Virus record (IMG/VR): IMGVR_UViG_3300001450_000050
Location: 1-45,722 of that record
Reading direction: 5' to 3' (one strand)
DNA from: a virus
DNA: 45,722 bases
Part shown: positions 1 through 45,722 of the stretch, in pieces
Layout: each line of letters begins with the position of its first letter
How positions within the stretch are numbered: the first letter of the stretch is position 1
The notes under the pieces: generated by a model
Seen by the model: only the letters and a program-made list of their open reading frames with translations
Databases searched by the model: none
Told to the model about the DNA's origin: nothing
Position numbers and translations under genes: made by a program

Positions 1-531
1 GACAATAGAATATCTGTCGCCGTACTTAACTGGAGTTATTTGATGCCACATAAAAGAAGGAAACACAATAATGCTCCCTGCATTTCGCATCTCTTTTACT
101 GTAGTAAATCTTTTCTTCTCAACTGGAGAAACAAATTTCTGTATCTGAAAGTCTCCTCCCTTAAAATTATCATTTAAGGTTATACATACACTCAACTTGC
201 GTACAAGTCCATCACTATCAGGAAGCATGTCATGGTGCCAAGTGTACTTATCATTCTTAGAATATATACTTACTTGAGGTGTATCATAATTAGTTATATT
301 ATAATTCCACATACATTCTTCTTTAGCAAAGCCAGTATACAAACTAAAAATATCTACAAATTCTTTTGAATTTAAAAAAGCAGTTTGGGATTGCCGCTTT
401 TCTTCGTTAACAACATCACCCTCACCCTCGTTTATTTTTGAGTTATTTAAATCTAAATCTTTTATAAACTTAATTATATTATTACAATGTTCTTTTTCTA
501 TAGCACTATCATAGACTTTGTATGTTTTCAT
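1..531 (-). CDS. 2OG-Fe(II) oxygenase, prolyl-4-hydroxylase/PKHD-like (3' part outside window)
   Basis: This frame starts at an ATG complementary to 529-531 and stays open for 177 codons to the left edge, so the C-terminal end is missing. It shows the iron- and 2-oxoglutarate-binding signature of the double-stranded beta-helix dioxygenases: H99-x-D101 within WHHDMLPD, a GGDFQ strand, and the distal H163 with R173 in the stretch WHQITPVKYGDRYSIV. That spacing fits P4H/PKHD-type hydroxylases, which are common in marine phages and hydroxylate prolyl or other residues in proteins, or sometimes nucleobases. The substrate cannot be read from the sequence. It is the last visible gene of the minus-strand early block. 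The family call is strong; the exact reaction is inference. Confidence 0.85.
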   Translation of the reverse strand, partial: MKTYKVYDSAIEKEHCNNIIKFIKDLDLNNSKINEGEGDVVNEEKRQSQTAFLNSKEFVDIFSLYTGFAKEECMWNYNITNYDTPQVSIYSKNDKYTWHHDMLPDSDGLVRKLSVCITLNDNFKGGDFQIQKFVSPVEKKRFTTVKEMRNAGSIIVFPSFMWHQITPVKYGDRYSIV

Positions 532-559
532 TTAACTTTCATTCCATACACTAGAAGGT

Positions 560-736
560 TTACTTTCCTAACTGTGTTGTTAAATATTGTCGGGCATACT
601 TTTTTGCTTCGTTGCTCTTAAAATATATACCAGCATCTTCAACTACCTCATCAATGGGAAAATCATTCATACCATCATAGTAGTATCCATCACAGAACTC
701 TTGAATATCCATCATATAATTTTTTATCTTACTCAT
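560..736 (-). CDS. small acidic protein, 58 aa
   Basis: A 58-residue frame beginning MSKIKNYMMD and ending QLGK, with a Tyr/Asp-rich centre (DGYYYDGMND). It fills the gap between two other minus-strand genes with no competing frame and reads like a genuine small phage gene: few rare codons and a folded-protein composition. I do not recognise the family. It sits in the early block next to the oxygenase. Confidence 0.6.
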   Translation of the reverse strand: MSKIKNYMMDIQEFCDGYYYDGMNDFPIDEVVEDAGIYFKSNEAKKYARQYLTTQLGK

Positions 737-759
737 CTAACAATTCTCTTTCATAACAA

Positions 760-951
760 CTAATGAATATGCTTTGAACTTTCTTGAAAAATTTGTTCTG
801 TTTCCCAAGTATCTAGACCATTCATAAAATCATTAATATCATCTATTACAAGTTCCTCAATACTCACCGCATTTGCAACATCCAGAAGATAGATTTGTAT
901 ATGTCCTGGTATTTCTGAATGATTTGTAAAACTATATTTGTTTATTGTCAT
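760..951 (-). CDS. hypothetical protein, 63 aa
   Basis: The start chosen is MTINKYSFTN, because GAGAGGAAA lies just upstream; a longer version beginning 12 codons earlier has no better ribosome site. The product is small and acidic (IEELVIDDINDFMNGLDTW) and probably helical in its C-terminal half. Family not recognised. It is co-directional with the rest of the early block. Confidence 0.6.
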   Translation of the reverse strand: MTINKYSFTNHSEIPGHIQIYLLDVANAVSIEELVIDDINDFMNGLDTWETEQIFQESSKHIH

Positions 952-992
952 TTTACATTTCCTCTCATTTGTTATCAAGGGATACAATAAAG

Positions 993-1238
993 CTATTTAA
1001 TTTTTAATGTCTTAATGGATGTTATGCAGCCCCTTGGGATCGATACTGGCGATAGTACATCCCCATCAGGGTCTGATGCCTCGTAGCCTTGACTTATGAC
1101 AATGTGAGTTTTGCTTTCGAAGCATAGCCAGCCAATAGACGTAATCGCCGCCGTCTTGCAGTTTGCAGGACTTTCCCATGCTGCCGAGCGAGTCACAATA
1201 TCAACCCATTCGACCAAAACCGCCTTAAATTGAGCCAT
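993..1238 (-). CDS. conserved-type small phage protein, 81 aa
   Basis: Reads MAQFKAVLVEWVDIVTRSAAWESP and ends with a basic IPRGCITSIKTLKIK strand. The V-x-W-x-D start, a central IGWLCFES strand and a final IP-x-G-C-I strand resemble a short beta-rich protein seen in early regions of many podoviruses; I know no function for it. Its start abuts the stop of the following 72-aa gene without spacing, which suggests coupled translation. Confidence 0.65.
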   Translation of the reverse strand: MAQFKAVLVEWVDIVTRSAAWESPANCKTAAITSIGWLCFESKTHIVISQGYEASDPDGDVLSPVSIPRGCITSIKTLKIK

Positions 1239-1457
1239 TTAAACCGAGTCACCGTCTTTAATTATTTCAGAGATAGGAACCAGTTCCATATCACCGTCTT
1301 CACCCTCTGCAGTGCGAATAAACCCATCTTTTTCGAGTCGATCCAACATGGTTCCAACTACGCCCTCAAAAATTTCATTCTTGGAAAGGTATCGCCCCCA
1401 CCAATAGCATGCTCCCATAGCCATAACAGCTAGTAGGGTGTGTGTTATAACGTCCAT
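1239..1457 (-). CDS. small membrane-anchored protein, 72 aa
   Basis: The N terminus (THTLLAVMAMGACYWWG) is a single predicted membrane helix, followed by an acidic cytoplasmic or periplasmic tail (FIRTAEGEDGDMELVPI). The stop codon lies directly against the ATG of the next gene downstream on this strand. Family unknown. A short anchor plus a charged tail fits an early host-envelope effector, but this is inference. Confidence 0.6.
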   Translation of the reverse strand: MDVITHTLLAVMAMGACYWWGRYLSKNEIFEGVVGTMLDRLEKDGFIRTAEGEDGDMELVPISEIIKDGDSV

Positions 1458-1709
1458 TTACCCACTCCTCATGTAATACTGTACTATACCACTAAACAGT
1501 ATGGCAAATGCTATTGCATTAATAATTATTATTGCTCTATCGTGCCATAGTAGGCCGACAACTAGCCAGCCGAATGCTCCTGTTGCTTGAGCAATAATAT
1601 TCTCAGGATATATATTGTTACTACTAAGAATCATACCAAAGATCAGTATAATACTAGCTAACCATTTGATATACCAATCTTTAGTGTGGGTTGGAGTTAC
1701 TTTATCCAT
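1458..1709 (-). CDS. small integral membrane protein, 83 aa
   Basis: Start taken at MDKVTPTHTKDWY; this ATG follows the TGA of the lipoprotein gene by two bases, with GGG about nine bases upstream, whereas the longest frame needs a TTG start inside that gene. Three hydrophobic segments (IKWLASIILIFGMIL, ATGAFGWLVVGLLW, AIIIINAIAFAILFSGIV) predict two or three membrane helices. The pattern WYIKW...GMIL...IYP...GW..VG.LW.DRA looks like a conserved small membrane protein of marine phages. Function unknown; a holin-like role is possible but not shown. Confidence 0.6.
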   Translation of the reverse strand: MDKVTPTHTKDWYIKWLASIILIFGMILSSNNIYPENIIAQATGAFGWLVVGLLWHDRAIIIINAIAFAILFSGIVQYYMRSG

Positions 1710-1711
1710 AA

Positions 1712-1921
1712 TCATAAACCCATTTGACAACAAAATACAGTACGTTCTACAGGTACTACAGGTGGTACAGGTGGTACAACCTTATCAGGTTTATTATAGA
1801 AAGAGGGAGGTAAAGGAGGTGGGATAACCCCACTCTCCTCTTTACCACATGCAACTGCAGCTAAAATTATAGCAACAGTTATAAATGTTAATTGAAAAAT
1901 CGTTTTAGTTTTTCTTTTCAT
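1712..1921 (-). CDS. small proline-rich lipoprotein, o-spanin candidate
   Basis: A 69-residue product with a basic start (MKRKTK), a hydrophobic core and the lipobox LAAVAC, so it should be processed by signal peptidase II with Cys25 lipidated. The mature part is short and unusually rich in proline (VIPPPLPPSF, VVPPVPPVVPVE). Small proline-rich outer-membrane lipoproteins are the hallmark of Rz1-type outer spanins, but no clear inner partner is adjacent, so the spanin call is inference. Its start overlaps the end of the DUF932-like gene by four bases (ATGA-type junction), which argues for translational coupling. Confidence 0.6.
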   Translation of the reverse strand: MKRKTKTIFQLTFITVAIILAAVACGKEESGVIPPPLPPSFYNKPDKVVPPVPPVVPVERTVFCCQMGL

Positions 1922-2880
1922 GCAGCTACCTCAAGAAAGTTTTCAAAAGCCTCAGAGTTTATCCATTTACTGACACTTTGTTGACGCTTAAACAGTGTAT
2001 CAGGTCCAGAGTTTTTACGCAAGTTAAACCTACCATCCCCATGACTACCATAGTGGGTCATAGCAGATACTAAAGAGAATACATTGCTGCCTCGTTCATG
2101 TGTCTCATCTATATATTGAGCAAACAATCTATCAGATAAAGTATTTTTCTTTTTAGGTTCGTCGGTACTACCACTCGTTAGAGTACGAAATAACTCTTGG
2201 ACTTTCATAGTATTATTTATCCCTTGGTCAGCCCACTTCTGATACTTATCAACCATCCAACCATGACGGGCAATAGCACTATCAAATGCACTAAGGAAGC
2301 CATCGACACTAAAGTTTTTAGTATGACGTTTCTTTGTTACATCATATTCACCACTGATCATACCATTGGTGCAGAAGAAGTCAATAACACCACCATAGAA
2401 CACAACACTTGACGATCCATCAAAGGTATTTTTTAGAATAAATCTAAGTCCAACCTCTGTTTTATGTCCTGTTTTTGTTTCAACAGTACCTTTCATTTTA
2501 GGTAAAATGTATTCCGCAAAGCATACAGAACCATTTTTAGCAATGTGATCTTTTATTTGAATGTCTGCTAAAACAGAGGGATCAAAGTGATTAACCATCT
2601 GCTCTTGCATTGGCATAATAATCTCTTCATTTTCTACCACACGATAGTTTTTGTTAACTATCGATAAACATTCTTCTGGTTGCAAGGGTGGGGTGCCACG
2701 GGAAAGCATCTTGTACTTCTCTGCTACAGTTCCTGTAGAATGTCCAGAAACTTGTTGCTCATTTACTTTAAAAAAGATAGATCGATTATTAGTGGTGGTG
2801 AGGTGATCTAACATATTATACCCTTTTTGAGCAAGTGAAGCGGCGAAAGATGATGTAGAAAATCTATTGGTATCAAACAT
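1918..2880 (-). CDS. DUF932-like phage/plasmid protein, 320 aa
   Basis: A 320-residue protein with the look of the DUF932 (phage/plasmid-like, TIGR03299-type) family: a central region RFILKNTFDGSSSVVFYG followed by FFCTNGM, corresponding to the usual N-x-x-D-G-S ... C-x-N-x-M strand pair. The family is common in early regions of phages and plasmids and has no firmly assigned activity. The length is near the usual size. GTATCTCC-type spacing is not obvious, but AGGAGACTAAA (read on the minus strand) precedes the ATG. It probably heads a coupled pair with the proline-rich lipoprotein. Confidence 0.7.
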   Translation of the reverse strand: MFDTNRFSTSSFAASLAQKGYNMLDHLTTTNNRSIFFKVNEQQVSGHSTGTVAEKYKMLSRGTPPLQPEECLSIVNKNYRVVENEEIIMPMQEQMVNHFDPSVLADIQIKDHIAKNGSVCFAEYILPKMKGTVETKTGHKTEVGLRFILKNTFDGSSSVVFYGGVIDFFCTNGMISGEYDVTKKRHTKNFSVDGFLSAFDSAIARHGWMVDKYQKWADQGINNTMKVQELFRTLTSGSTDEPKKKNTLSDRLFAQYIDETHERGSNVFSLVSAMTHYGSHGDGRFNLRKNSGPDTLFKRQQSVSKWINSEAFENFLEVAA

Positions 2881-2903
2881 TTTAGTCTCCTAGTTTAAGT
2901 TAT

Positions 2904-3152
2904 TTATTCTGCATCTAAGAGATAACATAGGTTTTCATCTCTTTCTGATGCCATTGTAGTTAAGTAAAATTTCATAGCTTTCTCAAGGTGTTCTGCTCTG
3001 TTTTGTAACTTTTTAATTTTAACATCTTGTTCGATATCGTCTACCACCCCTTTTACTCCAGCGGTAGCACCAGCCGATAATAGAACTATAGGCGGAGCGG
3101 CACATCCTCCAAGAAAAGCAGCGCATAGTATAATTAATATTTTATATTTCAT
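2904..3152 (-). CDS. small coiled-coil lipoprotein, 82 aa
   Basis: Start set at MKYKILIILCAAFLGG, the ATG nine bases after GGAG; longer starts overlap the upstream gene further. The signal ends in the lipobox LGGC, giving a lipidated Cys. The mature chain has a short hydrophobic stretch (PPIVLLSAGATAGV) and then a charged helix likely to form a coiled coil (DIEQDVKIKKLQNRAEHLEKAMKF, described here in parts). It could be an envelope effector or an outer spanin; neither can be decided by sequence alone. Confidence 0.6.
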   Translation of the reverse strand: MKYKILIILCAAFLGGCAAPPIVLLSAGATAGVKGVVDDIEQDVKIKKLQNRAEHLEKAMKFYLTTMASERDENLCYLLDAE

Positions 3153-3324
3153 TTTCATCTTCTCCAAATATTTCTTTCCAGTATTCTTCTATGTCTAGAC
3201 GGCTGGCCGGATTGTAGCCAGCTTCTAGCATATCCATTCGGATGTCATCTTCCATAGTCCAGCGACCTTGTTTTTGTCTGACATCTTTTCTAATTAATAC
3301 AAAGTCGTAGACTGAAATAGACAT
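3142..3324 (-). CDS. hypothetical protein, 60 aa
   Basis: A 60-residue acidic product beginning MSISVYDFVLIRK with a helical C terminus (IEEYWKEIFGEDENEI). It starts inside TAATG shared with the stop of the preceding gene and ends 11 bases inside the lipoprotein gene, so it is locked into a coupled chain. Family not recognised. Confidence 0.55.
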   Translation of the reverse strand: MSISVYDFVLIRKDVRQKQGRWTMEDDIRMDMLEAGYNPASRLDIEEYWKEIFGEDENEI

Positions 3325-3521
3325 TAGTCTACTACTATAATCTCGGAAGGAGCTAGGTCTATATTATCTAAATTTTCTTTATTATCTATAAAGAAAGTAA
3401 TTTCTCCGCCGTCACCTTCCTCCGTTACAAAACGGACAGAGACTGTTGTAAAATCCTGATGATTTCTTTGCGTTGTATTAATAGACTTAACATCATGTTG
3501 CATTATGGTAGTTAAAGACAT
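3324..3521 (-). CDS. hypothetical protein, 65 aa
   Basis: Start chosen at MSLTTIMQHDVKSI because GGAG lies eight bases upstream; the longer frame would begin inside a palindromic repeat. The product appears to be a small beta protein (TTVSVRFVTEEGDGGEITFF). A similar M-x-L-T-T-I-x-x-H-D-V start occurs in early genes of other phages as I remember it, without a function. One-base overlap with the next gene. Confidence 0.6.
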   Translation of the reverse strand: MSLTTIMQHDVKSINTTQRNHQDFTTVSVRFVTEEGDGGEITFFIDNKENLDNIDLAPSEIIVVD

Positions 3522-3554
3522 TGTATTCACTCCAATGTGGTTGAGATACTTTAT

Positions 3555-3602
3555 ATTAATCATTCTAAGTATCGTAAGATAACTCTACTTAGAATAATTA
3601 AT
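3555..3602. repeat. intergenic palindrome, copy 1
   Basis: Two 17-base arms (3555-3571 and 3586-3602) are complementary except for one position, with the inner 10 bp (ATTCTAAGTA/TACTTAGAAT) perfect. The 14-base loop TCGTAAGATAACTC resembles the loops of copies 2 and 3. It lies at the junction between two minus-strand small genes, the same position taken by the other copies. Confidence 0.75.
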
Positions 3603-3707
3603 ATTGGTTAACAGGGTATTCGAAGTGCTAAAGATCATATCGAAATATAATATACCTGCTCCTAAAAGAAAAGTTAAAAGTGTAGCTTTTATAATTACAT
3701 TTATCAT
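3585..3707 (-). CDS. tiny membrane protein, 40 aa
   Basis: A 40-residue frame, MINVIIKATLLTFLLGAGIL at its N terminus, which is one membrane helix followed by YFDMIFSTSN. It is preceded by GGAATATAAAACTATG, the same 16 bases (start codon included) found before the next upstream gene. The stop codon lies in the first arm of palindrome copy 1. Function unknown; single-span peptides of this size are common in phage early regions. Confidence 0.5.
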   Translation of the reverse strand: MINVIIKATLLTFLLGAGILYFDMIFSTSNTLLTNINYSK

Positions 3708-3736
3708 AGTTTTATATTCCCTTTAAAAGTATGTGG

Positions 3737-3883
3737 TTACATGTTACCGGGGCGAAATTCCGTTTCGTTTTGAATGGATAATTCAGCGTCATTGTTTTCC
3801 ATATATTCCCTAGCCTCTAAAACTGTTTTAAAATCCATGTAGAACATGACTTCTCTCAGTTCTAATTCGGTATATTTTGTCAT
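3737..3883 (-). CDS. small acidic protein, 48 aa
   Basis: A 48-residue frame (MTKYTELELREVMFYMDF...TEFRPGNM), helical and acidic. Its ribosome site and start codon form GGAATATAAAACTATG, identical to the leader of the 40-aa gene downstream. A 15-codon frame with an AAGGA site (3896-3943) ends just ahead of it and could be a leader peptide, but is too short to call. Family unknown. Confidence 0.5.
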   Translation of the reverse strand: MTKYTELELREVMFYMDFKTVLEAREYMENNDAELSIQNETEFRPGNM

Positions 3884-3963
3884 AGTTTTATATTCCTAAC
3901 AAGAAACAACAGTAATAATATAAGCAGGATTTAATTTAACCATAATTTTTCCTTATTAAAGCA

Positions 3964-4665
3964 TTAGTGATCAAGAAAAGTAATAGGTTTTTTAGTAGTC
4001 CAGCACAGTGTACAGTCACCACAACTATCACTCTTATCTACTTGTACTAGACAAGTAATAGCATTAGCTGTCGAGTTGTGTTCTGTATTGGCCGATAAGG
4101 TATCGGAAGGCAGAGAGCTAAATCGTACAGCAAATCTTTCAAAGCCTATGTTATCCCTCAGATCAAGCAAAGCTTGTCCAATATTTCTTGATGGTTTGCT
4201 GGTATTAGTAGAGCCATAGTGATGACGGGAATATCCATAGATATTTAAAGCCGGTCTATTATGTAGCTGGGTTTCCCAAAACTTTACATATAGAACACTG
4301 TAAAAGTCCCCTAGAATGTGCAGCCTAACAAGGTATCCATTGGGATGCTTTTTATCTAAAGCATCAAGCTCTAACTTGAGCCTTGGCATTAGTCCTTTAG
4401 TTTTAAATCTATGACCGAATGGCATATTGTTCCCATAGCAATCAGCCCAATGCTCACAAGCATTAGTGCAAGTCTCTCTTTCCACTAAAGTCAATGTATA
4501 CATTGGATAGCCGTTTAGTTTACCTCGTAATACTTTTCGGCCAAGCTTCTTATTGGTGCTTGCTTTAATAACTTTATGTGGATAACTATCAACTTCATGT
4601 ATATTTTTCTGGTACAAAGTAGTGCTATTAACAATAGCATTATGGTCTGGGGATAGTGTGGACAT
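3964..4665 (-). CDS. GP88-like Cys-rich phage protein
   Basis: A 233-residue protein with cysteine clusters ETCTNACEHWADCYG near residues 64-76 and DSCGDCTLCW near the C terminus, plus a central VRLHILGDFYS. This order (Cys cluster, R-x-H-x-x-G-D-F, C-terminal C-x-x-C-x-x-C) matches the phage gene product 88 family as I know it, found in mycobacteriophages and many environmental phages. The cysteines suggest a metal or Fe-S site. The biochemical role is not established. It is expressed with the early block and followed by no close partner. Confidence 0.7.
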   Translation of the reverse strand: MSTLSPDHNAIVNSTTLYQKNIHEVDSYPHKVIKASTNKKLGRKVLRGKLNGYPMYTLTLVERETCTNACEHWADCYGNNMPFGHRFKTKGLMPRLKLELDALDKKHPNGYLVRLHILGDFYSVLYVKFWETQLHNRPALNIYGYSRHHYGSTNTSKPSRNIGQALLDLRDNIGFERFAVRFSSLPSDTLSANTEHNSTANAITCLVQVDKSDSCGDCTLCWTTKKPITFLDH

Positions 4666-4667
4666 GC

Positions 4668-4835
4668 TTAATTATCCTTATCTAGAAAGTTATTAACTTC
4701 ATCTTGTCCATATTGTTCAAACATTTTACCTAAGAATACATGGCTCTGCTCACCATTAATGATGTACTGTCCCCAACCATTTGCGGGACTATTTAAAGCC
4801 TTCACATATTTTTCCGCATCTTTCTCTAAACTCAT
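4668..4835 (-). CDS. hypothetical protein, 55 aa
   Basis: Frame MSLEKDAEKYVKALNSPANG with a final EQYGQDEVNNFLDKDN helix. GGAG lies eight bases before the ATG. The gene ends two bases before the start of the GP88-like gene, so the two are probably translated together. No family recognised. Confidence 0.6.
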   Translation of the reverse strand: MSLEKDAEKYVKALNSPANGWGQYIINGEQSHVFLGKMFEQYGQDEVNNFLDKDN

Positions 4836-4889
4836 TTTTAAACTCCATTTAAAAAGTATTCAGATATTGAGTGTATGCCTAGCGTAACC

Positions 4890-4979
4890 CTAAAGTTTTT
4901 TAATATCTTTGTATAGTATATATGCTATTCCCACGAATACAATAAATAGTATTGTCGATACCACAATTGGGAAAGTCAT
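4890..4979 (-). CDS. single-span membrane peptide, 29 aa
   Basis: A 29-residue frame (MTFPIVVSTILFIVFVGIAY plus a basic tail YKDIKKL) that is almost entirely one membrane helix with positive-inside charge at its end. AGGAG lies 11 bases upstream of the ATG and the previous gene stops four bases away, which supports real translation despite the size. Confidence 0.45.
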   Translation of the reverse strand: MTFPIVVSTILFIVFVGIAYILYKDIKKL

Positions 4980-4983
4980 AATA

Positions 4984-5139
4984 TTATTTACTCCTATTTA
5001 TTAACTCTTTGATTATTTTATTAAAGCTAGGATGTTCCCTGTTTTTGACTGCTAGATTACGAACTAGCCAACGAATATTCTCCGGTTTACTTAAATCTCT
5101 ACGATTTAAGGGTACGTTCATATCATCTGGAATAGTCAT
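4984..5139 (-). CDS. small basic protein, 51 aa
   Basis: Frame MTIPDDMNVPLNRRDLSKPE followed by NIRWLVRNLAVKNREHPSF; GGAG is six bases before the ATG in the leader GGAGATTATTATG, nearly identical to that of the 72-aa gene upstream. Basic and helical. A sequence such as N-I-R-W-L-x-R-N-L suggests a compact helical domain. Function unknown. Confidence 0.55.
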   Translation of the reverse strand: MTIPDDMNVPLNRRDLSKPENIRWLVRNLAVKNREHPSFNKIIKELINRSK

Positions 5140-5175
5140 AATAATCTCCATTAATCAAGTTATTAATGTCTCAGA

Positions 5176-5226
5176 TAATTAATCATCCCCTAGTATCCTT
5201 ATAGTCTACTAGGGGATTATTAATTA
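5176..5226. repeat. intergenic palindrome, copy 2
   Basis: Arms 5176-5195 and 5207-5226 pair over 20 bases with one mismatch (a C facing what would be A). The outer part is TAATTAATCATC/GATTATTAATTA and the inner stem CCCCTAGTA/TACTAGGGG. The 11-base loop is TCCTTATAGTC. It separates two minus-strand genes and begins just after the stop of the upstream one. Confidence 0.8.
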
Positions 5227-5233
5227 CCCGAGG

Positions 5234-5452
5234 TTAGGCTACCGCCTCGACTTCCCCAGCTTTAAATCTAAGACCTTCTTCCTTCGGAAGGTTCTCGGTG
5301 TTCTTTATAACTTTAAAAGAACCGGAAGGGTGAACTACTCGGATTGGTAGGCCGTCTTCGACGGCTTGTTTATAAACTTCATAGCCTTCTTTCAACTTAA
5401 CCCAACGGGTTTTGCGGAAAGCTTGGGTAATCTTCTCGGTACGTTTTGCCAT
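5234..5452 (-). CDS. small basic protein, 72 aa
   Basis: Frame MAKRTEKITQAFRKTRWVKL, ending FKAGEVEAVA, with a good GGAG site in the leader GGAGATTATCATG. The N terminus is strongly basic and could bind nucleic acid; the rest resembles a short beta unit (LPIRVVHPSGSFKVIKN). It is bracketed by palindrome copies 2 and 3. It is relatively GC-rich compared with its neighbours. Confidence 0.6.
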   Translation of the reverse strand: MAKRTEKITQAFRKTRWVKLKEGYEVYKQAVEDGLPIRVVHPSGSFKVIKNTENLPKEEGLRFKAGEVEAVA

Positions 5453-5487
5453 GATAATCTCCTATCGGTTGGCGGTTGGTTAAAAGA

Positions 5488-5540
5488 TAATTAATAATAT
5501 TCTGGTATCCTAAGATAGTCTACCAGAATATATTTAATTA
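5488..5540. repeat. intergenic palindrome, copy 3
   Basis: Arms 5488-5507 and 5521-5540 pair over 20 bases with two mismatches; the inner 11 bp (ATATTCTGGTA/TACCAGAATAT) are perfect. The loop TCCTAAGATAGTC is close to that of copy 2. The inner stem differs from copy 2 yet keeps pairing. Confidence 0.8.
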
Positions 5541-5543
5541 CCC

Positions 5544-5717
5544 TTACAGTTTGTGACTTAGCATTTCAACTTCGATGCCGAGTTTCTGTATAGTTCTCAT
5601 ATTGGCAGGTGTTAACGTCTTTTGATTTGTAAGCTCTGTTAAGAGCTTTGATTTGTCACAAGCTGGATAGTAACGGTACTGACCATAGTCAGAACGCATA
5701 TTCATTTGGATTTTCAT
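5544..5717 (-). CDS. hypothetical protein, 57 aa
   Basis: Frame MKIQMNMRSDYGQYRYYPAC, then DKSKLLTELTNQKTLTPANM. A GGAAAATGATT leader precedes the ATG. The C-terminal half (TPANMRTIQKLGIEVEMLSHKL) looks helical. The stop lies four bases from palindrome copy 3, and palindrome copy 4 precedes the gene. Family unknown. Confidence 0.6.
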   Translation of the reverse strand: MKIQMNMRSDYGQYRYYPACDKSKLLTELTNQKTLTPANMRTIQKLGIEVEMLSHKL

Positions 5718-5735
5718 AATCATTTTCCAGTTATT

Positions 5736-5787
5736 TAATTAATCATCTACTGCTTTCAAAGAAAGCTAAGTAGTAGATTATTAATTA
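5736..5787. repeat. intergenic palindrome, copy 4
   Basis: Outer arms 5736-5751 and 5772-5787 pair over 16 bases with one mismatch at the same place as in copy 2. The interior holds a second perfect stem, GCTTTC-AAA-GAAAGC. One end overlaps the stop codon of the 55-aa gene. Confidence 0.75.
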
Positions 5788-5952
5788 GTTTTGACGGATG
5801 GCAGATAGAAAATACTCAGCTTCACATAGATCATCACAAGTTGTGATGTGGTCTCCGGTAATTGTATTGTGGAGGTCATAACCTCCATTGAAGGAAGATA
5901 CTTCCATGTCTAGCTCGGAGAAATAGAAATTGAGGGATTGAATATTGGTCAT
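5785..5952 (-). CDS. hypothetical protein, 55 aa
   Basis: Frame MTNIQSLNFYFSELDMEVSS with a TTCDDLCEAEYFLSAIRQN end. GGAG is seven bases before the ATG. It is the first complete gene of the left minus-strand block as transcription leaves the control region, so it is likely among the earliest expressed. Acidic; no family recognised. Confidence 0.6.
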   Translation of the reverse strand: MTNIQSLNFYFSELDMEVSSFNGGYDLHNTITGDHITTCDDLCEAEYFLSAIRQN

Positions 5953-5973
5953 CAGGTTGCTCCAATTAAGTTT

Positions 5974-6025
5974 TAATTAATCATCTAGCTAGTTCGTAAG
6001 AACTCACTAGATAGATTATTAATTA
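5974..6025. repeat. intergenic palindrome, copy 5
   Basis: Outer arms TAATTAATCATC and GATTATTAATTA as in copies 2 and 4. The inner stem, CTAGTTC-GTAA-GAACT with a small bulge before CTAGAT, is different again but still folds. It lies upstream of the first early gene, in its probable leader RNA. Confidence 0.7.
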
Positions 6026-6045
6026 GTTTCATCATAGACTGTCAA
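6017..6045 (-). promoter_or_regulatory. candidate early promoter, minus strand
   Basis: On the minus strand a perfect TTGACA (complement of 6040-6045) is followed 17 bases later by TTAATA, or at 18 bases by TAATAA, both poor -10 boxes. It would transcribe the leader containing palindrome copy 5 and the early block. An alternative is TTGGTA-N18-TATATA (complement of 6387-6416). Neither is certain. Confidence 0.3.
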
Positions 6046-6135
6046 GAACTTCATCAAAGTTTATTCGAATCTCATCAGTTGTTGCATTACTGCAACAGTC
6101 AGGGTTTGGTAGTTAGTCGGTTGATATCTAATATT

Positions 6136-6182
6136 ATTTTTTATCTTTAGAGATCACTTTGATCTCTCTAAATATAAAAAAT
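6136..6182. repeat. long imperfect palindrome in control region
   Basis: Arms 6136-6156 and 6160-6182 pair through about 20 positions with a two-base bulge; the inner AGAGATCA-CTT-TGATCTCT is perfect. It resembles the intergenic palindromes in size but lacks their TAATTAATCATC ends. A 12-base perfect palindrome ACCTTGCAAGGT follows at 6186-6197. Confidence 0.65.
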
Positions 6183-6218
6183 AAAACCTTGCAAGGTGAT
6201 ATTTCTTTTTATCTCCAA

Positions 6219-6256
6219 AGATTCTGTAAGAATCTTCATAGATTCTGTAAGAATCT
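6219..6256. repeat. two tandem 21-bp-spaced dyads
   Basis: AGATTCT-GTA-AGAATCT occurs at 6219-6235 and again at 6240-6256. The period of 21 bp is two helical turns, so both dyads face the same side of the helix, as expected for paired operator sites of a dimeric repressor or for iteron-like origin sites. Confidence 0.7.
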
Positions 6257-6319
6257 TCCTGGATGTGATGTATATGTCACATATTCGCATGGGGGTGTTG
6301 CAGATATGTCACATGTCTT

Positions 6320-6343
6320 TAAATAATCTATAGAGATTATTTA
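6320..6343. repeat. perfect 10-bp inverted repeat with TAGAGAT core
   Basis: TAAATAATCT (6320-6329) and AGATTATTTA (6334-6343) pair perfectly around ATAG. The core ATCTATAGAGAT recurs in altered form at the promoter and before terL. Confidence 0.65.
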
Positions 6344-6484
6344 ATATACGACCCCCCACCAAAAAAATTGACTCAGCTATATAATATATATACCCCTCCC
6401 CCCATATACTTACCAAAAATAAGAGGGTCATTTCATCTATATAAAATTATGATGATTTAAACCTAATTATTTTAGGCGGGAGCC

Positions 6485-6513
6485 TTGACAGAATCTATAT
6501 ACTCCTGTATAAT
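6485..6513 (+). promoter_or_regulatory. consensus sigma-70 promoter for late operon
   Basis: TTGACA at 6485-6490 and TATAAT at 6508-6513 are both perfect consensus hexamers with the optimal 17-base spacer. Transcription would start near 6520 and enter terL. Such a strong host-type promoter suggests expression by host RNA polymerase, held in check by a repressor (see the overlapping palindrome). Confidence 0.85.
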
Positions 6514-6527
6514 AATCTCTAGAGATT
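6514..6527. promoter_or_regulatory. palindrome at transcription start, operator candidate
   Basis: AATCTCT-AGAGATT is a perfect 14-bp palindrome that begins at the base after the -10 box and spans the expected start site. A protein bound here would block open-complex formation. Its core matches the dyads at 6326-6337 and 6619-6645. Confidence 0.55.
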
Positions 6528-6539
6528 CGAACAAACAGT

Positions 6540-6610
6540 TATTAGTTATTATTATCGTTTATTATTAATAATTGTTATAATGTTTATTATTAATAATAAT
6601 TTTTAAAAGG
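6540..6610. repeat. AT-rich block with repeated GTTTATTATTAATAAT
   Basis: Nearly pure A/T sequence in the terL leader containing GTTTATTATTAATAAT twice and the perfect palindrome TTATTATTAATAATAA. It could be a DNA-unwinding element or simply an untranslated leader. Confidence 0.5.
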
Positions 6611-6618
6611 TTTTATGT

Positions 6619-6645
6619 TATCTCTATAGAGACTCTATAGAGATA
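6619..6645. repeat. 12-bp perfect inverted repeat before terL
   Basis: TATCTCTATAGA (6619-6630) and TCTATAGAGATA (6634-6645) flank GAC. It is 13 bases before the terL ATG. In RNA it would form a stable hairpin next to the ribosome site; in DNA it offers two TAGAGAT-type half sites. Confidence 0.7.
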
Positions 6646-6658
6646 CTAAAGAGTATCT

Positions 6659-8224
6659 ATGGAGATTAATGAAGAATACATAAAGGATCAAGAAAATCCT
6701 GTAAATACATTGATGACATTAAGTACATTAATGGATGATCTTGTTTTAAAGGAATCACAGGATAGCTTTTTGTCCTTTGTCCGTATGGTTGCTCCTACTC
6801 TTGTGTCTGATTGGAAGATGGGTAGACACATAAAGCTACTTTCTGATAAACTTCAGAGAGTAAAGGACGGAGAGATTAAAAGACTTATGATCTTTCTTCC
6901 TCCTCGCTCTTCCAAGTCTGTCATATGCTCCAAGATATTCCCAGCATGGTATATAGGTAATAATCCTACACATGAGATTATGTCTATATCTCATAGTGAT
7001 CAGTTAGCTAGTGACTTTGGTAGATCAGTTCGAGATGTAGTAAACACTGATCAGTTTCAAAATATATTTCCTAATGTTCAAATACGGCAGGATGTACGGG
7101 CGGCAGGTAAATGGAAAACAAATCTTAATGGAACCTACTATGCTGCTGGTGTTAGATCACAGATTGCGGGACGAGGAGCACATATAGCAATACTAGATGA
7201 TGCTATGTCAGAGGAAGATAGTTTCTCTGAAGCGGGTAGGCGGTATATTAAGGAATGGTATCCTGCAGGTTTGCGTACTCGTATCATGCCTAACGGGTCT
7301 ATTGTAATTGTGAATACCCGATACCACCATGATGATCTTTGTGGTTGGTTATTAAAACAACAAGAAGTAATGGATATGGAAGCCACTCATAAATGGGAGG
7401 TAGTTCGTATTCCTGCATGGATAGATGAAGAAGCATCAAAGCTTCTGGACTTACCTGTAGGAAGTTCTTACTTTCCTGAGTGGAAACCTGATGAAGTATT
7501 ACGAGTTGATGAAGAAGAGATCATTGCAAGTAATGGGTCAAGGTACTGGGATTCATTGTATATGCAGAATCCTACACCAGAAGAAGGTGGAATAATAAAA
7601 AAGAGATGGATACAAAGATGGGAATATGATGATCCTCCCACCTGTGACTTTGTTATTCAAACATTAGATACAGCCTTCTCGACAAAGAGTAGTGCTGACT
7701 TCTCCGTTATTCAAACATGGGGTATCTTTCAGATGCCCGAAGAAAGCTACGAAGGAGAAGAGTATATTGCTAGTAATCTTATTCTACTAGGAAATACCAG
7801 AGGAAGATTTGAATATCCTGATCTCCGAAAGATAGCTCAAAATCTACATGAAGAGTATAGACCTGATATTTGTATTGTGGAAAAGAAAGCTAGTGGTCAA
7901 TCACTGATACAAGATTTACGACGAGGTGGTTTGCCTATTCTAGAGTACACACCAGATAGAGACAAGGTAGCTAGAGTATACGCAGCAACTCCGGTGTTAG
8001 AAGCGGGACGCTTGTGGATACCGAAGAATAAAAAATGGGCAGATGATCTGATTGAAGAACTACTAAGTTTTCCTAACGGTAGACATGATGATCAGGTAGA
8101 TGCTTTAGCTATGGCTGTGCATTACATGAAAGAGTCATGGCATCTAACTCATCCAGATGATCCTAGCTGGGAAGATGATGTAAATCCCCGTAGACAAAAG
8201 AAAGTTGCATACTGGAGAGTTTAG
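6659..8224 (+). CDS. terL: terminase large subunit
   Basis: This 521-residue ATPase/nuclease cuts and pumps DNA into the prohead. Walker A is LPPRSSKS at residues 80-87, Walker B is HIAILDD at 175-181, and a coupling motif NTRYHHDD follows near 219-226. The nuclease half carries DTAF (D337), VEKK (E408) and HDDQVDALA (D477, D481), the expected RNase H-like acidic set. Length is normal. The ATG at 6659 has only a weak AAAGAG site just after a strong hairpin; a later start would still leave both domains. It heads the late operon. Its small-subunit partner is far away at 41106 on the other strand. Confidence 0.95.
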   Translation: MEINEEYIKDQENPVNTLMTLSTLMDDLVLKESQDSFLSFVRMVAPTLVSDWKMGRHIKLLSDKLQRVKDGEIKRLMIFLPPRSSKSVICSKIFPAWYIGNNPTHEIMSISHSDQLASDFGRSVRDVVNTDQFQNIFPNVQIRQDVRAAGKWKTNLNGTYYAAGVRSQIAGRGAHIAILDDAMSEEDSFSEAGRRYIKEWYPAGLRTRIMPNGSIVIVNTRYHHDDLCGWLLKQQEVMDMEATHKWEVVRIPAWIDEEASKLLDLPVGSSYFPEWKPDEVLRVDEEEIIASNGSRYWDSLYMQNPTPEEGGIIKKRWIQRWEYDDPPTCDFVIQTLDTAFSTKSSADFSVIQTWGIFQMPEESYEGEEYIASNLILLGNTRGRFEYPDLRKIAQNLHEEYRPDICIVEKKASGQSLIQDLRRGGLPILEYTPDRDKVARVYAATPVLEAGRLWIPKNKKWADDLIEELLSFPNGRHDDQVDALAMAVHYMKESWHLTHPDDPSWEDDVNPRRQKKVAYWRV

Positions 8225-8233
8225 TGGTATAAT
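8205..8233 (+). promoter_or_regulatory. late promoter, TTGCAT-N17-TGGTATAAT
   Basis: TTGCAT (8205-8210), a 17-base spacer and TATAAT (8228-8233) with an extended -10 TGG. It overlaps the end of terL and would serve the membrane-protein and portal genes. The -35 box matches the other internal late promoters more closely than the sigma-70 consensus. Confidence 0.6.
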
Positions 8234-8262
8234 TATTTTCTAACAGCAAGAGGTGTAACCGA

Positions 8263-8703
8263 ATGGGCTTTCCATTAGAACTTGTAACAATGCTTGGCTC
8301 TGGATTATTATCTGGAGTTATGGCTATTTGGTCACAAAGTATGAAAGCAAAACAAGAAGTTTTCAACAGGGCTATAGAAGGATTACAAGAACAATCAAAA
8401 GCAACAGACCTTGCTCGACGTTACGAGAATACCGGATTTCAGATTACAAGAAGAGCTATTGCAATCTCTGCTGTGTTAGCCATTATTGTTTGGCCTAAAG
8501 TTGTAGCAGTATTCTGGCCTGATATTTTGGTAACAGTAGGTTATACAGAATTTAATCCTGGCTTTTTCTTTGTGACTGAAGGAAAAGAAATAATAAAATG
8601 GCAAGCTTTACGAGGTTTAGTTCTAACACCTCTTGACACTCATCTAGTATCTGCTATTGTAGGACTCTACTTTGGTGCATCTATTGTTAAAAACTCAAGA
8701 TAA
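8263..8703 (+). CDS. membrane protein between terL and portal, 146 aa
   Basis: Hydrophobic segments near residues 6-24 (LVTMLGSGLLSGVMAIW), 65-90 (AISAVLAIIVWPKVVAVFW) and 122-141 (HLVSAIVGLYFGASIV) are separated by a charged, helical stretch (KAKQEVFNRAIEGLQEQSK). AGAGG lies before the ATG. This protein type between terminase and portal occurs in marine podovirus contigs as I recall; a holin role has been suggested by topology only. Function is not shown here. Confidence 0.75.
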   Translation: MGFPLELVTMLGSGLLSGVMAIWSQSMKAKQEVFNRAIEGLQEQSKATDLARRYENTGFQITRRAIAISAVLAIIVWPKVVAVFWPDILVTVGYTEFNPGFFFVTEGKEIIKWQALRGLVLTPLDTHLVSAIVGLYFGASIVKNSR

Positions 8704-8862
8704 ATGATGTTAGGACTTGTTGTGTGGGATTTTGAAAAAGGAATAGATCATAATCTGATCAGACCAAATCAGAAAGATTTTAAATCTTTTGAATCATACT
8801 GGAAAGAATTAAGTAACTATCTTTACTTGAAGTATAAGGATACAAGAAAAAATGGCGATTGA
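8704..8862 (+). CDS. small protein overlapping portal start, 52 aa
   Basis: ATG follows the previous stop directly; the frame MMLGLVVWDFEKGIDHNLIR continues to a TGA 11 bases inside the portal gene. The aromatic and charged composition (KSFESYWKELSNYLYLKYK) is protein-like and no other frame uses this gap. The ribosome site is weak, so translation would rely on coupling. No family recognised. Confidence 0.5.
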   Translation: MMLGLVVWDFEKGIDHNLIRPNQKDFKSFESYWKELSNYLYLKYKDTRKNGD

Positions 8863-11416
8863 ACGAAACCCCTTCGATCAAAAAGGTGATGCAGAAATTA
8901 TTGAGCTTGATACAAGTAATGGTGCATCTATTGATATAGAAAATAATGTAAGTTTTGATCTTGATTCTGACGGTGGGGTAGTTGTAAATTTTGAAGAAGG
9001 TATAGAGGTAGAAGCTAAACCAGATATTAAAGAATGGTTTGAAGACCTAGCAGATAAGGTTGACGATAACGGTCTAGAAGAAATAGCTAATAAAGTTTTT
9101 GATAACTTTGAATCTGATAGAGATTCTAGAAGTGAATGGGAGAGTATGTTTGAACGGGGCTTTGATCTTTTAGGATTAAAGCTTCAAGATGCGTCAGAAC
9201 CTTTTGAGGGAGCCTGTACCGCTGTCCATCCTCTCCTTATTGAATCAGCCGTTAAGTTTCAGGCAAAGGCTTCGCTTGAATTATTTCCAGCAGCCGGTCC
9301 AGTTAAGTCGCAAGTAATAGGTATCGAGACTCCTGATAAGATGGAACAGGCTAATCGTGTACAAGAATTTATGAACTATCAGCTAACTGAACAGATGCCG
9401 GAATACTTTGACGAATCAGAACGGCTATTGTTTCATCTACCTATTATCGGTTCCGCTTTTAAGAAAACATATTATGATGCTGCATTAGAGCGTCCTGTAT
9501 CTGAGTTTGTTCCTATTGATCAATTCTATGTATCATACTATGCAAGTAATCTAAGGAAAGCAGATAGATATACTCATGTAATTTATAGAAGTCCAACTGA
9601 CCTCATCAAGGAAATTGATGTGGGTATGTATCGGGATATTGATTTACCAGAAGCTTATGTTCCTGAACAATCATCCATGGCAACTAAGTTAGATACAGTC
9701 TTAGGTCTTGCTCAAACAACCGATTCTGATTATCAGTATGTTCTTCTAGAGCAGCACTGTTATCTTGAATTATCAGAAGACTCTGAACATGAAGAGGGTG
9801 TGTCCCTTCCTTATATTGTGACACTAGAAGAACAATCAAAACAAATTCTAAGTATTCGTAGAAACTATAGACCTGACGATAAAACAAGACAAAAAGTAAT
9901 GCACTTTGTTCATTACAAATATGTTCCGGGCTTTGGTTTCTATGGGTTAGGCTTGATCCATTTCCTTGGTAATCTAACGATGACTGCTACGGCAGCTATG
10001 AGAGCGTTAGTGGATGCGGGTCAATTTGCTAATCTGCCAGGAGGGTTTAAAGCCAAAGGAGTTAGAATTGTTGGTGATAATGATCCGATATCTCCTGGTG
10101 AGTTTAAAGAAGTTGAGGCAACGGGAATGGACTTATCTAAGTCTATTGTTCCGCTGCCTTATAAAGAGCCGTCCAATACTCTTCTTTCTATGCTCAATTT
10201 TGTTATTGGTGCTGGACAGAAGTTTGCTGACTCAACAGAACAGGTAGTATCTGATGCCGCCTCTTATGGTCCCGTAGGTACTACGATGGCGCTGCTGGAA
10301 GCCAGTAGTAAATTTTTCTCAGCTATTCATAAAAGGCTTCACAACGCACAACGAGAAGAATTAAAAATATTAGCGCAGATTAATTATGACTATCTGCCTA
10401 ATGAATATCCATTTGAGGTTCCGGGAGTATCACGACAAGTTCTAAAAAGAGATTTTGATGGAAGAGTAGATATTGTCCCAGTAAGTGACCCAAATATTCC
10501 TTCTAATGCTCATCGGATGATGTTGTCTCAGCTAGCTTTACAGTTAGCCCAACAAGCTCCTCCTGGTATGTTTAATATGGAAGAGTTGAATAGAACAATT
10601 CTCCAAGCAGCTAACATGCCTAATCTTGATCTAATACTTCCACCTGAAACAAAACCTAAACCTCTTGATCCTTTATCAGATATTCAAGTTGCAATTAAAG
10701 GTAAACCTATTGGAGCTTTTCCAGGCCAAAATCATGATGCACATATTCAAGTTAAGATGTCTTTCATGCAAGACCCTATGGGTGGTGGTCAGCCTTTAAT
10801 GGCATCAGTTATTCCTGTACTACAAGCTAATATTCAAGAACATACTGTTATGAAGTATAAGGAACAGGTTGAAGGTGTTGCTCTAACTATGAAAGATCAA
10901 GTACCAGAAGGTCAGCCTATTACATCAGATATGATTGAGTTTGCTATGGCTCAAGCTGCACAACAAGTTCTTCAAGCTAATAATCCACAGATGATGCAAC
11001 CAACACCAGAACAACAGCTTGTTCAAATTGAAACTATGAAGCTTGAAGTTGAACGAGATAAGCTACAAGCACAGATGGCTAAAGATGCTGCTAGTGCTGC
11101 ATTGAAAAATAGAGAATTAGATATTGACGAGAATGAAATTGTTATTAAGTATATTGGAGAAGGCACTAAGGAGCAACAGAAACTTGCAGCCGATATGGAG
11201 ATGAATCAATCTGACCATGCTATTAAAGCTATTGAGACTTTATTGAAGGGAGCCTTAGAGGAACAGAAGCTAGACGATAATAATGCGTATAAAGCTGCAG
11301 AACTTCTTACAAGATTAGCTGGAAATAAAATGTCATCTGATACAAAAATAGAATCGGAAAGCATGAAAACTGTTACAAATCTTATAAAGGACTTAAGTAA
11401 TGGAAAAACAAATTAG
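8852..11416 (+). CDS. portal protein
   Basis: The 854-residue product is the dodecameric channel through which DNA enters and leaves the head. Support comes from position after terL, size, and typical parts: an acidic N terminus, a wing/clip region with FEGACTAVHPLLIESAVKFQAKASLELFP near residues 118-150, a stem region with LLEASSKFFSAIHKRLH near 480-500, and a long Gln/Glu-rich helical C terminus (MEQ/LVQIETMKLEVERDKLQAQ). Such a long helical tail resembles the barrel of P22-like portals. AAGGA precedes the ATG. Family call is by architecture, not by a catalytic motif. Confidence 0.85.
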   Translation: MAIERNPFDQKGDAEIIELDTSNGASIDIENNVSFDLDSDGGVVVNFEEGIEVEAKPDIKEWFEDLADKVDDNGLEEIANKVFDNFESDRDSRSEWESMFERGFDLLGLKLQDASEPFEGACTAVHPLLIESAVKFQAKASLELFPAAGPVKSQVIGIETPDKMEQANRVQEFMNYQLTEQMPEYFDESERLLFHLPIIGSAFKKTYYDAALERPVSEFVPIDQFYVSYYASNLRKADRYTHVIYRSPTDLIKEIDVGMYRDIDLPEAYVPEQSSMATKLDTVLGLAQTTDSDYQYVLLEQHCYLELSEDSEHEEGVSLPYIVTLEEQSKQILSIRRNYRPDDKTRQKVMHFVHYKYVPGFGFYGLGLIHFLGNLTMTATAAMRALVDAGQFANLPGGFKAKGVRIVGDNDPISPGEFKEVEATGMDLSKSIVPLPYKEPSNTLLSMLNFVIGAGQKFADSTEQVVSDAASYGPVGTTMALLEASSKFFSAIHKRLHNAQREELKILAQINYDYLPNEYPFEVPGVSRQVLKRDFDGRVDIVPVSDPNIPSNAHRMMLSQLALQLAQQAPPGMFNMEELNRTILQAANMPNLDLILPPETKPKPLDPLSDIQVAIKGKPIGAFPGQNHDAHIQVKMSFMQDPMGGGQPLMASVIPVLQANIQEHTVMKYKEQVEGVALTMKDQVPEGQPITSDMIEFAMAQAAQQVLQANNPQMMQPTPEQQLVQIETMKLEVERDKLQAQMAKDAASAALKNRELDIDENEIVIKYIGEGTKEQQKLAADMEMNQSDHAIKAIETLLKGALEEQKLDDNNAYKAAELLTRLAGNKMSSDTKIESESMKTVTNLIKDLSNGKTN

Positions 11417-11582
11417 AAAAATTAAAAATAAAATTAATAAGTATTGTAATAAATTTAAAAATGTTGTGGGATGCGGTTCCTGTAACTGCCTACCTATAGG
11501 ACATCAAGCTCCTTGTGGTATATGGAAAAAAGTTTTAATTGTAGGTGCAGCATCATTCATTACTGGAGCTATAGTTGTATAA
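11400..11582 (+). CDS. small Cys-rich membrane-anchored protein, 60 aa
   Basis: A basic start (MEKQIRKIKNKINKY), a cysteine knot-like stretch CGSCNCLPIGHQAPC and a C-terminal membrane helix (VLIVGAASFITGAIVV). It overlaps the portal end by 17 bases and has AAGGA upstream. Several cysteines suggest a metal site or disulfides. Function unknown. Confidence 0.6.
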   Translation: MEKQIRKIKNKINKYCNKFKNVVGCGSCNCLPIGHQAPCGIWKKVLIVGAASFITGAIVV

Positions 11583-11777
11583 ATGAATTTATGGGATGAG
11601 ATTGTTGATTCATATGACAAAGAATTAGAATCAGTGAGAAGTAATTTATCGGAGGGATCAGCTTCCGATTACGCAACATATAAAGAATTAGTAGGGTTCC
11701 ATTCTGGAATTTCATGGGCAAAAAGTAATATTCTTTCAATTGTAAAAAAACGATACTATGATAATGAGGAGAGTTAA
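11583..11777 (+). CDS. conserved-type small helical protein, 64 aa
   Basis: MNLWDEIVDSYDKELESVRS followed by SDYATYKELVGFHSGISWAK. A helical protein with the pattern A-x-x-Y-x-x-L-V-G-x-x-x-G-x-x-W-A is often seen next to portal genes in marine podoviruses, as I remember. No function is known. It abuts the preceding stop. Confidence 0.65.
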   Translation: MNLWDEIVDSYDKELESVRSNLSEGSASDYATYKELVGFHSGISWAKSNILSIVKKRYYDNEES

Positions 11778-11779
11778 CC

Positions 11780-12202
11780 ATGCAAGTTCAAGCTTTAAAT
11801 AAAGCTATTCAGAATGATCAATGGATTACAGGATTTGAAGAAGAAATTCCTGATCCTAAAGTACTACCAGATATTCCTGGTTTCCATGTTTTAATTAGAC
11901 CTATCTCAGTTAAGCCAGTAACTAAAGGGGGTATCTATTTACCAGACTCTACAAGAGATGATATTGCCTATCTAACAACTGTTGGAAAGGTTTTAAAAGT
12001 CGGTGAGCAAGCATATAAAGATGTTAGTAAGTTTACCGGACCACCGTGGTGTAAAGAAGATGAATATGTATGCTACGGAAAAAATGCAGGTATTAAACTT
12101 CATTACAAAGGAATTAAATTACTTCTTTTGTATGATGATCAAATTATTATGCGAGTTGAAAATCCAAAAGATTTAGACCCTACTTTTAATTTATCTTGCT
12201 AG
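11780..12202 (+). CDS. GroES-like co-chaperonin (Cpn10)
   Basis: Residues 30-135 match the GroES fold: PGFHVLIRPISVKPVTKGGIYLP is the first strand pair with the GGI/L turn that borders the mobile loop, TTVGKVLKVGEQAY is the middle strand, and DEYVCYGKNAGIKLHYKGIKLLLLYDDQIIMRVE is the final part. Phage GroES analogues (T4 gp31 is the known case) cap host GroEL during capsid-protein folding. The gene sits between portal and scaffold, right for that role. It has a 29-residue N-terminal extension and a CKED insertion compared with bacterial GroES. GAGGAG precedes the ATG. Confidence 0.8.
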   Translation: MQVQALNKAIQNDQWITGFEEEIPDPKVLPDIPGFHVLIRPISVKPVTKGGIYLPDSTRDDIAYLTTVGKVLKVGEQAYKDVSKFTGPPWCKEDEYVCYGKNAGIKLHYKGIKLLLLYDDQIIMRVENPKDLDPTFNLSC

Positions 12203-12207
12203 AATAG

Positions 12208-12236
12208 TTGCACCAATTACAATTATATTGTATAAT
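12208..12236 (+). promoter_or_regulatory. late promoter, TTGCAC-N17-TATAAT
   Basis: TTGCAC at 12208-12213 and a perfect TATAAT at 12231-12236 with 17 bases between them, in the gap before the scaffold gene. It has the same -35 box as the promoter at 30459 and would give extra head-protein messenger. Confidence 0.7.
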
Positions 12237-12285
12237 TAGTTATTCGTAACCGCCTGTGTCGAAGCAGCGTATAAAGGAAAATTTA

Positions 12286-13278
12286 ATGAGTAAAGACGAA
12301 ACGGAATGGGGAGACGTTACTGTCCCAGATCAGGTTGATTTTGAAGTTGAGAATGATTCTAAAGAAAAGGAGGTGATCGAGACATCTACTGAAATTAAAA
12401 CAGCAGAGGAGATCGAAAAACCTAAACAAGAATTAGAAGAAACGAAGAAAGAATCTATTCAAGAACTTGATGGAATACAAACATCAGGTGCACAGAAAAG
12501 AATAAGAAATCTTGTTCGACAAAGAAAAGAGAGAGATGAACGTATCCAAGCTCTTCTACAAGAAAAAGAAAATTTAGAAACAAATCTAAAGAGCATGGAA
12601 AGAACCTACGTTGATACACAAAAAGTTAATAGCTCTGTTTCACAAAAACAATTAGAAGAACAGATATCATTAGCTAAAAATGATTACGTTGAAGCTTATA
12701 ATTCAGGTGATCCTGAAAGAACTCTAGCAGCTTTAGATGTTCTTCAAAGAGCATCTACTAATATTGATGATATTAAACGACATCAGTATGCTTTAGAAGA
12801 TTATGAGAAGAAACAAGAAGCTGGTGCTGCGCAACCACAAGCTGCTCAAGCTCCTCAAAAGCCAGATGCAATGGCTGTAGATTGGGCGGAAGAGAATGAA
12901 TGGTTTGGAAAAGATTCTATTATGACGGCAGCAGCTTATACAATTGATGCAGAATTAAAACAAATAGGTTATGATCCTCACGAACAGGATTTTTATAATG
13001 AGATTGACCGACGATTGAGAACTGAATTTCCTCAGAAGTTTAGTCAAGAAGAAAATAACGGGAGTGTTGATACCGGAACAATTCAACAACCCTCTCAGGT
13101 GGTGGCTGGAACATCACGCAGTCCCTCCAGTTCTAATAAGAAAGTAAAGTTGTCTAAAGAAGACGTAAGGCTTGCACAGAAATGGAACATACCACTTGAG
13201 GTATATGCCGCTGAAAAACTAAAAGTTGATAAATCAGATGGTGAATATACAGATATAACATTTAAGCGTGGAGTATAG
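12286..13278 (+). CDS. capsid scaffolding protein candidate
   Basis: Start taken at MSKDETEWGD, which has AAAGGA nine bases upstream, rather than a GTG ten codons earlier. The 330-residue product has an acidic N terminus, long charged helices likely to form coiled coils (QRKERDERIQALLQEKENL near residues 85-105), a Gln/Ala linker and a basic Ser-rich C terminus (SSSNKKVKLSKEDVRLAQKW). Composition, size and place between portal and major capsid protein fit a scaffold that shapes the prohead. No sequence motif proves it. Confidence 0.7.
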   Translation: MSKDETEWGDVTVPDQVDFEVENDSKEKEVIETSTEIKTAEEIEKPKQELEETKKESIQELDGIQTSGAQKRIRNLVRQRKERDERIQALLQEKENLETNLKSMERTYVDTQKVNSSVSQKQLEEQISLAKNDYVEAYNSGDPERTLAALDVLQRASTNIDDIKRHQYALEDYEKKQEAGAAQPQAAQAPQKPDAMAVDWAEENEWFGKDSIMTAAAYTIDAELKQIGYDPHEQDFYNEIDRRLRTEFPQKFSQEENNGSVDTGTIQQPSQVVAGTSRSPSSSNKKVKLSKEDVRLAQKWNIPLEVYAAEKLKVDKSDGEYTDITFKRGV

Positions 13279-13282
13279 TAAA

Positions 13283-13783
13283 ATGAATACACGGAAAGAA
13301 ACTAAAGAACGTAGCATTGATACGAGAGAACAAAATTCAAGAGAAGAAACAGAGTGGACTTATGAAGAGCCAAATGCTCTAGAGATTCCTGATAGCGTAT
13401 ATAGACGCTTTGAAAATGAAGGAATGGGTCTACGATGGATTCGCATTACATTACGCAACCAAGACGATTATCAAAATGTTGGTAAGAAACAGTCAGAAGG
13501 TTGGACTTTTGTAGACCCTGAAGAAGTTCCTGAACTATCCATGTCCTCTATCGTTCAAGAGGGTGGGCGGTATGCTGGTACAGTCTGTCGTGGAGACTTA
13601 GCTTTGGCTAAAATGCCCCTTGGCAAGCTTGCTGCTCGTAAACGGTATTATGAGACGAAGAGTAAAGAACTTATAGATGCGGTTAATTCGCAACTAGAAG
13701 GCGCTTCTGATTCCCGTATGCCCATTACAAACAACAATCGTTCATCTGTTACTAGAGGAAGGCGACCAAGCTTTCAAGACTAA
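13283..13783 (+). CDS. conserved head-region protein, 166 aa
   Basis: Start set at MNTRKETKER with GGAG nine bases before. After a disordered, charged N terminus comes GLRWIRITLRNQDDYQNVGKK, then GWTFVDPEEVPE, a Gly-rich strand, LALAKMPLGKLAARKRYYETK and a DSRMPI segment. This order of motifs matches a conserved phage protein usually found just before the capsid genes; I know of no proven role. It overlaps no other gene after the scaffold stop by four bases. Confidence 0.7.
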   Translation: MNTRKETKERSIDTREQNSREETEWTYEEPNALEIPDSVYRRFENEGMGLRWIRITLRNQDDYQNVGKKQSEGWTFVDPEEVPELSMSSIVQEGGRYAGTVCRGDLALAKMPLGKLAARKRYYETKSKELIDAVNSQLEGASDSRMPITNNNRSSVTRGRRPSFQD

Positions 13784-13820
13784 AACAGAGAACGGTATAA
13801 CTTAGGAAAGGATAGACAAT

Positions 13821-14402
13821 ATGTCAACTACAAAAAATCTTCGTGGTTTCCTTCCCGCTCGTAAACGTGGTTCAGGTACTAACTCCACTGGTGTTGACGA
13901 ACTTCCCATTGCTTCCGGCGATGCTAGATCAATCTTCACGGGTGACTTGGTAAAAACCTCTCTTGGTAATATTGAACCCGTTTCGGCAGATGCTGACTTT
14001 GCAGTTGGTGTCTTTCAGGGAGTCTACTACGAAGCCAATGGTGAGCCTAATTTCTCACAATATTGGCCAGCGAATACCAGTGCTTCTAATATTAAAGCAG
14101 TGGTAAACACTAACCCCGCCACAACGTATTTCATCCAAGCGGATGCTACAATTAGTTCAGGCGATATCAATACTCTAAACTTCGGTCTAACTCTTGGCGC
14201 TGGCAGTACCTTTACAGGTCAGTCAGGCTTTGGTATTAAGGCTGCAACTCGTAACGACGCCATTCTTCCAGTAAGAGCTATTGGTGTTGAGGATGTTCCA
14301 GGGAATGATATCGATATTGCTACTGAAAGAGCATTTCCGGTTGTTGAAGTTCGTATTGTTAAACATGTCGATGCGATGCTTTCCGCACCGGCTGGCATCT
14401 AG
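13821..14402 (+). CDS. head decoration or minor capsid protein candidate
   Basis: A 193-residue, beta-rich protein (LPARKRGSGTNSTGVDELPIA, later RNDAILPVRAIGVEDVPGND and PVVEVRIVKHVDAM) directly before the major capsid gene, with a strong AGGAAAGGA site. Position, size and composition fit a decoration or stabilisation protein. GC-rich codon choice here and in the major capsid gene is higher than in the fibres, as usual for highly expressed genes. Confidence 0.65.
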   Translation: MSTTKNLRGFLPARKRGSGTNSTGVDELPIASGDARSIFTGDLVKTSLGNIEPVSADADFAVGVFQGVYYEANGEPNFSQYWPANTSASNIKAVVNTNPATTYFIQADATISSGDINTLNFGLTLGAGSTFTGQSGFGIKAATRNDAILPVRAIGVEDVPGNDIDIATERAFPVVEVRIVKHVDAMLSAPAGI

Positions 14403-14417
14403 TAAGGAGGTTTAATC

Positions 14418-15368
14418 ATGGCTATTAATAGAGCTAGTATTTCTAAAGAACTACTTCCTGGTCTAAATGCTATTTTTGGTTTAGAATATGGCGAAGTAGA
14501 AAATGAACATGCACCTTTGTTTGAAATTGAAAATTCAGATCGTGCATTTGAAGAAGAAGTCTTGTTTACGGGCTTCGGTAATGCTCCAGTAAAAGCGGAA
14601 GGCGCTGCTGTTACATATGACGAGGCTAGTGAAAGCTATGTTGCTCGTTATACTAACGAAACGATTTCGCTTGCTTTTGCCGTTACGGAAGAAGCTATGG
14701 AAGACAATCTGTATGATACGTTTGCAAAGTTGCGCTCTAAGTCTCTTGCGAGAGCAATGGGTAATACTAAGCAAGTAAAAGGTGCGGATGTTTTCAACCA
14801 AGGCTTTAACACCTCTTATGCAGGAGGTGACGGACAACCACTTTTTAGTGCGTCCCATCCAACTGTAGACGGTACACAAACTAACGTACTTTCTGCGGCT
14901 GATTTGTCTTTCGCTTCTCTTGAAGCGGCGCTTACGACTATCCAAAAGATTAAGGATGATCGGGGCATTTTGACAGGTGGAAGTGCAGAATCACTTCATG
15001 TTGCTCCTGATAACTGGGCAACGTCGAACTCGTTATTGAACTCCACTCTTATTCCTGCTTCTGGTACGGTTTCCGCTCTTGGCGGATCACAAGCTGCTAC
15101 CAACCCAGCAGGGTGGAATGATGTGAACTCCATTCAAAGCATGTCTATGCTTCCGAAGGGTGTGTTTATTAACCGTCGATTCACTGATGCAGACGCTTGG
15201 TTCATTAAGACGAATGTTCCAAACGGTACTAAGATGTTTGTTCGTTCACCGTTGCAAACTAAGATGGAGCCTGACTTCGATACCGGCAACCTTCGCTTTA
15301 AAGCTAGAGAGCGTTATAGTTTTGGTTGGTCCGATTGGAGAGGTTTCTTTGGTAATCAAGGTAACTAA
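14418..15368 (+). CDS. major capsid protein
   Basis: The 316-residue product has the hallmarks of the Mu gpT-like HK97-fold capsid proteins: an N-terminal helix, a FEEEVLFTGFGNAPVKAEG segment resembling the E-loop region, repeated acidic/aromatic strands, LFSASHP near residue 143, and a C-terminal FVRSPLQTKMEPDFDTGNLRFKARERYSFGWSDWRGFFG. No cleavage site is evident. AAGGAGG lies upstream, a very strong ribosome site. It is placed as expected and followed by a terminator-like hairpin that would lower downstream expression. Confidence 0.85.
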   Translation: MAINRASISKELLPGLNAIFGLEYGEVENEHAPLFEIENSDRAFEEEVLFTGFGNAPVKAEGAAVTYDEASESYVARYTNETISLAFAVTEEAMEDNLYDTFAKLRSKSLARAMGNTKQVKGADVFNQGFNTSYAGGDGQPLFSASHPTVDGTQTNVLSAADLSFASLEAALTTIQKIKDDRGILTGGSAESLHVAPDNWATSNSLLNSTLIPASGTVSALGGSQAATNPAGWNDVNSIQSMSMLPKGVFINRRFTDADAWFIKTNVPNGTKMFVRSPLQTKMEPDFDTGNLRFKARERYSFGWSDWRGFFGNQGN

Positions 15369-15377
15369 AACTAGGGT

Positions 15378-15407
15378 GAGAGGAGGGAGAAATCTCTCCT
15401 CTTATTC
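15378..15407 (+). terminator. attenuator-like hairpin after capsid gene
   Basis: AGAGGAG (15379-15385) pairs with CTCCTCT (15396-15402), with further imperfect pairing inside, followed by TTATTCT. The U-run is weak, so partial termination is more likely than full stop. This would explain high capsid relative to tail transcript. Confidence 0.5.
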
Positions 15408-15422
15408 TGATTGGAGATAAAT

Positions 15423-15719
15423 ATGTCAAATATTCGATTAGCTCAAGTTACAGGGGGTGCCGGAGGAAATGGTATTTTTGTAGATACTATATCAAGTGTT
15501 ACGATTGCTGATACTAGAATACAGGTTTATTCCTTGGCTGTATCAACAGCATCTGAAATAATTGTAGGTGATCAAAACGGACCTAAAATAAAACATGCTG
15601 CACTAGGTACTAACGTAATGGATAATGTATATCTAAATGAAGTGGGTGTTAAGTGTAGTGGTAAAGTGTCATTGGCTGGATCTAGTGCTGGTGGCAAATT
15701 TTATATTTACTATGGATAA
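15423..15719 (+). CDS. small virion-region beta protein, 98 aa
   Basis: Start MSNIRLAQVTGGAGGNGIFV with GGAG seven bases upstream; a TTG four codons earlier lies inside that ribosome site. The remaining strands (TIADTRIQVYSLAVSTASEI) predict a compact beta fold. The gene is between capsid and adaptor, so it is probably structural. Not recognised. Confidence 0.6.
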   Translation: MSNIRLAQVTGGAGGNGIFVDTISSVTIADTRIQVYSLAVSTASEIIVGDQNGPKIKHAALGTNVMDNVYLNEVGVKCSGKVSLAGSSAGGKFYIYYG

Positions 15720-15724
15720 AGCTT

Positions 15725-16384
15725 ATGGTTGATTATACCTATCTTGTAAATGATATTATTAATACGTCTGAAAATACAGGCACAGATTTTGTTGACCAGA
15801 TTCCAAGATTTGTAAACAAGGCAGAGAACAGATTAATAAAAGAATTAGATGATATTGGTTTGAATACATCTGTTTCTATTGCTTGTGCTGTGAGTAGTCA
15901 AGTTGTTTCTGTTTCAGACGATACAAGAATTATTAGGCATGTTAATCTAAGAGCAAGTGGAAGTAAAATTAATTTACTTCAACGGACTGAAGAATTTTTA
16001 AATGATTTTTGGCCTTATGCTAATACATCAACAGGAGTTCCAAAGTACTATTCAATTCGTAATAACTCAGTTATACATGTGGCTCCTACACCGACTTCGG
16101 CTTATCAGGGTGAAGTTCTCTATGTAGCAAGACCAACCACACTTACTTCTGCAGCCCCCACAAATTATTTTACAGACTTCTGCTATGATGCTTTATTTTA
16201 TGCTTCTATGATTGAAGCATGTTTATTTATGAAAGATTCAAACTTCAGTGCTATTTTTACAAATGAGTACAGAGGCGCTATAGAAGGACTACGCAATCAA
16301 GCTAGAAGAAATCGTCAAGATAATATGGAGAACAATGCGAACCCTGATGGATCAGCTAATACTTTAGTCCAAGGGTCTAACTAA
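15725..16384 (+). CDS. head-tail adaptor protein candidate
   Basis: A 219-residue protein with N-terminal helices DFVDQIPRFVNKAENRLIKEL, a beta middle (SVSIACAVSSQVVSV, YYSIRNNSVIHVAPTP) and a final helical region with basic residues (EYRGAIEGLRNQARRNRQDN). This resembles the SU10-type adaptor family, which forms a ring below the portal. Gene position fits. A second, P22 gp4-like protein lies at 20143, so the neck probably has two rings. Confidence 0.65.
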   Translation: MVDYTYLVNDIINTSENTGTDFVDQIPRFVNKAENRLIKELDDIGLNTSVSIACAVSSQVVSVSDDTRIIRHVNLRASGSKINLLQRTEEFLNDFWPYANTSTGVPKYYSIRNNSVIHVAPTPTSAYQGEVLYVARPTTLTSAAPTNYFTDFCYDALFYASMIEACLFMKDSNFSAIFTNEYRGAIEGLRNQARRNRQDNMENNANPDGSANTLVQGSN

Positions 16385-16395
16385 GGAGAATACTT

Positions 16396-16593
16396 ATGCC
16401 ACTTATTAATAATAAAATTTATTCTTATGACGCAAAAGGTTTTAAGCGTTATAAAGAAGAGAAGATAGAATGTACAGGTAGACCTACTGGGCAAGGTTAT
16501 GGTGCGGCTAGAAAGGGACCGGCTGCTAATAAGACTGCTGTTACGACAAGTCCAGTTGTTATTGACGATAAGGAATATGATTATTCTGTTTAG
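16396..16593 (+). CDS. small basic protein, 65 aa
   Basis: Begins MPLINNKIYSYDAKGFKRYK and has a basic, Gly/Ala-rich, probably disordered centre ending KEYDYSV. AAGGAGA precedes the ATG. The gene may be structural or bind DNA. No family recognised. Confidence 0.6.
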   Translation: MPLINNKIYSYDAKGFKRYKEEKIECTGRPTGQGYGAARKGPAANKTAVTTSPVVIDDKEYDYSV

Positions 16594-16595
16594 CT

Positions 16596-17717
16596 ATGTC
16601 TGAACTAGCAGTTATTAAGCTACACTCTAAAGCTTTATATCATTATTTTAAAACACCAGAATGGTATAAATTTTTAATATATTTATTAGGTAGATCACCA
16701 TCTGAGCCTCTTGATAGAACAGGAACTTTAAAGAACTTATATAAGGTTGATCCTAAATATAAACTTCAGATACCAACAGAAATAGAAGAAGTAAGCTTAA
16801 TTAACTGTATTGAAGATAAAATTAACATAATTAATTCTTTATCTAATAATAAATATATTGATGTTTTTCTTTCAGGTGGTTTTGATTCTGCAGTAATGTA
16901 CGCAGGATTTTTACAGAATTGTAATAAAAATAAAATTAGAGCGGTATTTACTTTTGATAAGGATACAAAAAATAGAAAGGCTTTAAATCAATTCAATCCT
17001 GCTTTGTATAAATTTATAGTTGATAATAATCATAATTATAGATTGCTTAATAACACTGAGCTTCATCCAGAAGATTCTGTATCAATTATAGGTCATCCTG
17101 GTAATACATTATCAAACGGTACAGTTCATAATGATAGTTATTATCATGGTTTAATAACAGATAAATGGCCTGATATTTTAAATGACGTATATAAGAATAA
17201 GTCTTGGCAAGAATTAATAAAAGATATTGCAGACGAAATATCAGAGTGTCATAGTGAAACAGTTGTTGAGGAATTAAATAATTTTATTGAAGCAGCACCA
17301 ATAAGTATTAAGAATGATCCGTTAAAAACTTTATGGTGGATTAAATTTAATTTTGCATATACAGACAGAGTTATCGGACCTTGGTATTTAATGAACGAAA
17401 TTTCAGTTGATAGAGCAGATAATGTTTTTTCTTTTTACCATAGTGATCAGTTTCAAAAATACATGATGCATACTTGTTTAGAACAGGGAAAATATATTAA
17501 GCCAGAACATGGTCGTAATACAGAAATGATTAAGTATATGTTATCTTTTTATAAAGATCAATCTCTTATTGACTACTCTAATCAACTACCTCATCAAAAA
17601 GGCGAAGTTCATAAAGGTCAAAGTCGAGGAGTGATTAGATTAAATAATGGTAAAGTTTTATCTAAAGAAACTTTTTTAGATAACTATAATTCAATTAAAG
17701 AAATATTTTATCAATAG
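16596..17717 (+). CDS. asparagine-synthetase-like PP-loop protein, degenerate motif
   Basis: Residues 89-100 read DVFLSGGFDSAV, with the PP-loop SGGxDS that adenylates a substrate in asparagine synthetases. There is no N-terminal glutaminase domain. The C-terminal part aligns by eye with the 568-aa protein at 25250 (shared WW-x-x-F-N and S/T-D-x-FQK patterns). The second motif, GECGDQLFG there, is IIGHPGNTLSNG here, so the acidic residue is missing and activity is doubtful. It is markedly AT-rich, has no clear ribosome site and sits between head genes, all of which suggest an acquired gene. Substrate unknown. Confidence 0.75.
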   Translation: MSELAVIKLHSKALYHYFKTPEWYKFLIYLLGRSPSEPLDRTGTLKNLYKVDPKYKLQIPTEIEEVSLINCIEDKINIINSLSNNKYIDVFLSGGFDSAVMYAGFLQNCNKNKIRAVFTFDKDTKNRKALNQFNPALYKFIVDNNHNYRLLNNTELHPEDSVSIIGHPGNTLSNGTVHNDSYYHGLITDKWPDILNDVYKNKSWQELIKDIADEISECHSETVVEELNNFIEAAPISIKNDPLKTLWWIKFNFAYTDRVIGPWYLMNEISVDRADNVFSFYHSDQFQKYMMHTCLEQGKYIKPEHGRNTEMIKYMLSFYKDQSLIDYSNQLPHQKGEVHKGQSRGVIRLNNGKVLSKETFLDNYNSIKEIFYQ

Positions 17718-17726
17718 GAGGTATTG

Positions 17727-18398
17727 ATGGTAAAAAGTATAGTAGCCGCAGTGTTAAAAAGAGGTCGAAAGAGTAAAAAAGGTCGTCCTTCTAATAAAGT
17801 TAAAGAGTTAATGGAATCAAAAGACATCTCCCGTGCAGAAGCTGAGAAGCTTGTAAAGAAAGAATCTTCTTCTAAAAAGAAATCTGTTAAGAAAAAAACA
17901 GCTAAGAAGAAAACAGCTAAGAAGAAAGATGAACCAAAAAGAAGCAAGTCTGAACAAGGCGAGTTGAATCGTTTGGTTAAACAGCAGAAACGAGACATGT
18001 CTGAAAGCAGTGGAATCGAAACGCCTAGAGCAGGTTCAACCTCTGAAGAAAGACTTTCAATTAATGCTCCCGCAAGATCAAAAGAACTTCCTCCAGTAAG
18101 AGAAGATATGTCTTCTGCACAACTTAGACGTATGGTAACGTCTGGTTTAGCAGGTATTGGAAATAAAGGTCAAGTTACTAATAAAGGAACCTACTCATCT
18201 GGTGCAGATGTAGGTCAAAGAATGATGCGAGGCGGTGATGGTAATGTTAATACTAAAGCTTTAGAAGATGAGTTACGAGAATTAGGTGGCTTTGAAGGAC
18301 TTTTCAAAGGTGGAAAAGTTGGTAAGGGTAAAGGTAAGGGTATTGGCAAAGGGTGTGGCAAAGCCATGCGAGGTGCCGGTGCTGTTAGAAAAGATTAA
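17727..18398 (+). CDS. Lys-rich basic protein with GCGKAMRG tail
   Basis: The 223-residue product starts MVKSIVAAVLKRGRK (AGGAGG upstream) and has a lysine run (KKKSVKKKTAKKKTAKKKDE) like histone H1 tails, a long disordered centre and a Gly/Lys-rich end GKGCGKAMRGAGAVRKD. The tail motif recurs in the next two proteins. Strong basic charge suggests binding of packaged DNA or RNA. No defined fold or known family. Confidence 0.65.
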   Translation: MVKSIVAAVLKRGRKSKKGRPSNKVKELMESKDISRAEAEKLVKKESSSKKKSVKKKTAKKKTAKKKDEPKRSKSEQGELNRLVKQQKRDMSESSGIETPRAGSTSEERLSINAPARSKELPPVREDMSSAQLRRMVTSGLAGIGNKGQVTNKGTYSSGADVGQRMMRGGDGNVNTKALEDELRELGGFEGLFKGGKVGKGKGKGIGKGCGKAMRGAGAVRKD

Positions 18399-18410
18399 GG
18401 GAGATATAAG

Positions 18411-19127
18411 ATGGTTAAAAGTTTAATAAGGGCTGCAATAAAATCAAAAACTATGAAACCCCGAAAAGGAGTTGGTAAGAAGAGTAAGCCTAGACCAGCA
18501 GCAGCAGGTGGAAAAAGACCTCCCGGTAATGGTAAAAAGGGAATCACTGGAGGAGCTTTGTTTAATCAACAAGGTGTTTCTAAAAAGGGTAAGTCTAGAA
18601 AAGGCGAAGACTCTGATGTGCTTGCAGCAGATAGTCCAACTAGAAGAAGAGCAGAAAAACTTGAAAAACGATCCATAGTTTCTGAACCTAACTATTCTAA
18701 GATGAATGAAGTAGGAACACAAGGGGAAAGAGTTACTCAAGGTGGTGGCACTTCTGTTATGCAAGCTACTAGACAACGTAGACTTATAAATGAAAAAGCT
18801 ACACGACAAGCTATAAAAGCACAAGAAAGAATTAATAAAAGATTAGATGAACTAAAAGTTAAATTAAAAGATTCTACTGCTGATAAAAATGTTAGTCCCG
18901 GCAGAAGAATAGGGAATGCTCAAAAGATAAAAAGAGAAATAGATGTTCAAAAAGATTTGTTACAACAAGCTCAAGATAAACAGAGATCATCATCTGGTAA
19001 AAGTAAAAAGTCTCCTAGAGTTCCTGTAGCTGATTATAATAAAGGAGGTAGAGTAGGAAAAACATTAAAACCAGTAGGCTGTGGAAAAGCACAAAGAGGT
19101 TTTGGTAAAGGACCATATAAGAAGTAA
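18411..19127 (+). CDS. basic protein with GCGKAQRGFGK tail
   Basis: A 238-residue, Lys/Arg-rich protein: MVKSLIRAAIKSKTMKPRKG at the start, a helical middle (IKAQERINKRLDELKVKLKD) and the end KPVGCGKAQRGFGKGPYKK. The N terminus matches that of the preceding protein (MVKS-I/L...A), so the two are probable paralogs. GGGAGA lies upstream of the ATG. Role unknown; nucleic-acid binding is the simplest guess. Confidence 0.65.
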   Translation: MVKSLIRAAIKSKTMKPRKGVGKKSKPRPAAAGGKRPPGNGKKGITGGALFNQQGVSKKGKSRKGEDSDVLAADSPTRRRAEKLEKRSIVSEPNYSKMNEVGTQGERVTQGGGTSVMQATRQRRLINEKATRQAIKAQERINKRLDELKVKLKDSTADKNVSPGRRIGNAQKIKREIDVQKDLLQQAQDKQRSSSGKSKKSPRVPVADYNKGGRVGKTLKPVGCGKAQRGFGKGPYKK

Positions 19128-19137
19128 GGAATGTAAA

Positions 19138-19605
19138 ATGGCTAAACTTTGTCCAAAAGGAAAAGCAGCAGCAAAAAGAAAGTTTGATGTTTACCCATCA
19201 GCTTATGCTAATATGTATGCGTCTGCAGTTTGTAGTGGCAAAGTAACTCCTGGTGGAAAGAAAAAGGTTGTTAAGAAGAAAAAAGGAGGCGGTCTTAGAG
19301 AATGGGTAGGCGAGAAGTGGGTAGACATAGGCGCTCCTAAAAAGAATGGTAAGTATCAACCTTGTGGTAGAAAGTCTACTAAAGAAAGTAAAAGAAAATA
19401 TCCTAAGTGTGTACCACTTGCTAAAGCAAAAAACATGACGGCTTCAGAAAAAAAATCTGCTGTTAAAAGAAAAAGAAGTAAACCTCAAGGTGTAGGAGGT
19501 AAACCTACGATGGTTAAAACTTTTAAATCTAAAGGTGGTTCAATTAAACCTAGAGGATGTGGAGTAGCTAAAAAAGGTTTTGGTAAAGCTATGAAAGATA
19601 AATAG
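19138..19605 (+). CDS. DUF5872-like basic Cys protein with GCGVAKKGFGK tail
   Basis: Start MAKLCPKGKAAAKRKFDVYP has AAGGA upstream. Motifs in order: YPSAYANMYASAVC, GGGLREWVGEKWVDIGAPKK, YQPCGRKS, KRKYPKCVPLAKAKNMTASEKKS, then a DNA-binding-like basic stretch and the end PRGCGVAKKGFGKAM. This order is that of DUF5872-type proteins common in marine phages, with unknown function. Here the family core is joined to the GCG-A-GFGK tail also carried by its two upstream neighbours. Conserved cysteines may bind zinc. Confidence 0.7.
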   Translation: MAKLCPKGKAAAKRKFDVYPSAYANMYASAVCSGKVTPGGKKKVVKKKKGGGLREWVGEKWVDIGAPKKNGKYQPCGRKSTKESKRKYPKCVPLAKAKNMTASEKKSAVKRKRSKPQGVGGKPTMVKTFKSKGGSIKPRGCGVAKKGFGKAMKDK

Positions 19606-19612
19606 GTACAGA

Positions 19613-19924
19613 ATGGCAATAAGAACAAAAAAGAAAAGTGTACGGAAAGGCACAGGCATGAAAGGGATGACTATCGGTGGTGGTCATAAACGTCCTACTA
19701 AGTCTGGTGCTGGTCTAACGGCTAAAGGAGTAGCTAAGTATCGTAGACAAAATCCTGGTAGTAAACTTAAAACAGCCGTTACTGAATCTAAACCTACTGG
19801 TAAGAGAGCAACAAGACGTAAAAGTTACTGTGCTAGATCAGCAGGACAAATGAAAAAATTTCCCAAAGCAGCTAAGAATCCTAACTCAAGACTTAGGCAA
19901 GCTAGAAAAAGATGGAAGTGTTAG
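19613..19924 (+). CDS. DUF6321-like small basic protein
   Basis: A 103-residue product with GAGLTAKGVAKYRRQNPGSKL, then KRATRRKSYCARSAGQMKKF, and the end NSRLRQARKRWKC. This is the usual motif order of the DUF6321 type found in marine phages and viruses, as I recall. The Cys-Arg-rich body suggests a nucleic-acid or metal-binding role. It is the fourth of five consecutive basic proteins. Confidence 0.7.
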   Translation: MAIRTKKKSVRKGTGMKGMTIGGGHKRPTKSGAGLTAKGVAKYRRQNPGSKLKTAVTESKPTGKRATRRKSYCARSAGQMKKFPKAAKNPNSRLRQARKRWKC

Positions 19925-20137
19925 ATGGCTAAAGGCAAGACACATTTTATTAAAGATGGTACACCCTACTATGGTGAAGTTCATAAGATGCCGGACCAAT
20001 CAATCCATAGTGGCAAAACACATACTAAAGCATCAAAGAAGGTGATGCACTTTAAGGACTTGTCTAATGCTGCTAAAAACAAAGCAGGTGGCAAAATGGC
20101 AAAAGCTATGTATAAAGTTAAAAGTAAAAAGGGATAA
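19925..20137 (+). CDS. small basic His-rich protein, 70 aa
   Basis: MAKGKTHFIKDGTPYYGEVH, then KMPDQSIHSGKTHTKASKKVMHFKDLS. Such a sequence of H-K-M-P and H-T/S-G-K-T-H motifs occurs in marine phage genomes beside the previous family, in my recollection. The ATG follows the preceding stop by one base, so translation is coupled. Function unknown. Confidence 0.65.
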   Translation: MAKGKTHFIKDGTPYYGEVHKMPDQSIHSGKTHTKASKKVMHFKDLSNAAKNKAGGKMAKAMYKVKSKKG

Positions 20138-20142
20138 GTTAA

Positions 20143-20817
20143 ATGGCGACTAGTGAAACATTTACGTTCAATTTAGATATTGATGACGTTATTCAAGAAG
20201 CAATAGAGATGATTGGTGGAGAGCAAACGCTAGGCCATGAACCAGCTTCTGCTCGTCGCTCTTTAAATCTAATGTTAAAAGATTGGCAGAATAGAGAAAT
20301 TCTTTTATGGACAACAGAGACATCTGTTATTTCCCTTACAACTAGCACCACCGCATATCCTCTTAGTGATTCAACTATTGATACTCTTCAAGTTATATTA
20401 AATAGAGATAATACTGATCTTCCTTTAACTCGTATTTCTTTTGAAGAATATTTACAAGTTCCAAGAAAGGGACAGACAGGTAGACCAACACAGTTTACTG
20501 TAAAGAGAAACAGAGATAACCCAACTATATTTCTTTGGCCTATTCCTGAAAATTCAACAGATACTTTAAAAGTAGAAAAGATTAGCGAGTTTCAAGATAT
20601 TAATAAATCTGCAGGACAGAATGCTGATATCTCTAAAAGATTTCTTCCTTGTTTAACAGCGGGTCTTGCATATTATATGTCAATGAAAAGACCAAAGATT
20701 GATCCAGGTAGAATAACTATGCTAAAACAAAACTATGAGGAACTTCTTGAACGAGCAAATGTTGAAGATAGAGAAAGAGCTAGTATGTATATTAGACCTA
20801 GACTTGGTTATATTTAG
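20143..20817 (+). CDS. P22 gp4-like head-closure (tail accessory) protein
   Basis: A 224-residue helical-beta protein whose N-terminal part, AIEMIGGEQTLGHEPASARR followed by SLNLMLKDWQNREILLW, is the typical start of P22 gp4/phi-KZ-independent tail accessory factors that close the head after packaging. The centre (PTIFLWPIPENSTDTLKVEKI) and a C-terminal helix (ITMLKQNYEELLERAN) fit as well. It should sit below the portal together with the adaptor at 15725. Confidence 0.75.
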   Translation: MATSETFTFNLDIDDVIQEAIEMIGGEQTLGHEPASARRSLNLMLKDWQNREILLWTTETSVISLTTSTTAYPLSDSTIDTLQVILNRDNTDLPLTRISFEEYLQVPRKGQTGRPTQFTVKRNRDNPTIFLWPIPENSTDTLKVEKISEFQDINKSAGQNADISKRFLPCLTAGLAYYMSMKRPKIDPGRITMLKQNYEELLERANVEDRERASMYIRPRLGYI

Positions 20818-20831
20818 AGCGAGTCTTTAAT

Positions 20832-21110
20832 ATGGCAACAAATAAAAATGCTAAAGCAATTTGCGATACTTGTGGATTTCAATATCCTCTTAGAGTATTA
20901 AAAAAGAATAGTTATGGAATGATGGTTTGTCCAACTGATTGGGAAGGTCAGTATGATTTAAAAAACCATCCACAAAATAAAACACCTAATGTAAGAGATG
21001 ACGAAACACTTCGTAATCCCAGACCCCCATCTAATAATGATAGAAATATTGCTTGGCAAGCAGCGGGTACTGAATGGGAAAATGAAACAACTGAATGGAA
21101 TCAGGTTTAA
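20832..21110 (+). CDS. small zinc-ribbon-like protein, 92 aa
   Basis: One Cys pair CDTCG near residue 11 and a third Cys in MVCPTDWEGQYDLKNHP (with His or Asp as possible fourth ligand) suggest a metal-binding ribbon. The sequence TPNVRDDETLRNPRPP and a position after the gp4-like gene are typical of marine podoviruses, as I remember. Its stop overlaps the start of the fibre gene (TAATG). Confidence 0.65.
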   Translation: MATNKNAKAICDTCGFQYPLRVLKKNSYGMMVCPTDWEGQYDLKNHPQNKTPNVRDDETLRNPRPPSNNDRNIAWQAAGTEWENETTEWNQV

Positions 21111-22984
21111 TGAGTACACTTACTGGAAATTTAATTGCAAACACATATAAACAACTCCTGCAAGTTGGATCAGGTAATGATGGTTTAACCTCGACAGAAC
21201 AATATGTTCAAGATGGATCAGGAGAAAACTCAGCTTTAAAGTTAAGTAAGAGTGCTGTAGATGTTAATGGAACATTTAAACTTAATGGTCAAGCGATTAC
21301 AGCTAATGCATCAGCTATTAATGCTATTACTGATCTTACAGGTATAACAGGTATTGTTGCAGTTAGTGGCGGTAATGCTTTAGGTAGAACACTAACTGCC
21401 GGAGCAGGTATTGCAATTACAAATGCAAATGGTACAGAAGGTAATCCAACTTTTGCTGTTAGCCTATCTGGTACTACAATTCATGTTGCTAAAGTTTCTG
21501 CATCTGCAGCAACGATTACAGGAATTGTTTCTGCTGCATTTTTTGTAGGAGATGGACGTAATCTAATAAATGTTCCATCAGCAGAAGGTGGTACTATGAA
21601 ACGAGTAGACGCTGGTACAGGTATTAAAATGACTGTAGGTGGTGCTGTATCTAGTTCTATTCCTGTTAGTGGTGTTGTGGCTGTCTCTGCCAATCAAAAC
21701 TTTGGTACAGTTTCTGTTAGTACTGCTTTTGTAGCAACAGGCTCCGCAGTCTTTGGAATTTTAAGTGCTACTAATATTGATTCTGACGAACTATTAATGG
21801 CAGGAGTATCAGCCGCAAATGTAACAGAAGTTGCTGCTGTATCTGCTCTTACAAAAACTAATCTTAATGCTATCACAAGTATTAATTCTATTATAGGTGA
21901 TGGTGGAAATTATGCTACCAGTGCAGAACTAGCAACCGTATCTGCTGCTTTAGCCACTAGTATTGCTACAGCTAATACAAGAATAACATCTGTTAGTGAC
22001 TTTGCAGTTGCTCTCTCAGCTACAATGGCTACTAGTATAGGAACAGCTAATACTCGCATAACATCTGTAAGTGATTATGCAGTAGCTCTTTCAGCTACAA
22101 TGGCTACTAGTATAGGAACTGCAAACACTCGTATAACTTCTGTTAGTGATTATGCAGTAGCTCTTTCAGCTACAATGGCTACCAGTATTGGAAATAGAAC
22201 TGCTGCTATTACTTCTATTAATGGTGTTGTTGGAAATGGTTCAGGTTTTGTAACACCTTCACAATTAGCTACTGTATCTGCTGCTCTTGCTACAAGCATT
22301 GGAACTGCAAACACTCGTATAACTTCTGTTAGTGATTATGCAGTTGCACTGTCTGCAACTCTGGCTACAAGTATTAATAATAGAACAGGAGCTATAACAT
22401 CTGTCAATACAGTTATTACAAATCTTTCTGCCACCCTTGCAACCAGCATTGGAACAGCTAATACTCGTATAACTTCTGTTAGTAACTTTGCGGTAGCCTT
22501 ATCTGCAACACTAGCAACAAGTATTGGAACTAGATTAGTTATTGCTAGTAACCTTTCAGATTTAAATAATGCTAGTACGGCTAGAACAAATCTTGGAGTA
22601 GCAATTGGAAGTAATGTTGAAGCTTTTAATGCTGATATTTTAAAAGCAGATGAGGCGGATGAATTAACCGCTGGCTTTAGTGCTGCTGCTCATAGTGCAG
22701 GTACAAAGTCTAGCGGCACTTATACACCTGATGTTGACGACGGAAACTTCCAACATGCAATTAATGGTGGCGCACATACATTAGCTGTTCCTGCTAAAAA
22801 CTGTACAATGATAATTTTATATAAAAATAATGGAAGTGCAGGAACTATAACTACTTCTGGTTATACTGTTACAGATGGAGATAGTTTAACAACTACAAAT
22901 GGACATGAGTTCTTTTTCTATATTACAAGAATAAATGATGGTTCAACTACATTTTCAATGCTAACCGTAAAGGCATTACAGTAA
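21110..22984 (+). CDS. tail fibre protein with 25-residue repeats
   Basis: Start MSTLTGNLIANTYKQLLQVG overlaps the previous stop by one base. The 624-residue fibre has an N-terminal attachment part, a beta region (GGNALGRTLTAGAGIAITNA), a long shaft of Ala/Thr/Ser repeats (residues about 285-475) in which ATSIGTANTRITSVSDYAVA recurs, and a terminal domain (ALSDLNNASTARTNLGVA, GGAHTLAVPAKNCTMIILY) of the type found at tips of podovirus fibres. It binds the host surface or holds adhesins. The two following genes may be its tip adhesins. Confidence 0.75.
   Translation: MSTLTGNLIANTYKQLLQVGSGNDGLTSTEQYVQDGSGENSALKLSKSAVDVNGTFKLNGQAITANASAINAITDLTGITGIVAVSGGNALGRTLTAGAGIAITNANGTEGNPTFAVSLSGTTIHVAKVSASAATITGIVSAAFFVGDGRNLINVPSAEGGTMKRVDAGTGIKMTVGGAVSSSIPVSGVVAVSANQNFGTVSVSTAFVATGSAVFGILSATNIDSDELLMAGVSAANVTEVAAVSALTKTNLNAITSINSIIGDGGNYATSAELATVSAALATSIATANTRITSVSDFAVALSATMATSIGTANTRITSVSDYAVALSATMATSIGTANTRITSVSDYAVALSATMATSIGNRTAAITSINGVVGNGSGFVTPSQLATVSAALATSIGTANTRITSVSDYAVALSATLATSINNRTGAITSVNTVITNLSATLATSIGTANTRITSVSNFAVALSATLATSIGTRLVIASNLSDLNNASTARTNLGVAIGSNVEAFNADILKADEADELTAGFSAAAHSAGTKSSGTYTPDVDDGNFQHAINGGAHTLAVPAKNCTMIILYKNNGSAGTITTSGYTVTDGDSLTTTNGHEFFFYITRINDGSTTFSMLTVKALQ
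21952..22533 (+). repeat. 75-bp tandem coding repeats in fibre gene
   Basis: The segment encoding TANTRITSVSDYAVALSATM recurs with a 75-bp period, three times in tight tandem (about 21970, 22045, 22120) and again, after other spacers, near 22300 and 22450. Some copies are nearly identical at the DNA level, implying recent expansion, which can change shaft length. Confidence 0.75.
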
Positions 22985-22985
22985 C

Positions 22986-23768
22986 ATGACTTTTCCACTA
23001 CCTATAGTTCAAGGTGGTACTACAGTATTTTCTAGCGGAACTGTTATTACACTTTCTTCTAATGCAACTAATTATAATTTAGCTAATGACCTTACAAATA
23101 ATTATAGTTGGGATGGGTCTACTGCTATTGATGTTATACTCAATATTAATTCAGGTGTAAACATTAGAGCATCTGTAGCCTCTACACCTGCTATTGCAGC
23201 CATATTAGTATCCGGTAGTAATCTAACTATAAATAACTCAGGAACTATAGCTGCTCATGGTGGAGTACAAGGTACTGGTGGTGGTGCTAATGCGGCTGGT
23301 GCCGCAGGTGCGGCTGGTGGTAACGCTATAGAATTGAGTAATCTAACTGGAATAATTAATAATGCTTCAGGAGCTAATATTGCTGGAGGAGGCGGTGGCG
23401 GCGGAGGAGGCGGCGGTGGTCGAGGCGCAGGAAGTCACAATGAAGAAACTGGCGCATGTAGTGGTCAATCAAGTTTTACTGGTGGTAACGGTGGGATAGG
23501 AGCAAGTTCTGATACTCCTGCTACCAATACACCGACAAATGGTTCTTCAGGTGGTTCAGGAGGCGGTACAGGCGGTACGGGCGGTGCTGGTGGCGGTTGG
23601 GGGGCTACAGGATCAGCAGGTGCAGCAGGTTCTGCATCGAACCCAGCATCCTGTAAAACAAATCAGGCAGGTGGTGCTGGAGGAGCAGCGGGTAAAGCGA
23701 TTAATGTTGGCTCAGGTGCGACTAATACTTTTAATAATTCTGGAAATGTTTTCGGGGCTACAAGTTAA
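22986..23768 (+). CDS. glycine-rich adhesin, copy 1
   Basis: A 260-residue protein with a beta-helix-like N-terminal half (NYNLANDLTNNYSWDGSTAI, INSGVNIRASV, ILVSGSNLTINNSGTI) and a C-terminal half made of glycine blocks (a run of 12 Gly near residue 140) split by variable loops. The layout is like that of T-even-type gp38 adhesins, where glycine motifs pack as polyglycine II and the loops contact the receptor. It ends NSGNVFGATS, as does its downstream paralog. Loops hold single cysteines. Ribosome site is weak; it follows the fibre stop by one base. Confidence 0.7.
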   Translation: MTFPLPIVQGGTTVFSSGTVITLSSNATNYNLANDLTNNYSWDGSTAIDVILNINSGVNIRASVASTPAIAAILVSGSNLTINNSGTIAAHGGVQGTGGGANAAGAAGAAGGNAIELSNLTGIINNASGANIAGGGGGGGGGGGGRGAGSHNEETGACSGQSSFTGGNGGIGASSDTPATNTPTNGSSGGSGGGTGGTGGAGGGWGATGSAGAAGSASNPASCKTNQAGGAGGAAGKAINVGSGATNTFNNSGNVFGATS

Positions 23769-23782
23769 ATAGGAATTAATTA

Positions 23783-24538
23783 ATGCCATTTTTATTTTTT
23801 GCAAACAGAAGACCTACAGGTCAATCATTAATTATATCTTCAGATACAGAAAATTATAATCTGTCTAATGTGTTGCAAGGTAGTTACGATTGGAACGGTA
23901 TAGACCCTATTGATGCAACAGTTATTGTTAATAGTGGTGTAAATGTTTTTAGTCAGCTTAGTAATGTACCAGCTTTAACTGCTCATCTTGTTGCCGGTAG
24001 TAATTTTACTTTAATTAATAATGGTAATATTATTGGTAGAGGAGGTAGTGCAGGTGGTGGTGGTGGTAGTGGTAGTAATGGCGGTGCTGCTGGAGACGGT
24101 GGAGATGCAATTAGCTTAGAAAATATTTCAGCAAGTGTTAGAAATAATTCTGGTGCAAACATTGCTGGCGGTGGTGGAGGCGGCGGTGGTGGTGGTGGCT
24201 ACCGTAGTTGTACTACCTATGATTCTGAAGCGCAGAGTTGTAGTGATTGCACTAATTTAACAGGAGGTAATGGAGGTGCTGGTGCAAGTATTAATGATCC
24301 TCCCACAAATAGTGCAACTAGTGGTTCTTCAGGTGGAGCCTCAACAGGAGGAACTGGGGGAACTTGGGGTAATGTAGGTAATGGCGGCGCTGGTGGTAGT
24401 GGTCCTGGTGGAAATGCAAACTGTAGAGTCGCTGGCTCAGGTGGATCAGGAGGAGCAGCAGGAAAAGCAGTTAGATTAAATTCAGGTGCAACAGTAAATG
24501 TAACAAATAGTGGAAATGTTTTTGGAGCTACATCATAG
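23783..24538 (+). CDS. glycine-rich adhesin, copy 2 (paralog)
   Basis: A 251-residue paralog of the preceding gene: NYNLSNVLQGSYDWNGIDPI, VNSGVNVFSQL and HLVAGSNFTLINNGNI align with it, and both end NSGNVFGATS. The glycine blocks are conserved but the loops differ fully (YRSCTTYDSEAQSCSDCTNL here, with four cysteines near one another). This is the pattern expected from duplication followed by receptor-driven divergence. AGGAATTAATTA precedes the ATG. Confidence 0.7.
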   Translation: MPFLFFANRRPTGQSLIISSDTENYNLSNVLQGSYDWNGIDPIDATVIVNSGVNVFSQLSNVPALTAHLVAGSNFTLINNGNIIGRGGSAGGGGGSGSNGGAAGDGGDAISLENISASVRNNSGANIAGGGGGGGGGGGYRSCTTYDSEAQSCSDCTNLTGGNGGAGASINDPPTNSATSGSSGGASTGGTGGTWGNVGNGGAGGSGPGGNANCRVAGSGGSGGAAGKAVRLNSGATVNVTNSGNVFGATS

Positions 24539-25123
24539 ATGTTATTTTTAAATAATCGTAGTTACATTCCAAAACAAAATAGTTTATACTACTACGAAGT
24601 AGATACTTCAGGAAACGAATATAAAATACCTAAAAATAGTTCAGCATGGATTATAAATAAAGAAAGTGTATCAGTCAAAAATTGGGGCGTATGTTTTGGT
24701 AGAGTTATTATTACTATATACGGGTATATACCACCAAACAGAACTGCTGAAATTAATTTAAACACTTATCTACCATATATTAATGGATGCAGCACTAACA
24801 ATATTTTACCTCCAATTCGATCTGGTGATCCTTGTATGCAACTATTAAAGATACCCGCCGGATGTTCAGAACAAAAACATCATATTCATTCGACAGATAG
24901 AGTGGTATATGTTTTATCAGGAAGCGGTACAGCAGTTTCAGGTGTAGGTTCTAATACAGAGAAACATAAATTAATTGAAGGAAAAACTTTAATCTTAGAT
25001 GCTATGGAGCCACATCACTTTGAAACAGATAACCAAGATTTAATTGTTGTTCCAATGCATATATGGTCTAGTACTAATGACGAGTTTAACCATCCTATGA
25101 TGTTAGGAACTCATGCAGTATAA
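24539..25123 (+). CDS. cupin-domain protein
   Basis: A 194-residue protein with a metal-binding cupin barrel in its C-terminal half: H115-x-H117 with D120 in QKHHIHSTDRVVYVLSGSG and H159/H160 in LDAMEPHHFET, matching the two cupin motifs with Asp in place of the usual Glu. The N-terminal half is unassigned. Cupins include sugar epimerases, dioxygenases and binding proteins, so the reaction is open. It abuts the second adhesin and precedes an exported peptide and a PP-loop gene, forming an accessory set. Confidence 0.75.
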   Translation: MLFLNNRSYIPKQNSLYYYEVDTSGNEYKIPKNSSAWIINKESVSVKNWGVCFGRVIITIYGYIPPNRTAEINLNTYLPYINGCSTNNILPPIRSGDPCMQLLKIPAGCSEQKHHIHSTDRVVYVLSGSGTAVSGVGSNTEKHKLIEGKTLILDAMEPHHFETDNQDLIVVPMHIWSSTNDEFNHPMMLGTHAV

Positions 25124-25253
25124 AAAATATATAATAAATACGTTTAAAGTTTTAGGTTTGTGTTTTGCCTTTTATGGTTGTTTTGCATATTCTACAGAAC
25201 AGGTTAGAGTAATAGTTCAACTTCATCAACTGGAAGAAAGTTTTACAAAATGA
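25113..25253 (+). CDS. small exported peptide, 46 aa
   Basis: MQYKKYIINTFKVLGLCFAF followed by YGCFAYSTEQ shows a signal peptide with a likely cleavage near CFA-YS, leaving about 20 residues (VRVIVQLHQLEESFTK). AGGA is five bases before the ATG, and the stop overlaps the next start (ATGA). The tight coupling on both sides makes it real despite its size. Function unknown. Confidence 0.6.
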   Translation: MQYKKYIINTFKVLGLCFAFYGCFAYSTEQVRVIVQLHQLEESFTK

Positions 25254-26956
25254 GTCTAGTATTAAAAAAAAGGGACAATCCTTTACCAGGAAGTGACAAG
25301 TCACCTTCTGATATTGGTTTAAAAGTTATGGTTCTTAATGAAGCTAAGACAGCTTTTGAAGAGCAGTGGAAAGATTTAGCGACTGTTAAAAAAGTTGTGT
25401 TAGAAAGATTTGATGATCAATATGTAAGAAATATAAATTGGTATTTTCCAGAGCCTAAGAGCATGACACAAGTTGAACAGTTTCTTCGATCAGAAATAAC
25501 TAAAGATCAAGCGACTACTATTTTAGGAGATACAGTAGAAGATAAAGCTACTGATGCATTAGATCAGTTTAAAAAAAATGCATCTAGATTATTTGTTGAA
25601 GAATTATATAAAACTAAAAGACAAGAAATTTTAAATGCTTCTGACCCGCAAACTTGTGTAGACATATTGAATGATCAAGATATATTTATTAATCCTGTGC
25701 CTGAAGAGGAATGTGTAGAATGTTCAGTTCTTTTACATACTGCCGTAGGTGTAGGACAAATTAGAAATGTGTTTAATTATTTAGATATTGATTGTAGCAT
25801 TAAAGTTTTAGATAAATTTACAAGTATATTTAATTTTGAAAATACATCTTCAGTAGATAAGTCAACAGATATATTAGGTGATAAACTTATTATTGCTCGT
25901 CCAGATTTTTTAAGAGTTGGATCAGGAGAATATAAAAAAACAACACTAGATTTAATCGGAGAAGCTATTCATTGTCTTTGGACTCCAAATGATAGAACAA
26001 ATACTTTAACAAGTAACTTAAAATTAGAAGCAAGTCCTATACCTGATGCAACAGGATTTACAAAATCCTTTGCAGAAGTAGCAGATGAAAAAGGTGTAGA
26101 GCTTTGGAATGAAGATAAAGAATTAAAAGTATATTGGAGCGGAGGAATAGATAGTACAGTAGCTCTGGTAAGTTTACTAAAAAGTAAACCTTCTGATTGG
26201 CATGATAAATTAAAAATTATCTATACTTTAAATTCTATTGAAGAGTATCCTTTATTTTGGAATAATTATATTAAAGATAAAATTCAAACAGAAGAAGTCT
26301 TAATGACAGAGAGAGATGCTAATAAATATTATATGGATAAACCTTTTTATTCTCCAGTTATAAGACATATTGCGGATAATTTAAATAAAGGTTTAACAAT
26401 TACAGGAGAATGTGGTGATCAACTTTTTGGATCATCAGGATTTATATCTCATCCTGAAATATTAAAAATGACAGTAGATGAGTTTATTAAAAATAAATAT
26501 CCTAATGATATTGAGGATATCAAATTGTTTAATTCTAAATGTCCATATACAATATCGTCTATTAAAGATTTATTTTGGTGGTGGAATTTTAATTTAAAAT
26601 GGGAAGAAGTATCTTATCGTTCATTAGCTATGGTTAAAAATAGTAATAATATTAATAATGTTCGTCATTTCTTTAGAACAGATAATTTTCAAAAGTGGTC
26701 TGTAATGAATCCTGATAAAAAACTTAAAGATACATTGAAAAGCTATAAGTTTACGGCAAAAGATTATATATATGATTATACATCTGATGAAGATTATAGA
26801 GACAATAAACTAAAAATTGGTTCATTAAAAGTTAGATGGGGTCATTCTTTAGGAATAGATAATAAAAATAATATTATTTACGCAGGAGATACTTCTACTA
26901 ATACTAGTCTACTTAAAGATAAATATGGAGATTCTTTACAAAAGTTTATTAACTAA
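25250..26956 (+). CDS. asparagine-synthetase-like PP-loop protein, intact motifs
   Basis: The 568-residue product has YWSGGIDSTV (residues 295-304), the ATP-binding PP-loop, and TGECGDQLFG (385-394), corresponding to the GE-x-x-D-E-L-F-G motif of asparagine synthetase B. The N-terminal 280 residues are not a glutaminase: no N-terminal Cys and no recognisable motif, so the ammonia or other nucleophile must come from elsewhere. The C-terminal region is homologous to the protein at 16596. It is AT-rich and sits in an accessory set with a cupin and two exported proteins. An ATP-driven amidation or ligation is inferred; the target is unknown. Confidence 0.75.
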   Translation: MSLVLKKRDNPLPGSDKSPSDIGLKVMVLNEAKTAFEEQWKDLATVKKVVLERFDDQYVRNINWYFPEPKSMTQVEQFLRSEITKDQATTILGDTVEDKATDALDQFKKNASRLFVEELYKTKRQEILNASDPQTCVDILNDQDIFINPVPEEECVECSVLLHTAVGVGQIRNVFNYLDIDCSIKVLDKFTSIFNFENTSSVDKSTDILGDKLIIARPDFLRVGSGEYKKTTLDLIGEAIHCLWTPNDRTNTLTSNLKLEASPIPDATGFTKSFAEVADEKGVELWNEDKELKVYWSGGIDSTVALVSLLKSKPSDWHDKLKIIYTLNSIEEYPLFWNNYIKDKIQTEEVLMTERDANKYYMDKPFYSPVIRHIADNLNKGLTITGECGDQLFGSSGFISHPEILKMTVDEFIKNKYPNDIEDIKLFNSKCPYTISSIKDLFWWWNFNLKWEEVSYRSLAMVKNSNNINNVRHFFRTDNFQKWSVMNPDKKLKDTLKSYKFTAKDYIYDYTSDEDYRDNKLKIGSLKVRWGHSLGIDNKNNIIYAGDTSTNTSLLKDKYGDSLQKFIN

Positions 26957-26972
26957 TATAAAGCTGATTACA

Positions 26973-27311
26973 ATGATAAAATATATAATTTTTTTAATGG
27001 TATTCTTAACAACTTCTGTTGCTAATGCACATCATGATGTTTTAATTTGGAATTTTTGTCGTTCTGAAGAAGCTATTGTATCAATAGCAGAATCACAAAC
27101 AGTATCAGAAGAAGATTATCACTATGTTCTTAGAAAATATCTTATAGAAGGTGAGTGTGTATTTAACGAAGAACCTATTCCAGGAATAACAAATACAATG
27201 TATAATAATTTTGTAGACACACAAGGAAGACTTTTTAGTCTTAGAAAGGTTTTACTTCTTGGAGGTATAGAAGTTTACACAATAGTTTTAGAGAATGAAA
27301 AAGGAATATAA
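26973..27311 (+). CDS. exported small protein, 112 aa
   Basis: Start MIKYIIFLMVFLTTSVANAH gives a clean signal peptide with cleavage after ANA; upstream starts would bury it. The mature part has two Cys (NFCRSEEA, GECVFNEE) that could form a disulfide, and ends with ILENEKGI-like charges (VLENEKGI). It follows the PP-loop gene by 16 bases. An envelope-acting or superinfection-exclusion role is only a guess. Confidence 0.6.
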   Translation: MIKYIIFLMVFLTTSVANAHHDVLIWNFCRSEEAIVSIAESQTVSEEDYHYVLRKYLIEGECVFNEEPIPGITNTMYNNFVDTQGRLFSLRKVLLLGGIEVYTIVLENEKGI

Positions 27312-27313
27312 GA

Positions 27314-28288
27314 ATGGTAAGTAGTTACACAACTAGGATTAGACTAGAGAAGCAGGGAGATGGAGAAAATCCTAATAGCTGGGGTACAGTTTTAAATCAA
27401 AATGTTATTGATCTAGTAGACGAAGCTATTGCTGCTTATACGACAGTTGTTGTATCTAGTGCAGATGTAACTCTAACAGCTAATGACGGAACAACAGATC
27501 AATCTCGCAGTCCTTTTCTTGAACTTTCAGGAACAGTCTCTGCTAGTCTAAATGTTCTTGTTCCACAAAAGTCAAAGAGTTATGTTATTAATGATAAAAC
27601 AACCAGACAAAATTCTGCAGCTATTACATTAAAAACAGCAGCGGGTACAGGCAGTACTGTTGCTGCTGGTAGTAGAAAGATGTTCTTATGTGATACTGTA
27701 TCTGTTTTTGGTTTAGATTATTTAACTGCAGATACAACTACAGGTTTTGCAAAACTCTCTGTAGCAAATACTTTTACTGAAGCAAATACTTTTAATAAGG
27801 CAGTTGCCTTTGCATCTGCTGTTGGTTTTGCAACAAGTGTTTCAGCAACAAATATATTTGTAACTTCAATAGCTGCTAATTCAATGCAAGTATCTAGTGC
27901 ATTATTTACTGCAGATGTCTGCGTTAATGGTCCTGCTACGTTTGTTTCTACAGCAACTTTTAGTGGTCAGCTAGTTATACCTCCGGTTACACTTACAGAT
28001 GCTGCTTCAATTGCTTTAGACTTATCTACAGCAACAACATTCTTTGTTTCTTTAGCAGGTAATAGAACACTTGGAAATGGTGCTAATGCCCAGCCAGGAC
28101 AAAGTGGATTTATTTATGTTTTTCAAGACGGTACTGGATCAAGAACATTGTCTTATGGGAATAGTTATAATTTCCCTGATGCAGAAGTTCCTGTATTGTC
28201 TACAGTAGCTAGTGCTGTTGATATGTTGGTATACAATGTACGAGGCGTTAGTGCTATTGATATGATTTTAGTTTCTTCATTTGGATAA
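27314..28288 (+). CDS. tail fibre/tailspike-associated protein, 324 aa
   Basis: The N-terminal part, TRIRLEKQGDGENPNSWGTV followed by LNQNVIDLVDEAIAAY, is the usual tail-attachment start of podovirus fibre proteins from marine phages. A Ser/Ala/Thr-rich shaft follows, and the end (FFVSLAGNRTLGNGANAQPG, FIYVFQDGTGSRTLSYGNSY) is a typical fibre-tip beta domain. It probably joins the fibre to the tail hub encoded next. AAAGGAATATAAG precedes the ATG. Confidence 0.7.
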   Translation: MVSSYTTRIRLEKQGDGENPNSWGTVLNQNVIDLVDEAIAAYTTVVVSSADVTLTANDGTTDQSRSPFLELSGTVSASLNVLVPQKSKSYVINDKTTRQNSAAITLKTAAGTGSTVAAGSRKMFLCDTVSVFGLDYLTADTTTGFAKLSVANTFTEANTFNKAVAFASAVGFATSVSATNIFVTSIAANSMQVSSALFTADVCVNGPATFVSTATFSGQLVIPPVTLTDAASIALDLSTATTFFVSLAGNRTLGNGANAQPGQSGFIYVFQDGTGSRTLSYGNSYNFPDAEVPVLSTVASAVDMLVYNVRGVSAIDMILVSSFG

Positions 28289-28294
28289 AAGCAT

Positions 28295-30181
28295 ATGGCC
28301 TCTACTCTTTCTAAATTACAAAAATTAAATTTAAAGCCGGGATTTCACCGTGAGTCTACTCAGTATTCTGAGGAAGGTAAATGGTTTGATGGAGATCGAG
28401 TACGCTTTCGAGAAGGTAAGCCTGAAAATTTAAGAGGATATCAAAAATTTATTGATACTTCTTTTACCGGAACTGCTAGAGATTTACTTGCCTGGACAAA
28501 TAATAATACAGAAAAACTTTTAGGTTATGGTACTGAAAGTAAATTATATGTTGTTTATAATGATTATCCTTATGATATAACACCAGTAGTTAGTACAGTT
28601 AGTATTGGTAACTTAGGGAGTGCAGGGAGTTTTGATACGGCTGCTGGCTCTCCTTTAATTGAGGTTAGTTCTAATAATAATGGAAGAAACGTCGGAGATT
28701 ACGTTGAGTTTTCTAATACTTCTATTAACGGTTTTACCACAAACGGACTAGATTTTTCTGTATCTTCATTTGGTGGACCTACATTTGAAGTAGTAAGTGT
28801 TCAAGGAGTAAATAACTTTTTTATTAGTGTAACTAGTGTAGCCGCTAGTACAGAATCAAATCAGGGTTCAGGTATTGCTTTCTTTCTTTTAGCTACAGGT
28901 CAATCAAATCCAATTCAAGGATTGGGATATGGTGCAGGTATATATAATGCGGGTGTTTCAGCGACAGGAGAAAGAGCTTGGAATCAACCAGCAGAATCTT
29001 CTAACATTATTTTCTTAGGAACACAGTGGTCTTTAGATAACTTTGGTGAAGATTTACTTGCTGCTAGACAAGGAGGAAACTTAATTCATTGGGACGCTAA
29101 TGCAAGTTTAGCGCCGGTTAGGTCTTCTGTTGTGGGTACTGCACCATCAAAAATTAATAGTATTGTTATATCTCCTAATGATCGTCATGTGATTGCTCTT
29201 GGAACAGAAGAGTTTGCAACATCAGTCTTTAATCCTCTTCTTGTAAGATGGTCAGATCAAGAAGATTATGCTAACTGGATTCCTTCAGTATCATCTACAT
29301 CAGGTGAGCTTCAACTTATTGATGGTACTAGAATTGTTGGTGGTGTACGAGGACGTAATGCAATTCTAGTTTATACAGATAATGCTCTTTATACTCTGCA
29401 ATTTGTTGGTCCTCCCTTTATATTTAGAATGTCTCAAGTCGGTACAAACTGTGGCTTGATAGGATCACATGCAGCTATTGATGTAGGGGGTAGAACATAT
29501 TGGATGGGTGACACAGACTTCTTTATGTTCGATGGTTCAGTTAAAAAATTAGATTGTACTATTCGTAGATATCTATATGACGATTTTAATATGACTCAAA
29601 AATCTAAAGTGTTTGCTGGTCTTAATTCAGAGTTCCATGAGATCATTTGGTTATATCCAAAGTCTGGGTCTAATGAACCAGATAGTTATGTAATATATAA
29701 CTACATGGAAAATACTTGGGTCTATGGTTCTAACTTCTATACAACTTTTATTGATGACTCAGTATTTCTTAACACTATTGCTACAGGAGCAGTAACTGGA
29801 AATGTTTCAGCAACTAACCCACAGTTTATTTGGTATAATGAACCAACTTCTGTATTCTCTGGTAACAATCAACCACTAACATCATTTATTGAGAGTGCTG
29901 ATATCGATATAGGTGATGGTGATGATATTATGTTTATTGATAAGATTATTCCTGATTATGATATTAATACGGGTACAATTAAATTTTCAATTAATATAAA
30001 AGATTATCCTGCAGGAACTACAAAAGAGATTGGTCCCTTTGATATAACAGATGCTACACAAAAAATTGACATGAGAGCAAGAGGAAGACAGGCTAATTTT
30101 AGAGTATCAACATCTGATTTAAATACATCTTGGAAATGGGGTAGTGTTCGAGTAGCTATTCAACCAGCAGGTAAAAGGTAA
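28295..30181 (+). CDS. P22 gp10-like tail hub (packaged-DNA stabilisation) protein
   Basis: A 628-residue beta-propeller-type protein. The start (KLNLKPGFHRESTQYSEEGK, WFDGDRVRFREGKPENLRGY) is characteristic of podovirus tail nozzle proteins, and repeated strands with WSDQEDYANWIPS and LWYTDNALYTLQF-like elements (VYTDNALYTLQFVGPPFIF) follow. P22 gp10 closes the tail below gp4 and binds the tailspikes. Its place directly after fibre genes agrees. AAAAGC and GGAT are the upstream signals. Confidence 0.8.
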   Translation: MASTLSKLQKLNLKPGFHRESTQYSEEGKWFDGDRVRFREGKPENLRGYQKFIDTSFTGTARDLLAWTNNNTEKLLGYGTESKLYVVYNDYPYDITPVVSTVSIGNLGSAGSFDTAAGSPLIEVSSNNNGRNVGDYVEFSNTSINGFTTNGLDFSVSSFGGPTFEVVSVQGVNNFFISVTSVAASTESNQGSGIAFFLLATGQSNPIQGLGYGAGIYNAGVSATGERAWNQPAESSNIIFLGTQWSLDNFGEDLLAARQGGNLIHWDANASLAPVRSSVVGTAPSKINSIVISPNDRHVIALGTEEFATSVFNPLLVRWSDQEDYANWIPSVSSTSGELQLIDGTRIVGGVRGRNAILVYTDNALYTLQFVGPPFIFRMSQVGTNCGLIGSHAAIDVGGRTYWMGDTDFFMFDGSVKKLDCTIRRYLYDDFNMTQKSKVFAGLNSEFHEIIWLYPKSGSNEPDSYVIYNYMENTWVYGSNFYTTFIDDSVFLNTIATGAVTGNVSATNPQFIWYNEPTSVFSGNNQPLTSFIESADIDIGDGDDIMFIDKIIPDYDINTGTIKFSINIKDYPAGTTKEIGPFDITDATQKIDMRARGRQANFRVSTSDLNTSWKWGSVRVAIQPAGKR

Positions 30182-30456
30182 TGTCTTTTTCTTATCCTAA
30201 CTTCTCTGTTAATTATAATATTACAAATGACGAATTACGTCAACTATATAATGATATTAATTCATGGGCATCAGAGATAAAGTTTTTATTAGAGAGTAGA
30301 GATATAGAGATTGAATCTTCACCATCAACTAAAATTTATTCTGTTGTTAGTGTAAATGAAATAGGAAGACCAGCAAGTGGAGATGTAGCATATTCCGCAA
30401 GTACTGGAAAGTTTAAAGGATATGTAGGCGGTACTGGTTGGGTAAACTTTAATTAA
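30181..30456 (+). CDS. small tail protein, 91 aa
   Basis: MSFSYPNFSVNYNITNDELR leads into a short helix (QLYNDINSWASEIKFLLESR) and ends in a beta hairpin (ASTGKFKGYVGGTGWVNFN) of the kind used for trimer tips. The start overlaps the hub stop by one base (TAATG). Probably a tail component; the family name is unknown to me. Confidence 0.6.
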   Translation: MSFSYPNFSVNYNITNDELRQLYNDINSWASEIKFLLESRDIEIESSPSTKIYSVVSVNEIGRPASGDVAYSASTGKFKGYVGGTGWVNFN

Positions 30457-30458
30457 TT

Positions 30459-30487
30459 TTGCACTGAACTTATTTTTATTGTATAAT
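30459..30487 (+). promoter_or_regulatory. late promoter, TTGCAC-N17-TATAAT
   Basis: TTGCAC at 30459-30464 and a perfect TATAAT at 30482-30487 with a 17-base spacer, in the only gap in this part of the late operon. The -35 box is the same as at 12208. It would drive the internal virion protein genes. Confidence 0.7.
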
Positions 30488-30514
30488 ATACAAATCTAAC
30501 TTGGAGAATTATAA

Positions 30515-32740
30515 ATGGTAGCGATGAGGAATCAAGAGGCTCCGTATAGTGGCATAGCAGGGCTAATGGCTGCGCAAGGACGGTATGGTGATACAGAACT
30601 GTTGCATGTGCGCCCAGATGAATTAGCTGGTCTATCTAGTATGGGCCAACTAACTGTAAATCCAGAAACGGGATTACCAGAAGCTTTTAATTTTAGATCA
30701 TTGTTACCAGCCGTAGGTGCGATTGCTGGTACTGTATTGCTTGGTCCGGGTCTTGGTACAGCATTTGGAGGTAGTGCTTTTGGTGCTGCTGCCGGTGCTG
30801 GTGTTGGTGCTGGTGTTGGTTCATTTGCTGGTGGACTTGCGGCAGGTCAATCACCAACTGATGCTCTTGTAGGTGGTTTAATATCTGGTGCTACCGCTGG
30901 TGTTATGACAGGTATGATGGGTCCAAGTTCGGCTGCATTAGAAGCAGGACTTGGCGTTGAAGGTGCTTCTACAGCAGCAGCACAACAGGCATCTAATCAG
31001 GCACTAACTTCACAAGGACTTCAAACTGGTACTAATGTTGCTTCTGCAGGAGCAAATGCTGGAACGGCTCTTTCAAACATGGGACCAGTATCTGTGGGAC
31101 CAGTATCACCATCCTTTTTCCCGGCAGCGGGTCAGGCACCACTAACAACTACTCAAATGGCAGGTGCATCACAAGGATTTCAAACGGTTCCTGTTACTGC
31201 AGAAATAGCTAAACAATCAGGAGTCGCCTATGCTGCCCCATTTGCTGCTGGTCAAAATATTCCAGCAACAACATTTGTTAGAGACTTTGGCATAAAAGGT
31301 GCGGTGGCTGCTCAAAAAGCTTTAGAACAAGCGGGTGGGGCACCACTAACAACTACTCAAATGGCAGGTGCATTACTGCAAAGACCATCAACCTATACTC
31401 CTCTAGCATTTGGTGCGATGGAAGCTGTGATGACTCCTCCAGAATTTGATCCTAATGCAGATGGAGGTTTAGCTGCATTAGAAGATACATATACTCGTAG
31501 ACCTTTACGCCTAGAAGGTGGTGAACCTACTCAAGAAGGTTTTACACAAGAAGATTATACTAGACTTGCTTTAGAAGGTGGGATTAGCCAAGGCTTAACA
31601 CCATTTAGATATGTTGATGATGATACAGTTACATTAGCTGAAGGAGGTGAAGTGGCTGTAGAAGAAACCGATACAGTTGTCGAAGAAGAAACGGTTGATT
31701 CAGAAAATAAAAGAAAAGAAGAAGAAATTTTACAGAAGAAGAAAGCAGCATCGGAAGTTGATAAATTTATTTCGGATGCAGTAGGTGGAGCAACATTAAA
31801 TGCTATGGTAGGACAGGTAAATCAAGACCCTGGAGCTATCGCTACACCTTATGGTCAAGGAGGAGATGGTTTTAATGTTGGAGCAGATTTCGGGTTTAAT
31901 AAAGGTGGTCTTATTGGCCTTGCTAATGGGGGTACTCCCCGCAATGGCTCAAAAAAAAATTCTTTTACTCCTAAACAAAAAGTAGTTTATGATTTTTATA
32001 AAGAAAAAAAGTATCCTAGTGAAAGCATAGCTGCTATTATGGGTAATATAGCAGTTGAGGCACCTACCTTTAAAGGTACTCAAAGAGAGAGTGGAAAGAA
32101 AAAAGGATTAAATCAAGGTCTGGGCTTGTTTCAATTTACACAAGGTAGACAGAAAGATTATAAAAGATATCTAAAAGATAATAAATTACCAAATAATGAA
32201 CAAAATCAAATGGAATATGCCCATGAACAAATGACTAGTACTGAAGGAGAAGGAGTACTTCCATATGATGCTGGTCCAGGAAATAGACAAAGGCTAAGAA
32301 AAATTTTATTAGGTAAAGGAATGGGAGCAGTAGAAGATAGAGCTAAAGCTATATCAGATCTTTTTTTACGTCCTGGAGTACCTCACATAGAAAGACGAAT
32401 GGAAGAAAGTTTAAATATGTTTCATCGGATTCCTGATGTCGAACTTTATAATAAAGGAGGAGGGATTGGACAATACTTCGAAGGTAAAGTAATTGGACCT
32501 GGAGATGGACAATCAGATCAAGTTTTATTTGAAGTAGAAGGTGATAATCCTGATATGGCTTTATTAAGTCCAGATGAATATGTTATACCTGCAGATACAG
32601 TTGCTATGATAGGAAGTGGGTCTTCTACTTCAGGTGCAAAGAAGTTAGATGGTTTTGTTAAAAACATAAGACATAAAGCAACAGGAAATAAAAAACAGCA
32701 GAAGCCTATTAAACAGGGCTTAGAATCATTTTTAGCATAG
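30515..32740 (+). CDS. virion protein with tail-lysozyme domain and Gly-zipper segments
   Basis: A 741-residue protein. Residues 24-60 carry a motif shared with the protein at 33870 (GDTELLHVRPDE, NPETGLPEAF). Residues 65-140 are Gly/Ala helices (GAAAGAGVGAGVGSFAGGLA) able to cross membranes. Residues about 484-645 form a phage tail lysozyme-type domain: GNIAVEAPTF with the likely catalytic Glu, then GLGLFQFTQGRQKDY. The end (ALLSPDEYVIPADTVAMIGS) is a recurring phage virion motif. It likely cuts peptidoglycan during DNA entry. Strong TTGGAGAA site. Confidence 0.75.
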   Translation: MVAMRNQEAPYSGIAGLMAAQGRYGDTELLHVRPDELAGLSSMGQLTVNPETGLPEAFNFRSLLPAVGAIAGTVLLGPGLGTAFGGSAFGAAAGAGVGAGVGSFAGGLAAGQSPTDALVGGLISGATAGVMTGMMGPSSAALEAGLGVEGASTAAAQQASNQALTSQGLQTGTNVASAGANAGTALSNMGPVSVGPVSPSFFPAAGQAPLTTTQMAGASQGFQTVPVTAEIAKQSGVAYAAPFAAGQNIPATTFVRDFGIKGAVAAQKALEQAGGAPLTTTQMAGALLQRPSTYTPLAFGAMEAVMTPPEFDPNADGGLAALEDTYTRRPLRLEGGEPTQEGFTQEDYTRLALEGGISQGLTPFRYVDDDTVTLAEGGEVAVEETDTVVEEETVDSENKRKEEEILQKKKAASEVDKFISDAVGGATLNAMVGQVNQDPGAIATPYGQGGDGFNVGADFGFNKGGLIGLANGGTPRNGSKKNSFTPKQKVVYDFYKEKKYPSESIAAIMGNIAVEAPTFKGTQRESGKKKGLNQGLGLFQFTQGRQKDYKRYLKDNKLPNNEQNQMEYAHEQMTSTEGEGVLPYDAGPGNRQRLRKILLGKGMGAVEDRAKAISDLFLRPGVPHIERRMEESLNMFHRIPDVELYNKGGGIGQYFEGKVIGPGDGQSDQVLFEVEGDNPDMALLSPDEYVIPADTVAMIGSGSSTSGAKKLDGFVKNIRHKATGNKKQQKPIKQGLESFLA

Positions 32741-32749
32741 GATTAAGTT

Positions 32750-33436
32750 ATGGCAGTTCTTACTAGTGAGCAACAACAATATTTACAAGATACAGGGCAG
32801 ACTACTCCTTCGCAGCAGTTTATCAATGGTGTACCAACTGTACAGCCAGCGATTGCATCTCCAGTTCCTGTAACTAGTATACAACGATCTCCTTTTGATG
32901 CGGTTAATGCCTCTGCAGCAGGAGGTGGACTTTCATCTATTCCTATTTCTCCAACAGGTTTTGTAGGAGATCAACCCCCAGTTAATCAGCCTTCTGATCC
33001 AATTGGTGATGGTCGATCAATTGTTCTTGGTACTCCACCTAATCTACCTATACCTCCTGTTACAAGTATAGAACGCTCTCCTTTTGATGCAGTAAATGCT
33101 TCTCCTCCTCAAGGAACTAATCCTACTTCGGGAGGTAAAGGATCAGGAAGAACAACATTACCAGACAGAGGAATTTATAGTTTATTCTCTCCTGCATATA
33201 CACCTATTGTATATGATACAGGTAATACTGCTAGTGGTTCAGGTTATTTAGATAGTTATATAAAAGCGGCAGAGGATAGTAGGCAGTCTCTTGGAGATTT
33301 ATCTCGATCTATTCAACCAGGATCACTTGTAGAAGGGCCAGTTGAAGAAGTGCAAAGTGATGAAGACATTAGAGCGCCAAAAGCCGGAGCGCCAATTATA
33401 GAGCCAGAGGACGATTACGACTCAGGCGGTGATTAA
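32750..33436 (+). CDS. disordered Pro/Gln/Ser-rich virion protein with internal repeat
   Basis: A 228-residue, low-complexity protein. PVTSIQRSPFDAVNAS at residues 40-55 recurs with one change as PVTSIERSPFDAVNAS at 103-118, two arginine-flanked peptides that could bind the same partner twice. GGATTAAGTT precedes the ATG. Position between two ejection proteins suggests a structural or internal virion role. No fold seen. Confidence 0.6.
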   Translation: MAVLTSEQQQYLQDTGQTTPSQQFINGVPTVQPAIASPVPVTSIQRSPFDAVNASAAGGGLSSIPISPTGFVGDQPPVNQPSDPIGDGRSIVLGTPPNLPIPPVTSIERSPFDAVNASPPQGTNPTSGGKGSGRTTLPDRGIYSLFSPAYTPIVYDTGNTASGSGYLDSYIKAAEDSRQSLGDLSRSIQPGSLVEGPVEEVQSDEDIRAPKAGAPIIEPEDDYDSGGD

Positions 33437-33439
33437 AAA

Positions 33440-33868
33440 TTGAAGTTAATAAAAATTGAACCTAACTGTGTTGATGTAACATGGCCTCATGTTGTTGAGT
33501 TTATAGAAAAACCTTTAAAAAGAACTCAAGGGGAAAAAGATTTAAATGATATCTACAAAGAGTTATTAGGTGATTACTTACAACTTTGGGTAGGTGCAGA
33601 TGAAGAAGATGGTATCTTAGGAATTTGCATAACACAACTTATTACTTTTCCACAGTATAAAGTTTTAGCAATGCCTTACATTGGAACGAAGTCTCACACA
33701 CTTCATAAATGGTTTGATTATGGAATGAGTGAAGATTCTCCTATTATTAAGTTTGCAAGAGAACAAGGTGTAAAAAGACTTGAAGGATATGCTAGAGATG
33801 GCTGGTTAAAGTTTACACCTAAATATGATTTTAAAAAATATACAACAGTTATTACGAGGGAACTATAG
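33440..33868 (+). CDS. acetyltransferase-like internal virion protein
   Basis: A 142-residue product starting at TTG (no ATG is in range; GGTG lies upstream). Strands LQLWVGADEEDGILGICITQ and VLAMPYIGTKSHTLHKW with the end KRLEGYARDGWLKF give the outline of an N-acetyltransferase-like fold, as in T7 gp13-type internal virion protein A. Catalytic ability is doubtful. The neighbouring large ejection proteins support the role. Confidence 0.6.
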   Translation: MKLIKIEPNCVDVTWPHVVEFIEKPLKRTQGEKDLNDIYKELLGDYLQLWVGADEEDGILGICITQLITFPQYKVLAMPYIGTKSHTLHKWFDYGMSEDSPIIKFAREQGVKRLEGYARDGWLKFTPKYDFKKYTTVITREL

Positions 33869-33869
33869 A

Positions 33870-36218
33870 ATGTCTGTAAAAAATATTGTTTCTAAATTAT
33901 CTACAACTGAAAAGATAGAGTTATATAATTGTTTATATACTGATCTTTCTGGTGAAGGTATAGGAGGAGATACTGAACTAGCTCATGTCAATACTGAAGA
34001 AATGCAAGTTCTTCGAGACATGGGTGGGTCTGGTACAATCAATCCAAATACAGGATTAATTCAGTTCATGGGTGGTAGTCCAGGTGGAGGTTCTGCTCCT
34101 GCTCCTTCTCAAAGTACTATTCAGAAGGAAACTATTCCTGATGAATTAAAACCATTTGTTACGGATATTCTAGAAAAATCAAAAGCTCTATCAGAGAGAA
34201 GAGAAGAAGAAGGCTATGTTCCCTTTGCTGGCCCTCGTATTGCTTCCTTTAGTCCAGAGCAAGAACAAGCATTTGCAGGGGTTCAAAATCTACAAGGAGC
34301 AAGTCAACCTTACTTTAGAACAGCAGAAGCTTTAACTGCCTCAAGTGCATTAGCACCTAATGCTGCATCTGTTGGTCAGTTTATGAATCCCTATATTCAA
34401 AATGTAATTGACATTCAAAAGAGAGAACTTGAAAGAACAGGTGATGTTGAGAGACAAAGAATAGGACAGAAGGCTGTTGCCGCTGGAGCATTTGGAGGTT
34501 CTCGACAAGGGATTTTAGAGGCTGAAGCAAATAGAAATTTACAACAAAGGTTGGGAGATATTCAAGCGAAGGGACAAGCAGCGGCATTTGAAGATGCACA
34601 GAATAGACTTGCTCAACAAAGAAACAGAGAGAGAAGTGCTGGATCACAGTTTGGTTCTTTAGCTACGGCTGTTCCAGGCCAAACTATGCGAGAACTAACA
34701 GCACTTGAAACTACCGGCGCTCAACGAAGAGGTGTTGGACAACAGGCATTGGATATTGCACAACAAGAATATGAAGTTGCAAGAACTTTTCCTGAAAGAA
34801 CTCTTCAAGATTATCAATCTATTATTAGAGGTTATTCTGCACCAATTCCTGCTAGTACAGTTAAAAGAGATACAGGAACAACTGCAACTCCATCTGCCTT
34901 TCAACAGATAGGAGGTCTTGGTTTAGCTGCTTTAGGTACGGCTGGTGCTTTTGGAGCTTTTAGTAAAAAAGAAGGTGGGCTTGTTGGTCTTGCTAATGGT
35001 GGTAAGATTGGTAAATATGCACAGGCTGGCAATGTAGGTAATCCTAGAAATATAGCTGGTAGTCGCCAAACGACTTCTATTTATGGTGATCCTAGTGTAG
35101 ACCCTTATAAAGGCTATGCAATGCAACCAATTCTTCCAGTTGGTCCAGACCCAGAATCTTTTTTAAGCGCATACCAAAGAACTCAAAAAGATATGGTTGA
35201 TAGACGATTAGAATCAGCAAGACAGAGAGAAGCTATAAGAGGTAAGATAAACCCATTATTAACACCAACCCAAACTCAAGAGCGTAAAGATTATTTAGAA
35301 GCTTTAAAGAATGTTGATTTTGGTAAACGAAGAACTGATCTAACAGAAGCGTATGATAAAGAAAAAGACGATCTTAGTAGAGAAAAATACTTTGCTCTTA
35401 TCAAGGGAGGTCTTGGTATACTAGGAGCAGACCCTGCTGGTAAGACTCCTCTTCAAGCAGTAGCATCTGGCTTTCTAGATTCAAAAGCATTGAGTGATTT
35501 ACGAGGTAGTTATAAAGATGAAAGAAAATTATTAAGAGAAAAGAGAAAAAACTTACAAGGTATTAAAGATAAAGAGTTAGCTAACTTAGCCGGAATATCT
35601 AATATCACAGAAGCTCAAGCTAAACAAGTGAGGCAGGGTAAGATAGCTGGATTAAATCTACAGATAGATAGTACTGGTGATAAAGATCGTTTAGCCAAAA
35701 CAGTGGATGAGGCAAGTACTAGAGTTGCTAATGTTGCTCTCAAAATACATGAACAGCAAGCAGATAGATTGACGGCTGGGGCGAAAGCTGCTGCTAAAGC
35801 ACATGATAATAAGAATAAAAGTAAACGGGACAGAAGAAAGTTTGTTATTGGACAGGTTGCCCCAAAAATGGTTTCGGGTCTTCCCTTTATGCTGCCTATT
35901 GCAAATGATCAGGGAAGGGTTATAGGAACCAGAATCAATAAAGGTCAACTGAAAGTTTATGCAACTGACAACGAACAAGACGCAGCAACTATAGAACAGA
36001 ATATTGCAACTGTTCAAGCTTTAATGGGTGATGCTGCAGCAAAAAGAGATTCTTCGGTTGCGGTAATCTTTGCTGGTAAAGTATTAAATGATCCTATATT
36101 ATTAGGTAGTAAAGAAAAAATAATAGCAGAATATACAAGGCTAATGGGCGAGAAACCTCCTAGTCTAATGCCTACCCCGCCTACTGGTTCTAACATAGTA
36201 CCCACTTCCACTCGATAG
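33870..36218 (+). CDS. internal virion/ejection protein, 782 aa
   Basis: Start MSVKNIVSKLSTTEKIELYN has GAGGGAA upstream; a longer frame begins inside the previous gene. Near residues 35-70 it shares the motif DTELAHVNTEEMQVLRDMGG and NPNTGLIQF with the lysozyme protein. A long helical, Gln/Arg-rich middle (IGQKAVAAGAFGGSRQGILE) follows, then a GGLVGLANGG segment also found in the lysozyme protein (GGLIGLANGG). Helical, polar composition and gene place fit a protein that leaves the virion with the DNA. Confidence 0.65.
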   Translation: MSVKNIVSKLSTTEKIELYNCLYTDLSGEGIGGDTELAHVNTEEMQVLRDMGGSGTINPNTGLIQFMGGSPGGGSAPAPSQSTIQKETIPDELKPFVTDILEKSKALSERREEEGYVPFAGPRIASFSPEQEQAFAGVQNLQGASQPYFRTAEALTASSALAPNAASVGQFMNPYIQNVIDIQKRELERTGDVERQRIGQKAVAAGAFGGSRQGILEAEANRNLQQRLGDIQAKGQAAAFEDAQNRLAQQRNRERSAGSQFGSLATAVPGQTMRELTALETTGAQRRGVGQQALDIAQQEYEVARTFPERTLQDYQSIIRGYSAPIPASTVKRDTGTTATPSAFQQIGGLGLAALGTAGAFGAFSKKEGGLVGLANGGKIGKYAQAGNVGNPRNIAGSRQTTSIYGDPSVDPYKGYAMQPILPVGPDPESFLSAYQRTQKDMVDRRLESARQREAIRGKINPLLTPTQTQERKDYLEALKNVDFGKRRTDLTEAYDKEKDDLSREKYFALIKGGLGILGADPAGKTPLQAVASGFLDSKALSDLRGSYKDERKLLREKRKNLQGIKDKELANLAGISNITEAQAKQVRQGKIAGLNLQIDSTGDKDRLAKTVDEASTRVANVALKIHEQQADRLTAGAKAAAKAHDNKNKSKRDRRKFVIGQVAPKMVSGLPFMLPIANDQGRVIGTRINKGQLKVYATDNEQDAATIEQNIATVQALMGDAAAKRDSSVAVIFAGKVLNDPILLGSKEKIIAEYTRLMGEKPPSLMPTPPTGSNIVPTSTR

Positions 36219-36239
36219 ATTATTAAATAGGAATATTAA

Positions 36240-39200
36240 ATGTCTGAAATAACCTATAATCCAGATAATGGAGAGGGACATAGGTTGGAAGGTAAAGAAT
36301 ACATTCCAACTGAAAAAGCAGTAAATCCTGATACAGGACAGGTGTATTTATATAACGGAGCGGAATGGAAAGAAGTTCCTTCTAATATGCTTAAACCTAA
36401 AGAAGAACCTGAAGCTCCTTCTGTAGATGTAAAAGAACCTGAAGTTCCTTTAATAAAAGCAAATCCTATAAAAGTTCCTCCTCAAGAACTTATTTCAGCA
36501 GTAGATCAATCTATATCTACTCCTGTTGAAACGGCTCCCCCTGTCCAGGCTACTCCTCCTGTTGAGGCTACTCCTCCTGTTGAGGCTACCTCTGTGCCAA
36601 TAGAAGGTGCTGGAGTTTCTTCAGAAGTAGAAACGCCTAATGAATTTGGAATTATATTTTCAGAGTCAATTAAATCTGGAGAAGGTTCAGTAGAAGGAGT
36701 CTCTACTCCAGAGCAGACAGAAAATAAACCACTTGAGGTTGCAGGTAAAGCAGGAACTGAATTACTAAAAAAATTACAGGACAAAGCTAAGAAAGACCCA
36801 GCATCTCTTACAATACCTGAAAGAAAACTTTTAGCTATTTATATGAATGTATATGGACAAGGACAAGCGGCAAGAATTTTCGGCAAAGCAGCTTTGGAAA
36901 TAGGGAAAACACCCGGTGAAATAGCAATGTCTGTAATAACAATTACAGATCCAGCAACAGCTAAACTACTAAAAGAATCTCCTTTTGGTAAAGCGGTGGC
37001 AAAAGTTAATGAAATATTAGAACCTAATTTAAACGATGAAGAGAAAATGGTTAGCGAGTTAATAGCTTTAGCTTCTATAGCTGGCATAGGCGCAAAACTT
37101 GCTAGAAAAGGACTTGCTTATATAGCAAAGCGTAGAGGAAAAGATTTTTCTAAAAGAGTAGAAAGATTAGTAAAAGCTAGTGGTGCAAACGTAGGGGTGG
37201 TTCAAGGCTTTGTACAAATTACAGATTTTAACGAAGGACAACAAGGGCTACTTATTGACTTTGCAACCAATGCTGATCTAGGATTGGTAGACAGTTTACC
37301 TGAATCTGTAGTAGAGGAAATTAAAAAGTTTAGAGTAAATCCAAATTCAACTACTAGAAAAGACGAACTTCTTAAATATTTTGGAGCGATAGCAGACACT
37401 GCTGTTGGTGCAGCGGCATTTAAAACAATAGGAGTTGGAGCTAAAAAACTTTTTACGACGCAAAATATTGCTAGATTAAAAACTGGGGCAGGAAACTTAT
37501 TTCGTCCATTAAAAGATCCGATTGCTAAAATAAATACCGCTGCAGGAAAACTATTACGGTCTGATGCTAATCTTTCGCAAGATTTAGCGGATGCTGCAAG
37601 AAAAAGAACTAGGTCAAAGGCTGGTTCTGAAATTGAAATTAAAAAACAGATAAAAGATTTAGAACGATCAATTAAAGATAGTGATGTTGATGAAGATATT
37701 TTAAATGAATATATAAATTCTGGCGCTAAAAATAGACAATCATTTGTCGAAAGGGGTATCCCTGATACTGTATTAGATCAAGTAGATAATATTAAAAAAC
37801 AAATTAATAGTAATGAAACATTAATTAATACTCAATTAGGATTAACAGGTAATGCAAAAATTGGAGTTAATAGAGATCGAAACGGTTTCTACTTATCTAG
37901 AACTTTTCAATCTGCTAATAATCCTAAATATTATGCTGAAATTAAAAAGGCACTTCTAGATAAATCTCCTGATCCTGTTTTTCTTACGAAGGTAGAGAAC
38001 GCAAGATCATATTTAAAAAAGCAGGGAGTTGATTCTGCTGATGTTGATAGTGTTATTACTAACATGGTTTATAGATTGTCTAAAGAGGATAGACCTCTGA
38101 TAGATAAAATATTTAGTGGGACTGCACAACAGGGATATCGTCCCGCAACTATAAAAGTTTTAAGAAAAAAACAAGACTTAGATGATTCTGTATTAGATTT
38201 GCTTGGTCAAAATAAATCTGGTAAACAAAATCTTGCTACTAGTTTAATTCAACAGAATAAATTAATAGCAGAATTAAAATATTTAAAAGATGTAGAAAAA
38301 TTTGCTAGAGAAAATGTAGGAAAAGAAGTAGATTTAAAAGGTTTCTTTCCTATATTACCATCAGTAAAAACAACCTTTCAAAAAGGTTCTGCTCCAAATA
38401 TTGAATTTGGTTTAGAGCAAGTTGCTAAAGATTCAATTGGAAAATTTGGAGGTGACTCAAGGCAAATACTAAAAGATATCTACACAAGTCCTGAGATGGG
38501 TAGGGCTATTAATCAAGGTCTTGAGTTATTTAATAGCTCTGGTAGAATTAGAAGTATTTGGGTTAATGCTGCATCACTAGCACAGGCAAAAGAGACTTTG
38601 CTTGATCTACCTGCGTATGCACTAAACCTTATTGGTGGCACTCAAAGTCTTATTGCAAATGGTCACTTCTTAAATCCGATTGCTTATAAAGCAGCAGTAA
38701 AAGAAATAGGAACTTTAGGAAATCAGCTTACTTTAAAAAATCCTGTAGCTGTTGCAAAATTAGCAAAGCTAAGAAGGCTTGGTGTTATTGAGCAAGATGT
38801 TACTGGAGAACTAATAAAGGCTGGTGCTTCTCAAATGCAAAATGCCACTGGCACAGTAAGCAAAGCTTATCGAAAAACAATGAGTAAGCTAGGTTCTTTG
38901 TATGGTCAACCTGATGCCTATCTAAAATTAGTTGCTTATGAAAGTGAAAGAGCAGCTTTAAAAAAGATATTTAAAGAAGGACCAACAATAAGTAATATTA
39001 TGAAAGAGCGTAGTATTAAACGTAAGGCAGCTAAAAAAATATATGATAATGATTTAGATGAAAGAGCTGCTAGATATGTTAGAGAGACTATGCCTACATA
39101 TGGCGATGCTGCTCCACTAGCTAGAGAAATAGCCAAGACTCCTTTGATAGGTAACTATGTATTGTTTCCCAGTGAGGTAATAAGAAATACTAAAAATATT

Positions 39201-40466
39201 TTAAAGACTAGTGTGAAAGACATAGTGGAGGGAACGAAAACAGGAAACCCTGCATTGATTGCACATGGGGCAAGAAGATTCGCAGGTGCCGGAGTTGTTG
39301 CTGGTGGTTGGGATATGGTTGCTAGTCAAAATGAAGATGCTTATCAAATAACAGAAGCTAATAAAAAGTTTGTAAATGCTGTATCTCCAGATTGGACAAA
39401 GGGTGCGAAACAGTTTTGGCTTCAACCATTTGTTAAAGATAACAATCAAGCAGACCCTAGAATAACATCTAGGTATATTGGCTCTACATCTGCTGATACT
39501 TTTGATGTACTTAAATCACCTCTTCGTTTGCTTCAAGCTAAGTTAATGAAGAATGGATTTGTTTCTGACTCTGAAATAGATGATGCTGTAGGTAATGCAA
39601 CAAAGGGACTTGCTGGTGCATATCTATCTCCTAAGTTTTTAACAGAAGCATTAGTTAATGTTGTAAGCGGAACAAATCTGAAAACAGGTAAACCAATTTA
39701 CGATGATGCAGTAGGTGTCACAACTAAAGATAAAGTTATATCAGCATTAACGGAGATTGGAAAATTTTTAGAGCCAGGAACTATTAAAGCTATTAGACAA
39801 TATGCGGAGTCTGTAAGTTCAGAAGAACTCTTAGGAGAAGGACAGGGGCAAAGAGCTTCTGGCTTTCCATTAAGTTCTACGGATTTAAAATTTTATGTTA
39901 AGACAGGTATTCGACCAATAACCGTAGACGTACAAAAGTCTATGGGTTATGACATGTCTAGTAGATTAAAAGCTATAGCTAAAACAAAAGATAATTTTTT
40001 AGCTGATGTAAGAAAACTTCCTAGAAGAGAAATAACTAATGAAGATATAGACCAGCTTTTAAAAAGCTATAAAAATTTACAAGACCGTAAATATAAAGGT
40101 ATGCAAAAATTTACAAAGAGACTTAATGAATTTAAAAATGTTGAATACTATGAAATACCAAAAGGTAAATCTGAAGCTGATTTAACTAAGCCAAAAATAT
40201 TAGGTATAAGTGGAGTTTTAGAAGCAGCTACAAATAAGTTCTGGTATACTGCTAACGACGAATTAATTTTACCATTAATTGCAGATGTCGCAAGCAGTGT
40301 AGAAAGTGGTGTGTTTATGCCTGATAATTTAATTGGGGATATGAGTATATTTAAAGCTTTAGAAGATAGACAGGTTAGCCCTGAACTATCTAGTAAATTA
40401 CAAGATGGGTTAACTAATATATTTGTAGAATATATTCAGAAGCCTTTGGTAGAGGTAGAGAAATAA
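36240..40466 (+). CDS. giant internal virion/ejection protein, 1408 aa
   Basis: The N terminus is disordered and Pro/Glu-rich (VQATPPVEATPPVEATSVPI, a tandem pentapeptide-like repeat); most of the remaining 1300 residues are helical with alternating charge (IKKQIKDLERSIKDSDVDED) and hydrophobic segments (AAVKEIGTLGNQL, LIGNYVLFPSEV). Size and place at the end of the late operon match T7 gp16-like or P22 gp16/20-type ejection proteins. I see no lytic transglycosylase motif. A trans-envelope conduit role is inference. Confidence 0.65.
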   Translation: MSEITYNPDNGEGHRLEGKEYIPTEKAVNPDTGQVYLYNGAEWKEVPSNMLKPKEEPEAPSVDVKEPEVPLIKANPIKVPPQELISAVDQSISTPVETAPPVQATPPVEATPPVEATSVPIEGAGVSSEVETPNEFGIIFSESIKSGEGSVEGVSTPEQTENKPLEVAGKAGTELLKKLQDKAKKDPASLTIPERKLLAIYMNVYGQGQAARIFGKAALEIGKTPGEIAMSVITITDPATAKLLKESPFGKAVAKVNEILEPNLNDEEKMVSELIALASIAGIGAKLARKGLAYIAKRRGKDFSKRVERLVKASGANVGVVQGFVQITDFNEGQQGLLIDFATNADLGLVDSLPESVVEEIKKFRVNPNSTTRKDELLKYFGAIADTAVGAAAFKTIGVGAKKLFTTQNIARLKTGAGNLFRPLKDPIAKINTAAGKLLRSDANLSQDLADAARKRTRSKAGSEIEIKKQIKDLERSIKDSDVDEDILNEYINSGAKNRQSFVERGIPDTVLDQVDNIKKQINSNETLINTQLGLTGNAKIGVNRDRNGFYLSRTFQSANNPKYYAEIKKALLDKSPDPVFLTKVENARSYLKKQGVDSADVDSVITNMVYRLSKEDRPLIDKIFSGTAQQGYRPATIKVLRKKQDLDDSVLDLLGQNKSGKQNLATSLIQQNKLIAELKYLKDVEKFARENVGKEVDLKGFFPILPSVKTTFQKGSAPNIEFGLEQVAKDSIGKFGGDSRQILKDIYTSPEMGRAINQGLELFNSSGRIRSIWVNAASLAQAKETLLDLPAYALNLIGGTQSLIANGHFLNPIAYKAAVKEIGTLGNQLTLKNPVAVAKLAKLRRLGVIEQDVTGELIKAGASQMQNATGTVSKAYRKTMSKLGSLYGQPDAYLKLVAYESERAALKKIFKEGPTISNIMKERSIKRKAAKKIYDNDLDERAARYVRETMPTYGDAAPLAREIAKTPLIGNYVLFPSEVIRNTKNILKTSVKDIVEGTKTGNPALIAHGARRFAGAGVVAGGWDMVASQNEDAYQITEANKKFVNAVSPDWTKGAKQFWLQPFVKDNNQADPRITSRYIGSTSADTFDVLKSPLRLLQAKLMKNGFVSDSEIDDAVGNATKGLAGAYLSPKFLTEALVNVVSGTNLKTGKPIYDDAVGVTTKDKVISALTEIGKFLEPGTIKAIRQYAESVSSEELLGEGQGQRASGFPLSSTDLKFYVKTGIRPITVDVQKSMGYDMSSRLKAIAKTKDNFLADVRKLPRREITNEDIDQLLKSYKNLQDRKYKGMQKFTKRLNEFKNVEYYEIPKGKSEADLTKPKILGISGVLEAATNKFWYTANDELILPLIADVASSVESGVFMPDNLIGDMSIFKALEDRQVSPELSSKLQDGLTNIFVEYIQKPLVEVEK

Positions 40467-40807
40467 TGGAACTAGATGCAAGGATGGCGATCCAGATTGG
40501 GGCAGTCATAGCTTCATTAGCTGGTGCATGGGGATTGGTTCGCAATCAAGTGTCATCTCTAAAACAAAGACAAGACGAACAAAGAAAATATTTTGATGAA
40601 TTAAACAGAAAGTTTGATGGTGTTAAAAATGTTGTTGCAGTTTTACAACAACAGATAGAAGTCTTGTCTAATATTTTAAGTCCGAGTAATTTAGAGGGGC
40701 AAAATAAATGGAGAGGTTTTGTTTCTGAAAGATTGAAAAAAACAGAATCTGAAATTACAGCATTACAAAAAATGCATAATGGCCGCCACCCTTTTGTAGA
40801 GAAGTAG
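40466..40807 (+). CDS. membrane-anchored coiled-coil protein, 113 aa
   Basis: One N-terminal membrane helix (MAIQIGAVIASLAGAWGLV) is followed by a heptad-type coiled coil (LKQRQDEQRKYFDELNRKF, VVAVLQQQIEVLSNIL). This topology is shared by inner spanins and by some tail/holin-linked proteins. Its start overlaps the previous stop by one base. Together with the proline-rich lipoprotein at 1712 it could make a spanin pair, though these genes are far apart. Confidence 0.65.
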   Translation: MELDARMAIQIGAVIASLAGAWGLVRNQVSSLKQRQDEQRKYFDELNRKFDGVKNVVAVLQQQIEVLSNILSPSNLEGQNKWRGFVSERLKKTESEITALQKMHNGRHPFVEK

Positions 40808-40808
40808 A

Positions 40809-40970
40809 ATGACAGTCACTGTATTTGTAATATACCTTACTCTTATTGCAATATCTTATGTTGGAGGTGTAGCAGTTGGATGGCATCTAAAGAAATCACT
40901 GGTCCCTCCTGTAAGAAAACAACCTCAACCTAAAAAAAGGAACGGTCCCAACCGTCGTAGAGGAAGATAG
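40809..40970 (+). CDS. small membrane protein with basic tail, 53 aa
   Basis: MTVTVFVIYLTLIAISYVGG begins one membrane helix, followed by GWHLKKS and a strongly basic, Pro-rich tail (KKRNGPNRRRGR). The ATG is one base after the preceding stop. It is the last gene before the terminator; function unknown, with a lysis-related role possible because of position. Confidence 0.6.
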   Translation: MTVTVFVIYLTLIAISYVGGVAVGWHLKKSLVPPVRKQPQPKKRNGPNRRRGR

Positions 40971-41065
40971 GTCTTATTTTTTAGTAAATGCTCTGTAAGA
41001 CCGTATAAGGATCACTGGTAAACTTAGGGTTCTTCCTGGTGGGTAGGTAGCCGAGACTGTCTTCA
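40971..41065. other. non-coding interval before the late terminator
   Basis: No gene. GGTCTTA (40970-40976) and TAAGACC (40997-41003 region) form a possible stem around a T-run, and the rest (CACTGGTAAACTTAGGGTTC and following) has several short GC-rich stretches unlike the AT-rich spacers elsewhere. It lies between convergent operons. Confidence 0.4.
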
Positions 41066-41101
41066 CCCCTACTCAATGGTCAACGTAGGGGCTTATTTTT
41101 T
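41066..41101 (+). terminator. rho-independent terminator of the late operon
   Basis: CCCCTAC (41066-41072) pairs with GTAGGGG (41085-41091) around a 12-base loop and is followed by CTTATTTTTTA. This is a classical terminator for plus-strand transcription and separates the late operon from the convergent minus-strand genes. Confidence 0.85.
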
Positions 41102-41105
41102 ACTG

Positions 41106-41513
41106 CTAGTCGAATTTACAGCGTTTAACCATATCTTCTACTTGTTCCTTTCCAAGAACCTCAAAGGTTGAAACAATAAGAGTAATCAACTCTTCTTTAC
41201 TAACATTCTTTCCATCTTCAACTTTATTACCTCTGACTCTAGATAAAAGTTCTAGAGCTTTGATGGCGCTGTTCACATGACCATTGGTTTTAGCAAAGGT
41301 ATATTGATCTTCAATCTCAGCTACAACATCCACACTAGTTTTTAATTCTCTAGATAGCTCTTCTATTCTTTCTACGATAAAGTCATTTTGTAATAAACGA
41401 TAGCCTTGATTGTAAGCTGACCTATCAGAATACCCTGCACTCTTTGCTGCATCAGTAGCATTATTATTTAGTACATATGACTGTGCAAACTTCTCTTGCT
41501 TTTCTGTTAGCAT
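41106..41513 (-). CDS. terS: terminase small subunit
   Basis: The 135-residue product matches the Terminase_2 family: LTEKQEKFAQSYVLNNNATDAAKSAGYSDRSAYNQGYRLL (in parts) is the helix-turn-helix that recognises the packaging site, followed by the oligomerisation helices (IVERIEELSRELKTSVDV). It should form a ring and hand DNA to TerL. Unusually it is in the minus-strand block, about 33 kb from terL at the map level. It overlaps the preceding gene's stop by one base. Confidence 0.85.
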   Translation of the reverse strand: MLTEKQEKFAQSYVLNNNATDAAKSAGYSDRSAYNQGYRLLQNDFIVERIEELSRELKTSVDVVAEIEDQYTFAKTNGHVNSAIKALELLSRVRGNKVEDGKNVSKEELITLIVSTFEVLGKEQVEDMVKRCKFD

Positions 41514-43837
41514 TATAAAGAAAGAACCTCTTTGTATGTGCGTAACTTATGAGTATCAGATATTTCCCAGAGCTTAGAAACAAGTGTACCAGTTCCATGA
41601 AAGTTTATACTAAGGTTTACATCTTCCTTCTCGAATAACTTCTCGCAGTCTTGTGCCATTGCCAGGAGTTCTCCGGTAGTCCAGAAGCTCTCATTCCCTA
41701 CACCTACCTTTAGATACTTTGGCTTACCCTCATCCGTTGTTTCTTTCTGTTCTTTTTTAGAAGGTTCAGGAAAGGAACAGTCATATCCAAAGAGATGGAA
41801 CTCTCTAAAGCCTAGAGTATGCATGATGCCAATTGATCGCATGGCTGCACAAGTACCACCGATAATCATCGTAGCTCCTTCTTTGATACCTAACTTCTCG
41901 TCAATTTTTACGGCATCGTTCTTAACTTGATCTTTAATATTTTCTTGTAGTGCGTTGGTATATGCATGCCACCCTACAATGTTTTTTGTTTTCTTTCGCA
42001 GTAAGTCTATAACAGAAGGATCAGTCATAGATGCTGCCATAAATAAAGTACTATCATCAATCTTTTTAAACAAATCTTTTCGGACAACTCCATGAGTACT
42101 TGTTCCTGTAATTGGACGAGGGTCTAGAATGACACATCCAAAAGGTTTAATGTCATTTTTCAATAACTCTGGATAAGAATGCTTAACACAAATAACTTTA
42201 GCTCTTTTCTTTCCGACCTTTCTAATTGTACGTTTTACCTCTTTCCAATCAGTGCTGCCTCCACCAGAAATAATAATAGCAACTTCTGAATGAGGCTTTG
42301 CTTTTGTAACCCATGTATCAATAACAGAAGTATTCTTTTTAACATTTTTAAGAATGTCTTCTTTAGGCATACAATCTCTAGGCTGTACAATAATAGGTGA
42401 TCGGCCAAGAGTTTCTGGAATATCTTCAAGGGTATCATCCGTTAGAACTACAGCTAGGTGAGTGATACCTCCTTCGATAATTCTATCAGCAGATGGTAAC
42501 ACTTTCTTTCGGTGATCAATCTTTTCGATCAGTTTATTAACACCATAAAATTCTTTGCCTGGATCATTTCCTTTTTCATCTTTGGAAATATAATCATCGA
42601 AGACAACAACCTTACTTTCTTTTAACATCTCATAATCATGGGTTACAGTTTCTTCAGAGTGACCCCCATCGATGTAAGCAAAGTCAACTTTCTTTTCTTG
42701 AAGTGTATCTTTTGTATCTCCCTTAAACAATTCGAAGTTAAACTTACGACCAGCATTTTTACAGTTCTCTTGATACTCTTTAAGTCTTGCGTTTACTGCA
42801 GCGAAAAAATTATGTTGTTTGCTGTTCAGTTCTTTCTCATCGATCTCTGTGGTAGCATCCTCAAAGAGATCATAACCATAATAAGTTACTTCATATGAAG
42901 ATTTAAATGCAGCCTCTGACATTTGAATAGCTCGACCACCGTTCCATGTACCTGTTTCAGCAATAGTACTAGGTTGGTAAAGCTCTACTAATTCAATTAA
43001 CTTAGCATATCTTTGAGGTCCATTAACATCTGGGGCTACGCCTTGAGAAGAAGCTTTCTTTCTACTACCTTTAAAATGTTTTACATAACTACTAAGAGGA
43101 AATAAATCAAAGGCTTGTTCACCTTTTACTTGTGACTTTATATCTTTTGATCCGGTCCAATCATGGAACTTTAAGCCATGAGCTTTATAGATAATTAAAA
43201 GTCGTTCAAACAGAAACCCGTCATGCCATTCTCTATAATTAAAAACTTCTCCTGTTAGATAAGCGCCAATAAAGTCACCAATAAATTCTAGAGCTGTGTC
43301 GCTATTTAAATTAAAACCAATAAAAGAAGTTTCACTATAGGTAAAATGTTTTCTTCCTAGATGTACTAGATTAACTTTCTCTGGTAAGGATTTAAGAAGG
43401 GCTTTCTTTGATAGATTTTTTTCTGTAACCGTATCAGCATCCATCCATACTAACCAGCCAGGATCATGATCACCCTCTGCCTCGTCACTATCGCTCTTTA
43501 AATTAAACGCACAGTCAGCAATAGCAAATACTTTATGACTAAACTTAATACCATCCATACGCCAGTTATAACCCTGACTATCCTTACCTGTACCATTAAA
43601 ATCTTTGTAGGTATTTCTGAATTGGTGTAGTTCTTCTAGATCATTTAAATTTCTAAACTCAATATGGTCACACTCTGGTATGTCTTTAGAATTAATATCA
43701 AAGTCATGGTAGTAAGCAACAAGCTTGATGGACGGTTCCCAATATTTTGCAGCAGACTTAATCATTCTCTCGGCATAGGTTTCCCAGCCATCCTCCGAAA
43801 AGGATGTTACCACCGTCACTTTATTTTTGTTACTCAT
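41513..43837 (-). CDS. glycosyltransferase-methyltransferase-DUF115-like fusion
   Basis: A 774-residue protein with three parts. Residues 1-260: glycosyltransferase-like, with WMDADT (DxD at 133-135) and a WHDGFLF segment. Residues 275-470: class I methyltransferase-like (IAETGTWNGGRAIQMSEAA as the SAM-binding loop, YYGYDLFED, FAYIDGGHSEETVTHDYEML, VVFDDY), like Methyltransf_24 proteins. Residues 515-700: DUF115/MptE-like (AIIISGGGSTDWKEV, CVILDPRP, MIIGGTCAAMRSIG, FHLFGYDCSFPE). Such sets act in surface glycan or flagellin-sugar modification. It overlaps the second glycosyltransferase by eight bases. Confidence 0.75.
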   Translation of the reverse strand: MSNKNKVTVVTSFSEDGWETYAERMIKSAAKYWEPSIKLVAYYHDFDINSKDIPECDHIEFRNLNDLEELHQFRNTYKDFNGTGKDSQGYNWRMDGIKFSHKVFAIADCAFNLKSDSDEAEGDHDPGWLVWMDADTVTEKNLSKKALLKSLPEKVNLVHLGRKHFTYSETSFIGFNLNSDTALEFIGDFIGAYLTGEVFNYREWHDGFLFERLLIIYKAHGLKFHDWTGSKDIKSQVKGEQAFDLFPLSSYVKHFKGSRKKASSQGVAPDVNGPQRYAKLIELVELYQPSTIAETGTWNGGRAIQMSEAAFKSSYEVTYYGYDLFEDATTEIDEKELNSKQHNFFAAVNARLKEYQENCKNAGRKFNFELFKGDTKDTLQEKKVDFAYIDGGHSEETVTHDYEMLKESKVVVFDDYISKDEKGNDPGKEFYGVNKLIEKIDHRKKVLPSADRIIEGGITHLAVVLTDDTLEDIPETLGRSPIIVQPRDCMPKEDILKNVKKNTSVIDTWVTKAKPHSEVAIIISGGGSTDWKEVKRTIRKVGKKRAKVICVKHSYPELLKNDIKPFGCVILDPRPITGTSTHGVVRKDLFKKIDDSTLFMAASMTDPSVIDLLRKKTKNIVGWHAYTNALQENIKDQVKNDAVKIDEKLGIKEGATMIIGGTCAAMRSIGIMHTLGFREFHLFGYDCSFPEPSKKEQKETTDEGKPKYLKVGVGNESFWTTGELLAMAQDCEKLFEKEDVNLSINFHGTGTLVSKLWEISDTHKLRTYKEVLSL

Positions 43838-44627
43838 AAGTTTTATTCCACTTCATTGTTTTTGTTTTTCCTAACACCTCTTCTATTGAAAGAGAATCTC
43901 TAAAGTTAGTCCACTCTAATGCATACTTAGCATCGATTGATCTCTTAGGTTTCCACTTAGGAAACCAAGGTCCACCAGTAGTGAAGTGTACGTTCTTTGC
44001 TTCTATCTCTTCTGGAGAATGACCATCTAACCAGTTCCATTCTTCAGGGATATCTCCAATTAGATCATCCGATAACCACTGAAAGTTATGTAAATAATAA
44101 CCTGACTTTAAATTAACATCGTCAATTGTTAAATCTTTGTGGGCTTCATGCTCACAATTCCATAGCACAAAGCTAGACCAATTCTTTCGATTGTATCTAG
44201 TCTGAACTTGATTATCCATTTTATAATCATCTGATGGATTGTAGTTATGCTTGACACACCAGACGGCTTTGTCTTCTCTAGAAGCATACTTAAAGACTTC
44301 CATTATGTCAGTCCGTACCATCATATCAGAATCCATAAAAAGAGCAAGTCCTTTTAGATTATTAACAAATGGAATTAAAAATCTTGTGAAAGAGAACTCA
44401 GTTGAAAAAGGTTTATTATCTTGCCAATCAATTTTAACAGAACCGTTATCAGTTTTTTGAATTTGAAATGATCTACGATATAAATTAATACGCCGTAATG
44501 TTTCTTGATCTAAAGGGACTACTCTAACAGGTTGGGAAGAGGTATCAATAATTGATTCTTTTAAAATTTGAAAAGCATCATCTTCTTTTTTATCGTAGCC
44601 AATATAAACTGTTGGAATGTCATTCAT
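43830..44627 (-). CDS. glycosyltransferase, GT8-like
   Basis: A 265-residue protein with ALFMDSDMMVRTDIMEVF near residues 94-111 (D-x-D binds the metal-nucleotide-sugar), NWSSFVLWNCEH near 148-160 and HFTTGGPWF near 215. These are in the order of GT8 or related retaining enzymes. It probably works with the fusion protein next to it. Its start overlaps the stop of the 49-aa gene (ATGA). Confidence 0.75.
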   Translation of the reverse strand: MNDIPTVYIGYDKKEDDAFQILKESIIDTSSQPVRVVPLDQETLRRINLYRRSFQIQKTDNGSVKIDWQDNKPFSTEFSFTRFLIPFVNNLKGLALFMDSDMMVRTDIMEVFKYASREDKAVWCVKHNYNPSDDYKMDNQVQTRYNRKNWSSFVLWNCEHEAHKDLTIDDVNLKSGYYLHNFQWLSDDLIGDIPEEWNWLDGHSPEEIEAKNVHFTTGGPWFPKWKPKRSIDAKYALEWTNFRDSLSIEEVLGKTKTMKWNKTYE

Positions 44628-44773
44628 ATTCCCTGCCCCCTGTATTTTTTACCATGTAATCTTTTTGTATTTTTATTTTTAGGTCTTGAATTAGTGGAAG
44701 AACCGATAGAAGTTCTCATATGTCTGGTTGTATTTACCTTTGTTGATAGTCCAATTGACTTTCTAGCCGCCAT
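44624..44773 (-). CDS. small basic protein, 49 aa
   Basis: MAARKSIGLSTKVNTTRHMR, then TSIGSSTNSRPKNKNTKRLH and a final GKKYRGQGI. AGGAG lies close to the ATG. The basic SRPKNK...KKYRGQG pattern is one I have met in other marine phage genomes, without a known role. Translation is coupled to the glycosyltransferase through ATGA. Confidence 0.6.
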   Translation of the reverse strand: MAARKSIGLSTKVNTTRHMRTSIGSSTNSRPKNKNTKRLHGKKYRGQGI

Positions 44774-44803
44774 TATAACTCCTGCATTCTTTTAATATCA
44801 TAC

Positions 44804-44833
44804 ATTATATTCACACTTTTATATTTGTGTCAA
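44804..44833 (-). promoter_or_regulatory. consensus sigma-70 promoter, minus strand
   Basis: On the minus strand TTGACA (complement of 44828-44833) is followed after 18 bases by TATAAT (complement of 44804-44809). Both boxes are perfect. It lies just after the tRNA and 30 bases before the 49-aa gene and so should drive the glycosyltransferase and terS genes. Confidence 0.8.
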
Positions 44834-44842
44834 GATTTTATC

Positions 44843-44919
44843 TGGCACTCTCGGCAGGACTCGAACCTGCAACCTACAGATTAGAAATCTGTTGCTCTGT
44901 CCAGTTGAGCTACGAGAGT
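44843..44919 (-). tRNA. tRNA-Arg(TCT)
   Basis: The cloverleaf is complete: acceptor ACTCTCG/CGAGAGT (7 bp), D arm with AGCTCAACTGGACAGAGC, anticodon stem ACAGA/TCTGT with loop TTTCTAA (anticodon TCT), T arm GCAGG-TTCGAGT-CCTGC, discriminator G and an encoded CCA. It reads AGA codons, which the phage genes here use often for arginine. It lies right after the ribonucleotide reductase gene. Confidence 0.95.
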
Positions 44920-44930
44920 TAGGATAATAT

Positions 44931-45722
44931 CTAAACTCCGCAAGTACCTCCCGCTCCAGAAATCTCACAAATGTCATGCGCTTGAATATTCTCTTCAAAC
45001 TCTTCACCTAATTTAGCTACCGCTTCTTTATAAGGAACACATGTTAATGGTTGTCCTCCTCTACTACCATCAGGGTAGCAGGTAAATCCTCTAAGACGGT
45101 GTGCATATTTTGCAAGAGTGTTAGCGAAGGGAACTACAAGGTCTTCATTATTATCTTTTGATCCCCAAGCTGGTAGATTAATTGTACTGGAGATAGACAT
45201 ATCTACATACTCTTGAATGTTAGCTTGAAAAGAAAGTCTACGCTCATAATCTGTAGCTAAATCTATAGCTGACTCAATATCATCTGGGTTAGCCCCATAC
45301 AATTCGATCATCTCTTGTGCCGCACTATCTATAACATATTGATAATGCCATCTACGATTCTTTAGATATCGTCGCTTATATGCTACAGCAAAGATAGGCT
45401 CTACTCCTGTAGATGTTCCAGCAATAATTCCTATAGTACCTGTTGGAGCTACTGCTCGTTTAGCTACGGGACGAGATACTCCTATCTCATCAGCAAAAGA
45501 ATCTGAAACTCTATCAGACTCTGACTTATAAATCTTGAGCCAACGATGCATCTCTTCTGTTGTCTCGTATCGACTACCTCTCTGAATCAACCATTCATGT
45601 AAACCCATCAAGCCTAGTCCAAGCCTACGATTTTTCTCTCTTGTCTTGTGAACTTTATCATAAGGAAGCTGCGCTCTTAAAGTTCCACAGATAAGAAACT
45701 TAGTAGCTAGTTCTACTACATT
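44931..45722 (-). CDS. nrdJ: ribonucleotide reductase, probably class II (3' part)
   Basis: The frame is open from the right edge and contains the C-terminal 263 residues. Motifs: NRRLGLGLMGLHEWL, AVAPTGTIGIIAGTSTGVEP with FAVAYKRRY (the substrate-phosphate loop and following strand of class II enzymes), and the Cys-containing end CEISGAGGTCGV. It converts ribonucleotides to deoxyribonucleotides for phage DNA synthesis; the motif set favours the adenosylcobalamin-dependent class over NrdA. The radical-site region lies outside the window, so the class is likely but not certain. Confidence 0.85.
   Translation of the reverse strand, partial: NVVELATKFLICGTLRAQLPYDKVHKTREKNRRLGLGLMGLHEWLIQRGSRYETTEEMHRWLKIYKSESDRVSDSFADEIGVSRPVAKRAVAPTGTIGIIAGTSTGVEPIFAVAYKRRYLKNRRWHYQYVIDSAAQEMIELYGANPDDIESAIDLATDYERRLSFQANIQEYVDMSISSTINLPAWGSKDNNEDLVVPFANTLAKYAHRLRGFTCYPDGSRGGQPLTCVPYKEAVAKLGEEFEENIQAHDICEISGAGGTCGV

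Follow-up and report, generated by a model that had tools for sequence, protein, structure and literature searches.

A PeSL (promoter early stem-loop) is a promoter and a terminator combined. In T4-type phages, PeSLs lie as stem-loops between early genes, and recombination among them shuffles these genes (PMC4503421). R1.1, an RNase III site of phage T7, contains an asymmetric 4/5-nt internal loop (PMC6121014). Cluster K mycobacteriophages carry many copies per genome of ESAS, imperfect inverted repeats with a variable spacer, which lie upstream of small non-structural genes, vary in consensus by subcluster and are of unknown function; they are defined as repeats of 17 bp linked to a start-associated sequence of 13 bp, GGGATAGGAGCCC, with conserved letters (PMC3203893, PMC12699233). 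In Clostridium cellulolyticum, intergenic stem-loops are reported to guide selective RNA processing and stabilisation, which would tune gene dosage within an operon (PMC4423207). The hairpin family described here, from uncultured phage contigs, resembles each of these systems in some respects and departs from each in others.

The window, i.e., the whole stretch of 45,722 nucleotides that was analysed, contains five related palindromes pointed out in an earlier note. All five are present, at 3553-3604, 5176-5226, 5488-5540, 5736-5787 and 5974-6025; four of the positions were as noted, and only the first copy had been given differently (3555-3602). With the small open reading frames behind them, they are arranged as follows:

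5974..6025, minus strand: hairpin 1, in the leader, ahead of the first small gene
5785..5952, minus strand: small ORF behind hairpin 1, 55 aa
5736..5787, minus strand: hairpin 2, with an AGC-type tip; bases 1-3 form the stop codon of gene 5785-5952
5544..5723, minus strand: small ORF behind hairpin 2, 59 aa as listed, missed by the Shine-Dalgarno start rule
5488..5540, minus strand: hairpin 3, beginning 4 nt past the stop codon of gene 5544-5723
5234..5452, minus strand: small ORF behind hairpin 3, 72 aa
5176..5226, minus strand: hairpin 4, beginning 8 nt past the stop codon of gene 5234-5452
4984..5139, minus strand: small ORF behind hairpin 4, 51 aa from its Shine-Dalgarno start (longest ORF 4984-5151, 55 aa)
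3553..3604, minus strand: hairpin 5, the most divergent of the five, with G.U at the defect position
3324..3521, minus strand: small ORF behind hairpin 5, 65 aa from its Shine-Dalgarno start (longest ORF 3324-3563, which enters the hairpin)

The minus-strand fold of each copy beat those of all 200 dinucleotide-shuffled versions of that copy (z -4.8 to -7.8). A hairpin scan of 3300-6100 returned four hairpins with a score of at least 12, all belonging to the five palindromes; copy 5488 fell under this score because of two adjacent mismatches. Among 200 shuffles of the same region the mean number of such hairpins was 0.01 and the maximum 1, none had four, and the best single shuffled hairpin reached a score of 15. 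Some details of the earlier description need correction. The shared ends TAATTAATCATC...GATTATTAATTA and the C:T mismatch are exact in three of the five copies; at the mismatch position copy 5488 has two mismatches and copy 3553 a pair, and neither shows the exact pattern. The TCCT..ATAGTC-like loop occurs in two copies (5176 and 5488), not three, and the inner stems are generally complementary, as had been stated, with one mismatch in that of 5974. The copies were also said to separate consecutive small minus-strand genes, which does not apply to 5974 and 3553, beside which our test placed no upstream ORF end; copy 3553 moreover stands apart, not adjacent to the other four. The same phage has a sixth copy outside the window, which occupies 53100-53149 in the record of 54,422 bases and precedes a T7-type primase-helicase gene.

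Further copies between genes, for which the earlier note had looked to related phages, are indeed found there. Relatives included, the family comprises 186 copies and 117 distinct sequences, which share descent, so that counts over them are not counts of independent events. The 52 nt of hairpin 1 recur identically at six loci (L005, L006, L007, L088, L090, L093), and homologues of the 72-aa ORF in other phages are likewise preceded by family hairpins. All copies of a contig piece were on the same strand in 19 pieces and then in 28 of 28 later pieces, and the hairpins read on the coding strand of early and replication genes. Of 105 copies, 76 had an upstream stop codon, which in 38 of these 76 fell within the first 8 nt of the hairpin, and 89 were followed by a start codon with Shine-Dalgarno sequence, at a distance of 12-40 nt in 79 of 89. 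Judged by sequence, the hairpins lie in the gap from one gene's stop codon to the next gene's predicted ribosome-binding site, or else belong to a leader. The tallies used only the higher-scoring strand of each site; they left out loci that repeat a contig already included (such as L084, L085, L087, L092 and L100-L104, in large part) or are near-identical to one (L005, L090), as well as L039, L189 and the weak match L073 (E 0.26).

The nearest isolates are pelagiphages HTVC115P, HTVC103P and HTVC104P by primase (46-48%) and HTVC023P by terminase (39%). Hairpin scans of CRP-171 (whole) and of the first 45-50 kb of HTVC115P, HTVC103P, HTVC023P and DSL-LC04 gave no match with E up to 2, and three of 13 records were without any copy at the thresholds used; the element therefore appears dispensable across the wider group. 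Against named phages, a near-identity search with the window's first 12 kb and hairpin BLAST with a 52-base query found no match, and an 81-base query hit short pieces of 34 records, none covering 80%, with E-values of 2-8 among the matches listed. In cellular genomes, 15 stretches fit the end pattern; the tip motif was seen in none of them, and we took them as unrelated palindromes. The earlier note knew of no described family of this kind, in agreement with our searches: Rfam 15 identified only a tRNA in the whole window at gathering score; with E up to 1, 3400-6200 gave three matches to microRNA families, which scored 21-23 bits where the thresholds are 87-90 and of which two overlie palindromes. 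An open-licence literature search found no description of the hairpin element, which is not proof of absence.

Read as a transcript, the common shape begins with about 8 bp and a single defect in the helix; another 10-12 bp follow, then a bulge of purines that usually ends in AG, a short stem and a loop, most commonly C(UUAC)G or C(UAC)G. This shape is kept while the Watson-Crick letters of the stem change, as comparison of the sequences shows. The covariation proposed earlier proved genuine (11 of 21 pairs altered on both sides; score attained by 0 of 500 shuffles), and stems of relatives keep their pairing, near-exclusively Watson-Crick, so that neither of the two refuting conditions which the earlier note had set for relatives was borne out. 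The helix defect is present in 73 of one set of 76 distinct sequences and in 36 of another set of 41, and is absent from 8 of 117. Outside the defect zone, stem cells comprised 1,547 Watson-Crick pairs, no G.U and one A.C, not counting 13 A.C cells of the AGC class, which were excluded because the bulge had been aligned as a pair. Inside the defect zone G.U outnumbered A.C by 20 to 1, an excess that points to the RNA. An earlier tally of 50 sequences, in which the defect zone was not separated, had given 5 G.U and 7 A.C; a small control of 16 tRNAs yielded 110 Watson-Crick and 2 G.U acceptor pairs. Transversion-type pair changes exceeded transition-type ones by 2 to 1 (108 vs 53, the pairs not being independent). 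This ratio and the near-absence of G.U are unlike RNA drift via G.U and suggest some DNA-level cause. The earlier note had left the choice between RNA and cruciform open: the transcript is favoured by how the copies are oriented and placed and by their excess of G.U at the defect, and a DNA-level history is also evident from the strict Watson-Crick pairing and copy swapping.

Identical hairpins were found beside unrelated genes, and hairpins are more alike within a genome (0.706) than between genomes (0.604), which indicates that they spread by recombination too. As weaker evidence, ends of homology blocks coincided with hairpins in 39 and 51 of 162 cases vs 13-14% expected, an excess inflated because hairpins resemble each other and the contigs are related. 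Recombination-type genes are encoded as well (a Gp2.5-like annealing protein, a Cas4-type exonuclease and a RusA-like resolvase). All of this, together with the rarity of G.U and the free transversions, would suit palindromic DNA linkers that spread or persist via cassette recombination or as selfish repeats, with RNA folding as a by-product. We nevertheless regard such a purely DNA-level element as unlikely, since copying of one arm onto the other would erase the defect, which is kept in most copies, and the 20 to 1 bias at the defect and the fixed orientation favour a transcript.

The tip of the hairpin is better conserved than its stem: the bulge-region motif occurs in 111 of 117 distinct sequences and the loop set in 90 of 117 (absent from 27). 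As the hairpins also end just ahead of ribosome-binding sites, they might be binding sites at which a phage or host protein, such as a repressor of translation or an antiterminator, reads bulge and loop without cleavage. This seems somewhat improbable to us: the strict 20-bp stem and the tip-distant defect exceed the needs of a tip reader, the AGC class (14 of 117 distinct sequences) carries another tip, and a non-systematic look identified no candidate binding protein.

Partial terminators were among the roles listed in the earlier note; intrinsic terminators as first choice found no backing in a terminator scan of 2800-6700, which placed none at the palindromes; in the same region sigma-70-type promoter-like sites (at least 10 of 12 positions) were at shuffle level (18 vs 17.4). 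In the whole family, such sites lie near at most 28 of 155 hairpin sites compared to 1.4% of random windows; 20 of the 28 have them upstream or in overlap with the hairpin, and 8 have them downstream. This enrichment and the PeSL-like shuffling would fit terminators or promoter-terminator cassettes; however, at least 127 of the 155 sites are without a nearby promoter-like site, and copies located right after promoters would turn their genes off, which makes this explanation decidedly unlikely. Eleven of the 155 non-redundant sites come after a promoter-like site, i.e., in a leader. Leader function alone leaves unexplained the 9 of 20 upstream promoter-like sites whose second hexamer overlaps the hairpin, as well as the 8 downstream ones.

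Of 76 distinct copies, 50 have a template-strand loop of the type C(GNA or GNNA)G, and loops of this type favour small DNA hairpins, as might be expected of N4-like promoters for a phage virion RNA polymerase. We dropped this candidate as highly improbable, as the scanned subset of ORF proteins, including one of 1,408 aa, contained no RNA polymerase match and the family hairpin is several times as long as an N4 promoter hairpin.

Our best reading is that the hairpin is an RNA element of leaders and intercistronic gaps, which probably undergoes processing or is bound by a protein. For the fuller proposal, in which such cis-acting hairpins double as recombination linkers, we see a little less than an even chance. 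RNase III of the host, or an enzyme like it, would cut a long transcript at each hairpin, the two helix irregularities positioning the cut; alternatively, a protein would bind at the tip. Each small gene would thereby gain its own structured 5′ leader and the preceding gene a structured 3′ end, and these ends could set stability and dosage one gene at a time. Because neighbouring genes share one kind of linker, recombination between linkers could add, drop or replace a gene with expression intact. More speculatively, and rather doubtfully, the family may represent a categorically new class of phage element, a standard RNA part that is interchangeable between intercistronic gaps and owes its identity to shape and tip instead of stem sequence, read by a dedicated phage or host factor and serving as uniform early-gene leader and recombination linker for plug-and-play exchange. 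Early regions of phages gain and lose small genes fast, and how a newcomer is expressed immediately is an open question, to which a linker that is both structured RNA leader and shared recombination joint would, if true, be a direct and testable answer. The strict shape rule, with one defect at a set place and no G.U elsewhere, makes a sharp prediction for the enzyme or protein that reads it.

Compared to the known systems, the family recalls T7 RNase III sites such as R1.1, which are irregular-helix hairpins of 50-60 nt between early genes on a long early transcript (PMC6121014 for R1.1); position and shape agree, in a presumed early transcript. However, the family keeps a defect at a single position and, close to the tip, a bulge instead of the asymmetric internal loop given for R1.1, has many recognisably related and exchanged copies per genome, and its cleavage is putative. 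With PeSLs it shares intergenic early-gene stem-loops exchanged between genes, and identical copies with unrelated flanks and within-genome likeness speak for the same shuffling by recombination; in contrast, a strong sigma-70-type promoter, although enriched over background, is absent from most sites, the window hairpins show no intrinsic-terminator match, and the phage group is another. Many imperfect inverted repeats ahead of small genes are also the hallmark of ESAS, in which the letters of the start-associated sequence are conserved, whereas here the letters of the stem change and conservation lies in shape and tip; GGGATAGGAGCCC was not apparent in those sequences after hairpins that were inspected, and the repeat ends differ. 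The proposed dosage tuning by intergenic processing parallels the stem-loops of C. cellulolyticum (PMC4423207), there in a bacterial operon and here in a repeated, exchangeable phage element. By analogy in shape, position and exchange, the family may thus work like T7 RNase III sites and shuffle like T4 PeSLs.

All five palindromes that the earlier note had placed between small leftward genes are present, far above chance expectation, and all are carried by the minus strand, which is the coding strand of this gene set. The window covers bases 1-45,722 of a virus record of 54,422 bases, and a sixth copy was found in this record beyond the window.

Window 3553-3604, minus strand: palindrome
Window 5176-5226, minus strand: palindrome
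Window 5488-5540, minus strand: palindrome
Window 5736-5787, minus strand: palindrome
Window 5974-6025, minus strand: palindrome
Record 53100-53149: sixth hairpin copy, before the gene for a T7-type primase-helicase

A whole-record scan with R2, a model built from family hairpins, gave 10 matches at E <=0.05, corresponding to the six hairpin sites, four of them matched on both strands; no match at this threshold fell in the rightward half (terminase, portal, head genes). Between the leftward and rightward genes lies a further long hairpin (window 6134-6184; 20-nt arms, 95% complementary) with neither the ends nor the tip of the family. Additionally, we identified a promoter-like site upstream of the terminase gene (6485-6513, plus strand; 12/12 to the sigma-70 consensus, 17-nt spacer), a 774-aa protein with a methyltransferase and an MptE-like domain (41513-43837, minus strand) and a tRNA gene adjoining ribonucleotide reductase sequence (44846-44919, minus strand).

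Searching IMG/VR with the pattern of shared ends recovered 17 stretches, which held 12 distinct sequences in one orientation. Model R1, built from 14 sequences, returned 175 rows at E <=1 across 97 sources, with many sites counted on both strands, and 47 distinct hairpins were written out from these. R2 was built from 43 oriented sequences, four of them out of a plain hairpin scan; it produced 81 rows near genes related to the primase-helicase or to a second early protein, and 58 on the earlier loci. A second pattern, consisting only of outer ends, bulge and loop, found 54 stretches; R2 on 27 such loci gave 92 rows. The working set comprised 105 copies (76 distinct) plus 81 copies (41 further distinct sequences), which are not independent, as many of the contigs are relatives and there is overlap between some pieces.

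On the transcribed strand, hairpins of 47-55 nt (with a single exception of 40) end chiefly in UAAUUA...UAAUUA or in paired variants, such as CUAUU...AAUAG and CAAUUA...UAAUUG. Among the first 76 distinct sequences, the lower stem measured 7-9 bp in 66, a defect was present in 73, and the middle stem had 10 or 11 bp in 57; in the later 41, the defect (36 sequences) was mainly a one-base bulge and the middle stem spanned 9-14 bp, most commonly 11. Non-Watson-Crick cells at positions 7-11 of the first 76 were A.G (28), U.G (15), A.A (12), G.A (5), U.U (4), G.U (2), A.C (1) and C.U (1), plus one-base bulges. Over the middle stem follow a 5′ bulge, usually with AG at its end, a short stem and the loop. 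The bulge-region motif occurred in 111 of the 117 distinct sequences and one of the loops C(UUAC, UUGC, UAAC, UAC or UGC)G in 90; 14 sequences with a different tip constitute the AGC class.

Among the initial 14 sequences, both partners had changed in 11 of 21 pairs, and 95.5% of cells were paired (slid controls, 19-53%); the covariation score, computed on a structure derived from these same sequences, was reached in none of 500 shuffles. Outside the defect zone, the 117 sequences held 1,547 Watson-Crick cells, no G.U, one A.C and 16 others, with 13 AGC-class cells set aside, whereas about 28 G.U would be expected at the rate of a small tRNA control (2 G.U in 112). Inside the zone, G.U outnumbered A.C by 20 to 1. 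Being allowed at one place and missing elsewhere, G.U seems to act like a defect, and the G.U/A.C bias, although some of its events recur in related sequences, indicates that it is the transcript that is read and not its complement. Comparisons of near-identical hairpins yielded 108 transversion-type vs 53 transition-type pair changes, a ratio that fits change without G.U intermediates. This reflects either strict selection for perfect pairing or occasional copying of one arm from the other; that the defect is kept argues against copying alone.

An upstream stop (the end of an open frame of at least 35 codons, no more than 38 nt ahead of the hairpin and no more than 15 nt inside it) accompanied 76 of 105 copies, being the hairpin's own first UAA in 25 and lying inside its first 8 nt in 38. 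A start codon with Shine-Dalgarno sequence followed in 89 of 105 at a distance of 2-50 nt, which for 79 of these copies was 12-40 nt. Promoter-like sites (at least 10/12 match; background 1.4% of random 75-nt windows) lay upstream of or overlapped the hairpin at 20 of 155 non-redundant sites, among which near relatives recur, and within 75 nt downstream at eight. In 11 of these 20, the second hexamer finished ahead of the hairpin, which would then belong to the transcribed leader; in the other nine, the hexamer fell within the hairpin.

Identical hairpins stand in different surroundings. In two other contig pieces (L088, L093), the 52-nt sequence of window 5974-6025 recurs with its mismatch ahead of another gene family; L088 also carries two identical copies with unrelated flanks. 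One copy is common to L007 and the window with differing neighbours, and another, common to L086, L097, L091 and L094, agrees on its upstream side and differs downstream between pairs. For copies in non-homologous contexts on 21 contigs, likeness was 0.706 within genomes (268 pairs) vs 0.604 between them (5,775 pairs), the former exceeding the maximum of 1,000 label shuffles (0.629). All six copies read in record G004 belong to the AGC class, and near-identical AGC-class hairpins precede successive small genes in L188 (2468-3259). Of 162 ends of homology blocks between contigs, 39 and 51 coincided with hairpins vs 13-14% expected, an excess inflated by hairpin likeness. A family hairpin lies directly upstream in 13 of 80 primase-helicase relatives (two more have unrelated hairpins), so gain or loss of copies does occur. 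In L089 (6313-6579), the gene that precedes the second hairpin ends in a stretch like part of a family hairpin and encodes a longer protein than its L093 relative, as if a decayed copy had turned coding. The phage genes include a Gp2.5-like annealing protein, a Cas4-type exonuclease and a RusA-like resolvase, whose products would serve recombination at short repeats.

Whole-record R2 scans at E <=0.05 found a match in 10 of 13 records and none in the other three; five isolate genomes, four scanned in part, had zero matches, and no Rfam family reached threshold. The nearest isolates are marine. Cellular-genome stretches fitting the end pattern were unrelated palindromes only. Four 52-nt palindromes in one bacterial genome, Prevotella veroralis (L195, L201, L206, L207; ends TAATTAATTATC...GATAATTAATTA), are a separate repeat without kinship to the phage family. 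The 106,894-base record IMGVR_UViG_3300025168_000039 (L004, L084) shares its terminase (100%) and its hairpins with the 54-kb record; about twice the length of the latter, it is possibly a joined assembly.

We read the hairpin as an RNA element of leaders and intergenic stretches. A near-perfect helix of about 20 bp, a pair of irregularities spaced 10-12 bp from each other and a location between stop and ribosome-binding site are features that an RNase III-type site could have; the model for this reading is T7 R1.1 (PMC6121014). The conserved tip would suit a candidate binding protein equally well. The family shares place and general form with T7 RNase III sites, shuffling with the promoter early stem-loops (PeSLs) of T4-type phages, and location before small genes with the extended start-associated sequences (ESAS) of cluster K mycobacteriophages, but for each of them at least one defining feature is absent or only putative here. 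We place the family among the intercistronic regulatory hairpins of phages; it may instead be a class of its own.
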